Below, piece by piece: positions 1-64,000 of a stretch of 64,000 nt of DNA. Origin of the DNA: Candidatus Calditenuaceae archaeon. GTDB taxonomy: Archaea > Thermoproteota > Nitrososphaeria_A > Caldarchaeales > Calditenuaceae. The position numbers were made by a program, and so were the translations under genes. The stretch spans positions 248,001-312,000 of the forward strand of contig JANXED010000001.1 of assembly GCA_025058175.1 (NCBI GenBank), given 5' to 3'. Numbering within the stretch: position 1 is the first letter of the stretch; the number at the start of each line of letters is the position of its first letter. The notes under the pieces were generated by a model. It saw only the letters and a program-made list of their open reading frames with translations, was not told the origin of the DNA and ran no database searches.

Positions 1-1851
1 AGAGTCGGGTCGGAGCTCGAGTGGTTCAAGAGGTGGGACGTTACCCTCGACGACTCCCGACCGCCCTTCTACAGGTGGTTCGTCGGGGGAGAGATCAACA
101 TCGCTCACAACTGCCTCGACAGGCACGTGGGGCGCGAGAAGGCGGACAAGGTCGCGCTGATCTGGGTAGGGAGCGAAGGGCAGGTCAGACGCTTGACCTA
201 CGGGGACCTCCTCAGAGAGGTGAACAGGTTCTCCGCGGCGCTGAGGTCGCTCGGGGTCAGGAGGGGTGACAGAGTGACGGTCTACATGCCGATGGTCCCC
301 GAGGCGATGGTGGCGATGCTCTCGGCGGCGAGGCTCGGAGCGGTGCACAGCGTCGTCTTCAGCGGCTTCGGGGTTCAAGCGCTCTCTGACAGGCTCTCCG
401 ACTCCCAGTCAAGGGTCGTGGTGACCGCCGACGCAATGACCAGGAGGGGGAAGACGGTGAGGTTGAAGGAGGTCGTTGACGAGGCCGCCGAGAGGTCCGG
501 CTGCGTCGAGTCCGTGGTCGTCCTAAGGAGGACCGGAGCCGAGGTGAAGATGCGGGCGTCGAGGGACTTCTGGTACCACGAGCTGGTCTTCCAGGCCGGG
601 AACGACGCCGAGGTCAGGCCAGAGCCTGTCAAGTCCGAGGATCCCCTCTTCATCCTCTACACGTCAGGGACGACGGGGAGGCCGAAAGGCGTCCTGCACC
701 TCCACGGCCAGTACGCGGTCTGGGCCTACTCCCATACGAAGTGGCTCTTCGACTGGCGAGACGACCACGTCTTCTTCTCGACGCCCGACATCGGCTGGAT
801 CAACGGCCACAGCTACAGCACCTACGGCCCGCTCTTGAACTGCGCGACGGTCCTCTGGTACGAAGACGCCCCGGATCACCCGCACCCTGGCGTCTGGTGG
901 GAGATCGTCGACGAGCACCGGGTCACCGAGATGTGGGTCGCGCCAACCGCGGTGAGGCTCCTGATGAAGTACGGCGACTCGGTCCCGCGCAAGTACTCCT
1001 TGAGGTCGCTGAGGCTGATCGTCAGCGCCGGCGAGATACTCGGTGATGAGGCATGGAGGTGGCTCCATGAGAACGTCGCTAGGCGGAGGGTGGGCTGCTA
1101 CGTGATCGAGACTTGGGGTCAGACCGAGAACAGCGGCTTCATCGCCGCGCCTTGCGGACTCGGGATCGCTGGCGGGATCGCGTACAGGAAAGGTTCAGTC
1201 GGGTTGCCATACCCCGGGATAAGGATCGGGGTCCTCGACGACTCCGGGAGGGAGCTCGGGCCCGGAGAGAAGGGCAACATCGTCGTCTACCCGCCCACGC
1301 CTCCCGCGTTCATGTACTCAGTCTGGGGCGACCCAGACCGCTACGTCAGGACTTACTGGCAGAGGTTCGGCGTCTACTTCACCGGCGACTACGGTCACGT
1401 CGATCGGGATGGGTACGTCTACGTCCTCGGGAGGGTCGACGACGTCGTTAAGGTCGCGGGGCACAGGCTCGCTCCAGCGGATTTAGAGAACGCGGCCTCC
1501 CGTCATCCAGCGGTCGCGGAGTGCGCGGCCGTCTCTGTCCCCGACCCGGTCAAGGGCGAGGTCATCGTGGTCCTCGTCACGCCGAAGGCCGGCGCGGAGA
1601 GGTCGAACCTCGCGGAGGAGGTGAGGGAGCTGGTCAGGAGGGAGCTGGGGGCCGTCGCCACGCCGGAGAGGGTGATCGTCGTCGAGAGGCTGCCCAAGAC
1701 GCGGACCGGGAAGATCATGCGCAGGGTCATCAGGGCCGTCCTGACGGGCACGGAGGTCGGTGACGTTTCGACGCTCGAGGACGAGGCGAGCGTGAGGGAG
1801 GTCCTCGAGGCTAAAGAGGCGCTGGAGCGGGAGCTCTCGGGGGCGCGTTGA
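1..1851 (+). CDS. acs: Acetyl-CoA synthetase, AMP-forming (5' end outside window)
   Basis: The protein activates acetate to acetyl-CoA through an acetyl-adenylate in the cytoplasm. The frame is open from base 1, so the N-terminus lies outside the window; 616 residues are visible, close to full family length (about 650). Seen motifs: an N-terminal stretch containing NIAHNCLDRHV; the P-loop YTSGTTGRPKG near visible residue 220; the acetate-pocket segment containing WGQTENSG near 372; YFTGDYGHVD near 459; and the C-terminal PKTRTGKIMRR, which carries the catalytic lysine that bacteria regulate by acetylation. The TGA stop abuts the ATG of the next gene with no gap, so the two are probably cotranscribed. 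Other short-chain acyl-CoA synthetases (propionate) are possible alternatives. Confidence 0.95.
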   Translation, partial: RVGSELEWFKRWDVTLDDSRPPFYRWFVGGEINIAHNCLDRHVGREKADKVALIWVGSEGQVRRLTYGDLLREVNRFSAALRSLGVRRGDRVTVYMPMVPEAMVAMLSAARLGAVHSVVFSGFGVQALSDRLSDSQSRVVVTADAMTRRGKTVRLKEVVDEAAERSGCVESVVVLRRTGAEVKMRASRDFWYHELVFQAGNDAEVRPEPVKSEDPLFILYTSGTTGRPKGVLHLHGQYAVWAYSHTKWLFDWRDDHVFFSTPDIGWINGHSYSTYGPLLNCATVLWYEDAPDHPHPGVWWEIVDEHRVTEMWVAPTAVRLLMKYGDSVPRKYSLRSLRLIVSAGEILGDEAWRWLHENVARRRVGCYVIETWGQTENSGFIAAPCGLGIAGGIAYRKGSVGLPYPGIRIGVLDDSGRELGPGEKGNIVVYPPTPPAFMYSVWGDPDRYVRTYWQRFGVYFTGDYGHVDRDGYVYVLGRVDDVVKVAGHRLAPADLENAASRHPAVAECAAVSVPDPVKGEVIVVLVTPKAGAERSNLAEEVRELVRRELGAVATPERVIVVERLPKTRTGKIMRRVIRAVLTGTEVGDVSTLEDEASVREVLEAKEALERELSGAR

Positions 1852-3159
1852 ATGGGCTCGACCGATTGGCTACTCGTGGTCCTGGAGCCCGACGTCGAAG
1901 ACTTCGAGCCCCTAACGCTGACGAGGGCTTTTTGCGAGCTGATCGTGGGGAGCAAGACCCTCCTGGACCGCTACAGGGAGACGTGGCTCCGGGGCTCTGG
2001 CTCCCCGATCGTCCTGACGAGGCCCCACCTGGCTGAGGTCCTGAGGGAGAGGAGGCCGGACTGCGTGATCAACGACGCGGACGGCATCTCGTCCCTGGAC
2101 GTGGTCGTCGTCAACCCGGTCTTCCCGCCGACCGATCGGGTGCTGAGGGCCCTCGAGCCGCTCATGAGGGAGCGCGTCGCGATGACTTGCGGCGGCGAGC
2201 TGGTCGGGGCGAGGCTCAGGGGCGAAGTTTTCTCTGGACTGATCGGCGAGGGCCGGACCCTCCGGCCGGACGCGCTAGCGGTGACAGAGCTGGCAGTCGA
2301 GGTGAGGGAGGTGGTGGGGCTCAGGAAGCTCGGGGGCTTCTGGGACCTCGCGGCGGTGGGCGTCGAGCTTCTCGGGTCCGACCTCGAGGAAGTCGGATCA
2401 GAGGAGTGGGAAGGAGAGGTCCACGAACCGGTCCATGTGCTCGGCGAGAGGCGGCGACTGGTCGTGAAAGAGGGAGCGGTCGTCGAGCCGAACGTCACCT
2501 TCGACGTCAGGAAGGGCCCCATCGTGGTCGGAGAGGGCGCGGTCGTGATGTCCGGGTCCAGGGTCGAGGGGCCGTGCTTGATCGGGAGGTCCTCGGTCGT
2601 CTTCCCCGGCTCCCAGGTCGTCGCCTCGTACTTCGGCGAGAACTGCCGGGTCGGCGGCGAGGTCGAGCGCTCGGTCTTCCTCGGCTTCTCCAACAAGAGG
2701 CACTACGGGTACGTCGGCCACTCCTACGTCGGCGAGTGGGTGAACCTCGGCGCGGGGACCACGTTCTCGAACCTCAAGAACACCTACGGGATCGTGAGGG
2801 TGAGGGCAGCGAGGGGGTTCCGGGACACGGGCATGACCTTCCTCGGCCCCGCGGTCGGCGACCACGTCAAGACTGCGATCGGGACCACCGTGTTCTCCGG
2901 GAAGCGAGTAGGTGCCTTCAGCCACCTCTACGGCGCTGTAACGACTGACGTCCCGCCCTTCACGGTCTACGCAAAGTCCCTCGGCGCTGAGCCCGTCGAG
3001 CTCCGGGTCGACTCGGCCGTCGAGACCGCGAGGAGGATGATGTCCCGCAGAGGTATCAGGATGTCGGGGGCCTACGAGCGCATGGTCAGGAGGGCCTTCG
3101 AGCTGACAGCTCGCGAGAGGACGGAGGCCGGCGTGAGGCCTGGAGAGCTCCGGATCTGA
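1852..3159 (+). CDS. GlmU-like protein: degenerate nucleotidyltransferase plus left-handed beta-helix acyltransferase
   Basis: The 435-residue protein resembles the GlmU-like family found in Bacteroidetes and archaea (UDP-GlcNAc diphosphorylase/glucosamine-1-phosphate acetyltransferase family). The N-terminal half contains the family-type segment LTLTRAFCELIVGSKTLLDR near residues 21-40, but the usual G-x-G-T-R-M pyrophosphorylase loop is absent. The second half, from about residue 210, has hexapeptide repeats (for example IVVGEGAVVMSGSRV) and the segment NLGAGTTFSNLKN, as in acetyltransferase beta-helices. It starts directly after the acs stop. A role in activated amino-sugar synthesis is inferred from family; the altered first domain leaves the exact reaction open. 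Confidence 0.72.
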   Translation: MGSTDWLLVVLEPDVEDFEPLTLTRAFCELIVGSKTLLDRYRETWLRGSGSPIVLTRPHLAEVLRERRPDCVINDADGISSLDVVVVNPVFPPTDRVLRALEPLMRERVAMTCGGELVGARLRGEVFSGLIGEGRTLRPDALAVTELAVEVREVVGLRKLGGFWDLAAVGVELLGSDLEEVGSEEWEGEVHEPVHVLGERRRLVVKEGAVVEPNVTFDVRKGPIVVGEGAVVMSGSRVEGPCLIGRSSVVFPGSQVVASYFGENCRVGGEVERSVFLGFSNKRHYGYVGHSYVGEWVNLGAGTTFSNLKNTYGIVRVRAARGFRDTGMTFLGPAVGDHVKTAIGTTVFSGKRVGAFSHLYGAVTTDVPPFTVYAKSLGAEPVELRVDSAVETARRMMSRRGIRMSGAYERMVRRAFELTARERTEAGVRPGELRI

Positions 3160-3214
3160 ACCCCTCGGTGAGCCCTCGGATCTGAGGTCTCCGAGACCTG
3201 GATCTCCAGCCTCG

Positions 3215-3607
3215 CTATTTCAGCGGGACGTACATCGAGCTCTTCGTCGCTCCGATCCCCGGCCTCCCGTGGACGACCCTCTTGTTGGTCATCGCGAACT
3301 CCCCGAGCCTGTGCCCGATCATCTCGGGGACGATCTCGACCTGCACGAACTCCTTCCCGTTGTGGACCGCGATCGTCATCCCGACCATCTCCGGGAGTAT
3401 CACCATGTCCCTCGCGTGGGTCCTAATCGGCTTGTTGATCCCCAGCCTCCTGTACTTCCTGACCTTCTCGAGGAGCTTCCTCTGGGCATCGGTGAGGCCC
3501 CTTTTCAGGCTCCTCCTCTGCCTGCTGGGCAGCAGCTTGATGAACTCGTCCATGCTCATCTTCTGCAGCTGCTCGACCGAGTAGCCCCTGTAGGTGAACT
3601 CCCTCAC
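3215..3607 (-). CDS. rps19: 30S ribosomal protein S19 (archaeal S15e/S19 type)
   Basis: This is the small-subunit head protein S19 in its archaeal/eukaryotic form. The 130-residue length is usual for archaea. The family block with [13 protein letters not shown], the segment [20 protein letters not shown] and the C-terminal GIGATKSS are all visible. I chose GTG at 3607; a TTG three bases upstream is equally in frame. A GGAGG lies upstream and a TATA-like box sits about 30 bases before the start. In many archaea S19 lies in the large L2-S19-L22-S3 operon; here it is alone, between a GlmU-like gene and the chaperonin, so the ribosomal operon has been broken up. Confidence 0.95.
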
Positions 3608-3632
3608 CAACCCGAGCTCTTTTCCTCCGCAC

Positions 3633-3644
3633 GCCTAAAATACG
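3633..3644 (-). promoter_or_regulatory. TATA box for rps19
   Basis: Read on the minus strand, cgtattttaggc gives an archaeal TATA-like element centred about 30 bases before the chosen GTG of rps19. This is the spacing expected for a short-leader or leaderless archaeal transcript. It is inferred from sequence only. Confidence 0.5.
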
Positions 3645-3761
3645 TTATCGCCTCGTCGGCCGCGCCGGACGTCTATCGCCGCCCCGGGCGACCCGCCGAC
3701 CGCTCCCGCCTCACCGCTCCTCTGGCGCGCAGCTCGGATGGCTGTCATCGGGGCGGGAAAA

Positions 3762-3775
3762 GGGGTTAAATTAAG
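3762..3775 (+). promoter_or_regulatory. BRE/TATA promoter of the thermosome gene
   Basis: The sequence ggggttaaattaag contains a good archaeal TATA core (gttaaatta) with purine-rich bases before it. Transcription should begin about 25 bases downstream, near 3795, leaving a leader of roughly ten bases before the ATG at 3806. Confidence 0.6.
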
Positions 3776-3805
3776 GCGGGGATTGGCACTGATCGGTGGT
3801 CTAGA

Positions 3806-5449
3806 ATGGCTCTCTCGAGTCAACCCGTGATCATCCTGAAGGAGGGGACGACGAGGACGCGGGGAAGGGCAGCGCAGCGGAACAACATCGCCGCCGCGAA
3901 GATCATCGCGGAGATCGTGAAGACGACCCTCGGGCCGAAGGGGATGGACAAGATCCTCGTGGACTCGATCGGCGACGTGGTGGTGACCAACGACGGCGCG
4001 ACGATCCTCGAGAAGATGGACGTCGAGCACCCTGCCGCGAAAATGATCATAGAGGTCGCTAAGACCCAGGACAAAATGGTAGGGGACGGAACGACCACGG
4101 CCGTCGTCCTGGCGGGAGAGCTGCTAAGGAAGGCCGAGGAGCTGATCGACCAGAAGGTCCACCCGAGCACCGTGATAACCGGCTACAGGAGGGCGATGAC
4201 GGTCGCGCTCAGGCGGCTCGACGAGATCGCCAAGCAGGTGAGCCTCCAGGACAGGGCGACCCTGAAGAAGATCGTCAAGACCTCCCTCGGTAGCAAGTCC
4301 CTCGGCTTCGCGACCGACCACATAGCCGACCTCGCGATCGAGTCTGTCCTCAGCGTCGTCAAGGAGGTGAACGGGAAGCTCAAGGCCGACAAGGACGACA
4401 TCCAGATCGTCAAGAAGATGGGCAAGAGCCTCCTCGAGTCCCAAGTGGTCAAGGGGATCATCGTCGACAAGGAGGTCGTCCACCCCGCGATGCCCAAGGT
4501 CGTCAAGAACGCGAGGATAGCGCTGATCGATGCCCCCTTTGAGATCGAGAAGACCGAGTTCAGCGCCGAGATCAGGATCAGGAGCCCGGAGCTGATGAAG
4601 CAGTTCCTCGACGAGGAGCACAGGATCCTACAGGAGATGGTCGATAAGGTCGCGGGCGTGGGGGCCAACGTCGTCTTCTGCCAGAAGGGCATCGACGACG
4701 CTGCCCAGTTCTTCCTCGCGAAGAGGGGGATCCTCGCGGTGAGGAGGGTAAAGAGGAGCGACATGGAGAAGCTCGAGAAGGCGACCGGTGGCAGGATCGT
4801 CACGAACTTCGAGGACCTCCAGGCAAAGGACCTCGGTTGCGCGGCCTTGGTCGAGGAGAAGAAGATCGGTGAGGACAGGATGGTCTTCGTCGAGGGCTGC
4901 GAGAACCCGAAGGCGGTCGCGGTCCTGATCAGGGCAGGACTTGAGAGGCAGCTCGACGAGGCCGAGCGCTCCTTGAACGACGCGATCATGAACGTCATCA
5001 ACATCGTCGAGGACAACAGGTTCGTGCCTGGAGGGGGTGCTGTCGAGGTCGAGCTAGCTAAGGCTGTACGGGAGGAGGCTGCCAAGTACCCGGGGAAGGA
5101 GCAGCTCGCGATGATCGCCTACGCCGAGGCCCTCGAGGCGATCCCACGGACCCTAGCTGAGAACTCCGGCTTCGACCCGATTGACATAATGACGGCCCTC
5201 AGGAACAGGCACGCCGAGAACGGTATCTCCTACGGCATCAACGTCTTCACCGGTAAGGTCGAGGACATGTTCTCGATGGGCGTCATCGAGCCGATTAAGG
5301 TGAAGGTCCAGGCGCTGAAGTCCAGCTTCGAGGCCGCCGCGATGATACTGAGGATCGACGACGTCATCGCAGCCTCGAAGAAGAAGGAGGAGAAGGAGAA
5401 GTCGAAGACCGGAGAGGAGGAGACCGGCACGTCGCCCGAGTTCGATTAG
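3806..5449 (+). CDS. thsA: Thermosome subunit (group II chaperonin)
   Basis: This is a CCT/TCP-1-like chaperonin subunit that assembles into the double-ring ATP-dependent folding machine of the archaeal cytoplasm. Length is 547 residues, typical of the family. Visible motifs are [12 protein letters not shown] near residue 42, the ATP-site NDGATIL near 62, and [16 protein letters not shown] near 93, plus the conserved C-terminal MILRIDDVI. The tail is a charged, glutamate- and lysine-rich stretch ending in SPEFD and not the Gly-Gly-Met repeat common in other thermosomes. It has its own promoter and a T-rich run after the stop. Other thermosome subunits, if any, are outside the window. Confidence 0.97.
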
Positions 5450-5451
5450 GC

Positions 5452-5472
5452 TAATTCTTCTTATTTTTAGTT
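5452..5472 (+). terminator. T-rich terminator after thsA
   Basis: Immediately after the thsA stop codon there is a T-rich run (ttcttcttatttttag). Archaeal RNA polymerase commonly stops at such runs without a hairpin, so this is a plausible terminator. No stem-loop is evident. Confidence 0.5.
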
Positions 5473-5530
5473 CATATCGTAAGCGCACGAGCCACTTCTC
5501 CTAATCTCCGCCGACTGGGGCTTCGAGAGG

Positions 5531-6117
5531 TCAACCTACGAAGCCTATCATAGAGAGGAGGACCGTGACGGTCGCGAGCAGCGTGAAGGCCGCATACAGG
5601 AGGTTCCTACCGTCCTTAGATAAGAACGGCGCCGAGAGGGCCGCAAGGCCCGCGAGGAAAAGCAGCGCGAGCGCCAGCTAACCCAGCGTGCCGGGGAATA
5701 TCGCCGTGAGGAGCGCCAACACCAACATGAGTCCAGAGGAGACGGCCTTGGTGAAGATTAGGAGGTGATCTTGTGGCCCCAGGGACTCGAATGGTGGACG
5801 TCGTAGGCGACCCGTGCTTCGGCAGCTAAAGCCCCGCTTAGGATGCCGGACGTGACCGAGTCTGACCACATGAACGTCGACTCCCTCTTGTGGGTCAGGG
5901 GCGTGAGGCTGTGCTGGTCGGCCCCCACGTAGTAGAGCTTCGGCCTAGTCCCCTGGTCCGGCTTTCTCACAGTGGCCCTCGTCGGACAGACAATCACGTA
6001 GGCGAGTCCGAGCCCTACCTCGATCCTGTGAGCTCAGAAGTGGCACTTGGCCGCGGTGTTGGTCTCCATCCGCCCGAAATGCGCACGAAGTTGATCTCCG
6101 CGTCTGGGACCTGACGT
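5531..6117 (-). pseudogene. Decayed ferredoxin-type Fe-S subunit and NrfD-like membrane subunit of a molybdopterin oxidoreductase
   Basis: Reading the minus strand, the segment 6069-5758 gives NTAAKCHF, a TGA stop at 6036-6034, then AHRIEVGLGLAYVIVCPTRA. Intact electron-transfer subunits of the PsrB/TtrB/DmsB type read KCTFCxHRxxxGLxPACVxxCPTxA here, so one cluster cysteine has become TGA and another tyrosine. The frame goes on through GTRPKLYYVGADQHSLTP and then AYDVHHSSPWG, typical of the junction into an NrfD-like membrane subunit. That part is also broken: a frameshift near 5758, an in-frame TAG at 5680-5678, and a last TGA at 5533-5531, with hydrophobic segments between. A short piece containing PDAEINFVRI near 6115-6075 resembles the N-terminal region, which implies a large internal deletion. 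It is a non-functional relic of a periplasmic or membrane respiratory enzyme. Confidence 0.75.
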
Positions 6118-6129
6118 TCGCCGGTAGCC

Positions 6130-6279
6130 TCACCCCGTAAGATCGCTACTGATGACTCGATGAGGTCCTCTAGTCCCTACTAACTGGTTTGTCAATAAGA
6201 CGCTTCCGATCGGGTTTACACCCAGCTCGCCTGGGAATTCGGCTATGGCCCCGCGGAACGCCTCAGCGTCGTGATACAT
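6130..6279 (-). other. Unidentified 49-codon frame upstream of the Fe-S relic
   Basis: An ATG-initiated frame of 49 codons contains the segments AFRGAIAEFPGELGVNP and VGTRGPHRVISSDLTG. It lies on the same strand, just upstream of the Fe-S/NrfD relic and downstream of livF. I do not recognise it. Its position would fit a leftover of the catalytic-subunit gene of the same dead operon, but the sequence gives no proof. It could equally be chance. Confidence 0.25.
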
Positions 6280-6306
6280 CCGCGCTCGCGACGTAAGTGA
6301 ATTCGC

Positions 6307-7080
6307 TCACGAAAGCCATCTTTTTCTTCTCTTATAGGCCTTCACCTCTCTGAAGCTCTTTCGTCCCGACTCCCCTAATCCCATTAGAAACTCCTGCACG
6401 TCTCTATTTCTCATTATATCCTGCGATTGTCCGTCTAACATAATACGCCCGTTCTCTAACACGTACGCGTAATCAGCTATTTCTAACGCCTTTATAGCGT
6501 TTTGTTCAGCTAATAAAATAGTAATGTTTCCTTCTTCGTTTATTCGGCGAATAGTTTTAAACAGCTCATTAATTATACTAGGCGCGAGTCCTAGAGACGG
6601 CTCATCAAGTAACATAACTTTGGGTCTGCCCAGGAGTGCTCTAGCTATAGCGAGCATTTGTTGCTCTCCGCCGCTAAGATAGCCTGCACGAAGGTCTTTG
6701 AGTTCCTTTAGCCTCGGAAAGAAATCAAACGCTGTGCTTATATCATCGTCTGATAGTCCGACCTTTAAGTTTTCAAGCACGGTCAGCTCCCGGAAGATCC
6801 TCCTCCCCTCCATAACGTGCAGGATTCCAAGCTTCGCAACCTTATCTGCGGACAGATTGTCTATTCTCTCACCTTCGAACTCGATTGTCCCCCTTGTAAC
6901 TCTACCGCGTTCTGCGGCTATAACGCCTGATATGCTCTTCAACGTCGTAGATTTACCCGCACCGTTTGAACCGAGTAGTGCGACGATCTGTCCTCTGGGA
7001 ACTTGTAGTGATAACCCACGTATAACAACAATAAACGGATCGTATGTTATTTCTATGTTGGTGAGCCTTAACATGCTCAC
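6307..7080 (-). CDS. livF: Branched-chain amino acid-type ABC transporter, ATP-binding protein LivF
   Basis: This is one of two ATPases that drive a HAAT-family (branched-chain amino acid type) importer on the cytoplasmic side of the membrane. The 257-residue protein has Walker A GSNGAGKS at residues 37-44, the signature LSGGEQQ, Walker B VMLLDEPS and the LivF-type switch region LLAEQN, where other ABC proteins carry a histidine. The basic C-terminal tail (KAYKRRKRWLS) is unusual. The start overlaps the stop of the binding-protein gene by four bases (ATGA), so the two are translationally coupled. The gene is AT-richer than the chromosome around it, like most of the operon. Substrate cannot be told from sequence. 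Confidence 0.93.
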   Translation of the reverse strand: MSMLRLTNIEITYDPFIVVIRGLSLQVPRGQIVALLGSNGAGKSTTLKSISGVIAAERGRVTRGTIEFEGERIDNLSADKVAKLGILHVMEGRRIFRELTVLENLKVGLSDDDISTAFDFFPRLKELKDLRAGYLSGGEQQMLAIARALLGRPKVMLLDEPSLGLAPSIINELFKTIRRINEEGNITILLAEQNAIKALEIADYAYVLENGRIMLDGQSQDIMRNRDVQEFLMGLGESGRKSFREVKAYKRRKRWLS

Positions 7081-8288
7081 TTTCCTAGGTAACCGTCGTC
7101 TCTCGGCAATGTCACTTCTGCTACCCTAACGAACTTTCCGCCCTCGATCTTCCAGATCCAGATGGTCGTCGTCGACCTATGATCCATCGGCGTGAATCCT
7201 AACGGAGGCGTAAGCCCCTTTGTGTCGAAATTCGTGATGCTCTCCCATGCCCGTCTCACGTTCTCTCCGCTAAGATCGTCACCGGCGCGCCTCAACGCTT
7301 CAACCAGCACCATGGCGCTTATCCAGCCGGACACGTACTGAGTGGTGTGACGATCGTCCGGGTGGAAACGCCTGTGGGCCTCCAGCAGATCCTTCATGCC
7401 CGGCACGTCGTATCCCCACGGAACGAAGGGTGCGCCGAAGTAGGTGCCCTCTGCGAGCGGCCCCAACCTCTCCACTAAGGGCTCCCAGTAAATCGAGTAG
7501 AGGAAGTTCACGAACTCCGCCTTTAGCCCGACCTCACGAGCCGTCCTCAAGACGAGCGCCGTCTCGGCGGGCGGCAGCATTGTAGCCACGACGTCCGCGT
7601 TGTACGCCTTGATCCTCTGCATCTGCTCCAGCGCCGAGGTGCTACCGATCTCGACCACCTCGACCATTACCTCGTATCCTAAGTCCTTGGCGTAACTCTC
7701 CACACCAGGCTTCACCAATGGCGCGAACGCCTTTGTCTCCCAGACGATGGCCAGTCTAGGGGCCCGTGGCCCAGCCCACTTATCCTTGAACCACTTCAAG
7801 AACGCCCTGTAATGGTCGGTGTAGCTGCCGAGTGGTGCAGGGAAGTACCACGGATACTTCCTGGCGTCGGCAAATGGTCCGGCCATAGAGGTGTCACTAT
7901 ATGGTATGCGAGCTTCCGCCACCATCTGATAGATGGCGGCCACCACGTGGGTCCCACACGTAACGAAGGCCGACAGCTTATACTGTTCCTTCCACCTAGT
8001 GAAAATCCGAATAGTGGTCTCCGGTTTGTATTCGTTGTCCTCTATCAACAGCACGATCTCCCTGCCGTTGACGCCGCCCCTCTCATTCACGATCCTTATG
8101 TAGTCCCTTATTCCCTTTATTCCGTCCTCGGCCGGCCCAGCGAATGGACCCGTTAAGCAGAAGGCGTAACCCACATAGATCTTCTCGGCGGGCCTTGGCG
8201 CGGGAGTCGTGAGTGGTTGGGTCACTAGGACACCCGCGACTATGGCTAAAATCGCAACCACTACTAAGAGTGCAACCACCTTTTTCAT
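7077..8288 (-). CDS. livK: Extracellular substrate-binding protein of a LivK-type ABC transporter
   Basis: This 403-residue protein is the periplasmic-binding-fold receptor (type I, leucine-binding/receptor-like) for the transporter. Residues 1-25 (MKKVVALLVVVAILAIVAG and on) form a signal/anchor segment without a lipobox cysteine; a proline-rich stretch follows, then the mature start with GYAFCLTGPFAGPAEDG and the repeated-family segment AYNADVVATMLPPAE. It sits between livM and livF and has its own strong TATA boxes. Its GC content is close to the chromosome average while its transporter partners are AT-rich, so it may have a different history from them. Homologues bind amino acids, amides or organic acids. 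Confidence 0.9.
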   Translation of the reverse strand: MKKVVALLVVVAILAIVAGVLVTQPLTTPAPRPAEKIYVGYAFCLTGPFAGPAEDGIKGIRDYIRIVNERGGVNGREIVLLIEDNEYKPETTIRIFTRWKEQYKLSAFVTCGTHVVAAIYQMVAEARIPYSDTSMAGPFADARKYPWYFPAPLGSYTDHYRAFLKWFKDKWAGPRAPRLAIVWETKAFAPLVKPGVESYAKDLGYEVMVEVVEIGSTSALEQMQRIKAYNADVVATMLPPAETALVLRTAREVGLKAEFVNFLYSIYWEPLVERLGPLAEGTYFGAPFVPWGYDVPGMKDLLEAHRRFHPDDRHTTQYVSGWISAMVLVEALRRAGDDLSGENVRRAWESITNFDTKGLTPPLGFTPMDHRSTTTIWIWKIEGGKFVRVAEVTLPRDDGYLGK

Positions 8289-8311
8289 GCCGACTACACC
8301 GTTCGCTCAAG

Positions 8312-8335
8312 ATTAAATATTGTCTGGTATATAAA
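8312..8335 (-). promoter_or_regulatory. Two candidate TATA boxes before livK
   Basis: On the minus strand there are two AT-rich elements: aatatttaat at 8321-8312 and tttatata at 8335-8328. The first would start a leaderless transcript at the livK ATG and the second one with a leader of about 15 bases. The 203-base gap between livM and livK otherwise holds nothing I recognise. Confidence 0.55.
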
Positions 8336-8491
8336 TATTAACCCAACACGTTCATGTCATGGGTGAAAAATTTTGAGCGACCCCCTACCTCGATTTAGGC
8401 CACCCCTCCTATTTTCGGTCCACAATTCGACTAATGCGCTGTAGCCCGCTTTAAGGTATCATCGATGGACGATATAGTATAGTATACAAGC

Positions 8492-9559
8492 TTAGTACCT
8501 AAACGGCCAGAGCTTGAAATATTGCTTAACCTTTCTCAGCAGAGCTACAACACCATACGGCTCGGTTAGAATTATTACGATGATTATCGCCCCATATATA
8601 ACAAGTTTGAATGCCTCGACGTATGCAGATACTTCTGGTGAGATCACGTATAAATAAGTCACTGTAATGTATCTAATTCCCTCGCTCAGTATGATTATGA
8701 TAAACGAACCCAATATCGATCCCCATATCCGCCCTAATCCACCTAACAGAATTATTGCGATATATTCGATAGTGACTCTTAACTCAAAGTGACCAGGTAT
8801 TATTACTCTAACGAAATATACGTAGGTTGCACCAGCAAGTCCAGCATAGAACGAACTTATGGTAAAGGCCAACAACTTATATCTGTAGACATTTATACCC
8901 AAAACTTCTGCTGCGTTTTCATTATCACGTATCGCTACAAAAGCCCTTCCTATTCTACTTCTCATTAGATTGTGGGCTGTAATAATAGAGAATACAGCTA
9001 GACCAAGTGCGATGTAATAAAAGTAAAGGTTCCTAAAAGTCCCAGAGATAGTAAATGGTCCAAGAGCAACGTCCGGTAAGATGAATCCGTGTGGTACGCC
9101 TAGTAAGGGTGCAACCGACGGTAGATGTATTATGAAAAAGATGATGTAATGTGCTAGCAGAGTCGAAATAGCGAGGTAGAAGCCCTTAATACGTAATGAG
9201 GGGGCTCCGAAAACAAAGCCTGCACACGCAGCGGCGAGCCCTCCTATAAAGATCGCCGGAAGAAACTGTAGGCCCGCATACCTGGCGGCTACGGCGGCCG
9301 CGTATGCGCCTACAGCCATGAGCGCAGAGTGTCCAAGCGAAACCTGCCCTGCAAATCCCGTTAATATATTGAGTCCTATTGAACTAATAATAGCAATGAA
9401 AATGTAAATAGCAACGACGCTATAGTAAGTCGGAGTAATTAAAGGAAATACTAGTAACAGAATTGACCCGATTATCAGAGCTAAGCGTTCGATCGGTGTC
9501 CTAGCGATCGCTATCTCATCTTCATAACTCTTACTATAAATTCCGCTGGGTGCAGACAT
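8492..9559 (-). CDS. livM: Branched-chain amino acid-type ABC transporter permease LivM
   Basis: This is one of the two membrane permeases of the importer. The 355-residue protein is strongly hydrophobic, with about ten predicted membrane segments, and carries the LivM-family cytoplasmic segment TGFAGQVSLGHSALMAVGAY near residues 66-85 and the coupling-loop motif SRIGRAFVAIRDNENAAEVLG that contacts the ATPase. The start is separated from the upstream livH stop by only two bases. The coding sequence is markedly AT-rich with many ATA codons, unlike housekeeping genes in the window, which suggests recent transfer. Confidence 0.93.
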   Translation of the reverse strand: MSAPSGIYSKSYEDEIAIARTPIERLALIIGSILLLVFPLITPTYYSVVAIYIFIAIISSIGLNILTGFAGQVSLGHSALMAVGAYAAAVAARYAGLQFLPAIFIGGLAAACAGFVFGAPSLRIKGFYLAISTLLAHYIIFFIIHLPSVAPLLGVPHGFILPDVALGPFTISGTFRNLYFYYIALGLAVFSIITAHNLMRSRIGRAFVAIRDNENAAEVLGINVYRYKLLAFTISSFYAGLAGATYVYFVRVIIPGHFELRVTIEYIAIILLGGLGRIWGSILGSFIIIILSEGIRYITVTYLYVISPEVSAYVEAFKLVIYGAIIIVIILTEPYGVVALLRKVKQYFKLWPFRY

Positions 9560-9561
9560 CT

Positions 9562-10461
9562 CTAAATCCTCTCTATTCTTTCTGTCCCTAATAGACCGTA
9601 CGGTCTGATCATCATGACTATCAATGCAAGTAGCAGGGGAAAGGCATCACGGAACCCTGGACCCACCGAAGGTTCCAACAACCCACCTATCGATTCGCCA
9701 ACTCCTATCAAAATTGAGCCCAATATTGCGCCTCCGACGCTGTCCAGTCCTCCTACTATTGCTGCTACGTAAACTCTCAGGGCAACAAAAAGCAGATAGT
9801 AACTGACGAACCCGAAGACTCCAGACAACAGCACTCCTGCGACTGTGGAGGAGACTGCCGAGATAGTCCATGCCGTTGCTATGACTGTTCTCACGTTAAC
9901 GCCAAGGGCCATCGCTAAGGCCTGGTCTTCTCCTGCCGCCCTCATCGATAACCCTAACTTAGTTTTCTGATAGAACAGCAATAATACAGATACGAGGATA
10001 GTCGAGACCAAGGCGCTATATACTGATACTGACGGGAGGATAATTGGTCCGATTCGAATCGGTTCAGCTGGGAAGGAGACAGGGGCGGCCAGCGGAGTGA
10101 CCCCCCATATGAGCTGCGACGTACCCTGAAGGCTGATCCCTAACCCAATCGTTACCAAGATCGCCGCGAACACCGGCCTCGCCAGCAACGGTCTTAATAC
10201 CGCTCTTTCTATAAGCGGTCCTACTAGTCCGGTAGCGATAATTGCCAACATCAGTCCGATTATCAGATTGGATGCTACGAGGACCGTGAACGTATATGCG
10301 ACATATGCCCCAATGAGTAACAGCTCTCCCTGTGCGAAGTTAACCACTCGACTCGACCTGTATATGATATTGAACCCTAGCGTTAATGGTGCGTACAAGG
10401 TTCCAGTTAACGCGCCCGCGATTAGAATCTGCGTTAACGTTATAAGATCTAGAGTTGCCAT
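9562..10461 (-). CDS. livH: Branched-chain amino acid-type ABC transporter permease LivH
   Basis: The second permease of the transporter, 299 residues, with eight or so membrane segments. Family features are the N-terminal TGTLYAPLTLGFNIIYRSSRVVNFAQGE, here split as TLYAPLTLGFNIIYRSS and VNFAQGELLLIGAY, and the coupling segment KTKLGLSMRAAGEDQALAMA near residue 165. It lies between the acyl-CoA ligase gene and livM with very short gaps, so all are likely one transcript. AT-rich composition matches livM and livG. LivH and LivM form the heterodimeric channel; substrate specificity comes from LivK. Confidence 0.93.
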   Translation of the reverse strand: MATLDLITLTQILIAGALTGTLYAPLTLGFNIIYRSSRVVNFAQGELLLIGAYVAYTFTVLVASNLIIGLMLAIIATGLVGPLIERAVLRPLLARPVFAAILVTIGLGISLQGTSQLIWGVTPLAAPVSFPAEPIRIGPIILPSVSVYSALVSTILVSVLLLFYQKTKLGLSMRAAGEDQALAMALGVNVRTVIATAWTISAVSSTVAGVLLSGVFGFVSYYLLFVALRVYVAAIVGGLDSVGGAILGSILIGVGESIGGLLEPSVGPGFRDAFPLLLALIVMMIRPYGLLGTERIERI

Positions 10462-10465
10462 CAGA

Positions 10466-12376
10466 TTATCCCTCGATTCTCCTTATTTTAAGCCTAGATT
10501 GCAAAATAGCGGTAGTCCCATCTCTATAAGTGACTTGAACCCTTGCGTCAACGCCTTCCTCATCGGAGTACAATGCATTGAGGATCTCACCATACCGTTG
10601 ATATACGAACTTCCGACGTAATTTCCGGGTTCTAGTGAGCTCCAAATCATCAGCGTCTAACTCCTTATGTAGTATTGTAAATCTTCTCACCCTCATCTTT
10701 TCTGGTAAAATGCGATTAATTCTAGTCACTTCTCCTGCTAACAATTCATAAACCTCGGGTTTTTGGGAAAGGTCCGCGTAATCGCTGAACGAGATCCCTT
10801 GACGTTCAGCCCATTTTGAGACGTTTTCGAAATCGATGTTCAGGATCGCGACCAAGTGCGGCTTGCCCTCCCCATAGACAACCGCCTCTTTTATGAAGGG
10901 GCTGAATTTCAGCTTGTTCTCTATGTACTGTGGCGAGAACTTTGTACCGTCTGCCATAGTCATTAAATCACCAAGCCTGTCGATTACTACTAAGTGACCG
11001 TCCTCATCTATCACGCCTATGTCGCCGGTGTGTAGCCATCCGTCGGCTAAGGTCCTTCTGGTCGAGTCCAGATCTTTGTGGTATCCTATGAAAACATTCT
11101 CTCCTTTAATGAGTATCTCACCGGTCTCAGAGATCTTGATCTCAACGCCCGGCACAGGTCTGCCGCAAGTTCCAACTTTGATGTCCTCACCCTGATGGGT
11201 AGCGCCTAGCGCAGCCGACTCCGTCGTACCATACACTTCCCTCAAGTTCACCCCTAATGCTCTGAAGAAAATGAAATAATCGGCGCCTAATGCGCCACCC
11301 CCTGTTGCTGCAAACCTGACCCTCTTGAGTCCGTACTTATCAAGAATCGGTCGGTATGTTAGCCAATAAAAGATCCATCGCATCAATTGCAAGTAGAACG
11401 GAATCGGTTCCTTTCTTAGTTGTTTCTCGACTATATCATGTGCTATTGACATGCCTATGTCGTAAACCTTGCGCTTCAACCATGTTGAATCTGAGGCTCT
11501 GAACATAATATCGGACGCTATTCTCTCCCACATCCTAGGAGGTCCAGCGATCCTAGTAGGCGCGATCTCGCGGAGATCACTCATCGCGGTCTCAGGTTCT
11601 TCAGGGAAGTTGTAAGTCACCCCTCCAAGTATGGAAATGATTATCTGGATCTGCTCACCAATCCATGCGAATGGTAGGATCGATACATAGTCCTCATTAG
11701 CGCTTAGCGGAGCGACCTCTATCCATTTCTGTGCTGAGAATATTAGATTTCTGTGAGTGAGCATAGCCAACTTCGGGACCACCCCCGTTGTGCCAGAAGT
11801 CAGACAGAGCAGTGCTACATCGTCCGCCCTTCCACTGTACACAATGTCTTCGAGTACTTTCGATTCACCGTCCTCGACTGCTTTCTTGCCTATCACCTGA
11901 AGTTGGGAGAAACTCATCAGCATGGGGTCCTCGTAATGTCTCATGCCTCTCTCGTCGACGTATATGATTTTACGTAAAGTAGGGACTTGATCCTTAATCT
12001 GTAATACCTTATCCACTTGCTCTTGGTCGTATGCTAATATTACTTTGCTGTCAGACCGCCTCAATAACTCAGCTATCTGATCTGGAAGAAAGTCAGGGTA
12101 CAACGGCACGGGACATCCCCCGATGGCTTGAGTAGCAAGCTCCGTGAACAGGAGCTCCCTGTGATTATCACCTAAAATCGCCACTTTATCCTCTTTGCCC
12201 ACACCTAAGTGCATCAGTCCTAGCGCAGTCTTCCTCACCTCCTCCGCGTACTGGCTCCACGTGAGCGTCTGCCATATTCCCAGCTTCTTCTCACGCACGG
12301 CAGGGGCTCTACCGTGTGTCTTCACCCTATCGAAGAGGAGCTGCGGAATCGTGTCACCTTTAAGCAACGCTTTCAC
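10466..12376 (-). CDS. AMP-forming acyl-CoA ligase (long-chain type) within the transporter operon
   Basis: The 636-residue enzyme belongs to the adenylate-forming long-chain acyl-CoA synthetase group. Visible motifs: P-loop LTSGTTGVVPKLAMLTH near residue 200, the A4/A5 motif EVYGTTESAA near 382, WLHTGDIG with the hinge IDRLGD near 455-475, and the ADGTKFSPQYIEN loop. A C-terminal lysine motif of the usual PKTRTGK type is not obvious; the region reads LTRTRKLRRKFV, as in Faa/FadD15-like enzymes. The gene sits between livG and livH and overlaps livG by 17 bases. This order, ATPase-ligase-permease-permease-binding protein-ATPase, is known in bacteria and suggests that the imported acid is activated to its CoA thioester on entry. 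The substrate is unknown. Confidence 0.88.
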   Translation of the reverse strand: MKALLKGDTIPQLLFDRVKTHGRAPAVREKKLGIWQTLTWSQYAEEVRKTALGLMHLGVGKEDKVAILGDNHRELLFTELATQAIGGCPVPLYPDFLPDQIAELLRRSDSKVILAYDQEQVDKVLQIKDQVPTLRKIIYVDERGMRHYEDPMLMSFSQLQVIGKKAVEDGESKVLEDIVYSGRADDVALLCLTSGTTGVVPKLAMLTHRNLIFSAQKWIEVAPLSANEDYVSILPFAWIGEQIQIIISILGGVTYNFPEEPETAMSDLREIAPTRIAGPPRMWERIASDIMFRASDSTWLKRKVYDIGMSIAHDIVEKQLRKEPIPFYLQLMRWIFYWLTYRPILDKYGLKRVRFAATGGGALGADYFIFFRALGVNLREVYGTTESAALGATHQGEDIKVGTCGRPVPGVEIKISETGEILIKGENVFIGYHKDLDSTRRTLADGWLHTGDIGVIDEDGHLVVIDRLGDLMTMADGTKFSPQYIENKLKFSPFIKEAVVYGEGKPHLVAILNIDFENVSKWAERQGISFSDYADLSQKPEVYELLAGEVTRINRILPEKMRVRRFTILHKELDADDLELTRTRKLRRKFVYQRYGEILNALYSDEEGVDARVQVTYRDGTTAILQSRLKIRRIEG

Positions 12377-13136
12377 CTACGTAAGCCCTGACAACTCTCA
12401 TGTCCTTGAACACCTCCTGCGGTCTTCCCTCCGCGATCTTCATACCCCTGTCCATTACCATGACCGTATGGGAGAGGTCTTTAACTACGCTCATGTCATG
12501 TTCGACCAAAATTATCGTGATTCCCCTTTCTTCATTGATGTCTATGATATACCTACACATGTCCTCCTTCTCTTCTATGCTCATACCAGACATCGGCTCG
12601 TCTAACAGTAGGAGTTCTGGTTCCAAAGCAAGCGCCCTGCCTAACGCAACACGCTTCTGAATGCCTATCGGTAAGGCTCCCGCAGGAAACTTCCTGTACT
12701 TCTCTAGATTCAAGAAATCTATAATTTCTTCTACAATTGCTCTATTCCGTACTTCCTCGTGTTTTGCAGGCCCTATGAAGAGTGCACATAAGATAGGATT
12801 TGCGTTCATCTTAATGTGCCTGCCCGTCATTATATTATCAATGACTGACATACTCCTGTAAATTTCGATACCCTGAAACACCCTTGCGATGCCGATTTGT
12901 GCTCTCTTGTGTGGCGACAAATCAGTTATTTCTCTGCCGTTAAAAATTATCCTTCCCCTCTGTGGTTTGTAAAAGCCGTTTATACAGTTTAGAACTGAGG
13001 TCTTACCAGCGCCGTTTGGACCTATGATCGAGTAGATCTGCCCCGACGGAACCCTGAAGCTTAGGTTCTGAACCGCCGTGACCCCTCCGAAGCTGAGGTT
13101 CAAGTCGATGACCTGAAGGGTGTATTCACCGCTCAT
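12360..13136 (-). CDS. livG: Branched-chain amino acid-type ABC transporter, ATP-binding protein LivG
   Basis: The second ATPase of the importer, 258 residues. Walker A is IGPNGAGKTS near residues 38-47, Walker B ELLLLDEPMSG and the switch histidine is in ILVEHDMSVV. The usual LSGGQ signature is replaced by LPIGIQKRV, as in other LivG proteins found next to AMP-ligase genes. It is the first firmly recognised gene of the operon and overlaps the ligase gene downstream. A purine-rich GAGAGGTGG precedes the ATG. Composition is AT-rich compared with flanking genes. Confidence 0.93.
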   Translation of the reverse strand: MSGEYTLQVIDLNLSFGGVTAVQNLSFRVPSGQIYSIIGPNGAGKTSVLNCINGFYKPQRGRIIFNGREITDLSPHKRAQIGIARVFQGIEIYRSMSVIDNIMTGRHIKMNANPILCALFIGPAKHEEVRNRAIVEEIIDFLNLEKYRKFPAGALPIGIQKRVALGRALALEPELLLLDEPMSGMSIEEKEDMCRYIIDINEERGITIILVEHDMSVVKDLSHTVMVMDRGMKIAEGRPQEVFKDMRVVRAYVGESVA

Positions 13137-13139
13137 TCA

Positions 13140-13412
13140 TCATCCACCTCTCTCCGCCCGATCGGTCCGGGAGACGTAATGAGTCGGTGACAACGTAGGT
13201 CCTCCGGCGACTGGCACTACGGAAGCGATCAACAACTGCGATCTTCTAAACGGCGTGAGGCCCTCGTGAATTACCCACCTTTCACGCTCACCGGCCTGCA
13301 TCGGAATTACATCGCCGCCGGAGGCTGCAGAGCGAGATGTCGCTAATTCCGCAATGGTCCGCACGACGGACCGGGACATCATCGCTAACCCGCAATGATA
13401 GGGAGATAGCAC
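13140..13412 (-). CDS. Doubtful small ORF at the head of the liv transcript
   Basis: A GTG-initiated frame of about 90 codons (or TTG one codon earlier) begins within ten bases of the transcription start predicted from the TATA box at 13445-13454, and ends in two tandem TGA codons just before the livG ATG. It has no recognisable domain and its composition (serine-, arginine- and glycine-rich, with no clear hydrophobic core) is not persuasive. It may be a leaderless first cistron, a degraded gene or part of an untranslated leader. Confidence 0.25.
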   Translation of the reverse strand: MLSPYHCGLAMMSRSVVRTIAELATSRSAASGGDVIPMQAGERERWVIHEGLTPFRRSQLLIASVVPVAGGPTLSPTHYVSRTDRAERGG

Positions 13413-13442
13413 CAAAGCCTCGCGAAAGGTCTTTTTGTACCT

Positions 13443-13455
13443 CCGATATTAATGT
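13443..13455 (-). promoter_or_regulatory. Candidate promoter of the liv operon
   Basis: The minus strand reads acattaatatcgg, a fair archaeal TATA element. Transcription would begin near 13420, about 280 bases before livG, so either a small ORF or a long leader precedes livG. Confidence 0.4.
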
Positions 13456-13584
13456 TTCACTCTTCCATTTATCATCGAGATAAGGTGAACTCGGGAATCC
13501 GCAAACAGGGGCCGGAGCCCCAGATGGAGGTTCACCGCGTCGCGCTCAATCCGCCCTCCCACCATTTCGCCCTGCACGAAAGGG

Positions 13585-14598
13585 TCAGTATCCGGCGAAG
13601 CAGGTTATGAACTCCTCCCACCACTTCGCGGACGGATCGTAAGGGCTGTAAAGCATCACACTGTCGGCCATCCCGTCGTACCTCCTCTTGATCTCACGTG
13701 CGACCTCGTCGGGCTCGCCCTCGAGGGCGAACTCGGTGAAGACTTCGTCGGTCACCAGGTTCTGCATCTCCCGCCACTTCCCCTTGAGCGAGAGCTCGTG
13801 AAGACTTTCGGAAAGGTCCCCCAACCCGCTCGCCTCGAGCACGCCCCGATAGGTCCTCGTCGAGGCGTAGAAGGCGATCTGCGACCTCAGTTGCTCCTTG
13901 GCCCGTTCTATCTCCTCTCGGTCCTTCCCGACTGCGGCGAACGCAGGAACAGTGACGTCGACGTCTTCTCTGCTCCGGCCAGCGGACTCGAGTCCCTTCT
14001 TCAGGGAGGGCAGTACGACCTCCTTCAGGTACTTCAGGCTATGGAAGGGGTGGACCATCAATCCCTGACACAGAAGGCCCGCGAGCTTGACCATTGCCTT
14101 GTTGACTCCCGCCAGATAGATCGGGATCTCGGGGCGCTCTATGGGGCCGGGGTCGAAGAACGGAGTCATCAGGCTGATCCTATAGAACTTCCCCTCGTAT
14201 CGCAACGGTTCGCCGTATTGCCAGCAACTCCAGACCGCCCTTATCGCCTCTATCGTCTCCTTCATCTTCGCGATGGGCGACTCCCACTTCATCCCGAACC
14301 TCCGCTCGATGTGGCCCTTCACCTGGCTGCCGAGACCGAGGACGAACCGGCCGCCGCTAAGGGCCTGGAGGTCCCACGCGGCGTAGGCGAGAGCAGTCGG
14401 GCTCCTCGCGAACGCAACGGTTATGCCCGTTCCGACGACCGACCTCTCGGTATGCTGGATCACGACCGAGGCCTGTATCAGCGAGTCGTGCGAGGTCTCG
14501 CTGACCCAGAGCGTGTGAAAGCCCGCGCCGTCTGCTGCACGTGACAAAGTAGCCAACTTCCTGATGTCGTCTGCGTGAATGATGGCGTCCAAGTCCAT
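13585..14598 (-). CDS. Luciferase-like (LLM) flavin- or F420-dependent oxidoreductase
   Basis: A 337-residue member of the bacterial luciferase-like monooxygenase superfamily, most like the F420-dependent subgroup. Visible segments: an N-terminal barrel strand with GFHTLWVSETSHDS, TGITVAFARSPTALAYAAWD near residue 70, and GGRFVLGLGSQVKGHIERRFGM near 95, which I shorten to its family core GRFVLGLGSQ. I start it at the ATG at 14598, which aligns with the usual family N-terminus; an open frame continues 45 codons further upstream without family similarity. It flanks the AT-rich liv island but has ordinary GC content. The substrate is unknown; flavin use is an alternative to F420. Confidence 0.8.
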   Translation of the reverse strand: MDLDAIIHADDIRKLATLSRAADGAGFHTLWVSETSHDSLIQASVVIQHTERSVVGTGITVAFARSPTALAYAAWDLQALSGGRFVLGLGSQVKGHIERRFGMKWESPIAKMKETIEAIRAVWSCWQYGEPLRYEGKFYRISLMTPFFDPGPIERPEIPIYLAGVNKAMVKLAGLLCQGLMVHPFHSLKYLKEVVLPSLKKGLESAGRSREDVDVTVPAFAAVGKDREEIERAKEQLRSQIAFYASTRTYRGVLEASGLGDLSESLHELSLKGKWREMQNLVTDEVFTEFALEGEPDEVAREIKRRYDGMADSVMLYSPYDPSAKWWEEFITCFAGY

Positions 14599-14861
14599 CG
14601 ACTCGACCTCCTGCCGGTGGAGTCCGGGTTCTGGACTTAACGGTTGCTCCACAGATACCCGAAGGGCGCGGCCCGGTTGGGGCATGATCGGGAAGCCGTT
14701 CGGGGACCACATGGGCCAGCTGCACGCCGTCACGATTGCCTCCTCTCACCTATGTCATACTGAGTACCGGGTCGGCTCGGCTCTTCCCTCCTCACAGGTC
14801 AGTCTGGAGCGACCGGCCTCATCCCCACATCACGTTCCCTCGGCGACTTAATGTGGTTTCG

Positions 14862-14869
14862 TTTATAAC
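14862..14869 (+). promoter_or_regulatory. TATA box of tRNA-Val
   Basis: The sequence tttataac lies about 26 bases before the mature 5' end of the tRNA, the normal archaeal spacing. Confidence 0.6.
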
Positions 14870-14891
14870 TAGGCGAGACGCCCGTCAGGAA

Positions 14892-14963
14892 GGGGCCGTG
14901 GTCTAGAGGTATGACGCCGCCCTGACGCGGCGGAGGTCGCCGGTTCGAGTCCGGCCGGCCCCA
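14892..14963 (+). tRNA. tRNA-Val (GAC)
   Basis: The 72-base gene folds into a standard cloverleaf: acceptor stem GGGGCCG/CGGCCCC, anticodon stem CCGCC/GGCGG around loop CTGACGC (anticodon GAC), and T arm GCCGG-TTCGAGT-CCGGC. The discriminator is A. No CCA is encoded and there is no intron. All stems pair without mismatch in the acceptor, anticodon and T arms. Confidence 0.95.
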
Positions 14964-15049
14964 ATTCGCTTATGGATTGGAGGAGCTGAGTCGGTCTATT
15001 ACGGATAAATATCGAGGCCTGAGAGAGGCCAATGGAGGTGATGTAGGTC

Positions 15050-16009
15050 GTGGCGTCGGCGGTAGGGGTGTCGCTGCTCAAGCTCAGGCTGACGATGGCG
15101 ACCGTATGGTTCGCGGTCTTCGGGGCCGCGGCGCTGATACTCACGGCGATAATCCTCTACCTCGGGCTGCCCACGTTTTACGTCTACGGAGTTATCGGCT
15201 TCGTGTTGGTCTTGAACCTCCTCCAATGGCTCTTCGGGCCCTACGTGATAAATGCGGTCTACCACGCGAGGCCAGCTGATCCGGTCTCCGAGGGTTGGCT
15301 CTATGAGTCCGTCAGGAACCTAGCACAGCGCAGCGGCCTCTCGAGGGAGCCGAAGGTCATGGTCGCCGAGATGGACCTCCCCAACGCCTTCGCGTACGGC
15401 AGCCCGTTGACGGGACCGATGGTCGCGGTGACTCGTGGGATCCTGAGGAGGCTTCCCCGCGACGAGCTGGAGGCGGTCCTCGCCCATGAGGTCGGACACC
15501 TGAAGCACAGGGACGTCGTGGTGATGCTGATGATCAGCCTTCTTCCCGCGATCATCTACTACATCGGATACTCCCTTTACATGTCCGGAGTAATAGGAGG
15601 AGGCAGGAGGAACGGAGGCGCCTACGCCCTGCTCGCGGGGCTAGCCCTAATCGCCCTGAGCTTCGTCTTCAACATCTTCGTCTTCCTGATGAGCAGGCTC
15701 AGGGAGTACTACGCGGACTCGCACGCGGCGCTGGTGGTCCAAGACGGCGCGAGGAAGCTCCAGAGGGCGCTGGTCAGGATAATGGCCTTGACTGGTAGGG
15801 TGAGGCCCGAGGAGCGCGTGAAGTCTGAGACGCTGAAGATGTTCTTCATCTCAGACCCCGAGGCGTTCATCGACCCCGACGTGAACGTCGACGCGGTGAT
15901 CGAGAGGCTCCGGAGGACCAGGCCGGGCCCGCTGGCTGACCTCTTCAGCACGCATCCGCATCCGGCGAAGAGGATACAGCACCTCGACAGGTTCATCGGC
16001 GCCTATTGA
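15050..16009 (+). CDS. htpX: HtpX-like M48 membrane metalloprotease
   Basis: A zinc-dependent integral-membrane endopeptidase that removes damaged or misfolded membrane proteins. The 319-residue protein has two N-terminal membrane segments (about residues 18-65), the catalytic helix HEVGHLKHRD near residue 146 (HExxH), two more hydrophobic segments, and the third ligand helix with REYYADSHAA near residue 222. The conserved NAFAYGSP segment precedes the active site. The GTG start is preceded by GGAGGTGAT and a TATA-like gataaatatc upstream. It is followed, on the opposite strand, by a DtxR-like regulator and a second membrane protease. Confidence 0.93.
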   Translation: MASAVGVSLLKLRLTMATVWFAVFGAAALILTAIILYLGLPTFYVYGVIGFVLVLNLLQWLFGPYVINAVYHARPADPVSEGWLYESVRNLAQRSGLSREPKVMVAEMDLPNAFAYGSPLTGPMVAVTRGILRRLPRDELEAVLAHEVGHLKHRDVVVMLMISLLPAIIYYIGYSLYMSGVIGGGRRNGGAYALLAGLALIALSFVFNIFVFLMSRLREYYADSHAALVVQDGARKLQRALVRIMALTGRVRPEERVKSETLKMFFISDPEAFIDPDVNVDAVIERLRRTRPGPLADLFSTHPHPAKRIQHLDRFIGAY

Positions 16010-16041
16010 CGCGAAGGCTTACGGATCGCAGCTCTACGAGA

Positions 16042-16521
16042 CTACTGTCCCGAGGGCTCCCGCAGTAGTTCCGGCCTCCGCCTGAAGAGCTCTAGGACCT
16101 CGACCAACCTCTTCAAGGTAAGAGCGCTCAGCCCGTGCTCCAGGTATTCGGCCTCGGCCTCGGCGACCTCCTCCGGGACCCCCAGGACCCTCAAGAGCTC
16201 AACCAGGACGTCGTGCCTGCGTAGGACCTCCGATGCCAGCCTCCGGCCGCTTTCGGTGAGCACGAAGCCCCTGTACCGCTCGTAGCTGATGTATCCGAGC
16301 TCGTGGAGCCTCTTGAGCATCTTAGTCACGGCGGGGAGCTTGACGTTCAGGTGCGAGGCGACGTCTGATGAAGTGGCGTAGCCCTTCACCCTCTCCAGCG
16401 CGTAGATCACCTCAAGGTAGTCCTCGACGTCCGGCTGGTGCTTCCTCCCGGCACGTCTTACCCGCTTGATCTGCTGGAGGATCGCGGCCTCCCTGCCAGC
16501 CTCGCCCCCCAAATCACGCAT
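16042..16521 (-). CDS. DtxR/MntR-family metal-dependent transcriptional regulator
   Basis: The 159-residue protein has the DtxR winged helix: VEDYLEVIYALER near residues 31-43, the recognition region SSDVASHLNVKLPAVTKML, and the wing YERYRGFVLTESG, followed by the dimerisation/metal-binding helix with RRHDVLVELLRVLGV and EAEAEYLEHGLS, where histidine and glutamate ligands fall at expected places. There is no SH3-like C-terminal domain, so it is a short, two-domain MntR-like form. It lies 54 bases after the AN1-protease gene on the same strand and may be cotranscribed. Iron or manganese sensing is the family norm; target genes are not visible. The start could be a few codons downstream. Confidence 0.85.
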   Translation of the reverse strand: MRDLGGEAGREAAILQQIKRVRRAGRKHQPDVEDYLEVIYALERVKGYATSSDVASHLNVKLPAVTKMLKRLHELGYISYERYRGFVLTESGRRLASEVLRRHDVLVELLRVLGVPEEVAEAEAEYLEHGLSALTLKRLVEVLELFRRRPELLREPSGQ

Positions 16522-16575
16522 ACCGCGATGACCCGCTATATCTCCGTTGGTCGAATCCCGAGTCTGTAGGAGGAA

Positions 16576-17343
16576 TCAGAAGTAGCCGTAAAGCGTCAGG
16601 AGTAGCGAGGGGACGAAGAGCGAAGCCCAAGCTCTCCTGCTGTAACTGAAGACCTTCAATCCATCGAGGGGCCCGAACGGCAACAAGTTGAACAGGGCGA
16701 GGAACGAGTTGAGGGCGCCCACCACGAAGACCACCCTACCTAAGGGAGATGCGGGCGAAGCGAGCTGCAGCACCAGGGACGAAGCGTAGCAGACCAGCGC
16801 GATCGCGATGTTCGACGTCGGGCCGACGGCCGCGATCCTCGCCAGCGCCCTCGCGCTCGGGATTCCGAGGACGTTCACCGCACCAGGGGCTATGACCTTC
16901 AGCGGCGAGAAGACCGAGAGGAGCGTCAGGAGCGCGCCGATCGGGGAGAGCTTGAAGACGGCTGAGTACCCGAGCCTCTGGGCCTCGTACTTGTGGGCCA
17001 GCTCGTGAACGAGGAAGGAGGCCGTGAAGGCCCCGACCGCGAGGGCGAGGTGCGGCAGGTCCGTCCACCCGGTCCTGAGGAGCGTGAAGCCCACCGCGGT
17101 GACGAGCGCGGAGCCGATAGCAAGGTTCGCGGCCTCCGAACCGCTCAGCCTCATCGCGACCCTCTCCGGCCTCCTCTCGCGGACAACCGACTCGACGCGC
17201 TCGATCTCGATCGGCGACCTCGCGAGGTGTAGGTACTTGCAGCCGTGGGCCTCGGGGAGCCGGTGCTCCGCGCAGTGGTACTGCCCGCAGTAGGCGCACT
17301 TGAACGGGAGGACCTCCTCCTTGTCGCAGACGGCGCACCGCAT
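16576..17343 (-). CDS. Site-2 protease (M50) with N-terminal AN1 zinc finger
   Basis: This 255-residue protein joins an AN1-type zinc finger to an intramembrane M50 metalloprotease. The finger occupies residues 1-40: CAVCDKEEVLPFKCAYCGQYHC followed by EHR and HGC, here quoted as CAVC, CAYCGQYHC and EHRLPEAHGC. A basic linker follows, then membrane segments with the zinc motif HELAHKYEAQRLG near residue 112 (HExxH) and the second active-site motif NLLPFGPLDGLK near residue 220 (the NPDG-like motif). The protease domain is complete. AN1 fingers bind ubiquitin-like or folded partners in other proteins, so the finger may select substrates. It is upstream of, and possibly cotranscribed with, a DtxR-like regulator. 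A TATA-like ccttatattc lies 30 bases before the ATG. Confidence 0.88.
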   Translation of the reverse strand: MRCAVCDKEEVLPFKCAYCGQYHCAEHRLPEAHGCKYLHLARSPIEIERVESVVRERRPERVAMRLSGSEAANLAIGSALVTAVGFTLLRTGWTDLPHLALAVGAFTASFLVHELAHKYEAQRLGYSAVFKLSPIGALLTLLSVFSPLKVIAPGAVNVLGIPSARALARIAAVGPTSNIAIALVCYASSLVLQLASPASPLGRVVFVVGALNSFLALFNLLPFGPLDGLKVFSYSRRAWASLFVPSLLLTLYGYF

Positions 17344-17650
17344 GATGACGCCTACGTGACTCGTTCAGGTGAATATAAGGTGCTTAGGGATCCAGGTTCC
17401 CTACGAGAGGACAAGGCTGGGGATATCGAGGACGTACCAGATCCCGCGGACCCTCCTTGACATGACCGTCACGGATGCCGCGAGGCTGATCGATGGATCT
17501 GGCGCTCGTTCAGAGAGGTCCCACGGGTCTGACCCGCAAATCGGTCGTCGACTCTCGCGGGCTTCATGCGTCTTAGACGGGCAACTTGGGGCGCGACTCG
17601 CCGAGCGGTCGGAATCACTCATAAATTGGGAGGCGAGGGATGGGTGTAGG
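17344..17650. other. Intergenic stretch between AN1-protease gene and tRNA-Ser
   Basis: It holds the minus-strand TATA box of the protease gene (17371-17380) and the plus-strand TATA of tRNA-Ser (17620-17627). Between about 17385 and 17615 I see no credible gene or repeat. Confidence 0.6.
17620..17627 (+). promoter_or_regulatory. TATA box of tRNA-Ser
   Basis: The sequence cataaatt lies about 27 bases upstream of the tRNA 5' end. Confidence 0.55.
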
Positions 17651-17752
17651 GCCGGGGTCCCATAGCGGCCATTGGGGCGGCCTGGAGCCCCGGAAGAACA
17701 GGAAGCCGCTGCCCCGATGAGGGGCGCGCGGGTTCGAGTCCCGCCCCCGGCG
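17651..17752 (+). tRNA. tRNA-Ser (GGA) with a short intron in the anticodon loop
   Basis: Acceptor stem GCCGGGG/CCCCGGC, T arm GCGGG-TTCGAGT-CCCGC, and a long variable arm GCCCC-GATGA-GGGGC mark a class II tRNA; discriminator G and anticodon GGA (17684-17686) make it serine. The anticodon stem GCGGC (17677-17681) pairs with GCCGC (17705-17709), leaving a 23-base loop, so about 16 bases (roughly 17688-17703) must be an intron at or beside position 37/38. CCTG and CAGG can pair to form the short central helix of a bulge-helix-bulge splicing motif. The D stem has a T-T mismatch at its inner pair. No CCA is encoded. Exact splice sites are uncertain by one base. Confidence 0.9.
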
Positions 17753-17866
17753 TCACGGTCGATCTCCGCCCCTCCGGCGCGACACACCTCTGGACCCGAG
17801 CTTGGTGGCTCTTCGACTAATTTCTAAATAAGACTGAGAGCACGCGGTCACAGGTGGCCCGAGCTT

Positions 17867-18961
17867 TTGGAGGCGACGAGGGAGGCCAAGCTGCTGGAGG
17901 AGTTCGGGCTGAACGAGCTCGAGCCCGGAGACCTCCCGATCGACCACCACTTCGTCAGGAGGAGGATAATCTTCTCCGCCAGGACGAAGGAGGAGCTCAG
18001 GGCCGCGATATCGCAGACCGGCTACTACGTCCTAACCGGGATAATGCCGTCCTCTGACAGGATACACCTCGGGACGATGGCGGTCGTCGAGGCCGTGAAG
18101 TGCTTCGCTGCGAAGGCCAAGTTCACGGTGCTCCTCGTCGCGGATCTAGAGTCCCTCGCAACTCGGAACGTGGGGCTCGAGGAGGGGAGGAGGATAGCCC
18201 TGGAGAACCACATCCCGACCTACCTGGCGCTGGGCATCGACCCAGAGAAGACCGTCTTCTACTTCCAGTCGGAGAACATAGACGTCCACAGGATAGCAGC
18301 TGACGCGGCGAGGGAGATCACGCTCAACGAGTTCAGGGCCGTCTACGGGAACGCCGAGCCCTCGAGGATCGTCTCGAGCCTTTACCAGATAGGTGACGTG
18401 CTCTTCCCTCAGCTCGCCTTCGACCTCCCGGGCGTCATCCCGGTCGGGCTTGACCAGGATCCGCACCTGAGGCTAGCGAGGGACTACGTCAGGAGGACCC
18501 CCTTCTTCAGGTTCAGGCCGATCATCGGCGCCTACATTAGGGACGTTCCCAGCCTTAGGGGCGAAGGGAAGATGAGCAAGAGCGACCCCTTCTCCGCGAT
18601 CTTCATCCCCGAAGAGGACGCGGCAGAGCTGAGAAGGAAGGTCTTCAAGGCCTACTCAGGCGGAAGGGAGCCGATAGAGGTCCACAGGAGGCTCGGTGCG
18701 AACCTCGAGGTCGACGTGTCCTACCAGATTCTGAGGTTCCTCCTGAGGGACGACGCGGAGCTCGCGAGGATAACCGAGGAGTACGGGTCCGGGAGGATGT
18801 TGAGTGGCGAGATCAAGCAGTACCTTTTCGAGCTCCTCGCGGAGACTATGCGGGACCTGAGGGAGAGGATCGAACAGTACAGGGACCTCGTGAGGAGGGG
18901 AGGCGTGAAGTTCGTGAGGGACTCGAGGGAGTTGAGGGAAGCGGTCTCCACGATCTCCTGA
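17867..18961 (+). CDS. trpS: Tryptophanyl-tRNA synthetase (archaeal type)
   Basis: A class I synthetase that charges tRNA-Trp. The 364-residue protein has a HIGH-like motif in SSDRIHLGTMAV near residue 65, the tryptophan-pocket segment PVGLDQDPHLRLARDY near 190, and GKMSKSDP near 235. The phrase DQDPHLRLARD distinguishes TrpRS from the related TyrRS. The start is TTG at 17867, preceded at ten bases by AGGTGG; no ATG or GTG is available in frame. A TATA-like tttctaaata lies about 40 bases upstream. It follows tRNA-Ser on the same strand but has its own promoter. Confidence 0.9.
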   Translation: MEATREAKLLEEFGLNELEPGDLPIDHHFVRRRIIFSARTKEELRAAISQTGYYVLTGIMPSSDRIHLGTMAVVEAVKCFAAKAKFTVLLVADLESLATRNVGLEEGRRIALENHIPTYLALGIDPEKTVFYFQSENIDVHRIAADAAREITLNEFRAVYGNAEPSRIVSSLYQIGDVLFPQLAFDLPGVIPVGLDQDPHLRLARDYVRRTPFFRFRPIIGAYIRDVPSLRGEGKMSKSDPFSAIFIPEEDAAELRRKVFKAYSGGREPIEVHRRLGANLEVDVSYQILRFLLRDDAELARITEEYGSGRMLSGEIKQYLFELLAETMRDLRERIEQYRDLVRRGGVKFVRDSRELREAVSTIS

Positions 18962-18970
18962 AGGGAGCGA

Positions 18971-19399
18971 TCAGGGGATCGAGTCGAGCGGCGTCGGGTT
19001 TTCCCTCTCGATGTAGGTCACGTGACGGAGCTCGCCGTTCACCCTGACCATGTGCTTGGAGGACTTCGGGGGGAGCTTCATTCCGGTGAGCGCGGCCCTC
19101 AGCACGTCCTCCTTCGTGACCGGGGGCTTGTTGTCCCAGGGCTCGACGACGATCTCCTCGCTCGAGTAATCGATTAGGTATGCGGGGATGTAACGCTTCC
19201 CGAGCCTCTTCATGCAGTTGTACCGGTGGTGGCCGTCGATGATGGTCATCGTCCGCGCGTCGACCAGTATCGGCCTCTTCAAGGCGCCGTCCCTCACGAT
19301 CTCCCGCAGCAGCTCCTCGAGGTGCGCCGGGTCGTACTGCTCGTGCTCCCTGAGCTCGTCGAGCCTCATCAGCTTGGGTCCGGATATCGGGGTCTCCAA
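18971..19399 (-). CDS. ParB-fold protein, short SerK-like (ADP-dependent serine kinase family)
   Basis: The 142-residue protein has the ParB/Srx-fold core with RPILVDARTMTIIDGHHRYNC near residues 51-71, here characterised by DGHHR, and the C-terminal PPKSSKHMV, which resembles the PKTTRH segment of the archaeal free-serine kinase SerK. SerK makes O-phosphoserine for cysteine synthesis. The present protein is much shorter than Thermococcus SerK (about 240 residues), so kinase activity is an inference. It starts at TTG 19399, 26 bases after a good TATA (ttaaatt at 19425-19431); an ATG at 19369 is an alternative. It converges on trpS. Confidence 0.7.
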   Translation of the reverse strand: METPISGPKLMRLDELREHEQYDPAHLEELLREIVRDGALKRPILVDARTMTIIDGHHRYNCMKRLGKRYIPAYLIDYSSEEIVVEPWDNKPPVTKEDVLRAALTGMKLPPKSSKHMVRVNGELRHVTYIERENPTPLDSIP

Positions 19400-19539
19400 G
19401 TCGGGCCGTCGCCGAAATGGCCCGAATTTAACCTAGTCCCGGTCACGAAGCGCAACAAATAAAATCGGAGTGTCCGGACGATGCATACGTCGCGACCCCC
19501 TACGGAGGCGGGTCCCTCCGTCCGGCTGTATGGACCTAC

Positions 19540-19749
19540 TCACGACCCCTCCTTGCTTGAGAGCCACCACGTCAGGTAGTCGTCCTTCCACCGCTTGGCC
19601 CTCTCGACCCTCTCCCGCTCGGCCCTTGCGCGCTCGGCCGCCTCGAGCAGCTGTTGGGGGCTCATCACGGCGCCGCAGGAGGTGCAAGAGTACACCTTCG
19701 AGGACCGCTCGTAGACCATCGTCCCGCCACACTCGGGACAGACCCGCAT
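19540..19749 (-). CDS. Small zinc-ribbon protein
   Basis: A 69-residue protein with one zinc ribbon: CPECGG at residues 4-9 and CTSCGA near 22-27, giving four cysteine ligands. The rest is a charged helix rich in alanine, arginine and glutamate ending in two tryptophans (TWWLSS). No enzyme motif is present. A TATA box (gtttaaatc, 19783-19776) lies about 30 bases before the ATG, so a leaderless message is likely and the gene is probably real. The function is unknown; such proteins often bind nucleic acid or ribosomes. Confidence 0.75.
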   Translation of the reverse strand: MRVCPECGGTMVYERSSKVYSCTSCGAVMSPQQLLEAAERARAERERVERAKRWKDDYLTWWLSSKEGS

Positions 19750-19848
19750 GCCAGGGGCTCATATCCGACGCTGTGGATTTAAACGTGATCCCCCAGAAGC
19801 TCCATCAGTCGGCGAGCGGCTTCGAAAGGACCTCCGCCCGCAGGCCGA

Positions 19849-20613
19849 TCAGCCCAGCATCAGCGTTCCCCCGTCGACGACGATCACCTGACCGTTAACG
19901 AAGCTGAAGAGGTCGGAGGCCAGCGCTAGCGCCACCTTCGCGACCTCGGAGGGCTCGCCCCACCTGCCCATCGGCGACTCCTCAGCCAGCGCCTCCCGCT
20001 CGTCCTCCCGGAGGACGTCGTACGTCGCGGAGGTCTTGATGTTGCCAAGGGCCAAGGCATAGGCCCTCACCTTGTACCTTCTGTACTCGGCCGCGACCGC
20101 CCTCACGAGGCCCACGACCGCGAGCTTCGCGATCGAGTACGCAGAGCCGTACCTGTACCAGCTGAGGGCAGGGGTCGAGGAGGTGAGGATCAGGACGCCT
20201 CCCTCCATGAACGGAAGGAGGGCCCTGACAGCCCTGAAGGTCGAGAGTAGGTCGACGTTCAGGATCTTGACCAGCTCGTCCGCCCTCACCTCTCCGATCC
20301 CCCTGTACCAGATCTCAGGCTCGAGCGGGTAGCCGACGTAGCTGATCAGGACGTCCAGCCTCCCGAAGGCCCTCGTGACGGCCCCGGCCAGCACGCTCTC
20401 AGCCCCAGGCTCGGACAGGTCGAGCTGGAGGGCTTCGGCCCTCGCGCCCCTCCGCCTGCACTCCTCCGCCAGCCCCGACAGGACCCCTGCCCTCCTGCCT
20501 GAGAGCAGAAGGCTTGCGCCCTCGCTCGCGAAGAGCAGCGCGGTCTCCCTGCCCACCTCCCCTGTCGCTCCCAGGATGACGCACGACTTGCCCTCCAGAA
20601 GTCCGGGCCTCAC
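19849..20613 (-). CDS. Short-chain dehydrogenase/reductase
   Basis: A classical SDR of 254 residues. The Rossmann glycine motif is GATGEVGRETA near residues 14-24, the catalytic tyrosine-lysine pair is in YSIAK near residue 161 with a serine in LTSSTPALSWYR upstream, and the C-terminal VNGQVIVVDGG is typical of 3-oxoacyl-ACP reductase-like members. The usual NNAG is replaced by SYVGYP. The substrate cannot be told. It lies 40 bases after the ProRS start region's end on the same strand, in a row with proS, and could be cotranscribed with it. Confidence 0.85.
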   Translation of the reverse strand: MRPGLLEGKSCVILGATGEVGRETALLFASEGASLLLSGRRAGVLSGLAEECRRRGARAEALQLDLSEPGAESVLAGAVTRAFGRLDVLISYVGYPLEPEIWYRGIGEVRADELVKILNVDLLSTFRAVRALLPFMEGGVLILTSSTPALSWYRYGSAYSIAKLAVVGLVRAVAAEYRRYKVRAYALALGNIKTSATYDVLREDEREALAEESPMGRWGEPSEVAKVALALASDLFSFVNGQVIVVDGGTLMLG

Positions 20614-20652
20614 GGCGTTGAGGGCTCGTCCCCATGTAAAGAACGGTTTCCC

Positions 20653-22080
20653 TCAGTACGCCCTGCCGAAGTAAGCGGTGACACCGTCCTCCCTCCCGCA
20701 GACGATGCACGGAGAGAGGGGCGGCTCCCGCTCGAAGGGGATGACCCTGACCGTAGCGCCGGTGAGGTCCTTGATCTTCGTCTCGCACTCCTCGGAACCG
20801 CAGTAGGTCGCCCTCACGAACCCTCCCTTCTCCTCCAGCGCCCTTGCGAACTCCTCGAAGGACCGTGCCTCGCTCAGCTTGGACCTGAGGAGCTCCTGGG
20901 CCCTCCTGAAGAGGTTCCGTTGGACCTCGGAGAGGAGTTCCTTCACCGCACCCTCGAGCGCGGGCTCGTCGACGCGGGTCCTCTTCAGCTCGTCCCTCCT
21001 GAAGAGCGTCACCTTCCGCTCCGAGACGTCCCTCGGTCCGACCTCGACCCTGACCGGTACCCCCTTGAGCTCCCACTCGTTGAACTTCCAGCCCGGCGTG
21101 TGCTCCATGTCGTCGTCGAGGTGCGTCCTGAAGCCCGCGCTCTTCAGCCTCGAGACAAGCTGCCTGCACTTCTCCAGCACGACCTCCCTCTCCGCGTCGG
21201 TGTAGTAGATCGGGATGACGACTACCTGGATCGGAGCGACCTCCGGAGGGAGCACGAGGCCCCTGTCGTCGCCGTGGACCATAATCACCGCGCCTATCAC
21301 CCTCCACGAGAGCCCCCAAGAGGTGCTCCAGGCGTAGTGCATCTGACCATCGGGTCCCAGGTACCTCACCTCGAAGGCCGTCGTGAAGTTCTGGCCGAGG
21401 TTGTGGGAGGTCGCCATCTGGAGGACCTTTCCGTCGGGCATCACGGCCTCGAGGGTCGTCGTGTAGAGGGCCCCGACGAACTTCTCGAGCTGCGACTTGT
21501 AGCCCGCGATCACCGGTATCGCCAGCTTCTCCTCGATGAACTCCCTGTAGATCTCGAGCATCCTCATCACCTCCTCGTCGGCCTCCTCCTTCGTCGCGTG
21601 GATCGTGTGGCCCTCCTGCCAGAGGAACTCGGAGGTCCTGATGAAGGGCTTCGTGGACTTTATCTCCGCCCTCAGAGCGGAGTTCCAGAAGTTCACCAAC
21701 ACCGGCAGCTCCCTCCAGCTCTTGATCGACTTCCCGAAGGTAGAGTAGAAGAGCGTCTCCGATGTCGGCCTGACCGCGTACCTCTCGGAGAGCTGGTCGT
21801 CCCCTGACATCGTCACCCAGAATACCTCGGGCGTGAAGCCCTTGAAGTGCTCCGCCTCCTTCCTCAGCAACGACTCCGGTATCAGTACCGGGAGGAAGGC
21901 GTTCCTGTGGTTCGTCTCCCTGAACCTCTTGTCGAGGTGGGACCTGATCAGCTCCCAGATCTCGTAGCCATAGGGATGGAGGTAGATGAAGCCCTTGATA
22001 GGCGCGTAACCAGCGAGTCCAGCCTCGACGACGACCTCGCTGTACCACTCGGGGAGGTCCTCCGACTTCTTCGCCTTCAT
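20653..22080 (-). CDS. proS: Prolyl-tRNA synthetase (archaeal/eukaryotic type)
   Basis: A class II synthetase that charges tRNA-Pro. The 475-residue length and the lack of an editing insert are those of the archaeal/eukaryotic type. Seen: motif 2 region FIRTSEFLWQEGHTIHAT near residue 140, the preceding RPTSETLFYSTF near 100, the glycine-rich segment ATSHNLGQNF near 220, and motif 3 with GDDRGLVLPPEVAP near 268. The C-terminal zinc-like domain has CGSEECE and CIVCGRED and ends in AYFGRAY, with the terminal tyrosine typical of this type. A divergent DUF99 gene starts about 100 bases away. Confidence 0.96.
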   Translation of the reverse strand: MKAKKSEDLPEWYSEVVVEAGLAGYAPIKGFIYLHPYGYEIWELIRSHLDKRFRETNHRNAFLPVLIPESLLRKEAEHFKGFTPEVFWVTMSGDDQLSERYAVRPTSETLFYSTFGKSIKSWRELPVLVNFWNSALRAEIKSTKPFIRTSEFLWQEGHTIHATKEEADEEVMRMLEIYREFIEEKLAIPVIAGYKSQLEKFVGALYTTTLEAVMPDGKVLQMATSHNLGQNFTTAFEVRYLGPDGQMHYAWSTSWGLSWRVIGAVIMVHGDDRGLVLPPEVAPIQVVVIPIYYTDAEREVVLEKCRQLVSRLKSAGFRTHLDDDMEHTPGWKFNEWELKGVPVRVEVGPRDVSERKVTLFRRDELKRTRVDEPALEGAVKELLSEVQRNLFRRAQELLRSKLSEARSFEEFARALEEKGGFVRATYCGSEECETKIKDLTGATVRVIPFEREPPLSPCIVCGREDGVTAYFGRAY

Positions 22081-22184
22081 CCCGAACCGAGCGAGACCCT
22101 CTGGGTTTTGACCTTTCAGGCGACCGATACCCCCGACCCGGTGCGGGGAAGGCGTATAGGCGGCCGGGGGATCTGTTCCGCTGA

Positions 22185-22805
22185 ATGGCCTCGCGGGCCG
22201 AGGAGGTCAAGGTCAAGCCCTTCAACCCGTACAAGAAGGCCTACAGGGTGCTGGGCGTCGCGGAGAGCTTCGGTCCCGGCGACTCGAGGGCCGTCCTGGG
22301 AGGGGTCGTGATGAGGGCGGACCTCCAGATCGACGGGATGGTCCTGGGGTCGTGCACGGTCGGGGGGATGGACTCGACAGAGGCGATCGCGAGGATGCAC
22401 GAGGAGCTCGGGAGGAGCGATGTGAACTTAGTGATGTTAGGGGGCTGCATCATCAGCCTCTTCAACCTCGTCGACGTCAGGGCGCTCTCCGAGAGGCTCT
22501 CGCTCCCCGTCCTCTGCGTCACCTTCAGGCCTTCTCCAGGGCTCGAGGGGCTGATCGCGACCAGGTTCTCGCAGGACGCTCCCGTGAGGCTGGAGGTCTA
22601 CAGGTCCCTCGGCGAGAGGGAGGAGGTGAGGCTGAAGACCGGGCACCTCGTCTACGTCAGGAGGCAGGGGATCACTAGGAGGGCGGCAGAGGTCGTCCTG
22701 AACACGCTGACGCTGAGCGGGAAGGTCCCCGAGCCGATCAGGGTCGCGAGGCTCCTCGCGAGGGCCGCGAAGGACTTCAGGGTCGACGGTGGTCAGGGCC
22801 TGTAA
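22185..22805 (+). CDS. DUF99 family protein
   Basis: A 206-residue archaeal protein of the DUF99 family, which has an endonuclease V-like fold but no proven role. Family features are RVLGVAESFG near residues 21-30, the acidic TVGGMDSTEAI segment near 57-67 and LGGCIISLFNLVD near 85-97. The start ATG has a TATA-like cgtatagg about 30 bases upstream, so the message may be leaderless. Its end overlaps the convergent sugar nucleotidyltransferase gene by 13 bases. I cannot say whether it cuts DNA. Confidence 0.85.
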   Translation: MASRAEEVKVKPFNPYKKAYRVLGVAESFGPGDSRAVLGGVVMRADLQIDGMVLGSCTVGGMDSTEAIARMHEELGRSDVNLVMLGGCIISLFNLVDVRALSERLSLPVLCVTFRPSPGLEGLIATRFSQDAPVRLEVYRSLGEREEVRLKTGHLVYVRRQGITRRAAEVVLNTLTLSGKVPEPIRVARLLARAAKDFRVDGGQGL

Positions 22806-23857
22806 GTCGCGTGCGGCGGGACCACTATCGGGTTCAGCGGGTCCCCCTCGAGCTCGACGCCCTCTGGGACAGAGGAGCCCGGCCCCAGTATGCAGTTGAG
22901 GAGCCTCGAGCCCTCCCCGACCCTGGCGCCCTCGAGCAGAAGCGTCCTACTGAGCCGGGAGCTCCTCCCGACGCTCGCGGACCCCATCACGACGGAGAGC
23001 TCGACTGTTGAACCATCGCCGACGACCGCGCCCTCGCCGACGAACGACGTCTGGACCGATGCGTTTCCGCCGATCACCGCGCCCCTGCCTATCGCGCTCC
23101 TCTCTCCCAGCTCCCTCTCGAGGGTCTCGACGTTCGCCCTCAACAGCTCAGACGGGCCTCCGAGGTCATACCACCACTCTCCGGGGTCCCCGACGACCGC
23201 TATCCTCCTGCCCCTCCTCGCCAGCCCGACGACCGCGTCGGTCAGCTCGTACTCGCCCCTCGGCGACCGCTCGACGGCTCTGGCGACCTCGACGACCTCC
23301 CCGGGCAAGAGGTAGATCCCAGCGTTGACCAGCGCTGGGGGCCTCACGTCCTTGGACTTCTCGAGGATGCCCTGGAGGACCCCGTCCCTGACCAGAAGCG
23401 TCCCGAACCTCCACGGGTCGTGCCTGATCACCCCGAGCAGCCCTCCGTCGAGATGGCCGGACTCGACCGTCTCGACCAGTCTCTTGACGGGTTCAGGCCT
23501 GATGGTGACGTCACCGTAGACCAGCAGGAACCTCCTCTCCTTCGAGACCGCTGCGCCGGCCGCGAGGAGCGCGTGCGCCGTGCCCAGGGGAGCCTCCTGC
23601 CTCGGGAACTTCACCCTGTCCCTCCCGAACTCCGAGAGCGCCGAGATCACCCTCTCCGCGAGGTAGCCTACGACTATGTGGACCTCCTCCGCACCCAGGT
23701 CCAGTAGCGTCCTCACGGTCCGCCTGAGCACGGGTTCCCCCGCGACCGGGAGCAAGTGCTTCGGCCGCTCAGACGTCAGGGGATTCATCCTCGATCCCAT
23801 CCCCGCGGCGAGGACTACCGCCTTCAACCCGCAGGGCTCCGGGGACTCCCTTCTCAA
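22793..23857 (-). CDS. Sugar-1-phosphate nucleotidyltransferase with C-terminal beta-helix
   Basis: The 354-residue protein transfers a nucleotidyl group to a sugar 1-phosphate and may also acetylate it. The N-terminal domain has the complete signature LAAGMGSRMNPLTSERPKHLLP near residues 16-37 (core GMGSRMNPLT), the substrate loop YGDVTIRPE, and the later DLGGPSELLRAN. From about residue 255 hexapeptide repeats form a left-handed beta-helix (VIGGNASVQTSFVGEGAVVG). This resembles archaeal dTDP-glucose or UDP-GlcNAc pyrophosphorylases with acetyltransferase tails. It differs from the GlmU-like gene at 1852-3159 by keeping an intact catalytic loop. Confidence 0.88.
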   Translation of the reverse strand: MRRESPEPCGLKAVVLAAGMGSRMNPLTSERPKHLLPVAGEPVLRRTVRTLLDLGAEEVHIVVGYLAERVISALSEFGRDRVKFPRQEAPLGTAHALLAAGAAVSKERRFLLVYGDVTIRPEPVKRLVETVESGHLDGGLLGVIRHDPWRFGTLLVRDGVLQGILEKSKDVRPPALVNAGIYLLPGEVVEVARAVERSPRGEYELTDAVVGLARRGRRIAVVGDPGEWWYDLGGPSELLRANVETLERELGERSAIGRGAVIGGNASVQTSFVGEGAVVGDGSTVELSVVMGSASVGRSSRLSRTLLLEGARVGEGSRLLNCILGPGSSVPEGVELEGDPLNPIVVPPHATYRP

Positions 23858-23949
23858 AACTTCTACCGTTCGGGGGAGTTAGAACACCGACGTTCCAGCC
23901 CTCGAACCCGAGATAACCGTAAATCCTCGAAGGGCCGCGCGTCCGGGAC

Positions 23950-24825
23950 GTGGAGCCCGTCGGGGTCGCGATGGCCTTGGGGACCGCGTTCCTCTGGGCC
24001 CTGACCTCAGTGGCGATGAGGAGAGCTACTGCCACTGCCGAGGTCTCCCCTGTCGCGGCCTCGGCAGTCGCGTCCCTGATGGGCCTCGTGATCGCGCTGG
24101 TGGCCACGTTGGCAGAGCTCTCGGCCGGGAGAGAGTTCCATGCGCTCGACGGCGGACTGGTGGAGGCGGTGGCGGCCGGGGCGCTGGTCTTCGGGATCGG
24201 GAGGCTCCTCTGGTACTACGGGATAAGTAAGATCGGCGCGTCGAGGTCCAACGCGATCGCGGCCTCCGAGACACTGATCGCGCCACTGGTGGCCATTATT
24301 CTAGCCGGCGAATCGCCCTCGGTGCTGGTGCTTACTGGGGGCGCGATGATTGCGGCCGGTGTGGCAACGGTCTCGCTGCAGAGGAACGGCGGCTCCTCGG
24401 GCAACGAGTGGACGGTCGGGGTCGCGGCGTCGGTCGGAGCGGCGCTGAGCTTTGCACTAGGAGCGACCTACGCGAGGATCGCGAACGTCGCGATCGGGTC
24501 CCCCTTCCTCACCACCCTGATCAGCACCGCCACCTCCCTCTCGATGATGCTCCTGCTGACGGCCAGAACCGGCGGCCTGAGGAGGGCCCTCGGGAACGGG
24601 TACGCGCTCGCCGGGAGCCTCGCGAACGGACTCGCGAGCGTCCTCTTCTGGGGCTCGCTCTACTTAGCGCCCGTGAGCGTCGCGGTCCCCCTGACCCAGA
24701 CGTATCCCCTCTTCACCCTTATGATAACGCTCGGCTTCGCGAAGGCCCTCGAGCGAGTCGACGCGTGGACCGCGGTCGGGGCGGTTGCGGTGACCGTGGG
24801 AGCCGTGATGGTCACGGCGTCCTGA
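23950..24825 (+). CDS. EamA-type (DMT superfamily) membrane transporter
   Basis: A 291-residue membrane protein with ten hydrophobic segments in two related halves, each an EamA repeat. The first half begins with MALGTAFLWALTSVAMRRA and includes YYGISKIGASRSNAIAASE, the second includes VAASVGAALSFALGATYARIAN and PVSVAVPLTQTYPLFT. The family exports metabolites or amino acids or takes up nucleotide sugars; nothing here fixes the substrate. It starts at GTG 23950 about 25 bases after a TATA-like accgtaaatcc, and diverges from the sugar nucleotidyltransferase gene, with only 92 bases between them. Confidence 0.88.
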   Translation: MEPVGVAMALGTAFLWALTSVAMRRATATAEVSPVAASAVASLMGLVIALVATLAELSAGREFHALDGGLVEAVAAGALVFGIGRLLWYYGISKIGASRSNAIAASETLIAPLVAIILAGESPSVLVLTGGAMIAAGVATVSLQRNGGSSGNEWTVGVAASVGAALSFALGATYARIANVAIGSPFLTTLISTATSLSMMLLLTARTGGLRRALGNGYALAGSLANGLASVLFWGSLYLAPVSVAVPLTQTYPLFTLMITLGFAKALERVDAWTAVGAVAVTVGAVMVTAS

Positions 24826-24838
24826 GGGCTGAGCTCGG

Positions 24839-26182
24839 TCAGAACCTACCCTTCGAGAGCGTCCTCGCGGCGACTATCAGCGGGTGCCATACTGGAGCCG
24901 TCGCGGGCATGTAGCCGATGTCGGAGAAGAAGACGTCCTCGATGGTCATCCCTCTCTCGACCATCACGGCGGAGAGGTCTGCGTACGCGGCGACGATGGG
25001 GTCCCTCCCCACTACCTGGACCCCCAACACTTTGCCCGAGCTCCGCTCAGCTACCATCTTCACCGTGACCTCGACCCCTCCGGGGAAGTACCCGGCCTTG
25101 GTCCTCGCGACGATCGCCGTGCTTTCGACGTCCAAGCCATTTCGCGCGGCCTCCTCCTGTCCGAGCCCCGTCCTGGCCAGGTAGAGGTCCTTGAACCTCG
25201 TGACCGCGGTACCCACTATCCCCCTCATCCTGAGCGAGCCCCGCACGACCGCGTTCGCCCCCGCGACCTGTCCCTCCTTATTCGCCGCCGGCGCCAGCGG
25301 TATCCAGACTTTCCTCCTTAGGACGAGGTGGAACTTCTCGACGAGGTCTCCGGCCGCGAAGACTCCGTCCACGTTCGTCGACATCATGTCATCGGTCTCA
25401 ACGGCGCCCGTATGGCCCAGCTTGATGCCCGCTTTGACGGCCAGCTCGATGTTCGGCCTCACGCCAATCCCGACGACGACGTCGTCGACCTCCTCCTCGC
25501 TCCCGTCTGTCCCCACGACGACCCTCCCGCCCTTCCTCGATAGGTACCTCACCGGCTCCGAGAGGCGGACCTGCACCCCGGCGGCCTTCATCGCCTCCTC
25601 AAGCACCTTCGAGACCTCTGGGTCGAAGGGCCCTGGCAGGAGCCTGTCCATCATCTCGAAGAGGATGACCTCTTTCCCCAAGTCCACGAGCGCCTCCGTC
25701 AGCTCGACCCCGATGTAGCCCCCTCCGATCACCGCGACCCTCCTCGCGCTCCCGAGCCTCGCCGAGGCCGCAGTTACCTCCTCCGGGTGCCTGAAGGTGA
25801 GGGGCCTGACGTCCTCGACTCCCTCCAGCTTAGGGACGATCGGCCTTGCCCCAGTCGCCAGCACGAGCGCGTCCCACCTGATCCTCTGGACGCTACCGTC
25901 CCTCCTCACCGCGACCGTGCGGCCGTCCACGTCTACGTCCTCCGCGACCGCGTTCGTCAGCACCTCGATCCTCCTCTCCGACGCGAACCTCTCCGGGGAA
26001 TAGGTCCTCAGCATCCTGTACGAAGGGACCAGCCCGCTCAGCGCGTAGGGTATCCCACACGGCGCGTGCGTTATCATCCCCGTCGCCTCAACGAGCGTCA
26101 CCTCGGCGTCCGGCGCCAACCTCCTCGCCCTCGCGGCCGCCGACGCGCCGGCCGCGCCTCCGCCTATCACGACTACCCTCAT
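24839..26182 (-). CDS. FAD-dependent CoA-disulfide reductase/NADH oxidase family protein
   Basis: A 447-residue flavoprotein of the pyridine-nucleotide disulfide reductase class with a single redox cysteine. It has the FAD dinucleotide motif GGGAAGASAAA at residues 7-17, the active cysteine C42 in HAPCGIPY, the NAD motif VIGGGYIGVELTEAL near 160, and the second FAD segment VFAAGDLVEKF near 290. Family members reduce CoA disulfide, persulfides or oxygen to water and protect against oxygen. The start ATG overlaps the 5' flank of dph5, with which it is divergent. NAD(P)H preference cannot be told. Confidence 0.9.
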   Translation of the reverse strand: MRVVVIGGGAAGASAAARARRLAPDAEVTLVEATGMITHAPCGIPYALSGLVPSYRMLRTYSPERFASERRIEVLTNAVAEDVDVDGRTVAVRRDGSVQRIRWDALVLATGARPIVPKLEGVEDVRPLTFRHPEEVTAASARLGSARRVAVIGGGYIGVELTEALVDLGKEVILFEMMDRLLPGPFDPEVSKVLEEAMKAAGVQVRLSEPVRYLSRKGGRVVVGTDGSEEEVDDVVVGIGVRPNIELAVKAGIKLGHTGAVETDDMMSTNVDGVFAAGDLVEKFHLVLRRKVWIPLAPAANKEGQVAGANAVVRGSLRMRGIVGTAVTRFKDLYLARTGLGQEEAARNGLDVESTAIVARTKAGYFPGGVEVTVKMVAERSSGKVLGVQVVGRDPIVAAYADLSAVMVERGMTIEDVFFSDIGYMPATAPVWHPLIVAARTLSKGRF

Positions 26183-26243
26183 GCCAGCTATCCGTGACTT
26201 CAGCCCATATTATGCACTTATCGGCTTCCCGCGGAGGAGGGGT

Positions 26244-27266
26244 TTGCTCTGGCTGGTAGGGCTCGGGCTTGGATCGAGGGGCTACGTCACTGAGGAGGCC
26301 TGGAGGGCGATGAGGGGGGCCGACGCGGTCTATCTAGACGCCTACACCAGCTTCGTCGAGGACGGACTGCTCGATGAGGTCAGGCGTCATGCGGGCGGGA
26401 GGCTCGTGGTGGCGGACAGGCACGTGCTGGAGGACCGCTCGAGGGAGATCGTCTCGAGGGCAGCGTCGGAGGACGTCGTCGTCGCGGTTCCCGGAGACCC
26501 ACTGATCGCGACGACCCACTCTTCCCTGATCGTAGAGGCCGCGAGGTCGGGAGTCCCCTGGAGGATCGTCCACGGCGTCTCAATATTCAGCGCCGCGATC
26601 TCGAGGGCCGGCCTCTCGCCGTACAGGTTCGGACGCACCGTCACGCTACCCCGGGACGCCGAAGATGAGGTCCTAAGGGGGATCTGGAGGACGATCGCCG
26701 TCAACTCGTCGACGGGGCTTCACACGATGCTCCTTCTCGACACGGCGGGCGGCGGTCTTACCGCCGGCGAGGCCTCCGAGATGCTCCTCGGCAGTGTGGA
26801 CAGTTCAGAGGTCGACGAGGCCGTCAGGGACCCGTTGGTCGTCTACTGCGCGAGGCTCGGGATGAGCGGCGAGAGGGTCGGCGTCGCGAGGCTCAGCTCC
26901 CTGAGGTCGATCGACTTGCCGCCTCCTCCTCACGTCCTGCTAGTTCCGTCCAAGCTGGGGCCCGGCGAGAGGGACTTCGTGAGGCACGTCCTGAAGTCCG
27001 ACGAGGAGCCCGTAACTGTCAGTAGCCCGGTCCACGTCAGGGCAGCGAGGTACGTCGCGAAGGCGAGGTCCGCTCTCTCGAGGCTCGAGGTCCTCATCGA
27101 CACGAGGGAGGTGAGGCGGGCGCTGGATCACGCGGCCAACTACGTCTCGGACGCGGAGAACTTCCTCAACTCGGGGAGGGAGGAGGACGCGCTGGTCGCG
27201 GTCTCCTACGCAGAGGGGATATTAGACGCTCTGAGGCTGCTGGGTGCGGTGAGGTTCGAGTGGTGA
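26244..27266 (+). CDS. dph5: Diphthine synthase Dph5 with C-terminal DUF357-like domain
   Basis: Residues 1 to about 250 are Dph5, the methyltransferase of the diphthamide modification of elongation factor 2: LVGLGLGSRGYVTEEAW at the N-terminus, AVYLDAYTSF, and the SAM-site segment VVAVPGDPLIATTHSSL. The last 80 or so residues (RYVAKARSALSRLEVL, then YVSDAENFLNSGREEDALVAVSYAEGILDA, shortened here to NFLNSGREEDALVAVSYAEG) match the helical DUF357 family, normally a separate archaeal protein. The total of 340 residues is about 80 longer than usual Dph5. I chose TTG 26244, after GGAGGAGGGG; an ATG 63 bases upstream is also in frame. The ribL gene overlaps the end by seven bases. Confidence 0.85.
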   Translation: MLWLVGLGLGSRGYVTEEAWRAMRGADAVYLDAYTSFVEDGLLDEVRRHAGGRLVVADRHVLEDRSREIVSRAASEDVVVAVPGDPLIATTHSSLIVEAARSGVPWRIVHGVSIFSAAISRAGLSPYRFGRTVTLPRDAEDEVLRGIWRTIAVNSSTGLHTMLLLDTAGGGLTAGEASEMLLGSVDSSEVDEAVRDPLVVYCARLGMSGERVGVARLSSLRSIDLPPPPHVLLVPSKLGPGERDFVRHVLKSDEEPVTVSSPVHVRAARYVAKARSALSRLEVLIDTREVRRALDHAANYVSDAENFLNSGREEDALVAVSYAEGILDALRLLGAVRFEW

Positions 27267-27724
27267 GGGCCCGAACGGTCCTGACGACAGGAGCCTTCGA
27301 GATCGTCCACCCCGGACACGTCTTCCTGTTGAGGCATGCGAGGAGGCTAGCGGGTAGGAGGGGCAAGGTGGTGGTGGTCCTGGCCTCGGACGCCACGATC
27401 AGACAGAGGAAGGGCAGGGAGCCGGTGATGAGCGAACGGGAGCGGCTCGAGGTCCTCTCGAGCTTGAAGTACGTCGACAGGGTCATCGTTGGGTACACGC
27501 CGATCAACTTCGAGAAGGTCCTGAGGCGGGTCAGGCCGGACGTCGTCCTCTTCGGCTACGACCAGACGGCGATCGAGCAGGAGTTCAGGAGGTTCTGCGA
27601 GGAGAGGGGGATCGGGGTTAGGATCGCGAGGGCACCGCGGGCTCCGTACACTCCGAACCTCAGCACGACCCTGATCCTTAACAGGGCCCAGAGGAACCAG
27701 CTGGCCGGCGAGCAGTTCAAATAG
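27260..27724 (+). CDS. ribL: FAD synthetase, archaeal cytidylyltransferase type
   Basis: The enzyme adenylates FMN to FAD in archaea. The 154-residue protein carries the nucleotidyltransferase HxGH-like motif in GAFEIVHPGHVFLLRHA near residues 11-27 and the second motif MSERERLEVLSSL near residues 56-68, plus the family's FGYDQTAIEQEF near 94. Its start overlaps the end of dph5, and dph5-ribL-rps6e-rps24e run on the same strand. Length and motifs fit RibL from Methanocaldococcus and relatives. Confidence 0.88.
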   Translation: MVRARTVLTTGAFEIVHPGHVFLLRHARRLAGRRGKVVVVLASDATIRQRKGREPVMSERERLEVLSSLKYVDRVIVGYTPINFEKVLRRVRPDVVLFGYDQTAIEQEFRRFCEERGIGVRIARAPRAPYTPNLSTTLILNRAQRNQLAGEQFK

Positions 27725-27748
27725 GGAGTTTCGGGCAGGTGACGAGGA

Positions 27749-28150
27749 ATGTCTCAGAAGGCGAGCGCGCCGAGGCTGGTGCTGTCAGACCCCGACACCG
27801 GGACCGCTAAGACCATTCAGCTCACGCCGCAGCAGTTCGTCGTCTTCAGGGGGAAGAAGATTGGCGACGTGATCGACGGAGGGCCCCTCGGGCTCGGCGA
27901 TGTGAAGATCAGGATAACTGGGGGCAGCGACCTCGCGGGGTTCCCGATGAGGGAGGACGTCAGCGGCACCAGGCTCGCGAGGGTCCTTCTCACGAGGGGC
28001 GTGGGCTTCAAGGCCAGGAGGAAGCCTCCGTCGAAGAGGAAGAAGCGGAGGAACAGGAGGACCGTCAAGGGACTCAGGAAGCGGGTCTCGGTGAGGGGGA
28101 ACACGATCAGCGACGCGATAGTCCAGATCAACGCGATTGTGGTGAGGTGA
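27749..28150 (+). CDS. rps6e: 30S ribosomal protein S6e
   Basis: A 133-residue archaeal S6e. Diagnostic segments are FRGKKIGDVIDGG near residues 32-44, ITGGSDLAGFPMREDV near 58-73 and the basic stretch with RRKPPSKRKKRRNRRTVKG. In eukaryotes the C-terminal tail is phosphorylated; it is absent here, as in other archaea. A TATA-like ttcaaatagg 25 bases upstream and a GGTGACGAGG near the ATG both suit expression. It is followed after four bases by rps24e. Confidence 0.95.
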   Translation: MSQKASAPRLVLSDPDTGTAKTIQLTPQQFVVFRGKKIGDVIDGGPLGLGDVKIRITGGSDLAGFPMREDVSGTRLARVLLTRGVGFKARRKPPSKRKKRRNRRTVKGLRKRVSVRGNTISDAIVQINAIVVR

Positions 28151-28154
28151 CCCC

Positions 28155-28466
28155 ATGTCGAAGGTCGGCGGCATCAGGGTCGTCGAGAGGAGGAGGAACG
28201 AGCTGCTCAAGAGGACCGAGTACGTCGTCGAGGTCGACAACGCAGACGGTGGGACAGTCAGCAGGTCTCAGGCGAGGAGCTTGCTGGCCACGGCCCTCGA
28301 CGCCAAGTCCGACAACCTGATCGTGGTAAAGGTCTGGACACCGGCTGGCAGGACGACCTCCAGGATAATCGCGAGGGTCTACGACGACAAGGAGACCCTG
28401 ATGAGGGTCGAGCCGAAGCACCTCCTGATCAGGGACGGGTTCCTCGAGAGGCCGAAGAGGGGCTGA
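28155..28466 (+). CDS. rps24e: 30S ribosomal protein S24e
   Basis: A 103-residue archaeal S24e, with VVERRRNELLKRTEYVVEVD near the N-terminus, SRSQARSLLATALDAKSDNLIVV near 36-58 (core LLATALDAKSDNLIV), and the C-terminal ARVYDDKETLMRVEPKHLL. It follows rps6e at four bases and is surely cotranscribed. It ends two bases before the convergent sua5 gene. In many archaea S24e is paired with S27ae; no S27ae is seen here. Confidence 0.95.
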   Translation: MSKVGGIRVVERRRNELLKRTEYVVEVDNADGGTVSRSQARSLLATALDAKSDNLIVVKVWTPAGRTTSRIIARVYDDKETLMRVEPKHLLIRDGFLERPKRG

Positions 28467-28467
28467 G

Positions 28468-29538
28468 TCAGGCCCTCACGATCTCGCCTCCGCTCGCCTT
28501 CCTGAGCCTGTTCATTATCGCGAGGCCCAGTCCCCTCTCCTCGACGCCCTCAGCGATTATGACGTCTACGCCCATCTCGTCGAGCGCCCTGATCGAGTAG
28601 AAGAGCGACCTCGCGACCTCCCTTAGGTCCGAGGACGAGCCCAAGTCGAGCGTGATCGCGCCCTCGTATCGTTTGCCGTCGGTCGCCAGAACACCGACCC
28701 GGAGGCCCCTCGAGCAGTACTCCTCCACGAGCTCCTCCACCTTCGACCTGACCGCCTCTGGTCTCCCCTCGACGAGCACCATCTTGGCCCTCGGCGCGTA
28801 GTGCCTGTACTTCATCCCCGGCGACCTAGGCCTCGAAGGGGCGTGCCCCAGCCCCCTCGCCCATTCCGGGACCTTGACCCTCCCGATGACCCGCTCGACC
28901 TCCTCCACCGGCAGACCACCGGGCCTCAGCACCTCAGGAGGCTCGACCGTGACGTCGAGGACTGTCGACTCGACCCCTATCTCGGTCGTGCCACCGTCGA
29001 GAACGATCTCGATCAGGCCCTCGAGGTCCCTCATCACGTGGTCCGCGGTCGTGGGACTTGGAGAACCGGACCTGTTGGCGCTAGGTGCGGCGATCGGCGT
29101 GCCTGCGGCCCTGATCAGCTCGAGGGGGACTGGGTGGTCGGGCATCCTAACCGCGACCGTGTCGAGTCCAGCCGACGTCACGGTGGGGACGAGCTCCGTC
29201 CTCCTCAGCACCAGCGTGAGGGGACCCGGCCAGAACTCCCTGATCAGCCGCTCCGCGACCGGCGGTACCTCCGAGGCCAGAAGGTAGACGCCCTCGGGGT
29301 CAGCGACGTGGACTATCAGCGGGTTGTCGGGGGGCCTGCCCTTAGCCTCGAAGACCCTCGAGACCGCGTCGGGGTTCAGCGCGTCGGCTCCAAGTCCGTA
29401 GACCGTCTCGGTCGGGAACGCCACGAGTCCTCCTGACCTTATCACCTTGGCCGCCTCCTCGATCGCCTCCCTCTCCGGCTCCCTGGGGTTCACCCTGATC
29501 CTCTTGGTTGCGACCCGGCGCGGACGCTCGGCCCTCAC
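28468..29538 (-). CDS. sua5: Threonylcarbamoyl-AMP synthase, Sua5 type
   Basis: It makes threonylcarbamoyl-adenylate, the precursor for the t6A modification at position 37 of ANN-decoding tRNAs, which the KEOPS complex then uses. The 356-residue protein has the YrdC domain with GLVAFPTETVYGLGADAL near residues 38-55, KGRPPDNPLIVHV near 72 and SANRSGSPSPT near 152, and a C-terminal Sua5 domain with PGMKYRHYAPRA near 240. This two-domain form is typical of archaea. Cgi121, a KEOPS subunit, is encoded at 51514. The start overlaps the stop of the UspA gene by four bases. Confidence 0.94.
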   Translation of the reverse strand: MRAERPRRVATKRIRVNPREPEREAIEEAAKVIRSGGLVAFPTETVYGLGADALNPDAVSRVFEAKGRPPDNPLIVHVADPEGVYLLASEVPPVAERLIREFWPGPLTLVLRRTELVPTVTSAGLDTVAVRMPDHPVPLELIRAAGTPIAAPSANRSGSPSPTTADHVMRDLEGLIEIVLDGGTTEIGVESTVLDVTVEPPEVLRPGGLPVEEVERVIGRVKVPEWARGLGHAPSRPRSPGMKYRHYAPRAKMVLVEGRPEAVRSKVEELVEEYCSRGLRVGVLATDGKRYEGAITLDLGSSSDLREVARSLFYSIRALDEMGVDVIIAEGVEERGLGLAIMNRLRKASGGEIVRA

Positions 29539-30014
29539 GGGACCAGCACCACCGGCACCGGCGACCTCTTCGCGACGCCCTCGGCCACGTTTCCCAGCCT
29601 CCCCGGCCTCCTCTCGCCGGCCCCGAGCACCACAGCGACGCAGCCCCGCTTCACCTCCGAGAGGATCCTCGAGACGACGTCGCCCGAACCGCTCAGCGGG
29701 ACGTATGAGGCGTTCACTCCGGACGCCCTGCTCTCATCGAGGAGCTCCATGACGATCTCGTTCAGGGCAATCAGGTCGCGCCTCAGGGCCGAATCAGGCA
29801 CCGTGACCGCCGATTGGATCCCGGCCTCGACCGCGGAGGGTTTAACGAGATGGTCCAGCGGTGATCCCACGACCTGGGCCGGCATCACTGACAACACCCT
29901 TAGCTCCACCCCGAGCTGCTTGGCGAGCCTGACCGCAAGCTTCCCAGCCCTCCGCGACTGCTCCGACGGCGAGATCGCAACCAGCAGGTACTCAGCCTCC
30001 ACCGACCTGACCAC
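29535..30014 (-). CDS. Universal stress protein (UspA family)
   Basis: A 159-residue single-domain Usp protein. The N-terminal strand YLLVAISPSEQSRRAGKLA and the C-terminal nucleotide-site segment VVLGAGERRPGRLGNVAEG (a G-2x-G-9x-G(S/N)-like pattern) identify it, followed by KRSPVPVVLVP. Family members bind ATP or act as stress chaperones or signalling proteins. It sits between sua5 and an MFS transporter on the minus strand; the start overlaps the MFS gene's end by 23 bases, so the three may form one transcript. Confidence 0.82.
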   Translation of the reverse strand: MVRSVEAEYLLVAISPSEQSRRAGKLAVRLAKQLGVELRVLSVMPAQVVGSPLDHLVKPSAVEAGIQSAVTVPDSALRRDLIALNEIVMELLDESRASGVNASYVPLSGSGDVVSRILSEVKRGCVAVVLGAGERRPGRLGNVAEGVAKRSPVPVVLVP

Positions 30015-31206
30015 CCCTCTTGAGCCGGAGGTGAAGCGCCCCGAGGACTACCCTTCCGGCCGAGGATAATAGGTAAACTGCTATCAGCGCGCCGGCGAGA
30101 CCCATGGACGGCCTGACGGCCTCAACCAAGAGCCCTCCCGTCATCGACCCCAGGAAGCTCGCGACGCCTTGGGCGAGGTTCGCGAGGGCGGTGAGGGTCG
30201 CCCTGTTCTCCGGGCTCACGATCGCCAGCAGGTAGAGCGTCGAGAGGGTGTTGTTCAGCGAGATCATCGCGCCCGTCATCAGGTTGATCCCTATGAGGTA
30301 GGGGGGCGAAGGGAGGAAGCCGTAGACCAGCGGGACGACCGCGAAGGAGGCTCTCGTGGCAGCGAGCACCGTCACCGTCGAGGGGAAGTCGAGGTTCGTC
30401 CTGGTCAGGAGCATCAGCGTGACGAGTGAGGAGGCGTCGCTGAGGACGTTCATCATCGCGATCGTGAACACGTCGAGCCTCGCGACCTCGGCGATGGTGA
30501 TCGTGAATAGAGGCCAGGCGATAGACATGAAGAAGATGTAGGTCGTGTTGACCGCGAGGTACGCGACGTAGGGCGAGTTGGCGGTGAACGCGAGCAGGGG
30601 CTCGAGGGTCCTATTGGGTCTGGGCACCTCCTTGAACGGAATCATCACGATTCCCGAGATCGCCTCGGCCGCCATCGCGATCGCGAACCCGACCTCGTAG
30701 CCGTTGAGGCCCGCCAGCTGAGAGAGGCCGACCGTTATCGTGGCGGAGGCCGCGCCGACCGTACCCCAGATCTGGGTCCTGGCGATCAGGGCCTGCCTCT
30801 CCTCGGGCTCCGAGATGTCCGCCAGCAGGGCGGTGGAAGTGGGTGTGGTCATCGAGAGCGCGACGAACCTCAGGGCCATGATCAGGACGAACTGCTCCGG
30901 CGACCTGGTCAGCATCGCAGGTACCCACGTGACCGCCGCTAGGAGGCTCCCCGCGACTATCCAAGGGACTCGTCTGCCCGACGCGTCGGATAGCCTGCCC
31001 CAGAGGGTCTGGACCGCGCTGGTGAAGAGGTTCATCGTGGCGTGGAGGGTTGCGATCGTGACGGGTGAGGCTCCGAGCGTCGCCGCGTAGACTGCTATGA
31101 AGGGCTGCGAGGCTCCCAGCGCGAGCGACGAGGAGATGGACCTGGCGTAGAGCAGCCCCAGAGCCCGCCTGGAGTGTCCGGATGACTCATCGACCAATGA
31201 GCTCAA
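29992..31206 (-). CDS. Major facilitator superfamily transporter
   Basis: A 404-residue membrane carrier with about twelve hydrophobic segments. The loop between segments 2 and 3 carries the MFS motif WGRLSDASGRRVPW near residues 68-81. The second half contains similar loops and ends in a short basic tail. The likely class is a proton-linked drug or metabolite transporter, but there is no residue that fixes substrate. It is translationally overlapped with the UspA gene downstream. Its 5' end overlaps only the untranslated flank of the divergent methyltransferase gene. Confidence 0.85.
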   Translation of the reverse strand: MSSLVDESSGHSRRALGLLYARSISSSLALGASQPFIAVYAATLGASPVTIATLHATMNLFTSAVQTLWGRLSDASGRRVPWIVAGSLLAAVTWVPAMLTRSPEQFVLIMALRFVALSMTTPTSTALLADISEPEERQALIARTQIWGTVGAASATITVGLSQLAGLNGYEVGFAIAMAAEAISGIVMIPFKEVPRPNRTLEPLLAFTANSPYVAYLAVNTTYIFFMSIAWPLFTITIAEVARLDVFTIAMMNVLSDASSLVTLMLLTRTNLDFPSTVTVLAATRASFAVVPLVYGFLPSPPYLIGINLMTGAMISLNNTLSTLYLLAIVSPENRATLTALANLAQGVASFLGSMTGGLLVEAVRPSMGLAGALIAVYLLSSAGRVVLGALHLRLKRGGQVGGG

Positions 31207-31262
31207 CAGGCCCGCGTCACAGCAGCTTAGATATAGATCGGAGGCTGGGACGGGCAGAGGGC

Positions 31263-31979
31263 TTGGGCGGCTTAGGACCGGTATGGGGGGTTGTCGAGGA
31301 GGCCCTCGCCGAGATCGCGGACGTCTACGACCGCGTCAACAGGTTCCTCTCGCTCGGGAACGACTTCTCTCTCCGAGTAAGGGGCCTCAGGGAGGTCTCG
31401 ATCAGGGACGCGAGGAGGGTGCTGGACGCCGGCGCGGGGCCCGGGACGCTCTCGAAGCTGGTCCTGAGGGAGAACGGCAAGGCGGACCTCGTGGCGCTGG
31501 AGCCGCTGTGGGCGATGTGCGAGAGGGCGAGGCTGATAGTTTCCTACAGGTTCTCCCTGGTCCGGGGCGTCTTCGAGAACGCTCCATTCAGGGACGGCGT
31601 CTTCGACCGGGTGGTCACGAGCTTCGCGATAAGGGACGCGATCGACCTCGATGCTGCCCTCTCGGAGCTCCACAGGGTCATGGGGGAAGGGGCGAGGCTG
31701 ATGATCTGCGACATCACCAAGCCGAACTTCGGGCCACTGAAGTTCCTCTTCGCAGTCTACTGGTTCACCGTAGCTCCCTTCCTCGGGATGTTGGCCGCCG
31801 GCTCGAGGGGCCTCAAGGTCTGGTTCATCTACCCGACCTACGTAAGGTGGCCGAGCGTGAGGGAGCTCAGGTCGCGGGTCGCGAGGCGCTTCGAGGTCCT
31901 CAGCTTCAGGTGGGCGATATTCAGGGGCGCGTTCTCGTTGGTGGCTCAGAAGATCCCCTCCGACCAGATGAGCAGGTAG
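31263..31979 (+). CDS. Class I SAM-dependent methyltransferase (UbiE/MenG-like)
   Basis: A methyltransferase of 238 residues if started at TTG 31263; an open frame runs 27 codons further upstream. The chosen start lies about 30 bases after a TATA-like tagatatag at 31229-31237. The SAM motif I is VLDAGAGPGTLSKL near residues 44-57, motif II-like DLVALEPLWAMCERA follows, and FDRVVTSFAIRDAIDLD (motif IV region) resembles the UbiE/MenG quinone methyltransferases, as does the opening EIADVYDRVNRFLSLG. A quinone substrate would suit an organism with complex I, but is an inference. The 3' end overlaps the convergent exchanger gene by 34 bases. Confidence 0.78.
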   Translation: MGGLGPVWGVVEEALAEIADVYDRVNRFLSLGNDFSLRVRGLREVSIRDARRVLDAGAGPGTLSKLVLRENGKADLVALEPLWAMCERARLIVSYRFSLVRGVFENAPFRDGVFDRVVTSFAIRDAIDLDAALSELHRVMGEGARLMICDITKPNFGPLKFLFAVYWFTVAPFLGMLAAGSRGLKVWFIYPTYVRWPSVRELRSRVARRFEVLSFRWAIFRGAFSLVAQKIPSDQMSR

Positions 31980-32875
31980 ACGACGTAGAGGGCGGCGACC
32001 GCTCCCGACAGTCGGACCCTCACAGTCGAGATGCACGCGATCAGCGCCGCTGCGCCCGCGACGTAAACGGGGATCACGCTGAGGCCCCGTAATGACGGAG
32101 CCATGCCGGTGAACAGGAGGCCGGCGCCGAAGACGAAAGTCGCCTGGATCGCGTTCTCGCCAGCCAGCAACGAAGCGGCCGCGTCACCCTTCCCCTTGAG
32201 GGCCCAGTAGAAGGCCACGATCACCTCCTCCATGCACGTCGCCAACGGCGAGAGGAGCATCGTCACCGCGAAGGGGTCCACGGCTGCGGACACCGTCAAG
32301 ATGAAGCGCTCCGCGCCGAGCGTCATCGATAGCACTCCGGCGAGAGCCTGCGCGAAGGCGACGGGGAAGCTCCTGACCCCCAGCAGCCTCTCGGCGACCG
32401 AGAGTTCCCTTCCCCCCATCGGCTCGCCCTCCTCCGTAACGATCCTCTTGGCCACGGGCACGTAAGCGACCACGTAAGCGAGCCCCGCAGCCCTCACGGC
32501 CCACCCGCTCAGAAAAGAGGTGACCGGGAGCAGGGAGGCTCCTACGGCGAACGAGGCGTAGAGCGGGACGATCTGGCGGAGGCTCACCTTAGCGGCGCCC
32601 GAGGCCGCCAGCACCGGGAACCCCAGCAGCAGCGTGATCGAGGGCGCGGAGAGGACGCTCGCGACTCCCACCTCTCCCCTGACGCCGCCTCCGGGGAGCG
32701 ATGCGACCAACGCGATGAAGGTCTCGGGAAGGGCCGTAAGGGCCGCGGCCAGGAGGGCGCCGGTCGCGTGTCGGGTGAGGCCCAACCTCTGCCCAAACGC
32801 CTCAACCGCGTCGACGAACGCGAAGGTCCCAACGAGAGTCAGGGTGATCGCGCCCGCCAGATCGATCGCGTCCAT
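31946..32875 (-). CDS. Sodium/calcium exchanger (CaCA) family membrane protein
   Basis: A 309-residue membrane protein with about ten segments and the two inverted alpha repeats of cation/Ca2+ exchangers: ALTALPETFIALVASLPGG near residue 45 and ATCMEEVIVAFYWALKG near 200, each with the acidic residue that coordinates the ion, followed by LLAGENAIQATFVFG. The N-terminal repeat keeps PET and the C-terminal one MEE. I place the start at the ATG at 32875 since upstream sequence lacks family similarity. It exchanges cations across the membrane; ion preference is not evident. It diverges from hjc. Confidence 0.82.
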   Translation of the reverse strand: MDAIDLAGAITLTLVGTFAFVDAVEAFGQRLGLTRHATGALLAAALTALPETFIALVASLPGGGVRGEVGVASVLSAPSITLLLGFPVLAASGAAKVSLRQIVPLYASFAVGASLLPVTSFLSGWAVRAAGLAYVVAYVPVAKRIVTEEGEPMGGRELSVAERLLGVRSFPVAFAQALAGVLSMTLGAERFILTVSAAVDPFAVTMLLSPLATCMEEVIVAFYWALKGKGDAAASLLAGENAIQATFVFGAGLLFTGMAPSLRGLSVIPVYVAGAAALIACISTVRVRLSGAVAALYVVYLLIWSEGIF

Positions 32876-32987
32876 CCGACAGTCCCCGAAGCCCACGCGT
32901 AATAACGTGTTATCAGAGTGCACTCGCCGAACACGGCGTGGGGCGGGGAGCGAGACGGTTTTAGCCCCGGAGCGAGCGGACGCGGAC

Positions 32988-33404
32988 GTGCCACCCAAGC
33001 CCCGCGACAGGTCCAGCAGGAGGTACAGGCGCAGGATCGGGTACGAGGGCGAGTACCAGCTGATAAGGTCCTTCATCGAGAGGGGCGAGCCGGGGTACTA
33101 CGCGATCAGGACGCCCGGGAGCGGCACCGGCAAGACGACCCTGAAGCCCGACGTGGTCGCTGTCGACGGCGGAGAGCTTTACGCGATCGAGGTCAAGTCG
33201 ACGAACCGGAGCGAGGTCCACGTCCCGAGGGAGCAGGTCGAGAGGCTCCTCGAGTTCACGAAGATGTTCGTCGTCAAGTGTCCGTCGTGCGGCCGCGCAA
33301 TCAGGCCCAAGCCGGTCATCGCGGTGCGGTTCCTCGGGAGGGGATGGGTCCTGAAGGAGGTCGACGAGCAGACGGGCTCGATCGTCATCAAGACCGGTGG
33401 GTAA
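32988..33404 (+). CDS. hjc: Holliday junction resolvase Hjc
   Basis: An archaeal resolvase that cuts four-way DNA junctions during recombination and fork repair. With GTG 32988 as the start (138 residues) the family catalytic set is visible: E20 in RRIGYEGEYQLI, D55 in LKPDVVAVD, and E68 and K70 in YAIEVKST. A proline- and arginine-rich basic N-terminus precedes. There is also an unusual CPSCGRAIRPKP segment near residue 105 with two cysteines. A TATA-like ggttttag 28 bases before the GTG suggests a leaderless message. A longer open frame upstream has no similarity and overlaps the exchanger gene, so I rejected it. Confidence 0.93.
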   Translation: MPPKPRDRSSRRYRRRIGYEGEYQLIRSFIERGEPGYYAIRTPGSGTGKTTLKPDVVAVDGGELYAIEVKSTNRSEVHVPREQVERLLEFTKMFVVKCPSCGRAIRPKPVIAVRFLGRGWVLKEVDEQTGSIVIKTGG

Positions 33405-33469
33405 TTCCGATCAAGCAGACCTGCACGCCTCCGAGCTGAGACGTCGAGGCTCGACCCCCGTGTTTTCAG

Positions 33470-33477
33470 GTTTAATT
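33470..33477 (+). promoter_or_regulatory. TATA box of rps4
   Basis: The sequence gtttaatt lies 28-30 bases upstream of the rps4 ATG, giving S4 a promoter of its own. Confidence 0.55.
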
Positions 33478-33503
33478 GGTCGAAGTTCCTCCCAGACCGG
33501 CAG

Positions 33504-34001
33504 ATGGGCGACCCCAAGAGGCCGAGGAAGACGTACGAGACGCCGAGGCACCCGTGGAAGGCCGACAGGCTGATGGAGGAGCTGAGATTAGTGGGGGAGT
33601 ACGGGCTGAGGAACAAGAGGGAGCTCTGGAAGGCCCAGGCGATCCTAAGGAAGTACAGGAAGATCGCGAGGTCGCTCTTCGTCCTCACGGGCGAGGAGAG
33701 GATGAGGAGGGAGTCGGAGCTCATCAGGACGCTGGCGAAGTACGGACTGGTCTCCGAGAACGCGACTGCTGACGACGTCCTCAAGCTCACCGTCAGGGAC
33801 ATCCTTGAGAGGAGGCTCCAGACGATCGTCTACAGGATGGGCCTGGCTAGAACCGTGTACCACGCGAGGCAGCTCATAGTCCACGGGCACGTCGCGATCG
33901 GGGATCAAGTGGTTAGTGTACCGGGTCGCTTGATCGAGAAGGGCGAGGAGGGGTCGATAAGGCTCCTTCTGGCTCAGAAGGCTGCTCAGGCTCGAGGGTA
34001 G
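33504..34001 (+). CDS. rps4: 30S ribosomal protein S4 (archaeal)
   Basis: A 165-residue archaeal S4, a primary 16S rRNA-binding protein. The N-terminus PKRPRKTYETPRHPWKADR and the S4 RNA-binding motif ERRLQTIVYRMGLARTVYHARQ, here cited as RRLQTIVYRMGLA and ARQLIVHGHVAIG, near residues 95-130, are diagnostic. In most archaea S4 lies between S13 and S11 in an RNA polymerase operon; here it stands alone downstream of hjc with its own promoter and is followed by non-ribosomal genes on the other strand. The ATG and length are well supported. Confidence 0.96.
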   Translation: MGDPKRPRKTYETPRHPWKADRLMEELRLVGEYGLRNKRELWKAQAILRKYRKIARSLFVLTGEERMRRESELIRTLAKYGLVSENATADDVLKLTVRDILERRLQTIVYRMGLARTVYHARQLIVHGHVAIGDQVVSVPGRLIEKGEEGSIRLLLAQKAAQARG

Positions 34002-34074
34002 GCGCAGATAGCACCGAAGGGCTCACGGCCTCCCGAATCTAGCATCAATCGCTACAACCGCTGAGCGGTGAAAC

Positions 34075-34473
34075 TCAGCCCCTGAGCGCCCTCTCTACTA
34101 GTTCTCCAATCTTCCTGTTGAACGCCTCAACTTCCCGCATTTTGGCGAGGACCGTCGCTGGCTCCAAGAACTCGTGGTAGAAGTTCGCGTGAAGCGCCTC
34201 CGCGACGTCCTCGAAGGTCCGCCATATCTCCTCGTCGCCCGTCTCCACTGCGAGCTGCTTCACGAACTCCTTCATCTCCCCATGGGAGGTGAGGGCGCGG
34301 CCCTTCGTCGCGGCGTACGCCATGACCGCATTCACGGCGCTTCCCCACAGCATCTCCGACGCCTTGGCGACCTCGTTCGACCTCAGCAGGTCGCCGGCCT
34401 GCCTCAGCAGCTCCTCGCTCCTCCTCAGGTAGCTCCTAACCCGTTCTAGTGAAAGGCTCCTCCCTGAACTCAA
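34075..34473 (-). CDS. PaREP1/HEPN-like helical protein
   Basis: A 132-residue all-helical protein. The pattern YLRRSEELLRQAGDLL, then EVAKASEMLWGSAVNAVMAYA near residues 34-54 (core ASEMLWGSAVNAV) and a C-terminal EALHANFYHEFLEPATVLA resembles the PaREP1 family, a HEPN-like group expanded in Thermoproteota. The RxxxxH RNase motif of active HEPN toxins is not clearly present. Its start overlaps the end of a 69-residue gene upstream, so the two form a pair, like a toxin-antitoxin module. The function of PaREP1 proteins is not known; a toxin role is only a possibility. Confidence 0.65.
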   Translation of the reverse strand: MSSGRSLSLERVRSYLRRSEELLRQAGDLLRSNEVAKASEMLWGSAVNAVMAYAATKGRALTSHGEMKEFVKQLAVETGDEEIWRTFEDVAEALHANFYHEFLEPATVLAKMREVEAFNRKIGELVERALRG

Positions 34474-34645
34474 GGAACTTCTCCTCGCTGTCGAGCCTGA
34501 TCACGCCCCTCCTCAACAGCGCCTCGACCCTTACCAGCCAACCCTCGTCCTCCCTCCTGACCTCGTTGACCCAGACGTAGACCCAGCCGGCCTTCCTCGC
34601 GACCTCTATCGCCCTCTCCATCGCGACCTCGGCATCGACGGGCAC
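34436..34645 (-). CDS. Small partner protein of the PaREP1-like gene
   Basis: A 69-residue, charged protein with VDAEVAMERAIEVARKAGWV as an N-terminal helix (core AMERAIEVARKAGW) and a likely beta region WLVRVEALLRRGVIRLDSEEKFL. I do not recognise a family. It begins with GTG and has a TATA-like cttaatattcg at 34690-34680 on the minus strand, about 35-40 bases upstream. It overlaps the PaREP1-like gene by 38 bases, so the two are translated together. It may be an antitoxin or subunit of that protein; this is inferred only from position. Confidence 0.6.
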   Translation of the reverse strand: MPVDAEVAMERAIEVARKAGWVYVWVNEVRREDEGWLVRVEALLRRGVIRLDSEEKFLEFREEPFTRTG

Positions 34646-34835
34646 TCCCTCCCCCGTCTACAGTTAACGTCAGGGGTCGAATATTAAGAGCGTAGAGAGA
34701 CGAAGCGTTCGAGGGACTTCAGCCGCGCTAGAGCGTAGCAGTTCGGTCCTCGCGGAGAGACGAGTTGTCGGGAACAGGGCGCGTCGTTCGGGGGCTTGCG
34801 GACGCATGGGAGCGACCGATCGCCAACCGTCCGGC

Positions 34836-37667
34836 TCACTTGAACGCCTGCAACAGCTTCTCCTTCTCCGCCTCCATGATCAGCTCGAAGAGCCTCGGGA
34901 CGGGCCTGCTCTCGGCCTCGAGGATGCGCTCTGCGTCCTTCGGGGTGAGACCGCGTCCCACCAGCGCGATCGCGGCGGACTTCCCGTACCTCTCGACGAG
35001 TTGGGCAGTCGACTCGAGCTCACGCTTCGCCCTCCGCTCCTCCGCCGACGCAGCTCTCCCCCTCTTCGCGATTAGAGATTGGACCTGCTCCTCCGCAGAC
35101 CTCTTGAGGAGGCCGAGCCTCCTCGAGCCGCACTCGGGGCAGGACGGCCTGGGCTCGATCGAACCGACGTCTGTCGTCCGGAGGTAGGAATAGCACTCGA
35201 CGCAGACGAGTGTGACCCTCTCGGACATCAGCCTCCCCTTGACCATGTTCAGCACGACCCTCGAGACCCTGTCGGGGACGTGGCTCTCGAACTCGTAGAG
35301 GTACCTGTTGACGGTGAGGGCCCCGAGCGGGCTCAGCCTCTCCAACCTGACCGCGACCAGCTGGACCTCGCCCCTTACGATCCTCTCCAGCTCCCTCTTC
35401 GCGCCCTCCCAGTCGAAGTCGGTCGATGCCGTGAACCTGAGGGCCTCAACGTACGGCGCGGTGTCCCTCAGCGCCTCCACGAGCTGCCTGGCACCGACGT
35501 CGAGCAGGCTCGCTTCCTTCTCGACGACGCCCATCTTCCTCGCGACGTGGACGAGCCTCCTCCTGAAGACCCCCGATCCCTCCAGCGCCCTCCTCATCAG
35601 GCCCTCGTCGGCGAGCTCCCCCAGCGACTCGGAGACCGCCTCCGGCGAGAGCAGCTTCGACCTCAGGGCGATCCTGTAAGGGTCAGAGAGGACCGAGATC
35701 GGGGCGCCGAGCCTCTCCGCGAGCAACGTCGCCAACAACCTCGCGATCGTCCTGTTGATCCTCAGGCCGCCGCAGTGGTGGACGATAACGTACTCGCCCG
35801 CGCCCTCGACGACGACGAGCCTGTCGGTGGGGACGGGGATCCTGAGTCCTATGTGGGCCTCCACCTCCGAGAGGGACCTCCTCATGTCCTCGAGCGGGAC
35901 CGAGTAATCCCCGGCCAGGACCTCAGCGGCCGAGGCCGGGTCGACGCCGGACCTCCTCATCTCCTCGTACCGCCTCCTGATGCTCCCGACCTCCTGCGCG
36001 ACCTCGAAGGGGACGGGTATCTCGTCACCGACCCAAGAGGGCACCGCCCCCTCTCCCTCCTTAAGGGGAGCGACGTAGATCCTGTCGCCAGACATGCTGA
36101 GGATGACCCAGCCCCTCCCCCCGAGGATGAACCTGGTCCCGACCTCGCCGTACTCCGCGACGAAGCTCTCGTCGAGCGTCCCAACCGGAGAGCCGGTCTC
36201 CTCCTCAACGACCAGGTACTGCCTCTCCTCGGGGATCATCGAGAGGTTCCCGAAGTAGTAGTCGTACAGCCTCTTCGGGTTCGGAGGCCTCTGGACAGAG
36301 CCGTCCTGAACTCTGAGGAGACCGATGCTCGCGCCGAACTGCAGGACCGACTCCAGGTCCTCCCTCGGGAAGTCCGAGAAGTTATAGGACCTCCTCAGGA
36401 ACTCGAGGAGATCGTCGACGCCGATGCTTCCACGCTCGATCAAGATCCCCGCGATCTGGTGGAGGGCGACGTCCAACGGGTTCCTCACGACCGCAGTCGG
36501 TTCCAGAGCCATCTGCTTCGCTCGCCCCGCGATCACCATCGCCTCGAGAGCGTCGTCGGAGTCCATCACGATCACGACGCCCTTCGACCTCATCCCGATG
36601 CCGTGGCCGCTCCTCCCGACCCTCTGAACGAGCCTCGTGACCTCCCTCGGGGAGTTGTACTGGACGATCAGGTCGACCTTCCCTATGTCGATCCCCATCT
36701 CGAGGCTCGAGGTGCAGATCAGCCCCCTGAGGTCGCCGTACTTCAGGTCCCTCTCGGCCTCGACCCTCCTGTCCCTCGAAAGGGAGCCGTGGTGGATGGT
36801 GACCGGGAAGGCCTCGTCGAGCGCCTTGAACCTGTTCGCGAGGACCTCCGCAAGCGGCCTCGTGTTGGTGAAGACTAGCGTCGACCGGTGCGACTCGACC
36901 AGCGTCCTGATCGCGTTCAGCCTGGCTGCGACGTCAGGGGCGACGCCGAGATACTCCGCGACCTGCCTGTCCTCCGCGGAGGGGACAGGGTAGAGGATCG
37001 TGACCTCCATCTCCTTCGGCATCGGAACCTTCACCACCTTGCAGTCCCTGCCGACCCCTACAAGGAAGTTCGCGACGACGTCCGCGCTCCCCACCGTGGC
37101 GGAGAGCCCTATGACCTGGAAGTCCCTCCCTGTCAGCGCCCTCAGCCTCTCCAGCGCTACCGAGAGCTGCGCTCCCCTCTTGTCGGTCGCGAGCTCGTGA
37201 ACCTCGTCGACGATCACCCACCTGACGTTTGCGAGGTGCCTCCTGAGGACCTTCGCGGTGAGGAGGGACTGGAGCGTCTCGGGGGTTGTGATGAGCAACA
37301 TGGGCGGCCTGAGGGCGTGGGCCCTCCGCTCGGAGGGGGTGGTGTCGCCGTGTCTGACCGCGACCGGGACGTCGAGCCTCTGCGACCACCAGCTCACCCT
37401 GTCGAGGAGGTCCCTGTTCAGCGCCCTGAGGGGGGTGACGTAGAGTGCCGCGACCGGTCTGAGGTCCCTGTTCACGACAATCTCGCTGAGGATCGGGAGC
37501 AGCGCCGCCTCGGTCTTCCCTGAGCCGGTGGGCGCCATAAGCAGGACGTTCTCGCCCTTGACAACGTGGGGTATCGCGGCCCGCTGAGTCTCCGCGAGGG
37601 ACCCGAACCGCTCGACCACCGCCTCCCTCACCGGCCTCGCGAGCAGCTCCAGCGGGTCGATCAGCAT
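34836..37667 (-). CDS. lhr: Lhr-family superfamily 2 DNA helicase
   Basis: A large ATP-dependent 3'-5' helicase linked to replication-coupled repair, 943 residues, usual for archaeal Lhr. Motif I is APTGSGKTEAAL near residues 44-55, motif II DEVHELATDKRG near 150, motif III SATVGSADV near 190, the second RecA domain has TNTRPLAEVLANRF and the arginine motif LVQRVGRSGHG near 345. Winged-helix and Lhr-specific domains follow. Near residues 830-870 there is a zinc-type cysteine cluster, CVECYSYL and CPECGSRR. It ends with a lysine-rich tail. It diverges from the small membrane protein gene at 37763. Confidence 0.95.
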   Translation of the reverse strand: MLIDPLELLARPVREAVVERFGSLAETQRAAIPHVVKGENVLLMAPTGSGKTEAALLPILSEIVVNRDLRPVAALYVTPLRALNRDLLDRVSWWSQRLDVPVAVRHGDTTPSERRAHALRPPMLLITTPETLQSLLTAKVLRRHLANVRWVIVDEVHELATDKRGAQLSVALERLRALTGRDFQVIGLSATVGSADVVANFLVGVGRDCKVVKVPMPKEMEVTILYPVPSAEDRQVAEYLGVAPDVAARLNAIRTLVESHRSTLVFTNTRPLAEVLANRFKALDEAFPVTIHHGSLSRDRRVEAERDLKYGDLRGLICTSSLEMGIDIGKVDLIVQYNSPREVTRLVQRVGRSGHGIGMRSKGVVIVMDSDDALEAMVIAGRAKQMALEPTAVVRNPLDVALHQIAGILIERGSIGVDDLLEFLRRSYNFSDFPREDLESVLQFGASIGLLRVQDGSVQRPPNPKRLYDYYFGNLSMIPEERQYLVVEEETGSPVGTLDESFVAEYGEVGTRFILGGRGWVILSMSGDRIYVAPLKEGEGAVPSWVGDEIPVPFEVAQEVGSIRRRYEEMRRSGVDPASAAEVLAGDYSVPLEDMRRSLSEVEAHIGLRIPVPTDRLVVVEGAGEYVIVHHCGGLRINRTIARLLATLLAERLGAPISVLSDPYRIALRSKLLSPEAVSESLGELADEGLMRRALEGSGVFRRRLVHVARKMGVVEKEASLLDVGARQLVEALRDTAPYVEALRFTASTDFDWEGAKRELERIVRGEVQLVAVRLERLSPLGALTVNRYLYEFESHVPDRVSRVVLNMVKGRLMSERVTLVCVECYSYLRTTDVGSIEPRPSCPECGSRRLGLLKRSAEEQVQSLIAKRGRAASAEERRAKRELESTAQLVERYGKSAAIALVGRGLTPKDAERILEAESRPVPRLFELIMEAEKEKLLQAFK

Positions 37668-37762
37668 CCGTGTCCTCTCCGGCCGCCGACTATCTATAGC
37701 CGAGTTCGCCTCCGATCGATCCTCACAAGGCCTAAATAGGTGACTGAGTCAAGTTACGTGCG

Positions 37763-38011
37763 ATGAGCGACAAGGCTCTGGGGTATCTCCTGCTGATTGG
37801 GTCCGTCCTCGGGATACTGCTGTACGGGTGGCTCGTGCTGCTGAGCCCCTGGTCGATGATCGTGCTGCAGGTGACGGCTTTCCTGGCTGTCGCGGGGGTG
37901 TTAGCGATACTCGCCTGGATCGGTTACACGCTGGCTACGACGCCTCCACCCGAGCCTATCCCGGAGCTTGAGACCGCGAGCGCCACGCAGGAGAAGAAGG
38001 AGGAGAATTAA
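37763..38011 (+). CDS. Small two-segment membrane protein
   Basis: An 82-residue protein with two clear hydrophobic segments (about residues 7-28 and 32-55) and a cytoplasmic-type acidic tail ending in KKEEN. The segment LAWIGYTLATTPPPEP recalls small conserved membrane proteins of Thermoproteota, though I cannot name a family. TATA cctaaatagg lies 25 bases before the ATG, so the message is likely leaderless and the gene real. The function is unknown. It diverges from lhr and converges on another membrane protein with a zinc ribbon. Confidence 0.75.
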   Translation: MSDKALGYLLLIGSVLGILLYGWLVLLSPWSMIVLQVTAFLAVAGVLAILAWIGYTLATTPPPEPIPELETASATQEKKEEN

Positions 38012-38045
38012 GCTAAGGATCGGTCACATTACAGAGCCTCATCCG

Positions 38046-38681
38046 TCAGAATCTCCTGCCGCAGTAGGGGCAGAACTTGGCGTCCTTCGGTATCTCGGCG
38101 CCGCAATCGGGGCAACTCATCGTCTCTTCGCCGACCTCAGGGGGTGCACCGAGCTCCGGTTCCGCGGCAGCCGGCTTAGTTTCCTCTTCTGGACCGGTGG
38201 AGGGCGGAGATGGTTCAGGCGCTTTCACCTCTGGCTCGGCCGGGGCCTGCTCCGGGGGAGCCTCGGGCGGGGGTCGGACCTCGACCTCGGGGACTGCGGC
38301 CCTCGGTCCGAGGAGGTGACCGACGGCTCCGGACGCGGCGCAGAAGGCTAACACCAGCACGACGAGTCCTAACGCGGGCTCCGGGACCGCGAACGAAACC
38401 AGCGTCGTCATGGGCTCCCAAAGCCCGACGTAATACCTGAGGTCCACCACTGCTAGGACGTAGAGCAGCCCCAGGAGGACACCGAGCGAGGCGCTGCCCG
38501 CAGACCCCGTGAAGGACCGCATGAGGACCCCTGGGACGAGGACGACGACCGCCAGGGCGACGAGCCAGTAGAACGGCAGCGCGACCTCGCCGGTCTGAAG
38601 GAGGCTCTGCAGGACCGCGGGTAGCGAGAGCACCAGCGCTACGACCGCCACCGATGCCGTCACCCTCGCGACCGATGCCAT
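38046..38681 (-). CDS. Four-segment membrane protein with C-terminal zinc ribbon
   Basis: The 211-residue protein has four hydrophobic segments in residues 1-130, a long linker rich in proline, alanine and glutamate (residues 130-190), and a C-terminal zinc ribbon CPDCGAEIPKDAKFCPYCGRRF, cited here as CPDCGAEIP and FCPYCGRRF. The ribbon is of the zinc-ribbon_2 type. The architecture, a membrane domain with a soluble zinc finger on a flexible arm, occurs in many archaeal proteins of unknown function. A strong TATA (ttttataaag, 38719-38710) lies about 30 bases before the ATG. No enzymatic motif is present. Confidence 0.78.
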   Translation of the reverse strand: MASVARVTASVAVVALVLSLPAVLQSLLQTGEVALPFYWLVALAVVVLVPGVLMRSFTGSAGSASLGVLLGLLYVLAVVDLRYYVGLWEPMTTLVSFAVPEPALGLVVLVLAFCAASGAVGHLLGPRAAVPEVEVRPPPEAPPEQAPAEPEVKAPEPSPPSTGPEEETKPAAAEPELGAPPEVGEETMSCPDCGAEIPKDAKFCPYCGRRF

Positions 38682-38751
38682 CCGCTATCCGGTCAGACCC
38701 ACGCCCAACTTTATAAAATAAGTTATTTGCGGAGGACGGTTCTGGTGGACC

Positions 38752-39954
38752 TCAGACCTCGAACCCGAGCACCTTCCTGACCAGGTGCCTGATTATCACG
38801 AGCCTCTGGATCTCGGAGGTCCCCTCGTAGATCTTCATGATCTGCGTGTCCCTCAGGAACCTCTCGACCATCCCGTCGACCGCGACGCCCATGCCCCCGT
38901 GGATCTCGATCGCCCTGAGGGCGGCCCTCTCCGCGGCCTCGGTCGCGAAGAGCTTGGCTAGGGAGGCTGCGATGATCGAGCGCTCGTCGAGGCCCTTGTT
39001 CAGCAGGTAGGCTGCCCAGTAGGTCAGGAGCCTCGCGGCCTCGAGGTCCCTCAGCATGTCGGAGAGGTAGAACTGGATCGCTTGGAAGGCTAGTATCGGC
39101 CGCTCGAAGGCGATCCTCTGGGCCGCGTAGTTGAGGCTCTTCTCGAAGACCCCTTGAAGGACGCCCACAGCCTGCGCCGCTATTCCGACCCTCCCGTAGT
39201 CGTAGGTGACCATCGCGACCTTGAAGCCGTCGCCGACCTCGCCCAGGACCGCGTCCTCCGGAACCCAGCAGTCGTTCAGGATCACCTCCGAAGGCATCGA
39301 GCCCCTCAGGCCGGTGACCTGTATCTTCTCGCCGACCCTCAGGCCGGGGTTGTCGCGCTCGACGATGAACATCGTCAGCCCCTTCCACCTCTCGTGCCTG
39401 CTCGGCGGGTCGCTGGTCCTAGCTAGCACCACGAAGTAGTCCGCCTTGTCAGCTCCGGTGATGAAGTATTTCTGGCCGTTGAGTAACCAGCCTCCGTCCT
39501 TCCTCACGGCCCTCGTCTTTATCCCCGCGACGTCGCTGCCAGCGCCGGGCTCGGTTGTCGCGTGGGCGGCGGACTTCTGGCCCGAGGCGAGGGGCGGGAT
39601 GTACTTCCTCTTCTGCTCCTCCGTCCCGAAGACGAGGACGGGAGTCGTGAAGAGGCCCCTGACCAGGGTAGCGGCCGAGAAGGCGGGGCAGACCCTACTG
39701 ACCTCCTCGGTGTAGATGACGACGTTCAGATAGTCGGAGCCCTGTCCGCCGTACTCCTCGGGTATGCCGAGCCCCATGAAGCCGTTCTCCGCGGCCATCT
39801 TGATGAGCTCCGTGGGGATCGCGTTGGTCTGCTCGATCTCCTTGACCCTCGGCTCGAGGTACCGCTCTACGAACTGCCTCACGACCTTCCTGAAGAGCTC
39901 ATGGTCCTCGGTTATTGGCACGTGGAAGTCGGTAATCGAGTCGTATGGCAGCAT
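38752..39954 (-). CDS. Acyl-CoA dehydrogenase
   Basis: An FAD enzyme that makes the first double bond in fatty or branched acyl-CoA breakdown. The 400-residue protein has the three-domain fold of the family: AHATTEPGAGSDVAGIKTRA near residues 135-154 (flavin contact), GQKYFITGADKADYFVV near 165, and the catalytic glutamate in KIYEGTSEIQRLVI near residue 380. IHGGMGV near 350 and DRVRDTQI-like FLRDTQIMK also fit. It suits the acyl-CoA ligase and acetyl-CoA synthetase in the window. The electron acceptor (ETF) is not encoded here. It lies about 130 bases from leuS, with its own TATA-like ggcttatcac. Confidence 0.93.
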   Translation of the reverse strand: MLPYDSITDFHVPITEDHELFRKVVRQFVERYLEPRVKEIEQTNAIPTELIKMAAENGFMGLGIPEEYGGQGSDYLNVVIYTEEVSRVCPAFSAATLVRGLFTTPVLVFGTEEQKRKYIPPLASGQKSAAHATTEPGAGSDVAGIKTRAVRKDGGWLLNGQKYFITGADKADYFVVLARTSDPPSRHERWKGLTMFIVERDNPGLRVGEKIQVTGLRGSMPSEVILNDCWVPEDAVLGEVGDGFKVAMVTYDYGRVGIAAQAVGVLQGVFEKSLNYAAQRIAFERPILAFQAIQFYLSDMLRDLEAARLLTYWAAYLLNKGLDERSIIAASLAKLFATEAAERAALRAIEIHGGMGVAVDGMVERFLRDTQIMKIYEGTSEIQRLVIIRHLVRKVLGFEV

Positions 39955-40088
39955 CTCGACAAGTATTTCGATCCAGTCCGTGATAAGCCTAACTTCTTTC
40001 CTGAGGACTCGGCCCGCAGCCCAGCATCACCGCGAAGGAGCGGTCGGGTCGCCCTGAAGACGTACTCCTCGACCGACGCGATGCGACT

Positions 40089-42971
40089 TCACAACACGAT
40101 CCCTGGCCTCAGGGGGACTGTCTGGAGGGCCTTCCTCTTGCTGTCGGGATTGAGGTAGTCGGCCTCAGCGACCTCCACGTCCGTTCCGAGCTCAGAGGCG
40201 ATGTAGCCAGACTCTTCCAAGTACAGCGACCTCTCCCTCGTCATCACCGCCTCCACGACCTCGACTGGGTAGCGCGTCAGGAGCTGTTGGACCGTGGACG
40301 CGAAGCGGGTGACGAGGCCAGCAGCCGCCCCCTTGTCCCTCAACCCTCGCGCCTCGAAGTCTCCGAGGTAAGCCCTCACGTCGATTCTGCCGGCGGATGC
40401 CTGTTCCTTAAGTATCCTGGCGTAGACTCGGAGGTACTCGTAGGGCGCGACCAGGACCTTGAGCCGGTGCGGTGTGGCTCCGACTACCTTCGCGATGTTC
40501 CTGACGTCCTCGATCAGCTGGTCGATCAGCTCTTCCTCGAGTAGGGACTCCCCGCCACCCTCCACCTCGACCGCCGGCCAGCTCGAGAGCGCGACGTAGC
40601 CCTCGTTCCCCAGGACTCTGTTCATCTCCTCCGCGGTGAAGGGTGCGAACGGCGAGATGGCCTTAGCCCACGCCTCCAGGAATTCCTTCGCGGCCGGACC
40701 GAGCGAGCCCCTCCGCCTCCTGACGTAGCGCCTCCAGTCGTTGAGCAGTAAGTAGAGGGCCGTGTTGGCAGCGGTCCTGGTCTTCATCGACTCCATCGCC
40801 TCCTCGATCGTCCTGAGGTGGCCCTTGAGCCTCGCGAGCAGCCACCTGTCTGCCCTCGAGAAGTCTCGACCGACCTCCGCCCTCGAGACGTCCCTAGCGA
40901 TCCCGATCAGCGCGTCGAGGGTCCTCCTGACGTCCGCGGCGTTCTTATCCCTCCAGTCCGGGTCGTCCATGTCCTCGGCGGCCAATAGCAACGTGAGCCT
41001 AGTCGCGTCGGCGCCGTACCTCGCGATCGCTGCCTTGATCGGGATGAAGTTCCCCTTGCTCTTGTGCATCTCCTGGCCTTCGACCCTCACCATCCCGTTC
41101 ACCGCGATCCCCCTAGGCCACTTCTCGGGCGGGAAGAGGGCGACGTGTTGGAAGACGAAGAAGGTGAGGTGGTTCGGGACTAGGTCCTTCCCCGAGACCC
41201 TGAGGTCGACCGGGTACCAGTACTCGAACTCGCTCCTCATCCTCAGCAGCAGCTCTCGGTCCATCCCGACGGACCTCGAGACCGAATCCGGGTCTCCAAC
41301 GCCCCTGAAGACGAAGTCGAGGACTTCCTTCGTCAGCTGGTCAGGTCTGACGAGCCCGAAGTTGAGGTAGTGGCTGATCGTGTAGAGGGCCATGTAGACC
41401 GTTGAGTCGCTGAGGGTCTCGACGATCCACTCCCTGTCGAAGGGCAGCTTCGTCCCGAGGCCGGTCTTCCTCGCGCAGGGCCAGTCCCTCAACCAGTCGA
41501 CGACGTTCAGTACCCACTGCCTCACGCCCTCCGGAGAGAAGAACATCTCCCTCACGTGGGACCGCACCCTCTCCTTCCAGTCCTCGTCGGAATAGGCGAT
41601 GAACCACTGGTCCTTGACGACCTTGACCACGCACTCGTCGCCGGATCTGCAGACGACCTTCTCGGTCAGGTCGTAGAACCTCCACCCCCTTCCGAGCTCG
41701 ATGAGCCTGGACTTGATCGCGTCCCTGGCCTCGCTGACCCTCATGCCGCCGACCTCGCCGCACCACTCCAGCATCACGCCCTTGTAGAACTCTTCGGAGT
41801 AGACCGTGGCCGTGAGCTCCTCGAGGCGCGGGTCTATCTGGTCCGCTATGCCCTCCGACTCAACCACCTCGACGGCCGGCATCGGGCTGAGGCCCTCGGT
41901 CCTCGCGATCTGGATCGGCTCAATGCTCTCGAGGACGGTCGGCTCCAGCCCGTACTCCCTAAGGACCTCGGGGCTCCTCTTCAGGTCCCTCAGCGCGGCG
42001 TAGTCGTACGGAGCGTGCGCGGGGACGCTGTAGACGATGCCGGTGCCGACGTTCGGGTCGACGAAGGTGGCAGGAAGTACCAGCACCTCCTTTTCCGTGA
42101 TCGGTACCCTCACCCTCCTCCCGACCAGCTCCCTGCCCATTAGCTTGCCGACCCGCTTCACGCCGTCGACCTGCTCCGCAAGCTTTTCCGCGGCCCTCTC
42201 GCTGACTATCAGTCTCGTCCCCAGCGCCTCGACGATCGAGTAGTCCGCGTCCGGCCTGACCCAGACGTTCGTCGCGCCGAAGATCGTCTCGGGCCTCAGC
42301 GTCGCAGCGGCGAGGTGAGCGTCGCCTGCGTCGAAAAAGACCAAGGTGAACTCGGTAGGGGAGACGCCCTCGCCCACGAGCCGGTCGTGGTCACCGGTGG
42401 GGCTCTGGCACGCTGGGCACCAGACGACGGGGTGGGACCCGGTCCTGACGAGCCCGAGCTCCCTCAGCGTGAGGTACTGCCACTCGACGAACCTGCTGTA
42501 GTAGGGGTGGAGGTCCGTGGTATAGAACTCCCTCCTCCAGTCCAGAGATAGGCCGAGGGCCTTGACGGTCCTCCTGTTCTCTTCGGTGTAGTGCCTGCAG
42601 ACCTCGACCGGGTCGACGAACTTCGCGAGCGTCTCCTCCGGGACGCCGTCGACCTCCTTCAGGACCCAGATCAGGCGCTGGTCTCCCTTCCTCAGCCTAT
42701 CGCTGATCCCCGCGACCGCCTCGCCGGTCCAGTGCCAAGCCCACGGAAACAAGACGTTGTAACCCTTCAACCTCTTGTAGCGAGCGTAGGCGTCGGCCCT
42801 CGAGGAGGCGAAGCAGTGGCCGACGTGGAGCGGTCCGCTCTGGTAGGAGTAAGGGAAGGTCACGAGGGCCTTGGGTCTTCCCGGGTCAGGGTCGGCGTTG
42901 AAGACTCCATCCTGGTCGTACCTCGTCGCCCAGTAGCGCTCGTACTCGACGGGCGACTGGGGAGCAGTCAA
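40089..42971 (-). CDS. leuS: Leucyl-tRNA synthetase (archaeal/eukaryotic type)
   Basis: A 960-residue class I synthetase with editing domain. The HIGH motif is HVGH in SGPLHVGHCFASSRADAY near residue 50, the zinc/insert region has CPACQSPTGDHD near 188, the editing domain includes TLRPETIFGATNVWVRP near 228, and KMSKS is the variant MHKSKGNFIPI near 640. The archaeal C-terminal domain is present. The start is TTG at 42971, about 28 bases after an excellent TATA (gtatataatt), consistent with a leaderless transcript. It converges on nothing nearby; thiL lies upstream on the same strand. Confidence 0.95.
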   Translation of the reverse strand: MTAPQSPVEYERYWATRYDQDGVFNADPDPGRPKALVTFPYSYQSGPLHVGHCFASSRADAYARYKRLKGYNVLFPWAWHWTGEAVAGISDRLRKGDQRLIWVLKEVDGVPEETLAKFVDPVEVCRHYTEENRRTVKALGLSLDWRREFYTTDLHPYYSRFVEWQYLTLRELGLVRTGSHPVVWCPACQSPTGDHDRLVGEGVSPTEFTLVFFDAGDAHLAAATLRPETIFGATNVWVRPDADYSIVEALGTRLIVSERAAEKLAEQVDGVKRVGKLMGRELVGRRVRVPITEKEVLVLPATFVDPNVGTGIVYSVPAHAPYDYAALRDLKRSPEVLREYGLEPTVLESIEPIQIARTEGLSPMPAVEVVESEGIADQIDPRLEELTATVYSEEFYKGVMLEWCGEVGGMRVSEARDAIKSRLIELGRGWRFYDLTEKVVCRSGDECVVKVVKDQWFIAYSDEDWKERVRSHVREMFFSPEGVRQWVLNVVDWLRDWPCARKTGLGTKLPFDREWIVETLSDSTVYMALYTISHYLNFGLVRPDQLTKEVLDFVFRGVGDPDSVSRSVGMDRELLLRMRSEFEYWYPVDLRVSGKDLVPNHLTFFVFQHVALFPPEKWPRGIAVNGMVRVEGQEMHKSKGNFIPIKAAIARYGADATRLTLLLAAEDMDDPDWRDKNAADVRRTLDALIGIARDVSRAEVGRDFSRADRWLLARLKGHLRTIEEAMESMKTRTAANTALYLLLNDWRRYVRRRRGSLGPAAKEFLEAWAKAISPFAPFTAEEMNRVLGNEGYVALSSWPAVEVEGGGESLLEEELIDQLIEDVRNIAKVVGATPHRLKVLVAPYEYLRVYARILKEQASAGRIDVRAYLGDFEARGLRDKGAAAGLVTRFASTVQQLLTRYPVEVVEAVMTRERSLYLEESGYIASELGTDVEVAEADYLNPDSKRKALQTVPLRPGIVL

Positions 42972-42994
42972 TCCGTCTTCGAGGTCTCGGGTCC

Positions 42995-43004
42995 GTATAT
43001 AATT
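42995..43004 (-). promoter_or_regulatory. TATA box of leuS
   Basis: The minus strand reads aattatatac here, one of the best archaeal TATA elements in the window, centred 28 bases from the TTG start. Confidence 0.6.
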
Positions 43005-43058
43005 GTGATACGCGCGACTGGGGCTCGACGGTGGTTCCGTGGAGCCTCGCAGGCCGGT

Positions 43059-44033
43059 TCAGCTCGAGGTACCGCGGCCGAGGAAGTGCTCCCAGCCCCT
43101 CGGCTCGACCTCGACCTCTTTGCCCTCCCAGACCGCCTTGATCTTGCCGTCGCCCGTGACCCTCCCGATGACGTGGAGCTCGCAACCGACTTCCGCGAGC
43201 CTCCTCCTCACCTCTCCCTCTTCATCCGGGTCGAAGGTGAAGACCAGCTCGTACTCCTCTCCGCCCTCGAAGACCAGTCGGTAGGGGTCTAGTCCGAAGG
43301 CCTCAGCGTACTCGACCGCGAGGTCATCGACCGGCGGCGAGTCGATCTCGAAGCCCACGCCGTTGAGCTCCATCAGCTCCCTCAGGGAAGCGGCGAGTCC
43401 GTCGCTCGAGTCGATCATGGACCTCGCGTGCCCCGAGAGCGCGATCCCCTCCCTCACCCTCGCGACCGGCCTGAGGAAGGTCTTGACGAGGGGACTCCAG
43501 CGCTCATCCGTGACCCCGTTCATCACCGCGTGAAGGCCCGCGGCCGTCCTCCCGAACCTCCCCGTCGTGCCAACGAGCTGGCCGGCCTTCGCGCCTCGCC
43601 TCGGTACTGGCCGCTCCGCTGATCCGAGGGCGAAGACGCCAACGATCAGCTCCTTCGCCTCGTTCGTGTCGCCGCCCACGAGCGCAGCCGAGTACGCCTC
43701 GCACGCCTCCTCGATCCCCGACCAGAGCTCCTCGAACTCGTCGAACGACATGTCCGGCCTAAGTCCGAGCTCGACGTAGCAGAGGATCGGCCGCGCGCCC
43801 TTCGCGGCTAAGTCGCTGACGGAGGAGGTGACGGCCTTCCAGCCCGCGTCCCTGTAGCCCATGCCCCTCGGGACGTCGGTGCACTCGACCAACATGTCCC
43901 CAGTCAGGACGAGCCTACCCTGTCCTGGGAGGTCGACGCCGTCGTCACCCGCCCAGAGGTAGTCGCCGACCCTCTTCAGCCTTGGTAGGAGGTACCTCAG
44001 AAGGGCCCTCTCTCCGAGCTCGCTGAGCCGCAT
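43059..44033 (-). CDS. thiL: Thiamine-monophosphate kinase
   Basis: The enzyme phosphorylates thiamine monophosphate to the active diphosphate. The 324-residue protein shows WAGDDGVDLPG near residues 26-36 (a GDDAA-like metal site, here GDDGV), TGDMLVECTDVPRG near 48, the ATP-site helix GWKAVTSSVSDLAAKGARP near 64-82, GGDTNEAKELIVGVFALG near 120 and DSSDGLAASLREL near 215. All are ThiL hallmarks. It diverges from the pantoate kinase gene with about 130 bases between starts. A TATA-like gatatagg precedes the ATG. Confidence 0.93.
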   Translation of the reverse strand: MRLSELGERALLRYLLPRLKRVGDYLWAGDDGVDLPGQGRLVLTGDMLVECTDVPRGMGYRDAGWKAVTSSVSDLAAKGARPILCYVELGLRPDMSFDEFEELWSGIEEACEAYSAALVGGDTNEAKELIVGVFALGSAERPVPRRGAKAGQLVGTTGRFGRTAAGLHAVMNGVTDERWSPLVKTFLRPVARVREGIALSGHARSMIDSSDGLAASLRELMELNGVGFEIDSPPVDDLAVEYAEAFGLDPYRLVFEGGEEYELVFTFDPDEEGEVRRRLAEVGCELHVIGRVTGDGKIKAVWEGKEVEVEPRGWEHFLGRGTSS

Positions 44034-44137
44034 CCTCCGTTCCCTGCGTGGGTCGCTCCTATATCAGATGAGTGGGCGCAAGCGGTCGCGAATCCCGTCA
44101 GTTGTTAGGTATGCTACGTAACTTACGTAAACTGAAA

Positions 44138-44145
44138 CTTAATTA
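44138..44145 (+). promoter_or_regulatory. TATA box of the CoA-synthesis operon
   Basis: The sequence cttaatta is centred 26 bases upstream of the GTG chosen for pantoate kinase, consistent with a leaderless transcript that begins at the start codon. Confidence 0.5.
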
Positions 44146-44167
44146 CGAAACGGATATTGTGACTAAC

Positions 44168-45037
44168 GTGCAATCAATAGGCGATAGGACGCGGGTTCCA
44201 GCCCACGTCACCGGCTTCTTTGTGCCCCTGTGGAGCCCTGACCCTTTGAGGGCGGGGTCGATAGGTGCAGGGATCGTCTTGGAGCCGGGCGTGACCTGCG
44301 AGGCACGAAGGGGCTCGGGGAGGCTGCTGGTAAACGGCGAGCCGTTCAGGGGCGACAACTTCAGGCGCCTGCTCGACGTCACCAGGGACTACGTCGTCAG
44401 GACCGGCCTTAAGCTCGGAGCGGGTTACGGGCTCAGCGCCTCGATCGCGCTGGCCTGCGCGTTGACCGACGCGGCCGAGAAGTCCTCCGACCCCCAGGAG
44501 GCCTTCAAGAGAGCCCACGTGACCGAGGTCGAGAACGTCACGGGCCTTGGTGATGTGTTGGCGCTCCACGCCGGAGCAGGGCTGGTCCTCCGGACGAGAC
44601 CCGGCGCGCCCGGGATAGGCGAGTCGGAGGTCGTCGAGAACAGGGACGACGTGGTCGTGCTGACTTCGATGCTGGGCGAGATGTCCACCAAGGAGATGCT
44701 GACGAGGTTCGCGGACAGGATAAGGGAGCACGGGTGGGCCGCGTACCGGAAGTTCGTCTCCGACCCGACCCTCGAGAGGTTCCTCGAGTGCTCGAGGGAG
44801 TTCAGCAGGGGCGTGGGTTTCCTCACCGACCGGGTTGAGGCCGCGATGGGGCCCGTGGAAGACCTCGTCCTAGGGTACTCGGTGAAGAAGATGGTGCTCT
44901 TCGCGGTCGCGGAGGTCCGGTACGCGGAGGAGGTCGGGGAGCACATGAGGAGGGCCTTCGGGAACCTCGTGGTGTTGAGGCTCGGTGACGGCACTTGGTT
45001 GGCGTACCCAAGAGCCATCCGCGTTACGTCTCGCTGA
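44168..45037 (+). CDS. Pantoate kinase (GHMP family)
   Basis: The archaeal enzyme that phosphorylates pantoate to 4-phosphopantoate in the CoA pathway. It belongs to the GHMP kinases: VPAHVTGFFVPLWS near the N-terminus, the ATP loop LGAGYGLSASIALACALT near residue 83 and a C-terminal domain with SVKKMVLFAVAE. I chose GTG 44168 (289 residues), which aligns with the usual family start and the TATA box; the frame is open 32 codons further upstream without similarity. The 3' end overlaps the phosphopantothenate synthetase gene by 43 bases. The two enzymes replace the bacterial PanC-CoaA steps. Confidence 0.92.
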   Translation: MQSIGDRTRVPAHVTGFFVPLWSPDPLRAGSIGAGIVLEPGVTCEARRGSGRLLVNGEPFRGDNFRRLLDVTRDYVVRTGLKLGAGYGLSASIALACALTDAAEKSSDPQEAFKRAHVTEVENVTGLGDVLALHAGAGLVLRTRPGAPGIGESEVVENRDDVVVLTSMLGEMSTKEMLTRFADRIREHGWAAYRKFVSDPTLERFLECSREFSRGVGFLTDRVEAAMGPVEDLVLGYSVKKMVLFAVAEVRYAEEVGEHMRRAFGNLVVLRLGDGTWLAYPRAIRVTSR

Positions 45038-45771
45038 CCATCCGGGAGAGGCTCGTCGAGGGGTTCAGGAAGGGCATCGTGGTCCCAGAGGGCCTCATGG
45101 CCCACGGCAGGGGAGAGGCTTTCGACTACATCATCGGAGAGGTGACTCACGAGCCCGCGAGGAGGGCGGTGAGGGCAGCCGCGGCCCAGCTCCTCCTCTC
45201 GAGGAGGCCCGTGATCTCCGTTAACGGCAACACGGCCGCGCTGGTCGGCCGCGAGGTCGTGGAGCTTGCGAAGGAGCTGAACGCGCCGCTGGAGGTGAAC
45301 CTGTTCTACTGGAGCAGGGATAGGGTCGAGAGGATCGGAGAGCTCCTGAGGTCTTACGGCGCGACCGAAGTCCTCCTTCCCCTCGAGGACGTCGAGGAGA
45401 TACCCGGGCTCGAGAGCGGCAGGCGCCTCGTCAGCAAGAAGGGGATATACTGTGCCGACGCGGTGTTCGTGCCACTCGAGGACGGCGACAGGACCGAGAA
45501 GCTCGTGGCGATGGGGAAGGCGGTGATCGCGGTCGACCTGAACCCGTTCTCGAGGACCGCGAGGGCCGCGACCATCACAATCGTCGACAACGTCGTCAGG
45601 GCAGTGCCGGAGCTGACGAGAGCGGTTAGGGAGCTGAGGTCCAGTCCCGAGGATGAGCTGAGGGGAATCTTGAGGAGCTTCGACAACTCGCTGAACCTCG
45701 CTCAAATGGTCTCGATCATCGCGAAGAGGCTCGAGTCGTTCGCGTCCTTTGGGGAGTCGCTGGGGGATTGA
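44995..45771 (+). CDS. 4-phosphopantoate--beta-alanine ligase (phosphopantothenate synthetase)
   Basis: The enzyme joins 4-phosphopantoate to beta-alanine with ATP, an archaeal step in CoA synthesis. The 258-residue protein opens with VPKSHPRYVSLTIRERLVEGF, cited here as PKSHPRYVSLTIRERL, and AHGRGEAFDYIIGE near residue 38, both family hallmarks; SVNGNTAALVGRE near 75 and DLNPFSRTARAA near 180 follow. It starts at TTG 44995 inside the end of pantoate kinase and its stop overlaps the start of panB (TTGA), so three CoA genes are coupled in translation. Confidence 0.93.
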   Translation: MVGVPKSHPRYVSLTIRERLVEGFRKGIVVPEGLMAHGRGEAFDYIIGEVTHEPARRAVRAAAAQLLLSRRPVISVNGNTAALVGREVVELAKELNAPLEVNLFYWSRDRVERIGELLRSYGATEVLLPLEDVEEIPGLESGRRLVSKKGIYCADAVFVPLEDGDRTEKLVAMGKAVIAVDLNPFSRTARAATITIVDNVVRAVPELTRAVRELRSSPEDELRGILRSFDNSLNLAQMVSIIAKRLESFASFGESLGD

Positions 45772-46628
45772 GGTTGGCTGAAAGGTCAGAGAAGCTGACC
45801 GCGAGGCACCTCGTCAAGATGAAGTCCAAAGGCCGGAGAATCGCGATGATCACGGCCTACGACTACCCGACCGCGGAGCTGGTCGACGAGGCCGGCGTTG
45901 ACACGGTGTTGGTGGGCGATTCAGCCGCTATGGTCGTGCTCGGGTATCCGGACACGAGGTTCGTAGGTATCGAAGAGATGGTGACCTTCTGCAGGGCCGT
46001 AACGAGGGGCGTGAGGAGGGCTTTAGTCGTGGGCGACATGCCGTTCATGAGCTATCAGGTCTCAGCTGAGGAGGCCGTCAGGAACGCCGGCAGGCTGGTG
46101 AGGGAGGGTGGGGTCGACGCGGTGAAGCTCGAGGGCGGAAAGGAGTACGCGGAGGCGATCAGGGCGATCGCGAGGGCTGGAATTCCGGTGATGGGCCACG
46201 TCGGCATGACGCCGCAGTTCTTCGTCACCAGCACGGGTTACAGGTTGCGAGGGAAGAGTGCCGAGGACGCGGAGGCGGTCGTGAAGGACGCTGAGGAGGT
46301 CGCGAGGGCGGGTGCGTTCAGCCTCGTGCTGGAGTTCGCGGTCTCCGAGGTGGCGGAGTACCTCTCCTCGACGCTGGAGATCCCGGTGATCGGCATAGGC
46401 GCGGGCCCGAAGTGCGACGGTCAGGTCCTCGTGCTCCACGACGTCATCGGCCTCTACGAGCGCTCGCCTCCTTTCAGCAAGCGATACGCCGACGTGGGGT
46501 CCGTCGTCCTCAGCGCGGTCAGGAGTTACGTCGAGGAGGTGAAGGCGGGCTCGTTCCCCGGGCCTGAGCACACCGTGTCGATGGACCCCAAGGAGTGGGA
46601 GGAGTTCCTGAAGAGGGTAGGCCGTTGA
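45768..46628 (+). CDS. panB: 3-methyl-2-oxobutanoate hydroxymethyltransferase
   Basis: The enzyme uses methylene-tetrahydropterin to make ketopantoate, the first committed step to CoA. The 286-residue (beta/alpha)8 protein shows AMITAYDYPTAELVDEAGVD near residue 26, VLVGDSAAMVVLGY (Mg site) near 45, GDMPFMSYQVS near 87, VKLEGGKEYAEAI near 115 and MGHVGMTPQ near 143. The start is TTG within TTGA shared with the upstream stop. Downstream it shares TTGA with a metallo-beta-lactamase-fold gene. Reductase PanE is not in the window. Confidence 0.95.
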   Translation: MRLAERSEKLTARHLVKMKSKGRRIAMITAYDYPTAELVDEAGVDTVLVGDSAAMVVLGYPDTRFVGIEEMVTFCRAVTRGVRRALVVGDMPFMSYQVSAEEAVRNAGRLVREGGVDAVKLEGGKEYAEAIRAIARAGIPVMGHVGMTPQFFVTSTGYRLRGKSAEDAEAVVKDAEEVARAGAFSLVLEFAVSEVAEYLSSTLEIPVIGIGAGPKCDGQVLVLHDVIGLYERSPPFSKRYADVGSVVLSAVRSYVEEVKAGSFPGPEHTVSMDPKEWEEFLKRVGR

Positions 46629-47515
46629 CGAAGAACTGGTCCAACCTCGGCAACGAAGTCTACCTGATTGACACAGTGGGCCCCTTTTTCCCACGGACGA
46701 TCGCGTCATACCTCGTGAGGTCTGAGAGGGGCTGGGTCCTCTTCGACACGGGTTACTCGAGCTCCGCGCGCCACGTCCTCAGGGCCGTCAGGGAGGTCGG
46801 CGTCCGGCCGGAAGAGCTTAGGCTGGTGGTGGTCACGCACGCCCACCTAGACCACTGCGGCGCGCTCGCGGAGGTCCTCGAGCATCACCCGAGGGCGAAG
46901 GCCCTCGTCCACGAGAGGGCGTACAGGTACATGGTCGACCCGGAGAGGCTCGTGGAGTCGGTGAGGTCGCTCTTCGGAGAGGAGAACCTCAGGAGGATGG
47001 GTGGGATGAGGGGCGTGCCCGAGGAAAGGGTCGAGGTGGTCGACGACGGCGCAGAGCTTCCGCTGGGCGACAGGACGCTCAGGATATTCTACACGCCCGG
47101 CCACGCGCCCCATCACCTCTCTGCCTCGATCGATCCCCTCAGGTACGTCGTGACCGGCGACGCCGTCGCCCACAGGTCGCCGCTCTTCCCGAGGCCCATT
47201 CCGCCCACCGTGCCGCCCCGCTTCGACCTCGAAAGTTACCTCAGGAGCCTGAAGAGGGTCTTTGAGCACGAGCCGAAGCTCCTGCTCAGGCCCCACTACG
47301 GCCCGGGCACGCCGCCCGAGAACGCCCTCGAGGACGAGGTGGAGGTCGTGACCAGGTGGATGGAAAGGGTGAGGCACCTGAAGGGGGAGCTGGGAGACCC
47401 GTTCTCGATAGGCTGGAGGATATTGGACGAGGACTTCGGAGGCCGCGACAAAGTCGTCTCGTACGTGAGGGATGCGGTCCGCGTCTTCGCTTTAGGTGCC
47501 TACCTCTCGCTCTGA
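46625..47515 (+). CDS. Metallo-beta-lactamase-fold hydrolase coupled to the CoA genes
   Basis: A 296-residue MBL-fold hydrolase with the metal motif THAHLDHCGALAEVL near residue 69 (HxHxDH), later histidine in YTPGHAPHHLS near 158, the bridging aspartate in TGDAVAHRS near 178, and the last ligand in RPHYGPG near 225. The family includes thioesterases, glyoxalase II-like and lactonase-like enzymes. It begins with a TTG that overlaps the stop of panB (TTGA), so it is translated as part of the CoA operon. A thioesterase or CoA-intermediate role is an inference from this position. The 3' end overlaps a small minus-strand gene by 16 bases. Confidence 0.85.
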   Translation: MTKNWSNLGNEVYLIDTVGPFFPRTIASYLVRSERGWVLFDTGYSSSARHVLRAVREVGVRPEELRLVVVTHAHLDHCGALAEVLEHHPRAKALVHERAYRYMVDPERLVESVRSLFGEENLRRMGGMRGVPEERVEVVDDGAELPLGDRTLRIFYTPGHAPHHLSASIDPLRYVVTGDAVAHRSPLFPRPIPPTVPPRFDLESYLRSLKRVFEHEPKLLLRPHYGPGTPPENALEDEVEVVTRWMERVRHLKGELGDPFSIGWRILDEDFGGRDKVVSYVRDAVRVFALGAYLSL

Positions 47516-47643
47516 CGGCCAAGCGCCCTCCTGCCGATGGACTTGGCCTCCTCCCGGAGCGCCGCCTTGAACTCCTCAATCGACTTCTTGGTCTCGGCGA
47601 TGAGGCGTTCGACCTCCCTCCTGAGCTCCGACTCAGCGCTCAC
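47500..47643 (-). CDS. 47-residue charged helical protein
   Basis: A short gene missed by length cut-offs. It begins GTG and encodes SAESELRREVERLIAETKK, then SIEEFKAALREEAKSIGRRA, nearly all predicted to be one amphipathic helix with heptad-like leucines, isoleucine and phenylalanine. A TATA element (ggtattaaacc, 47674-47664 on the minus strand) lies 26 bases before the GTG, so a leaderless transcript is likely. The 3' end overlaps the convergent MBL gene. The promoter spacing and the coherent amphipathic pattern argue that it is real. Function is unknown; it could be a coiled-coil dimer or a DNA- or membrane-associated small protein. Confidence 0.6.
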   Translation of the reverse strand: MSAESELRREVERLIAETKKSIEEFKAALREEAKSIGRRALGRQSER

Positions 47644-47747
47644 GATCCCCGACAAGCCCCCTCGGTATTAAACCCGAAAGCGTCCAGGTCGGAGCACGAC
47701 GGACTTCACTCGAGGGCCGCGGCAAGGCGCCCAGGTCAAGAGTCTGG

Positions 47748-48386
47748 TCACCTGAGCCCGAGGAGGAAGCTCGCGGAGATCAGCAACAGGACCACGCCGC
47801 CGACCTTGGGGATGTAGCGCTCGTACCTCTTGATCCGGTGCTCTACTCGGTCGTATGTTTGTGCTGCGACGATCGTCACCCCGATGAGCCCCGCGGAGAC
47901 CGAGAACGAGTAGGCCAGCATGAGCCCAACGGGGTCTATGCCGCCAACTGCGAGGGCCAGCAACACGAACTCCTCCTCGTGAGCGAAGCCCAAGACGAAC
48001 GCCGCTGTTGCCAGCCCCTTCAGACCGATCAGCTCCGGGCTTCCTTCGCGACCGTGACCTCCGTGTCCGTGGTGATGGGAGTCGCCGTCGCGCCCCTCCC
48101 TCGTCAAGAGCAGCTTTACTCCGAAACCCAAGAGGATGAGCCCGGCGACCACGTTCACGTACGGAATGGAAACTGGGACGAAGGCCCTGAGGACGACGTA
48201 GACCAGCACCGCTGCCAGCGACGATATTATATGAAAGAACGATATGACAGAACTCCCGACAAGCGCCCTCAACGTGCGTCTCGAATCCCTGACTGCGTAG
48301 AGGATCGCGAGGGGCCAGCCATGGCCGGGCTCCAACCCGTGAAGCAGCCCGAGGGCGGCGACTGCGGCGTAAGTCGGCTCTATCAC
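47748..48386 (-). CDS. Nickel/cobalt transporter (NicO/UreH-like)
   Basis: A 212-residue membrane protein with about six segments. The first carries GLLHGLEPGHGWPLAI near residues 12-27, the His-x4-(Asp/Glu)-His-like signature of nickel and cobalt permeases, and a cytoplasmic loop near residue 105 is histidine-rich (HHHGHGGHGRE). A second conserved spot is LGFAHEEEFVLLALAVG near 135. I chose GTG 48386, which lies about 28 bases after a TATA (aataaac on plus strand); the frame is open 17 codons further. It may export excess metal or import nickel; no nickel enzyme is in the window. Confidence 0.83.
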   Translation of the reverse strand: MIEPTYAAVAALGLLHGLEPGHGWPLAILYAVRDSRRTLRALVGSSVISFFHIISSLAAVLVYVVLRAFVPVSIPYVNVVAGLILLGFGVKLLLTREGRDGDSHHHGHGGHGREGSPELIGLKGLATAAFVLGFAHEEEFVLLALAVGGIDPVGLMLAYSFSVSAGLIGVTIVAAQTYDRVEHRIKRYERYIPKVGGVVLLLISASFLLGLR

Positions 48387-48568
48387 CGGCCCCCAGCTCC
48401 TGGCCCAACTAATAAACAGGGGTGAGCGTTCGGGCACTCGACGTCAGAACGGGTGTGGTGAGGTTCCCGGGATCCACATCGCTTGACATTTCAAATACCA
48501 CAAGCAGATCGCCGTTGGGCAAGGCATATTAATGAGTCGTGTCCGTTGTTACGCAGGTGTAGCGTCGT

Positions 48569-49045
48569 ATGAAGGTAAGGCTTCGCATACAGGTCCATAG
48601 GGACCTCGCCTACGAGCTCGAGGTCGAAGACTCGTCAGAACTCAAGCCCGAGGAGCTCCAGGAGGTACACAAGAGGGTTCTGGAGGCACTGGAGGGCATC
48701 AGGAAGCAGGCTCAGGCGACGCCCGCGCCCGAGATCGAGGGCTGGATCGACCTCACGGGAGAGGTCCCGCACATGGGCAAGCTCGCCAGGGAGCTTTCGC
48801 TCAAGGACCAGATACTTCTGGCCTACTACGCGTGGGACGCGAAGGGCAGGAAGCAGATGAAGCCGATAGAGGTCTACGAGTTCCTCAGGAACGAAGGTTT
48901 TCCTGCGAACTATGGGAGTGTCATGGCGAGGATAACCGAGTTGACGAGGGAGGGCCTCTTGATCAGGGAGGGTGACGGGACCTACAGGCTGAGCAGGTTC
49001 GGGACCGAGAGGGCACAGGCCCTGACCTCCCCGAAGCCGACTTGA
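48569..49045 (+). CDS. Winged-helix protein of unknown role
   Basis: A 158-residue protein. Residues 1-50 form a beta-rich region (VRLRIQVHRDLAYELEVED) with a helix, and residues 80-150 a winged helix: DQILLAYYAWDAKGRKQM, VYEFLRNEGFPANYGSVMARI, and the wing ELTREGLLIREGDGTYRLS. No family is recognised. Upstream there is a good TATA (gcatattaat near 48523-48532). A membrane protein gene of the DUF1648 kind begins on its stop codon (TTGA), suggesting that the two work together, for instance a regulator and a membrane partner. Confidence 0.7.
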   Translation: MKVRLRIQVHRDLAYELEVEDSSELKPEELQEVHKRVLEALEGIRKQAQATPAPEIEGWIDLTGEVPHMGKLARELSLKDQILLAYYAWDAKGRKQMKPIEVYEFLRNEGFPANYGSVMARITELTREGLLIREGDGTYRLSRFGTERAQALTSPKPT

Positions 49046-49593
49046 ACGCCCCGACCCTGATCAAGGTTCTCTCCGCGGTGAGCCTGGCGTCCACGGCCCT
49101 TTTAGCCGTCTACGCTCTGGCGGTCTACGGGTCGCTCCCCGAGCTGGTCGCAATAGACTTCGACGCCGCAGGCAGGCCGACGAGGTACGCGCCGAAGTCC
49201 GAGCTCCTCACGGTACTCTACCTGCTGATCGGGGTCCTCGCGTCGGTCACGGCCCTCATCTCAGTGATCTCGCTCAAACGGCACGTCATCGTCGAGCGTT
49301 ACCCCTACCTCGTCAACCTTCCCGCGCTGGCGATTCTCCTGGGCAGGCTGCCTGAGCACCTCAGGAGGCCCTATGTCGACAGGGTCTTCCTTCCCCTCCC
49401 GGCGGTCGGCGTAGTCCTGAACGCGGCGGTCTTCTTCCCGCTGGTCCACATGGTTCTGGAGGCCGCCAGGACCGAGTACTTCCCTCCGTTTCCCGTGGTC
49501 GCTGTCGTGTTGGCCGTTTCGCTCTCTGTAGCCCCTGCCATGATATTTTATTATCGGCGAATTTACAGAGAACTGAAGACGGTGGTCACTTAA
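49042..49593 (+). CDS. DUF1648-like membrane protein
   Basis: A 183-residue membrane protein with about four segments. After the first segment comes GSLPELVAIDFDAAGRPTRY near residues 28-47, which fits the DUF1648 pattern (LP..V..HFD..G.P) found in SdpI-like immunity proteins. Other segments contain LLTVLYLLIGVLASVTALIS and PVVAVVLAVSLSVAPAMIF. It starts at TTG overlapping the stop of the upstream winged-helix gene, so the pair is coupled. SdpI proteins protect against a toxin and signal to a repressor; whether that applies here is open. It converges on a PAC2 gene with an eight-base overlap. Confidence 0.7.
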   Translation: MNAPTLIKVLSAVSLASTALLAVYALAVYGSLPELVAIDFDAAGRPTRYAPKSELLTVLYLLIGVLASVTALISVISLKRHVIVERYPYLVNLPALAILLGRLPEHLRRPYVDRVFLPLPAVGVVLNAAVFFPLVHMVLEAARTEYFPPFPVVAVVLAVSLSVAPAMIFYYRRIYRELKTVVT

Positions 49594-50362
49594 TATAGCC
49601 CGGAGGTGCCTCGAGCTCGAGGCCCTTAGGCATCCTAGACATGCTCGCGGCGGTCCTCCTCATCAGGTCCCTGAGCTGAAGCCTGATGGAATCGGACTGC
49701 TCGATAAGAGGCTGGACGTTGAAGTCGGTCCCAAAGACCCTGTTGATGAAGGCGATCACCTCGGCGGAGGCGCCGGGATCGGGGTACTGGAGGTGGGACT
49801 GGGCTAGGACCAGCACCACCTTGAGGCCGCGCTCCGTTCCAAGTTTGATCAGGGCCGCGTTGTGCCCTGTGATGAAGCCCATCTCGAAGGCCTCCGCCTG
49901 CCCCTTCCTCGTGAACTCCTCGGTGAGCTTGAGGTCGTTGGAGACGACGAAGACCCGTGGCCTCTCGATCTCGAGTCGGTTCGGCTCGGGGACGCCGCCG
50001 AGCGAGACCACTAGATCCGACGAGGCCTCGACCGCGTAGTCGACGATGCCCTTCGCTGTAGACCAGATAAGGTTAGGGAGGATCGGGATGTCGGAGTAGA
50101 CCACCGAGAAGGTCGGTCTTCCTCCCACGTCGACCCTGTACAGTCTCACCGGGTCCAGTATCCTGCCCTCCTGCACCACGACGACGGGCGGAGCCTCGTC
50201 GAGGTCTATGCTCCCCAGCAGGCTCGACTGGGAGTTCGCGACGATGTACGATGTCGCGATCGTCCCGACGAGGCCGACGTCCGGAAGCCCCACGATCGTC
50301 GGCGCGCCCTTGACAGCCTTACCCGTCAGCCTCAGCGCCACGGGTACCTCATCCCCTCTCAT
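49586..50362 (-). CDS. PAC2 family protein (proteasome-assembly-chaperone-like)
   Basis: A 258-residue PAC2-family protein. The N-terminal GAPTIVGLPDVGLVGTIATSYIV region (core GLPDVGLVGTIAT near residues 23-35) and the glycine-rich VVSLGGVPEPNR near 120 and FITGHNAALI near 163 are family features. Archaeal PAC2 proteins (PbaB and relatives) help proteasome alpha rings form or have ATP-linked chaperone activity. The stop of the ring-cleaving dioxygenase gene upstream overlaps its start by four bases, so they are coupled in translation, although no functional link is obvious. Confidence 0.86.
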   Translation of the reverse strand: MRGDEVPVALRLTGKAVKGAPTIVGLPDVGLVGTIATSYIVANSQSSLLGSIDLDEAPPVVVVQEGRILDPVRLYRVDVGGRPTFSVVYSDIPILPNLIWSTAKGIVDYAVEASSDLVVSLGGVPEPNRLEIERPRVFVVSNDLKLTEEFTRKGQAEAFEMGFITGHNAALIKLGTERGLKVVLVLAQSHLQYPDPGASAEVIAFINRVFGTDFNVQPLIEQSDSIRLQLRDLMRRTAASMSRMPKGLELEAPPGYIK

Positions 50363-51432
50363 TTCTTAAATGTATCAGGCCGACGGAGGTGCAGTGGGTA
50401 CGACTCCGGGTCCTCGGGGAGCGACGGGTAGTCGGGCGGCCACTTCGCCGGGTTCACCGAATCCAGCTGGGTCAGCGCCTCCTCGATCTCGCGCCTCCTC
50501 GGCTCGAGCCACGGCGGCAGGACCAACCTGGTCCCTAAGCTCTCCGGGGGCTCATCGACCGCGTATCCCGGACCCGCCGTGGCGACCTCGAGCAGGTTCC
50601 CCTCCGGGTCCCTAACGTAGAGCGACTTGAACCAGAACCTGTCCACAACGCCCGAGTTCGGTATTCGGACGGAGATCAATCTCCTCAAGATCGTCCGCTG
50701 GTCGCGCTCGTCCTCGACCGCGAACGCGACGTGGTGTATCGAGCCCCTCCCGACCAGACCGTAGTCGGCGTCGGGTTCGACGACGTAGTGCAGGTAGTCC
50801 CCGCGCTCATCGTCCGAGGCCACGAGGTAGAACCTGCCGCTCCGGTCCCTAGTCCTCTCCCAGCTGGTCACGCCTAGGAACTTCTCGTAGAACCTCTCGA
50901 CGACCTCTGGGTCCGTGGCGAGTATCGCGGCGTGGTCGAAGCTGATCAGCCTCATCGAGCCGCTGACCCCGTCCACGTCGACCCTTTCCGCCAAGAGCTC
51001 CCTCACGTAGTCGAAAGGGGCACCCTCTTTCGGTGCGACGAGCTCAATCTCCGCTCCGTCGGGATCGGTGAGGTAGACCGAGAACCCGTAGAACCTCTCG
51101 AAGGGCCCTTCTACCGGAACTCCCTTCCCTCTCAGCCACCAGTACCAGTCCCTGAGCGACTCGATGGAGACGACGCGGTAGGCGACGTGGTGCGGCGACC
51201 CGAGCCCGGGGTTCCCGAAGGGCAGGTGCGGCCACTCGAAGAAGGTGATCGTGCTCCCTACGGTCGATTCGGGGTTCGCGTAGAATGCGTGCCTGTGATA
51301 GACGTCGTCCTGATTGACCGAGAGCTTCACCCTTCTCAGCCCGAGGACGTCGACGTAGAACCTCGCGTTGACCGAGTAGTTGCCCGTGACCAGCGTGACG
51401 TGGTGCAGGCCCCTGATCTCCGACCCGCTCAC
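50359..51432 (-). CDS. Ring-cleaving dioxygenase-like VOC protein (MhqO/PcpA-like)
   Basis: A 357-residue protein with two vicinal-oxygen-chelate halves. Metal-ligand positions are visible: H in RGLHHVTLVTGNY near residue 10, H in GSPHHVAYRV, and E in LTDPDGAEIELVAP near 130 in the first half; SFDHAAIL, SIHHVAFAVED and VRDPEGNLLEVATAG near 300 in the second. It resembles hydroquinone-cleaving dioxygenases of the MhqO/PcpA group. Those need Fe(II) and cleave dihydroxybenzenes. The true substrate is unknown. The start is GTG at 51432. Confidence 0.84.
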   Translation of the reverse strand: MSGSEIRGLHHVTLVTGNYSVNARFYVDVLGLRRVKLSVNQDDVYHRHAFYANPESTVGSTITFFEWPHLPFGNPGLGSPHHVAYRVVSIESLRDWYWWLRGKGVPVEGPFERFYGFSVYLTDPDGAEIELVAPKEGAPFDYVRELLAERVDVDGVSGSMRLISFDHAAILATDPEVVERFYEKFLGVTSWERTRDRSGRFYLVASDDERGDYLHYVVEPDADYGLVGRGSIHHVAFAVEDERDQRTILRRLISVRIPNSGVVDRFWFKSLYVRDPEGNLLEVATAGPGYAVDEPPESLGTRLVLPPWLEPRRREIEEALTQLDSVNPAKWPPDYPSLPEDPESYPLHLRRPDTFKK

Positions 51433-51513
51433 CTATGCTATAACTGAGGACATGCTAATGAGTCTGCGCGGTCTTCCCGAAACGGTGAAGAGCGACTAAA
51501 GCTCACGTGGCGC

Positions 51514-52053
51514 GTGATCTACGAGGAGTACGTCGGCTACATGATGCTGGCGTGTGGGATGAGGGTCGGAGTCGCGGACCCGATCGGTGCCCTCTCGGAG
51601 CTCGAGCTTCCCGAGGGGGTTAGAGTCCAGCTCTACGACCCGCGCGCCGCGGCCTCGGAAAGGCAGATCGCCCTCGCCTTCCTCTGCGCTGTCGACTCCT
51701 TCCTGACTGGGACGAACAGAGCCAGGAGGATCGAGGTTGAAGTGCTGAGGTACCTCGCCTGCTCGACCCAGATAGAACAGGCCATCGCGAGGGCCGGCGT
51801 GAGGGAGGGCGCGAAGGAGGTGGGCGTGATGGTGATCGCAGAGAAGGGGCACGATCCGAAGCCCATCCTCGAGGAGGTCGTGAGGGCCTTGAGGGGCGAG
51901 CTGGCCCCCGAAATAGCCTTCCGCGCCGAGCCCCGCGAGCTGCTGGAGAGGCGCGGCTTGGACCCGAGGAGGGCCGACCGCTTGCCGTGGTCCGAGGGCG
52001 CGAGACGGGAGGAGCTCCTGTTGCTAGAGGAGATGGTCGCGTTGAGGCTCTGA
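51514..52053 (+). CDS. cgi121: KEOPS complex subunit Cgi121
   Basis: This small subunit binds the tRNA CCA end in the KEOPS complex, which makes t6A. The 179-residue protein has the family elements VQLYDPRAAASERQIALAF near residues 30-48, GTNRARRIEVEVLRYLACSTQI near 66-87 (core NRARRIEVEVLRYLA) and AIARAGVREGAKEVGVMVI. Archaeal Cgi121 typically contains these in this order. Sua5, in the same pathway, is encoded at 28468-29538. It starts with GTG; the C-terminal part after about residue 125 is longer than in most relatives and diverges. It converges on nuoD, whose stop is two bases away. Confidence 0.85.
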   Translation: MIYEEYVGYMMLACGMRVGVADPIGALSELELPEGVRVQLYDPRAAASERQIALAFLCAVDSFLTGTNRARRIEVEVLRYLACSTQIEQAIARAGVREGAKEVGVMVIAEKGHDPKPILEEVVRALRGELAPEIAFRAEPRELLERRGLDPRRADRLPWSEGARREELLLLEEMVALRL

Positions 52054-52055
52054 GG

Positions 52056-53276
52056 CTACCTGTCCCACTCGACGGGCCACATGTTGTGTGACCAGTAGAT
52101 CACCGGGATGTCCGCGATCCTCTTCCCCCTCGCGAGGTAGGGCACCAACAGCAGGTTCCTGAAGGAGGGCGTCATGATCCTGACCCTGTAGGGCCTGTCG
52201 GCCGCGTCCGATCTGACGTAGTAGGTCATCTCGCCGTGGGCCGCCTCAACCCTCGCGACCGCCTCGCCCGGCGGGACCCTCAGGTTGATCGGGTGCTGCT
52301 TGTTCTTCACTGGGCCTTCGGGCATCATCTCGACAGCCTGTCTGATGATCCTGACGCTCTGTAGCATCTCCTCGAAGGCGACCCAGGCCCTCGCGTAAGA
52401 GTCGCCCTCGGTCCTAACGGGCACCTCGAAGCTGAACTTGGAATAGGCGTCGTAGGGCTCGTCCACCCTGACGTCCCTCCTGAACCCAGACGCCCTGAGG
52501 CTGACCCCGACCGCGCCGAGCTCCGCGGCCATCTCCCTCGTCAGGACGCCAACTCCCCTGGTCCTGTCGATGAAGATCGAGTTCTCCAGCATCAGGTCCC
52601 TGTAGTTCTCGAGCCTCGCCTCGAGGAATTCCATCACCCTGAGGACGTACTTCGGGAAGTCGTCGGTCAGCTCGCCGTCCTTAGGAGACTTGCCGGTCGC
52701 GTCCCTATACCAGGCCCTGAACCTTTGGACAAGCTCGGTCGGGACCTTCTTCGGCAGGTCGTTCCTCACGCCTCCCGGGACGAAGTACGAGTGGGTGATC
52801 CTCTGGCCTCCGATGAACTGGACCAGGTCGACGATGAACTCCCGGTCGCCGAAGCACCATAGGAAGGGCGTCGTGAGTCCTAGGAAGACGCCGTAGAGCG
52901 CGAAGTAGTAGAAGTGCGAGCCTATCCTGTTCAGCTCAGCCACTAGGGGCCTGATGTACTTTGCCCTCTCAGGCGGCTCGACCCCCATCAACTTCTCGAC
53001 CGCGAGGCAGTAAGGGTAGACCATTCCGGCCGCGTCGAGGATCGCGGGCCTCTCGAGGTGTGGTATGTTCGTGATCCAGGTCTTGTACTCGCACATCTTC
53101 TCCTCTCCCCTGTGGACGAAGCCCGGGTCCGGGTCCAGATCGACGACCGTGTCGCCGATCACCCTAACGATCATCCTGAAGTGCCCCGTGCCCGGGTGCT
53201 GGGGGCCGTACGAGAAGACCAGCCCCTCGCCGGTTTCGAGGATCGAGATCTCCCTAACCTCGGTCTCGGCGGTCAT
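52056..53276 (-). CDS. nuoD: NADH-quinone oxidoreductase subunit D (complex I 49 kDa homologue)
   Basis: The peripheral-arm subunit that forms part of the quinone site of complex I or of the related Fpo enzyme. The 406-residue protein shows SYGPQHPGTGHFRM near residue 22 (HPGTGH quinone-site histidine region), DPGFVHRGEEKMCE near 51, NRIGSHFYYFALYG near 110, and RGVGVLTREMA near 240. The C-terminal [NiFe] cysteines of hydrogenases are absent, so it is not a hydrogenase. No other nuo genes are adjacent: Cgi121 lies on one side, the trp operon on the other. Partners must be elsewhere in the genome. The start is GTG or ATG in context of the ATG at 53276. Confidence 0.95.
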   Translation of the reverse strand: MTAETEVREISILETGEGLVFSYGPQHPGTGHFRMIVRVIGDTVVDLDPDPGFVHRGEEKMCEYKTWITNIPHLERPAILDAAGMVYPYCLAVEKLMGVEPPERAKYIRPLVAELNRIGSHFYYFALYGVFLGLTTPFLWCFGDREFIVDLVQFIGGQRITHSYFVPGGVRNDLPKKVPTELVQRFRAWYRDATGKSPKDGELTDDFPKYVLRVMEFLEARLENYRDLMLENSIFIDRTRGVGVLTREMAAELGAVGVSLRASGFRRDVRVDEPYDAYSKFSFEVPVRTEGDSYARAWVAFEEMLQSVRIIRQAVEMMPEGPVKNKQHPINLRVPPGEAVARVEAAHGEMTYYVRSDAADRPYRVRIMTPSFRNLLLVPYLARGKRIADIPVIYWSHNMWPVEWDR

Positions 53277-53403
53277 CGCTCACGCAGTGGCTCCCTGCGC
53301 TATAAGCGTAGGTCCTGACCTCTGCGGGTGGTCGATGCGCTCGAGGCCTCAGTGCGCCTCCGCGTCGAATAGTTGGGCCCGTCCCGGGACCTCTTGGGCA
53401 ACG

Positions 53404-53413
53404 TTGAAATAAC
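53404..53413 (+). promoter_or_regulatory. TATA-like element of the trp operon
   Basis: ttgaaataac lies about 30 bases before the GTG of trpE. No attenuator, leader peptide with tryptophans or terminator hairpin is seen, so transcription of the operon is probably controlled at the promoter. Confidence 0.45.
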
Positions 53414-53442
53414 GGCGAGGACGCGCAGGTCCGCAATGAACG

Positions 53443-54849
53443 GTGGTCGTCTTTGGACGGGAGCTGATTGACCCGTCCTTCTCCGTGAGGCGAGTCGACG
53501 AGCGGATCGACCTCCTCTCGCTGGTCTCGGTCCTGAGGTCGGAGTTCGAGGACGTGGCCTTCCTCGAGTCCGTGGAGGGGCCCTCGCCGCTGGCCGAGTA
53601 CAGCTTCCTCGCCTTTGACCCGGTCGCGGTGCTGGAGGTACCGGAGGGCATGGACCGCTCGAGGCTTTACGTCGACGGCGATTTGGTCGAGGAGTTCGAC
53701 GAACCGCTTGGCCACTTGAGGGACCTGATCGGGAGGGGGCTTCCGGCCGCTGCGACGCCGAGGCTCGCCGGAGGCGCGATCGGGTTCGTCTCGTACGACG
53801 CGGCCAGGATGTGGCACGAGTTTCACGGCCGGAGCGACGTGATGTCCGGGTTCCCCGCGATGCGTTTCGGCGTCTTCAGGTCGATAGTCGTCCACGACCA
53901 CAGGACCCGCGAGACCTACGTCTGCTCGGTCGGTCCCGAGGGGCCGGGGCCGGAGCTCCAGAGGGCTCTGAAGGAAGCGAGACGGCCGGACGCTCTTGAC
54001 GGTGAGGGGTTCAGGCACGAGGAGACGGGGACTTCGCTCTCGGAGGCCGAGTTCGTCGAGGCAGTGGTGGCGGCGAAGGAGTACATCTCCAGCGGTGACG
54101 TCTTCCAGGTCGTCCTCTCGAGGAGGGTGGACCTGAGGGTATCCGGCGACCTGATGCGGGTCTACGCGGCCCTGAGGAGGATAAACCCGTCGCCCTACAT
54201 GTTCCTCCTGAGGCTGGGTGACGTCGAGCTGGTCGGGTCGAGCCCCGAGATGCTGGTCCGCGTCGAGGGCGATAGGGTCACGACGTTCCCGATCGCGGGG
54301 ACGAGGAGGAGGCTTGAGGACCCGATGGCGGACTCGGCCTCGGATATGCAGCTGCTCTCCGACCAGAAGGAGCTCGCGGAGCACGTGATGCTGGTCGACC
54401 TCGCGAGGAACGACCTCGGCAGGGTCTGCAGGCCGGGGACCGTCAACGTCGCCGAGGCGATGAGGTTGGTGAAGTACAGCCACGTCAAGCACCTCGTCTC
54501 GAGGGTCGAGGGGTCCTTGAGGCAAGGCCTGGACTCGCTCGACGCGTTCGTCTCGGTCTTCCCCGCCGGGACGGTGTCGGGAGCTCCGAAGCTGAGGGCG
54601 ATGGAGGTCATCGACGAGCTCGAGCCGGTCGCGAGGGGGCCGTACGCGGGCGCGGTCGGATACGTCTCCTTCAACTGGTCCGCGGACTTCGCGATCGCGA
54701 TCAGGACCCTCTTCAGGATGAGGGACCAGGCGTTCATTCAGGCCGGCGCGGGCGTCGTCTGGGATTCGGTGCCGGAGAGGGAGTACGCGGAGACCGAGGC
54801 GAAACTCTCCGCCCTGAGGGCGGCCCTGATGGAGGCTGAGGGCGCGTGA
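53443..54849 (+). CDS. trpE: Anthranilate synthase component I
   Basis: It converts chorismate to anthranilate using ammonia from TrpG. The 468-residue protein has the conserved N-terminal tryptophan-feedback region (LLSLVSVLRSEFEDVAFLESVEG, core FLESVEG) and the chorismate domain: GDVFQVVLSRR near residue 220, NPSPYMFLLRLGDVELVGSSPE near 247 (core PYMFLLRLG), PIAGTRRR near 283, HVMLVDLARNDLGRVC near 315, and PAGTVSGAPKLRAME near 370. It is the first of seven overlapping trp genes. The start is GTG, and trpG begins on its stop codon (GTGA). Confidence 0.97.
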   Translation: MVVFGRELIDPSFSVRRVDERIDLLSLVSVLRSEFEDVAFLESVEGPSPLAEYSFLAFDPVAVLEVPEGMDRSRLYVDGDLVEEFDEPLGHLRDLIGRGLPAAATPRLAGGAIGFVSYDAARMWHEFHGRSDVMSGFPAMRFGVFRSIVVHDHRTRETYVCSVGPEGPGPELQRALKEARRPDALDGEGFRHEETGTSLSEAEFVEAVVAAKEYISSGDVFQVVLSRRVDLRVSGDLMRVYAALRRINPSPYMFLLRLGDVELVGSSPEMLVRVEGDRVTTFPIAGTRRRLEDPMADSASDMQLLSDQKELAEHVMLVDLARNDLGRVCRPGTVNVAEAMRLVKYSHVKHLVSRVEGSLRQGLDSLDAFVSVFPAGTVSGAPKLRAMEVIDELEPVARGPYAGAVGYVSFNWSADFAIAIRTLFRMRDQAFIQAGAGVVWDSVPEREYAETEAKLSALRAALMEAEGA

Positions 54850-55430
54850 GGGTCCTCATACTGGACAATTACGACTCCTTCGTCTGGAACCTGGCCGACT
54901 ACGTCGGGAAGCTGGGCGCGGAGCCGATAGTCATGAGGAGCACGAAGCTGACGCTGGAGGACGTCGAGTCGCTCGACCCGGAGCGGATCATCATATCGCC
55001 TGGACCCGGCCACCCGTCGGAGAGGAGGTTCACGGGCGTTTCGGCCGACGTGGTCCTGAGCCTCGGCAGGAGGGTTCCTGTTCTCGGCGTCTGCCTCGGG
55101 ATGCAGCTGATCGGGCACGCGTTGGGAGGGAGCGTCGTCAGGGCGAAGAGGGTCGTCCACGGGAAGGCCTCAAAGGTGACCCACGTTGGAGAGGGAGTCT
55201 TCAGAGGCCTCGAGAACCCGCTCACGGTCGGGAGGTATCACTCGCTGGTCGTGAGGGAGGAGGACCTGCCAAGAGAGCTGGAGGTGATCGCCCGGGACCT
55301 CGAGGACGGCGAGCTCATGGCCATCAGGCACAGGAGTTGGCCGCTCGTCGGGGTGCAGTTCCACCCTGAGTCGGTCCTCACGCCGAGGGGGATCGACCTG
55401 CTGAGGAACTTCCTCAGAGGTGAGCTGTGA
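54846..55430 (+). CDS. trpG: Anthranilate synthase component II (glutamine amidotransferase)
   Basis: A class I glutamine amidotransferase that supplies ammonia to TrpE. The 194-residue protein has ILDNYDSFVWNLADYV at the N-terminus, the oxyanion segment SPGPGHP near 55, the nucleophile C81 in LGVCLGMQLIGHALGG, and the catalytic histidine and glutamate in VGVQFHPESVLTP near 170. It starts on the stop of trpE (GTGA) and ends a few bases before or within trpD. Assignment to trp and not pab rests on its place in the operon. Confidence 0.96.
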   Translation: MRVLILDNYDSFVWNLADYVGKLGAEPIVMRSTKLTLEDVESLDPERIIISPGPGHPSERRFTGVSADVVLSLGRRVPVLGVCLGMQLIGHALGGSVVRAKRVVHGKASKVTHVGEGVFRGLENPLTVGRYHSLVVREEDLPRELEVIARDLEDGELMAIRHRSWPLVGVQFHPESVLTPRGIDLLRNFLRGEL

Positions 55431-55431
55431 C

Positions 55432-56469
55432 GTGATCGTCGAGGTCATCGCGAAGCTCGTCGAGGGGAGGTCTGTCGGTGCGGGGGAGGTCGCAGCGTGC
55501 GTCGAGGAGATGGCCGAGGGCATAGCGACTCCGTCGCAGGTCGCGGCCTTCCTCACGGCGATGAGGATGAGGGGTGAGTCACCGAAGCACCTGGCCGCGA
55601 TGGCTCGAGTCCTCAGGAGGAGGGCTGTGAGGGTCAGGACCGACGGCGGGGCGATCGACACCTGCGGGACTGGGGGCGACTCGGTCAAGACGGTGAACGC
55701 TAGCACGATCGCGGGGCTCGTCGTCGCAGCTGCCGGTGGCAAGGTCGCTAAACACGGCAACAGGTCCTTCACGGGGCACACGGGGAGCGCCGACCTGCTC
55801 GAGGAGCTGGGGGTCAACGTCGACGTAGGGCCGGACGTCGTCGAGAGGTGCGTCGAGGAGGCCGGGTTCGGGTTCATGTTCGCGCCCAGGTACCACCCCT
55901 CGTTCAAGGCCGTCGCCGCGGTGAGGAGGGAGATCGGGATAAGGACCGCCTTCAACCTGCTGGGGCCGCTGAGCAATCCAGCCGACGCGCGGAGGCACTC
56001 GATGGGCGTCTCGTCCAGGGAGCTCGTGACCGTGATGGCCGAGGCTTTGAGGCTGCTGGGCGTCGAGAGGGCTGCGGTCTTCCACGGGCTGAACGGCATC
56101 GACGAGGTCTCTCCCTGCTCTCCCACCGAGGTCTGCTGGGTCCTCGAGGACGGCGTCCGCTACACCAAGGTCATTCCGAAGGACTTCGGGCTGATCGGAA
56201 CTACCCTGGAGAGGCTGGTGGTGTCGTCGAGGGCCGAGGCCGTCCAGAGGGCGAAGAGGGTGGTGCTCGGAGAGGCCGCAAGGGACGACCCTGACGCACA
56301 GCTGGTCCTCTGTAACGCCTCGGTGGCTCTGGTGGTCGCGGGCCTTTCCGACGACCTCGGGCACGGAGCGGAGCTCGCGTGGGAGGTCCTCTCCTCCGGC
56401 GGGGTCGAGAGGGTCCTGAAAGAGGTCGTGAGGTTGACGGGCGGTGACGGTTCGAGGCTCGAGCGGTGA
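55432..56469 (+). CDS. trpD: Anthranilate phosphoribosyltransferase
   Basis: It transfers phosphoribose from PRPP to anthranilate. The 345-residue protein has DTCGTGGDSVKTVNASTIAG near residue 73, KVAKHGNRSFTGHTGSADLLEELG near 102 (core KHGNRSFTGHTGSAD) and RTAFNLLGPLSNPA near 165, all PRPP-site hallmarks. I used GTG 55432, with GAGGTGA just upstream; a GTG twelve bases earlier that overlaps the trpG stop is also possible. The stop overlaps trpC. Confidence 0.95.
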   Translation: MIVEVIAKLVEGRSVGAGEVAACVEEMAEGIATPSQVAAFLTAMRMRGESPKHLAAMARVLRRRAVRVRTDGGAIDTCGTGGDSVKTVNASTIAGLVVAAAGGKVAKHGNRSFTGHTGSADLLEELGVNVDVGPDVVERCVEEAGFGFMFAPRYHPSFKAVAAVRREIGIRTAFNLLGPLSNPADARRHSMGVSSRELVTVMAEALRLLGVERAAVFHGLNGIDEVSPCSPTEVCWVLEDGVRYTKVIPKDFGLIGTTLERLVVSSRAEAVQRAKRVVLGEAARDDPDAQLVLCNASVALVVAGLSDDLGHGAELAWEVLSSGGVERVLKEVVRLTGGDGSRLER

Positions 56470-56485
56470 GGGAGTTCCGTACCTG

Positions 56486-57241
56486 GTGAGGGCGTGCGAG
56501 GACGCCATGAGTCGGGTAAGGTCCGGATACTATTCGTCCGCGTGGGAGCTCGCGACGACGAGGAGGAGACTCCTGGACTCGTTGAGGAGCAGGGTCTCCG
56601 TGATCGCGGAGCTCAAGCCCAGGTCTCCGACCGCTGGGGAGATCAGGTCCGTCGACGACCCGAGAGCGCTGATCGCGAGGATGATCGAGGGCGGCGCCGA
56701 CGCCATCTCCGTCCTCACAGTTCCCGGCGACTTCGGCGGCAGACCCGAGTACCTGAGGGCAGCCTCAGAGTCCGGTGTAGCGACGCTGATGAAGGACTTC
56801 GTCGTCTCGAGGGCGCAGCTGGAGTTCGCCGCGAGGGCCGGCGCTAGCGCGGTCCTGCTGATCGCGAGGGCCTTCAGGTTGGGGCTCTGCGAGCTCGAGC
56901 TCAACGGGACGATCGGGGAGGCGCACGACCTCGGCCTCGAGGTCCTCGTAGAGGTCTACAGGTCAGATGACCTGGACTACGCTATCCGCACAGACGCGGA
57001 CCTCATCGGCGTCAACTCGAGGGACCTGGAGACGCTGGACCTGAACCCAGAGAGGGCAAGGGCGATCGTGGCCCAAGTGCCGGAGGGCGAGAGGTGGAGG
57101 ACGGTCATCGAGAGCGGCATAGGCTGCAGGTCAGACATCGAGCCCTTCCTCGAGATGGGAGTGAACAAGTTCCTCGTCGGGACCGCGGTCATGAGGGCAC
57201 AGGACCCCGCTTCGGCGATCAGGGCGATCAAGGGTGAGTGA
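56486..57241 (+). CDS. trpC: Indole-3-glycerol phosphate synthase
   Basis: It closes the indole ring. The (beta/alpha)8 protein has VIAELKPRSPTAGEIR near residue 38 (catalytic lysine), DAISVLTVPGDFGGRPEYL near 72, MKDFVVSRAQLEFAARAGA near 97, LEVLVEVYRSDDLDYA near 150, IGVNSRDLETLDLN near 172 and ESGIGCRSDI near 210. I chose GTG 56486, because family proteins begin shortly before this point; the frame is open to a GTG at 56444, overlapping the end of trpD. It is 251 residues from the chosen start. The stop overlaps trpF by eight bases at most. Confidence 0.94.
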   Translation: MRACEDAMSRVRSGYYSSAWELATTRRRLLDSLRSRVSVIAELKPRSPTAGEIRSVDDPRALIARMIEGGADAISVLTVPGDFGGRPEYLRAASESGVATLMKDFVVSRAQLEFAARAGASAVLLIARAFRLGLCELELNGTIGEAHDLGLEVLVEVYRSDDLDYAIRTDADLIGVNSRDLETLDLNPERARAIVAQVPEGERWRTVIESGIGCRSDIEPFLEMGVNKFLVGTAVMRAQDPASAIRAIKGE

Positions 57242-57848
57242 GGTGGCGCTCTTCGTGAAGGTCTGCGGTATCACGAGGCTCGAGGACTTGAGGGCCGTTG
57301 CTGAGGCGGGCGCGGACGCAATCGGGCTTGTCATAGGGTTCCCGAGCTCGCCGAGGAACCTGAGCCTCGAGGCCGCGAGGAGGATCGCGAGGGAGGCGAG
57401 GGGAGGGCCGTTCTCGATCGCCGTGCTGGAGGGCTCCGATCCGAAGCTCGTAGAGGACGTCTGCTCTGCCGTCGAGCCGTACGGTCTTCAGGTCTACGGC
57501 CCCGCGGACCCTGACTCCCTGAGGTCGTTGGGGGTGAGGTTCCTGATACGGCCAGTCGCACCAGAGGCCCGGGAGCTCCCTGAGGGCTTCGACGCGGTGC
57601 TGTTGGATCGGAGTCACGGGAAGGGGCTGCCGATCGACCTCGAGGTCGCCGCGGAGTTCGTGAGGAGGTCGAGTCTCCCCGTGATCCTCTCTGGAGGCCT
57701 GAACCCCTATAACGTCGCGGAGGTCGTCAGGAGGGTGAGGCCGTTCGGGGTCGACGCATCGTCCGGGCTCGAGTCGGCCCAGGGGGTCAAGGACTCCGCA
57801 AAGGTTAGGGCGTTCGTCGAGAGGGCGAGGAGGGCCCATGAAGGTTAG
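57234..57848 (+). CDS. trpF: Phosphoribosylanthranilate isomerase
   Basis: It catalyses the Amadori rearrangement before TrpC. The 204-residue barrel has [21 protein letters not shown] near residue 8 (catalytic cysteine), [19 protein letters not shown] near 29 and [15 protein letters not shown] near 151, [16 protein letters not shown] near 171 (catalytic aspartate). GTG 57234 overlaps the end of trpC; a second GTG nine bases later is equally plausible. The 3' end overlaps trpB by eleven bases. Confidence 0.95.
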
Positions 57849-59022
57849 GGGCAGGTTCGGGAGGTTCGGCGGCAGGTACGTCCCCGAGACGCTGGTCGAG
57901 GCCCTCGACGAGCTCGAGAGGAGCTACGAGGAGCTGAGGGACGACTCGTCGTTCAGGTCTGAGCTCGAGAGGCTGCTGAGGGACTACGCGGGCAGACCGA
58001 CACCGCTCTACTTCGCCTCGAACCTCACTAAGCTGCTCGGAGGAGCGAAGGTCTACCTGAAGAGGGAGGACCTCCTCCACGGCGGGGCCCACAAGATCAA
58101 CAACGCGCTCGGTCAGGCCCTCCTCGCGAGGAGGATGGGGAAGCGCAGGGTTATCGCTGAAACCGGTGCCGGGCAGCACGGCGTCGCCACAGCGATGGCC
58201 TGCGCGGTCCTCGGCCTGAAGTGCACGGTCTACATGGGCGAGCTGGACGTCGAGAGGCAGTCGGCGAACGTGAAGAGGATGAGGCTTCTCGGGGCCGAGG
58301 TCGTTCCGGTCAGGTCCGGGACTAGGACGCTCAAGGACGCGATCAACGAGGCTATCAGGGACTGGGTCACGAACGTCGAGACCACCTACTACCTCCTCGG
58401 CTCCTGCGTCGGGCCGCACCCGTACCCGACGATCGTGAGGGACTTCCAGTCGGTGATCGGGAGGGAGTGCAGGTGCCAGGCCCTCGAGGCGGAGGGCAGG
58501 CTACCCGACTGGGTGGTCGCATGCGTTGGCGGCGGGAGCAACGCGATCGGGATCTTCCACCCGTTCCTCGAGGACCCGGTCAAGCTGGTCGGCGTTGAAG
58601 CGGGCGGGAGGGGCGAGGGGATCGGCGAGCACGCGGCCTCGCTCTGCAGGGGGACCGAGGGCGTCCTCCACGGGGCCTACACGTATGTCATCCAGGACGA
58701 GGACGGTCAGGTGGGGGAGACATGGAGCGTAGCGCCGGGCCTCGACTACCCGGGCGTCGGGCCGGAGCACGCGTACTTGAAGGAGACGGGGAGGGTGGAG
58801 TACGTCGCGGTCGACGACGCAAGCGCCCTGAGGGCCTACCTGACGCTGGCGAGGACCGAGGGGATACTTCCTGCCCTCGAGCCGGCCCACGCCCTAGCCC
58901 ACGCGATCGAGCTGGCGCCGACGCTCCCGAAGGACGAGGTGGTCGTCGTGAACCTGAGCGGCAGGGGCGACAAGGACCTGGACACGGTCCTGAGGTGGCT
59001 TGAGCTTGAGGGAGCTGGCTGA
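57838..59022 (+). CDS. trpB: Tryptophan synthase beta chain (TrpB1 type)
   Basis: The PLP enzyme that makes tryptophan from indole and serine. The 394-residue protein begins [20 protein letters not shown] and carries the PLP lysine in [14 protein letters not shown] near residue 86, catalytic glutamate in [13 protein letters not shown] near 107, and the phosphate loop [12 protein letters not shown] near 230. The pattern and the adjacent trpA show the TrpB1 form, which works in an alpha2beta2 complex, and not the stand-alone TrpB2. It overlaps both neighbours. Confidence 0.97.
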
Positions 59023-59803
59023 GGCCTTCGAGGCCGCGAGGTCCGAAAACAGGGCCGCCTTCATCGGTTACCTCACGGGAGGGTATCCCGACGCGGTCCG
59101 GTGCGTAGAGGCGCTCGTCGCGATGGCCGAGGAGGGAGTGGACGTCCTCGAGGTCGGGGTTCCGTTCTCCGACCCGATAGCGGACGGCGCTACGATCCAG
59201 GAGGCGACCGCGGTTGCGCTGAGGAACGGCACCAGTCCATCGGAAGTCCTTGGGATCGTCAGGGAGGTTAGGTCCCGGGTCGGCGTCCCGGTCGTGCTGC
59301 TCGCTTACCTGAACGTCCTGTTGAGGCGAGGGCTCGAGAGGTTCGCGGCGGAGGCCAGGGATTCGGGCGTCTCGGCGGTGATCGTTCCGGACCTGCCTCT
59401 TGAGGAGTCGGAGCCCGTCGCTCGGGCGATGAGGGGCTCCGGGATAGGCGTGGTGCTGCTGGCGTCGCCGACGACGAGCGACGGTAGGCTCGCGAGGATC
59501 CTGGACGCCAGCGACGTCTTCACCTACCTGGTCTCGGTGACCGGGACGACGGGGGAGAGGGCCGAAGTGCCTAGGAGCGCGGTCCAGCTGGTCAGGCGGG
59601 CGAAGTCCCTGAGGCCTTCCACGAGGGTCGCGGTGGGCTTCGGGGTCTCGGCGCCGGAGCACGGCAAGGTCCTCGCGTCGGAGGGAGCCGACGGGGTCGT
59701 CGTGGGGAGCAGGATCGTCTCGCTGATGAAGGAGGGCGGTGTCGGGGCGGTCAGGGAGTTCGCGAGGGGCTTCAGGCGGTCGCTGTTACGAGGCCTCCGC
59801 TAA
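59000..59803 (+). CDS. trpA: Tryptophan synthase alpha chain
   Basis: It cleaves indole-3-glycerol phosphate and channels indole to TrpB. The 267-residue barrel has [13 protein letters not shown] near residue 18, [19 protein letters not shown] near 50 (catalytic glutamate and aspartate), [13 protein letters not shown] near 125, and [16 protein letters not shown] near 210. The start is TTG at 59000 or six bases later. It ends the trp operon; lipA starts 33 bases on with a separate promoter-like element. Confidence 0.95.
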
Positions 59804-59814
59804 GGCTTATCCGA
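59804..59814 (+). promoter_or_regulatory. TATA-like element of lipA-lipB
   Basis: The sequence ggcttatccga is centred about 29 bases before the lipA ATG. It is weaker than other boxes here, but the spacing fits; read-through from the trp operon is also likely. Confidence 0.35.
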
Positions 59815-59836
59815 GGCCGGCGTCCTCGACTTCCGG

Positions 59837-60715
59837 ATGGAGAGGCCTCCCTGGCTGAAGGTAGTCCTGCCCCACGGCCCTGTCTATGAAAGGGTGAGGG
59901 AGGTCGTCAGGAGGCACGGGCTCCACACGGTCTGTCAGTCCGCGATCTGCCCCAACGTCGGGGAGTGCTGGGGCTCGGGGACCGCCACGTTCATGATCCT
60001 CGGGGACGTCTGCACCAGGGGTTGCAGGTTCTGCGCGGTCACCCACGGCAACCCGAGGGGGTCGGTGGACCTCACGGAGCCCGAGAGGGTCGCGGCCGCG
60101 GTCTCCGAGCTAGGCCTCAGCTACGTCGTCATCACCTCGGTCTGCAGGGACGACCTCCCCGATGGGGGAGCGTCGGTCTTCGCGGAGACCGTGAGGGCGG
60201 TCAAGCGGAGGAACCCCGGCTCCCTGGTCGAGGTCCTGATTCCTGACTTCGAGGGCGAGAGGCGCGCGATCGAGGAGGTGGTGAGGGCGGGGCCGGACGT
60301 CGTCGGTCACAACGTCGAGACCGTGAGGAGGCTCACGCCGGTGGTCAGGGACAGGAGGGCCTCCTACGAGAGGTCGCTCGCGGTCCTCAGGACGGTCAAG
60401 GAGGTCGACCCGAGGATGATCACGAAGTCCTCGATGATGCTGGGGCTCGGCGAGACCGACGAGGAGGTCGTCGAGACGCTGAGGGACCTGAGGGCCGTTG
60501 GCGTCGACGTCGTGACGTTGGGTCAGTACCTGAGGCCGCTCGACTCGCCGCTTTACCTCCCGGTCGTCGAGTACGTGAGGCCCGAGAGGTTCAGAACGCT
60601 TGAGGAGGTCGCCTACCGGATGGGCTTCCTCTACGTCGCCTCCGGGCCGCTCGTGAGGAGCTCCTACAGGGCCGCCGAGGCCTTCGTCGCGTCCCTGGTG
60701 AGGGGCGTTGCGTGA
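59837..60715 (+). CDS. lipA: Lipoyl synthase
   Basis: A radical SAM enzyme that inserts two sulfur atoms into octanoyl groups. The 292-residue protein has both clusters: CQSAICPNVGECW near residue 34 (auxiliary cluster CX4CX5C) and CTRGCRFCAVTHG near 57 (CX3CX2C radical SAM cluster), VVITSVCRDDLPDGGASVF near 95 and SSMMLGLGETDEEV near 197. The RSSY motif at the C-terminus, which gives a ligand to the auxiliary cluster, is seen as VRSSYRAAEAF. lipB follows, overlapping by eight bases, so both steps of de novo lipoylation are made together. Confidence 0.95.
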   Translation: MERPPWLKVVLPHGPVYERVREVVRRHGLHTVCQSAICPNVGECWGSGTATFMILGDVCTRGCRFCAVTHGNPRGSVDLTEPERVAAAVSELGLSYVVITSVCRDDLPDGGASVFAETVRAVKRRNPGSLVEVLIPDFEGERRAIEEVVRAGPDVVGHNVETVRRLTPVVRDRRASYERSLAVLRTVKEVDPRMITKSSMMLGLGETDEEVVETLRDLRAVGVDVVTLGQYLRPLDSPLYLPVVEYVRPERFRTLEEVAYRMGFLYVASGPLVRSSYRAAEAFVASLVRGVA

Positions 60716-61460
60716 GGCCAAGAGACTGCTCTTCTTCTGCGATCTCGGGAGGACCTCATATGACGACTGCCACCGTCTGATGCTGGGGCTGGTAGGCCTC
60801 AGGGCGAGGGGGTGCGTCGGGGACGTCGTACTCATCACCGAGCACGAGCACGTCTACACGCTCGGGAGGCACGCGAGGCCCGACCAGGTCTTTAACGACG
60901 CCGTTCCGGTGAGGACCGTCGAGAGGGCCGGAGGTCCCACCTACCACGGTCCAGGTCAGCTCGTCGCTTACCCGGTGATCAGGCTCGCGGACTGGGGGCT
61001 GGGACCCGCGGACCTCGTCAGGGCCCTAGAGGCCTCGGTGGTCTCGGTGCTCGGGGAGCTGGGGATCCGGTCGGAGCCCGGGAGCCCGTCGGGGAGGCCG
61101 GGCGTCTGGGTCGACGGCAGGAAGATCGCGTCTATTGGGATGGCGGTAAGGGACGGCGTCAGCTTCCACGGCGTCGCGCTCAACGTCTCAGCCGACCTCT
61201 CGATGTTCCGCGGGATCTCCCCCTGTGGTATGTCGCCTGACGTGATGACCTCGGTCGAGCGCGAGCTCGGCAAGCGCGTCGGCCTGGAGGCCGTCAAGCC
61301 GCTCTTCGTGAGGGAGTTCTCGGCGCTACTCGGCGCTGAACCCCTCGCGGCCCAGAGGAGGGAGCTCGAGTCCGGTGCGGTCTGGACGCTCCTCGCAGTA
61401 AGCCGGTCCCACGAGGGTCCGAGGCGCGTTCCGGCCCTGGACGATCGTCGTGAGAGGTAA
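60708..61460 (+). CDS. lipB: Octanoyl-(acyl carrier protein):protein octanoyltransferase
   Basis: It transfers the octanoyl chain to the lipoyl domain lysine that LipA will sulfurate. The 250-residue protein has YTLGRHARPDQV near residue 46, RAGGPTYHGPGQLVAYPVI near 68 (RGG-like and HGPGQ motifs), the lysine in GRKIASIGMAVRDG near 137 and the catalytic cysteine in ISPCGMSPDVMTS near 170. It starts at TTG 60708 within the end of lipA; no GTG or ATG is in frame nearby. Lipoate-using enzymes (2-oxoacid dehydrogenases, glycine cleavage H) are not in the window. Confidence 0.92.
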   Translation: MREAKRLLFFCDLGRTSYDDCHRLMLGLVGLRARGCVGDVVLITEHEHVYTLGRHARPDQVFNDAVPVRTVERAGGPTYHGPGQLVAYPVIRLADWGLGPADLVRALEASVVSVLGELGIRSEPGSPSGRPGVWVDGRKIASIGMAVRDGVSFHGVALNVSADLSMFRGISPCGMSPDVMTSVERELGKRVGLEAVKPLFVREFSALLGAEPLAAQRRELESGAVWTLLAVSRSHEGPRRVPALDDRRER

Positions 61461-61497
61461 TACTTTGATATTTTGAGTGTCAGCGGTGAGCCAAACC

Positions 61498-61507
61498 GAA
61501 TTATATT
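61498..61507 (+). promoter_or_regulatory. TATA box of the RNA gene candidate
   Basis: The sequence gaattatatt, preceded by a purine-rich run, is centred 27 bases upstream of the start of a strongly foldable GC-rich stretch. It lies between two convergent genes and so cannot serve either of them. Confidence 0.6.
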
Positions 61508-61529
61508 GGACACTTCAATAAGAATAGTT

Positions 61530-61710
61530 GGGCGGGCCGGGAGAGGTGGTGCCCAGTTCGTGGGGGAAGCCTCGCGGGCTGGGTGCCTCGCTCGGCCCCG
61601 GAGGCCCGAAAGGGCTGCTGCGACCGGGCGGGGCACGGGGACGCTCTGCCCACCGGCGGCGACCGGGAAGGTGGGCGTGAGGACCTGCCCCACCGAAAGC
61701 CCGCCCGTCG
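61530..61710 (+). ncRNA. Unidentified structured RNA candidate of about 180 nt
   Basis: Between lipB and the convergent molybdenum hydroxylase gene is a GC-rich stretch that folds well by eye. GGGCGGGC at 61530-61537 pairs fully with GCCCGCCC at 61699-61706 and closes the structure. Inside are GGTGG/CCACC (61545/61690), GCCCAG/CTGGGT (61551/61579), a seven-pair hairpin with GAAG loop (61559-61576), GCCTCGC/GCGGGGC (61585/61628), a GAAA-capped hairpin near 61603-61616, and a seven-pair stem GCCCACC/GGTGGGC (61648/61670). A TATA box lies 27 bases upstream and a T-rich run follows. I see neither the conserved RNase P sequences nor SRP helix 8 motifs, so I give no identity. No plausible protein is encoded. 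Confidence 0.55.
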
Positions 61711-61721
61711 TTTCTCCTTGA

Positions 61722-64000
61722 TCAGAGTGTAACGCCCTTTGATCTCATCAGGGACCAGATGTAATCCGGTGTGACGGGCATTCTCTCGATCGCAATGTTT
61801 AGGTGGGAGAGGGCGTCCTCGACCGCGTTCACGACGGCCTGCGCGAACCCGATGGTCGCTGCCTCGCCCACGCCCTTCGCGCCCAGCGGGTTCGGTGCGG
61901 GCGTGACGGTCCTCTCCAGGACGAACTCCGGGACCTCGCACGCGGTCGGAACGAGGTAGTCGGCGAGGCTCTCGGTGAGGAGGTTGCCCTCGGGGCCGTA
62001 GCGGACCTCCTCGAGGAGCGCTTGACCTAGGGCCTGGACCGCGCCCCCGACGACCTGGCCCTCGACGAGCATCGGGTTGACGACGTTGCCCGCGTCGTCG
62101 ACGAGCACCGCCCTCTTCACGTCCACCCGACCGGTCTCGGGATCGACTTCCACGACCGCGACGTGGGCCCCGAACGGGTACGTCAGCTTGGGGACGTGGT
62201 GAGCGTAGGCCTCGAGTCCCACCTCCTCTCCGTCCGGCAGCTCCGACTCGTCGTAGGCGGCCTTCGCGACCTCCTCGAAGCCCACCGACCTCTCCGGGAC
62301 CCCCTTCACGCTGAACCGGCCCCCGATGAGCTCCACGTCCTCCGGCCTCGCCTCGAGGAGGTGGGCGGCGATCCTCCGCATCTTCTCCGCTACCCGCTCG
62401 CACGCCGAGAGTATCGCTGATCCTCCCGAGACCAGGGTCCAGCTGCCCGCGGTCCCGCCCCCGTACGGCGCGCTCTGGGTGTCGCCGAAGGACAGGCTCA
62501 CGTCCTCGATCCCGATCCCGAAGTAGTCGGCCACGAGCTGCGCGAAGGCGGTCAGGTCACCTTGGCCGTGCGGCGAGGTGCTGGTGAAGACGGTCACCTT
62601 CCCGTCGGGCTCGACCCTGACCTTCGCGGACTGCGAGGCAAAGTTGCAGACCTCGACGTAGGTCGAGATCCCAATCCCGATCAGCCTCCCCTCCTGCCTC
62701 GCCCACCTCTGCTCCTCCCTCCACTTCAGGTAATCGACGAGCTCCAGCGCCCTCCGTAGGGCCTTTTCGTAGTCGCCGCTGTCGTACTCGTGTCCTCCTA
62801 CCGTCTTGTAGGGGAACTCGTCCCTCCGGATGAAGTTCCTGAGCCTCAGCTCCGCGGGATCGATCCCGAGCTCCCTCGCGAGCCTCTCGACGCTCCTCTC
62901 GATCAGGAACGAAGCCTCCGGCCTTCCAGCCCCCCTGTAGGGCGCGGTCGGGACCTTGTTGGTGAAGGCCCCGACGACCTTTCCCTCGAAGCCGGTGAGC
63001 TTGTAGACGCCTGGCACCATCCCGAGCATCCCGGTGTAGACCGACTGGGTAAGGTGGTAGAAGTAGGCGCCGACGTCGCCGATCGCCTCAACCCTCACGC
63101 CCAGAAGCCTGCCGTCCGACTTCGCGGCCAGCTCAACCCTCGCGATCAGGCCCCTCCCGTGCGTCGTCGAGGAGAGGTTCTCGCGCCTCGTCTCGACCCA
63201 CTTCACCGGCCTGCCGAGCGCGACCGACGCCGCGGGGACCGCTACGTCCTCGGGGTAGTGGGGGATCTTCGACCCGAACGCGCCCCCGACGTCCGTGACC
63301 ACGACCCTCACCCTGTTCTGCGGTATGCCGAGGGCCTCTGACGTCCACTCCCTCAGGGAGTGCGGGAACTGGTGCGACGCGTGAACCTCCAACTGGCCCG
63401 TCGAGGGGTCGTAGCTCGCGAGTATACCCCTGGGCTCGATCGGCGTCGCCGCGACCCTCTGGACGGTGTGTCTGTATCTCACCACTCTGTCCGCGGACCT
63501 GAAGGCCCCGTCCGGGTCGCCGCCGACCCTGGTATAAGTGAAGGCGACGTTGTCCCCGAACTCCTCGTGGACCAACGGCGATCCGGGCCTGAGGGCCTCT
63601 TCGGGGTCCACGACGGCCTGCAGGGGCTCGTAACCGACTTCGACGAGGGCCACTGCGTCGTAGGCCGCGTACCTGTCCTCGGCGACTACCATCGCGACCG
63701 GTTCGCCCACGTACCTGACCTTCCTCTCCGCGAGCGGTTTGACCGGCGGCACCTTAGAGTACTTGGGGTTCGCGTTCACGGCCAGCGGTCCGACCCTCGG
63801 GTTCAGGTCTGCGCCAGTGAAGACCGCGACTACCCCCTGGGCCTTCACGGCCCTGCTGACGTCGATCGACCTGATGACCGCGTGCGGGTACGCGCTCCTC
63901 ACGAAGGCCGCGTGTAGGGTCCTGGGGAGCCAGAGGTCGTCGATGAAGCTGCCTCTGCCGATCAGGAGCTTCCGGTCCTCGATCCTAGGGACGGGCTTCC
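61722..64000 (-). CDS. Molybdenum hydroxylase large subunit, CoxL form II/xanthine dehydrogenase type (5' end outside window)
   Basis: The gene enters from the right edge and its start is outside the window; about 759 residues are seen. The family of aldehyde oxidase, xanthine dehydrogenase and aerobic CO dehydrogenase binds the molybdenum cofactor. Visible segments: RGSFIDDLWLPRTLHAAFVR near the visible start, GGAFGSK in DVGGAFGSKIPHYPED, APYRGAGRPEASF, which is the AYRGAGR form II signature and not the VAYRCSFR of true CO dehydrogenases, GGGTAGSWTL, and the C-terminal GAKGVGEAATIGFAQAV with the catalytic glutamate. Small Fe-S and FAD subunits are not seen here. The substrate is unknown, probably an aldehyde or heterocycle. 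Confidence 0.92.
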   Translation of the reverse strand, partial: KPVPRIEDRKLLIGRGSFIDDLWLPRTLHAAFVRSAYPHAVIRSIDVSRAVKAQGVVAVFTGADLNPRVGPLAVNANPKYSKVPPVKPLAERKVRYVGEPVAMVVAEDRYAAYDAVALVEVGYEPLQAVVDPEEALRPGSPLVHEEFGDNVAFTYTRVGGDPDGAFRSADRVVRYRHTVQRVAATPIEPRGILASYDPSTGQLEVHASHQFPHSLREWTSEALGIPQNRVRVVVTDVGGAFGSKIPHYPEDVAVPAASVALGRPVKWVETRRENLSSTTHGRGLIARVELAAKSDGRLLGVRVEAIGDVGAYFYHLTQSVYTGMLGMVPGVYKLTGFEGKVVGAFTNKVPTAPYRGAGRPEASFLIERSVERLARELGIDPAELRLRNFIRRDEFPYKTVGGHEYDSGDYEKALRRALELVDYLKWREEQRWARQEGRLIGIGISTYVEVCNFASQSAKVRVEPDGKVTVFTSTSPHGQGDLTAFAQLVADYFGIGIEDVSLSFGDTQSAPYGGGTAGSWTLVSGGSAILSACERVAEKMRRIAAHLLEARPEDVELIGGRFSVKGVPERSVGFEEVAKAAYDESELPDGEEVGLEAYAHHVPKLTYPFGAHVAVVEVDPETGRVDVKRAVLVDDAGNVVNPMLVEGQVVGGAVQALGQALLEEVRYGPEGNLLTESLADYLVPTACEVPEFVLERTVTPAPNPLGAKGVGEAATIGFAQAVVNAVEDALSHLNIAIERMPVTPDYIWSLMRSKGVTL

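Follow-up and report, generated by a model that had tools for sequence, protein, structure and literature searches.

Apart from rRNA, tRNA, RNase P RNA, SRP RNA and the guides for RNA modification, only a few classes of large structured RNA have, to our knowledge, been recognised in archaea. The RNA described here invites comparison with two of the established classes, archaeal RNase P RNA (RF00373), including its short type-T form, and archaeal SRP RNA (RF01857), which are likewise independent structured archaeal RNAs with a terminal closing helix. With RNase P RNA it also shares a compact multi-helix fold with long-range pairing, but it has neither an Rfam score nor a recognisable CR-I/CR-V pairing. 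SRP RNA differs in its length of about 300 nt and is encoded by a separate gene in the genomes G000, G001 and G002. A further point of reference is provided by the ToxI-like RNAs of type III toxin-antitoxin systems, where the gene for a pseudoknotted RNA is linked to that for a small nuclease-like protein. In these systems a tandem-repeat RNA precedes the toxin gene within one operon, whereas the new RNA is a single unit without a repeat array, has its own promoter and lies convergent with or downstream of the protein gene A8 introduced below; no relation between the two was found.

The window, i.e., the complete stretch of 64,000 nucleotides from a Calditenuaceae archaeon that was analysed, carries the RNA gene between lipB (+ strand, 60708-61460; LplA-B domain) and a gene for the large subunit of a molybdopterin-binding hydroxylase (- strand, ending at 61722). 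The first-pass annotation had placed it between two convergent genes and had concluded that it cannot serve a neighbour as riboswitch or leader. Both statements are correct: the next downstream gene is convergent in the window as well as in genera g6 and g13, and a cis-regulatory element was therefore rejected. When the + strand of 61530-61707 is folded, a minimum free energy of -120.6 kcal/mol is obtained (z = -4.3), which none of 200 dinucleotide shuffles reached, while the fold of the reverse strand is weaker (z = -2.1). The closing helix between both ends and the GAAG and GAAA loops of the first-pass annotation were recovered at the positions given in Table 1. Its several internal stems were also found, as P2, P3, P4, P4a and P5 inside P1; this picture was incomplete in that a pseudoknot between P4 and P5 had been missed. 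The TATA box proposed there is indeed well placed, and a similar promoter precedes the gene in two congeners.

Table 1 Features of the structured RNA gene and its promoter in the window
Feature	Position	Strand	Basis
Structured RNA gene	61530..61707	+	MFE z -4.3, homologues, covariation
BRE/TATA promoter, CCGAA + TTATATT	about 61495..61507 (TTATATT 61501-61507)	+	centre ~26 nt before RNA 5' end
P1 5' strand, GGCGGGC	61531..61537	+	pairs with 61699-61705; compensated changes at all 7 pairs between lineages
Conserved internal loop, 5' side, CGGGAGA (consensus [C/A]GGnnnA)	61538..61544	+	in all lineages
P2 5' strand, GGTGG	61545..61549	+	pairs with 61690-61694
P3 hairpin, apex GGGG-GAAG-CCTC (GAAG loop 61566-61569)	61553..61582	+	fold and copy comparison
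P4 arm with P4a hairpin GGCCC-GAAA-GGGCT (61603-61616; GAAA loop 61608-61611)	61583..61636	+	
Pseudoknot 5' strand, CCCGG	61597..61601	+	complement of 61663-61667; covaries across lineages
P5 arm; inner helix 61648-61654 with 61670-61676	61637..61686	+	
Pseudoknot 3' strand, CCGGG	61663..61667	+	complement of 61597..61601
P2 3' strand, internal-loop GAAA (61695-61698), P1 3' strand	61690..61705	+	

Searches of relatives, as suggested in the first-pass annotation, revealed the RNA in about 30 species, comprising Calditenuaceae, Terraquivivens, other genera of the Caldarchaeales and one family outside the order (f41). When three congeners were searched by BLAST, copies with 86% and 77% identity turned up in two, namely Calditenuaceae archaeon SKYB91 and Candidatus Calditenuis fumarioli. 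Both flanking genes are kept in SKYB91; in C. fumarioli, a gene resembling class I lysyl-tRNA synthetase, as read from the open reading frame, takes the place of lipB upstream of the RNA. A covariance model built from the three window-genus copies (R1) added Candidatus Terraquivivens (genus g6) to the carriers. In Ca. Terraquivivens tikiterensis (L046:1-626), the open reading frames indicate that a TnpB-like transposon gene has inserted into a gene for an ACR3-like arsenite transporter, which lies upstream of the RNA. A genome-wide pattern scan added AUK008 and AUK039; most of its 43 matches are due to chance, and only those in Calditenuaceae, Terraquivivens and the two AUK genomes score well with R1. 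With the A8 gene as landmark, the RNA was found adjoining in genera g10 and g12 and family f41, and a descriptor in which P1 and P2 flank the internal loop extended the set to genus g4 and to G027, the sole f4 genome with A8. Further species were added by BLAST and pattern searches. A second covariance model (R2), built only from g10, g12 and g13, recovers g6, f41, g4 and the window genus (L002 with 24 bits; L003 with only 14.6 bits, E 0.07), such that two independent models recover each other's families. Note that genome-wide scans with the RNA models are insensitive, and because they missed known copies in G211, G036 and G040, their negatives are not counted as absences; absence is stated only within genera, on the basis of BLAST and pattern searches. 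Three further sets of matches were discarded: L004, a 29-bp BLAST match in G014 that falls in a coding-like region and is apparently fortuitous, L162 in G058, and L178 and L179 on viral contigs, the latter two sets not being this RNA.

All copies have in common P1 with at least seven pairs, an internal loop, P2, the arms P3, P4 with P4a, and P5, and the P4-P5 pseudoknot. In the internal loop between P1 and P2, [C/A]GGnnnA faces GAAn (GAGN in two copies). Reading this loop as a K-turn was rejected because the G required for the sheared pair varies. P1 is perfectly paired in each lineage even though its strands differ in sequence from one lineage to another: 84 of 84 pairs form within a copy's own sequence, as opposed to a fraction of 0.64 when strands are crossed between lineages (permutation p ~5e-6). 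For the structure of alignment A10 as a whole, 57 double-change cells were counted versus 18 in shuffles and 5-12 with partners slid. The pseudoknot joins the nucleotides just 5' of P4a with the apical loop of P5, and its strands differ between lineages (GUGAGC/GCUCAC, AUGAAC/GUUCAU, CACGAC/GUCGUG, ACGGGC/GCCCGU, GGGGG/CCCCC and GGAGG/CCUCC, besides CCCGG/CCGGG in the window). Pairing was observed at 48 of 48 positions in f3 (permutation p 3e-4) and at 55 of 60 elsewhere (p 1e-5), with the strands set by hand from motif positions, so that their placement was not blind to complementarity. In g4 and f4 the pseudoknot competes with P4a, and in the MAFFT alignment that of g10 is out of register by one column. 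Covariation, also suggested initially as a check, is thus evident in P1 and in the pseudoknot; between lineages, both have been rebuilt through compensatory changes.

The promoter is conserved along with the structure. In all 28 copies inspected, P1 is preceded by a BRE/TATA-like box at a near-constant distance of 25-32 nt; for the window and L003 copies the automatic box picker took the neighbouring frame, the TATATT/CTATT box being visible in the sequence itself. T-rich stretches follow the RNA in most of the 28 copies. The RNA is encoded by a solitary gene, which in Calditenuis is sited away from A8.

Comparison with known RNA classes gave a uniform result. When element 61530-61707 was compared with Rfam 15, no match was obtained up to an E value of 5; a scan of the whole window at gathering thresholds returned one tRNA only; homologues of the RNA also had no match, and no earlier description was found in the open-access literature. 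Genuine archaeal RNase P RNA genes are present elsewhere in G001 and G002 (copies of 142-155 bits), in G003 and in most carriers of the new RNA, although none was found in G000, which is 57% complete. Genes for SRP RNA reside elsewhere in G000 (G000:C48:53112-53435), G001 and G002. Identity with RNase P RNA or SRP RNA was rejected on these grounds, in agreement with the first-pass annotation, whose suggestion of an independent and possibly new noncoding RNA is supported by the wide conservation, the strong covariation and the blank Rfam result. We thus state that 61530-61707 is no artefact, and we are nearly certain that it is a genuine, independent gene for a structured RNA that belongs to a new family.

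The wide distribution of the RNA and its link to the uncharacterised protein gene A8 had both escaped the first-pass annotation. In most lineages the RNA adjoins A8, as seen in family f3 (g6, g10, g12, g13), in g4 of f1, in G027 of f4 and in g92 of f41; AUK008 and AUK039 show the same arrangement as Terraquivivens. The two genes are convergent in Caldarchaeales and co-directional in f41. In the window genus they are not neighbours, and in the window genome they are about 270 kb apart. Within genera, presence and absence run in parallel. Both genes occur in three genomes of g1, five of g4, four of g10 and, in g7, in G027 only, while neither is found in G003 (g1; 73% complete), G006 (g4), G026 (g10) and three genomes of g7. 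A synteny-free tally in the same genera yields the RNA in 13 of 13 A8-positive and 0 of 6 A8-negative genomes (Fisher exact ~4e-5, ignoring phylogeny). Joint absence is weaker evidence where the genes are adjacent, because a single deletion can remove both, and since some genomes are also incomplete, co-occurrence supports rather than proves the link. No copy of the RNA was detected in f2, whose genomes carry A8, nor near A8 in most other A8-bearing families of Thermoproteota.

Other structured elements were observed around A8. Many other Thermoproteota families carry, 60-470 nt upstream of A8, a different, very stable hairpin-like element of 110-180 nt that is apparently divergent (L131, L130, L133, L138, L139, L140, L117, L135, L148, L156, L159 and L160). 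Several of these hairpins have GAAGTAGGCTT...GGCTTAGAC in common; nine loci scanned had no Rfam match, and R2 did not match these hairpins. In L149 (f18, G235), a GC-rich and extremely stable hairpin of about 240 nt lies downstream of A8 (z -5.5). A survey for GC bumps and fold z-scores near A8 in f7 and f21 yielded no convincing neighbour RNA, only weak windows with z of about -3 in f7. On the 3.1-kb contig L021 (G027:C46), A8 resides between the new RNA and an archaeal RNase P RNA gene.

A8 encodes a protein of about 225 amino acids that is present in 140 of 300 sampled Thermoproteota genomes, mostly as a single copy. Nothing significant was retrieved from Pfam, NCBIfam or PDB sequences, PADLOC gave no match, a PHROGs search gave one marginal match, and A8 was not found in the viral contigs searched. 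Four acidic residues are invariant (E59, D86, E99 and E101). The predicted model is an alpha-beta fold of low confidence (mean pLDDT 54), for which Foldseek returned weak matches to PD-(D/E)XK enzymes (best PDB match E 0.1). Together, these residues, the model and the weak matches suggest that A8 is possibly PD-(D/E)XK-like, and we infer a nuclease of this kind or an RNA-binding protein derived from one. With PD-(D/E)XK proteins such as the R2 endonuclease domain, I-Ssp6803I and NucS, A8 appears to share a helix-Glu, strand-Asp, ExE arrangement and, in its predicted model, the alpha-beta topology; it differs in having no significant sequence or fold match and in that the lysine of the ExK motif is not conserved, a glutamate apparently standing in its place.

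We propose, with a probability of roughly one half, that the RNA is a component of a ribonucleoprotein with A8. A role as scaffold or cofactor is put forward because the RNA is almost fully paired and contains no obvious single-stranded guide segment. The stand-alone gene would be transcribed from its own BRE/TATA promoter, and the product of about 178 nt would fold into a compact globule, in which P1 and P2, joined via the conserved internal loop, carry the arms P3, P4 and P5 on top and the P4-P5 pseudoknot serves as a lock. This globule would bind the conserved A8 protein and thereby give rise to the particle. More tentatively, A8 may form a novel archaeal ribonucleoprotein with lineage-specific structured RNA partners; in Caldarchaeales and f41 the partner would be the pseudoknotted RNA with its several branches, in several other families the long hairpin RNAs placed divergently upstream of A8.

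In principle, the RNA could also be an independent housekeeping or regulatory RNA, such as a protein-binding decoy, a polymerase regulator or a ribozyme, whose position near A8 merely reflects inherited synteny. Its own promoter, the unrelated neighbourhood in Calditenuis and the distribution of A8, which is far wider than that of the RNA as detected, fit such a role. We nevertheless regard it as less likely than the ribonucleoprotein, as adjacency recurs in distant families with differing orientation and both genes are jointly absent from G003, G006, G026 and the remaining genomes of g7. Less probable still is a toxin-antitoxin or defence pair, with A8 as a nuclease that the pseudoknotted RNA neutralises or activates in type III manner. 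The patchy joint distribution in f4 (one of eight genomes), the nuclease-like E59/D86/E99xE101 motif with its weak structural matches and the pseudoknot itself are what would be expected of such a pair; they are set against the separate promoters, the usually convergent genes, the lack of RNA repeats, the blank results with PADLOC and viral contigs, the apparent replacement of the catalytic lysine, and the widespread, mostly single-copy occurrence of A8, which is unlike that of a typical mobile toxin. Finally, a very divergent RNase P RNA, SRP RNA or other Rfam family can be dismissed with hardly any reservation, since the multi-helix character, the similar size class and the closeness of A8 to RNase P RNA in G027 are outweighed by the canonical genes elsewhere in the carriers and the failure of element and homologues to match Rfam.

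The new RNA combines strong covariation, a pseudoknot and a conserved promoter with a widespread, uncharacterised protein as candidate partner. With it, the question whether another conserved ribonucleoprotein exists in archaea becomes a concrete one.
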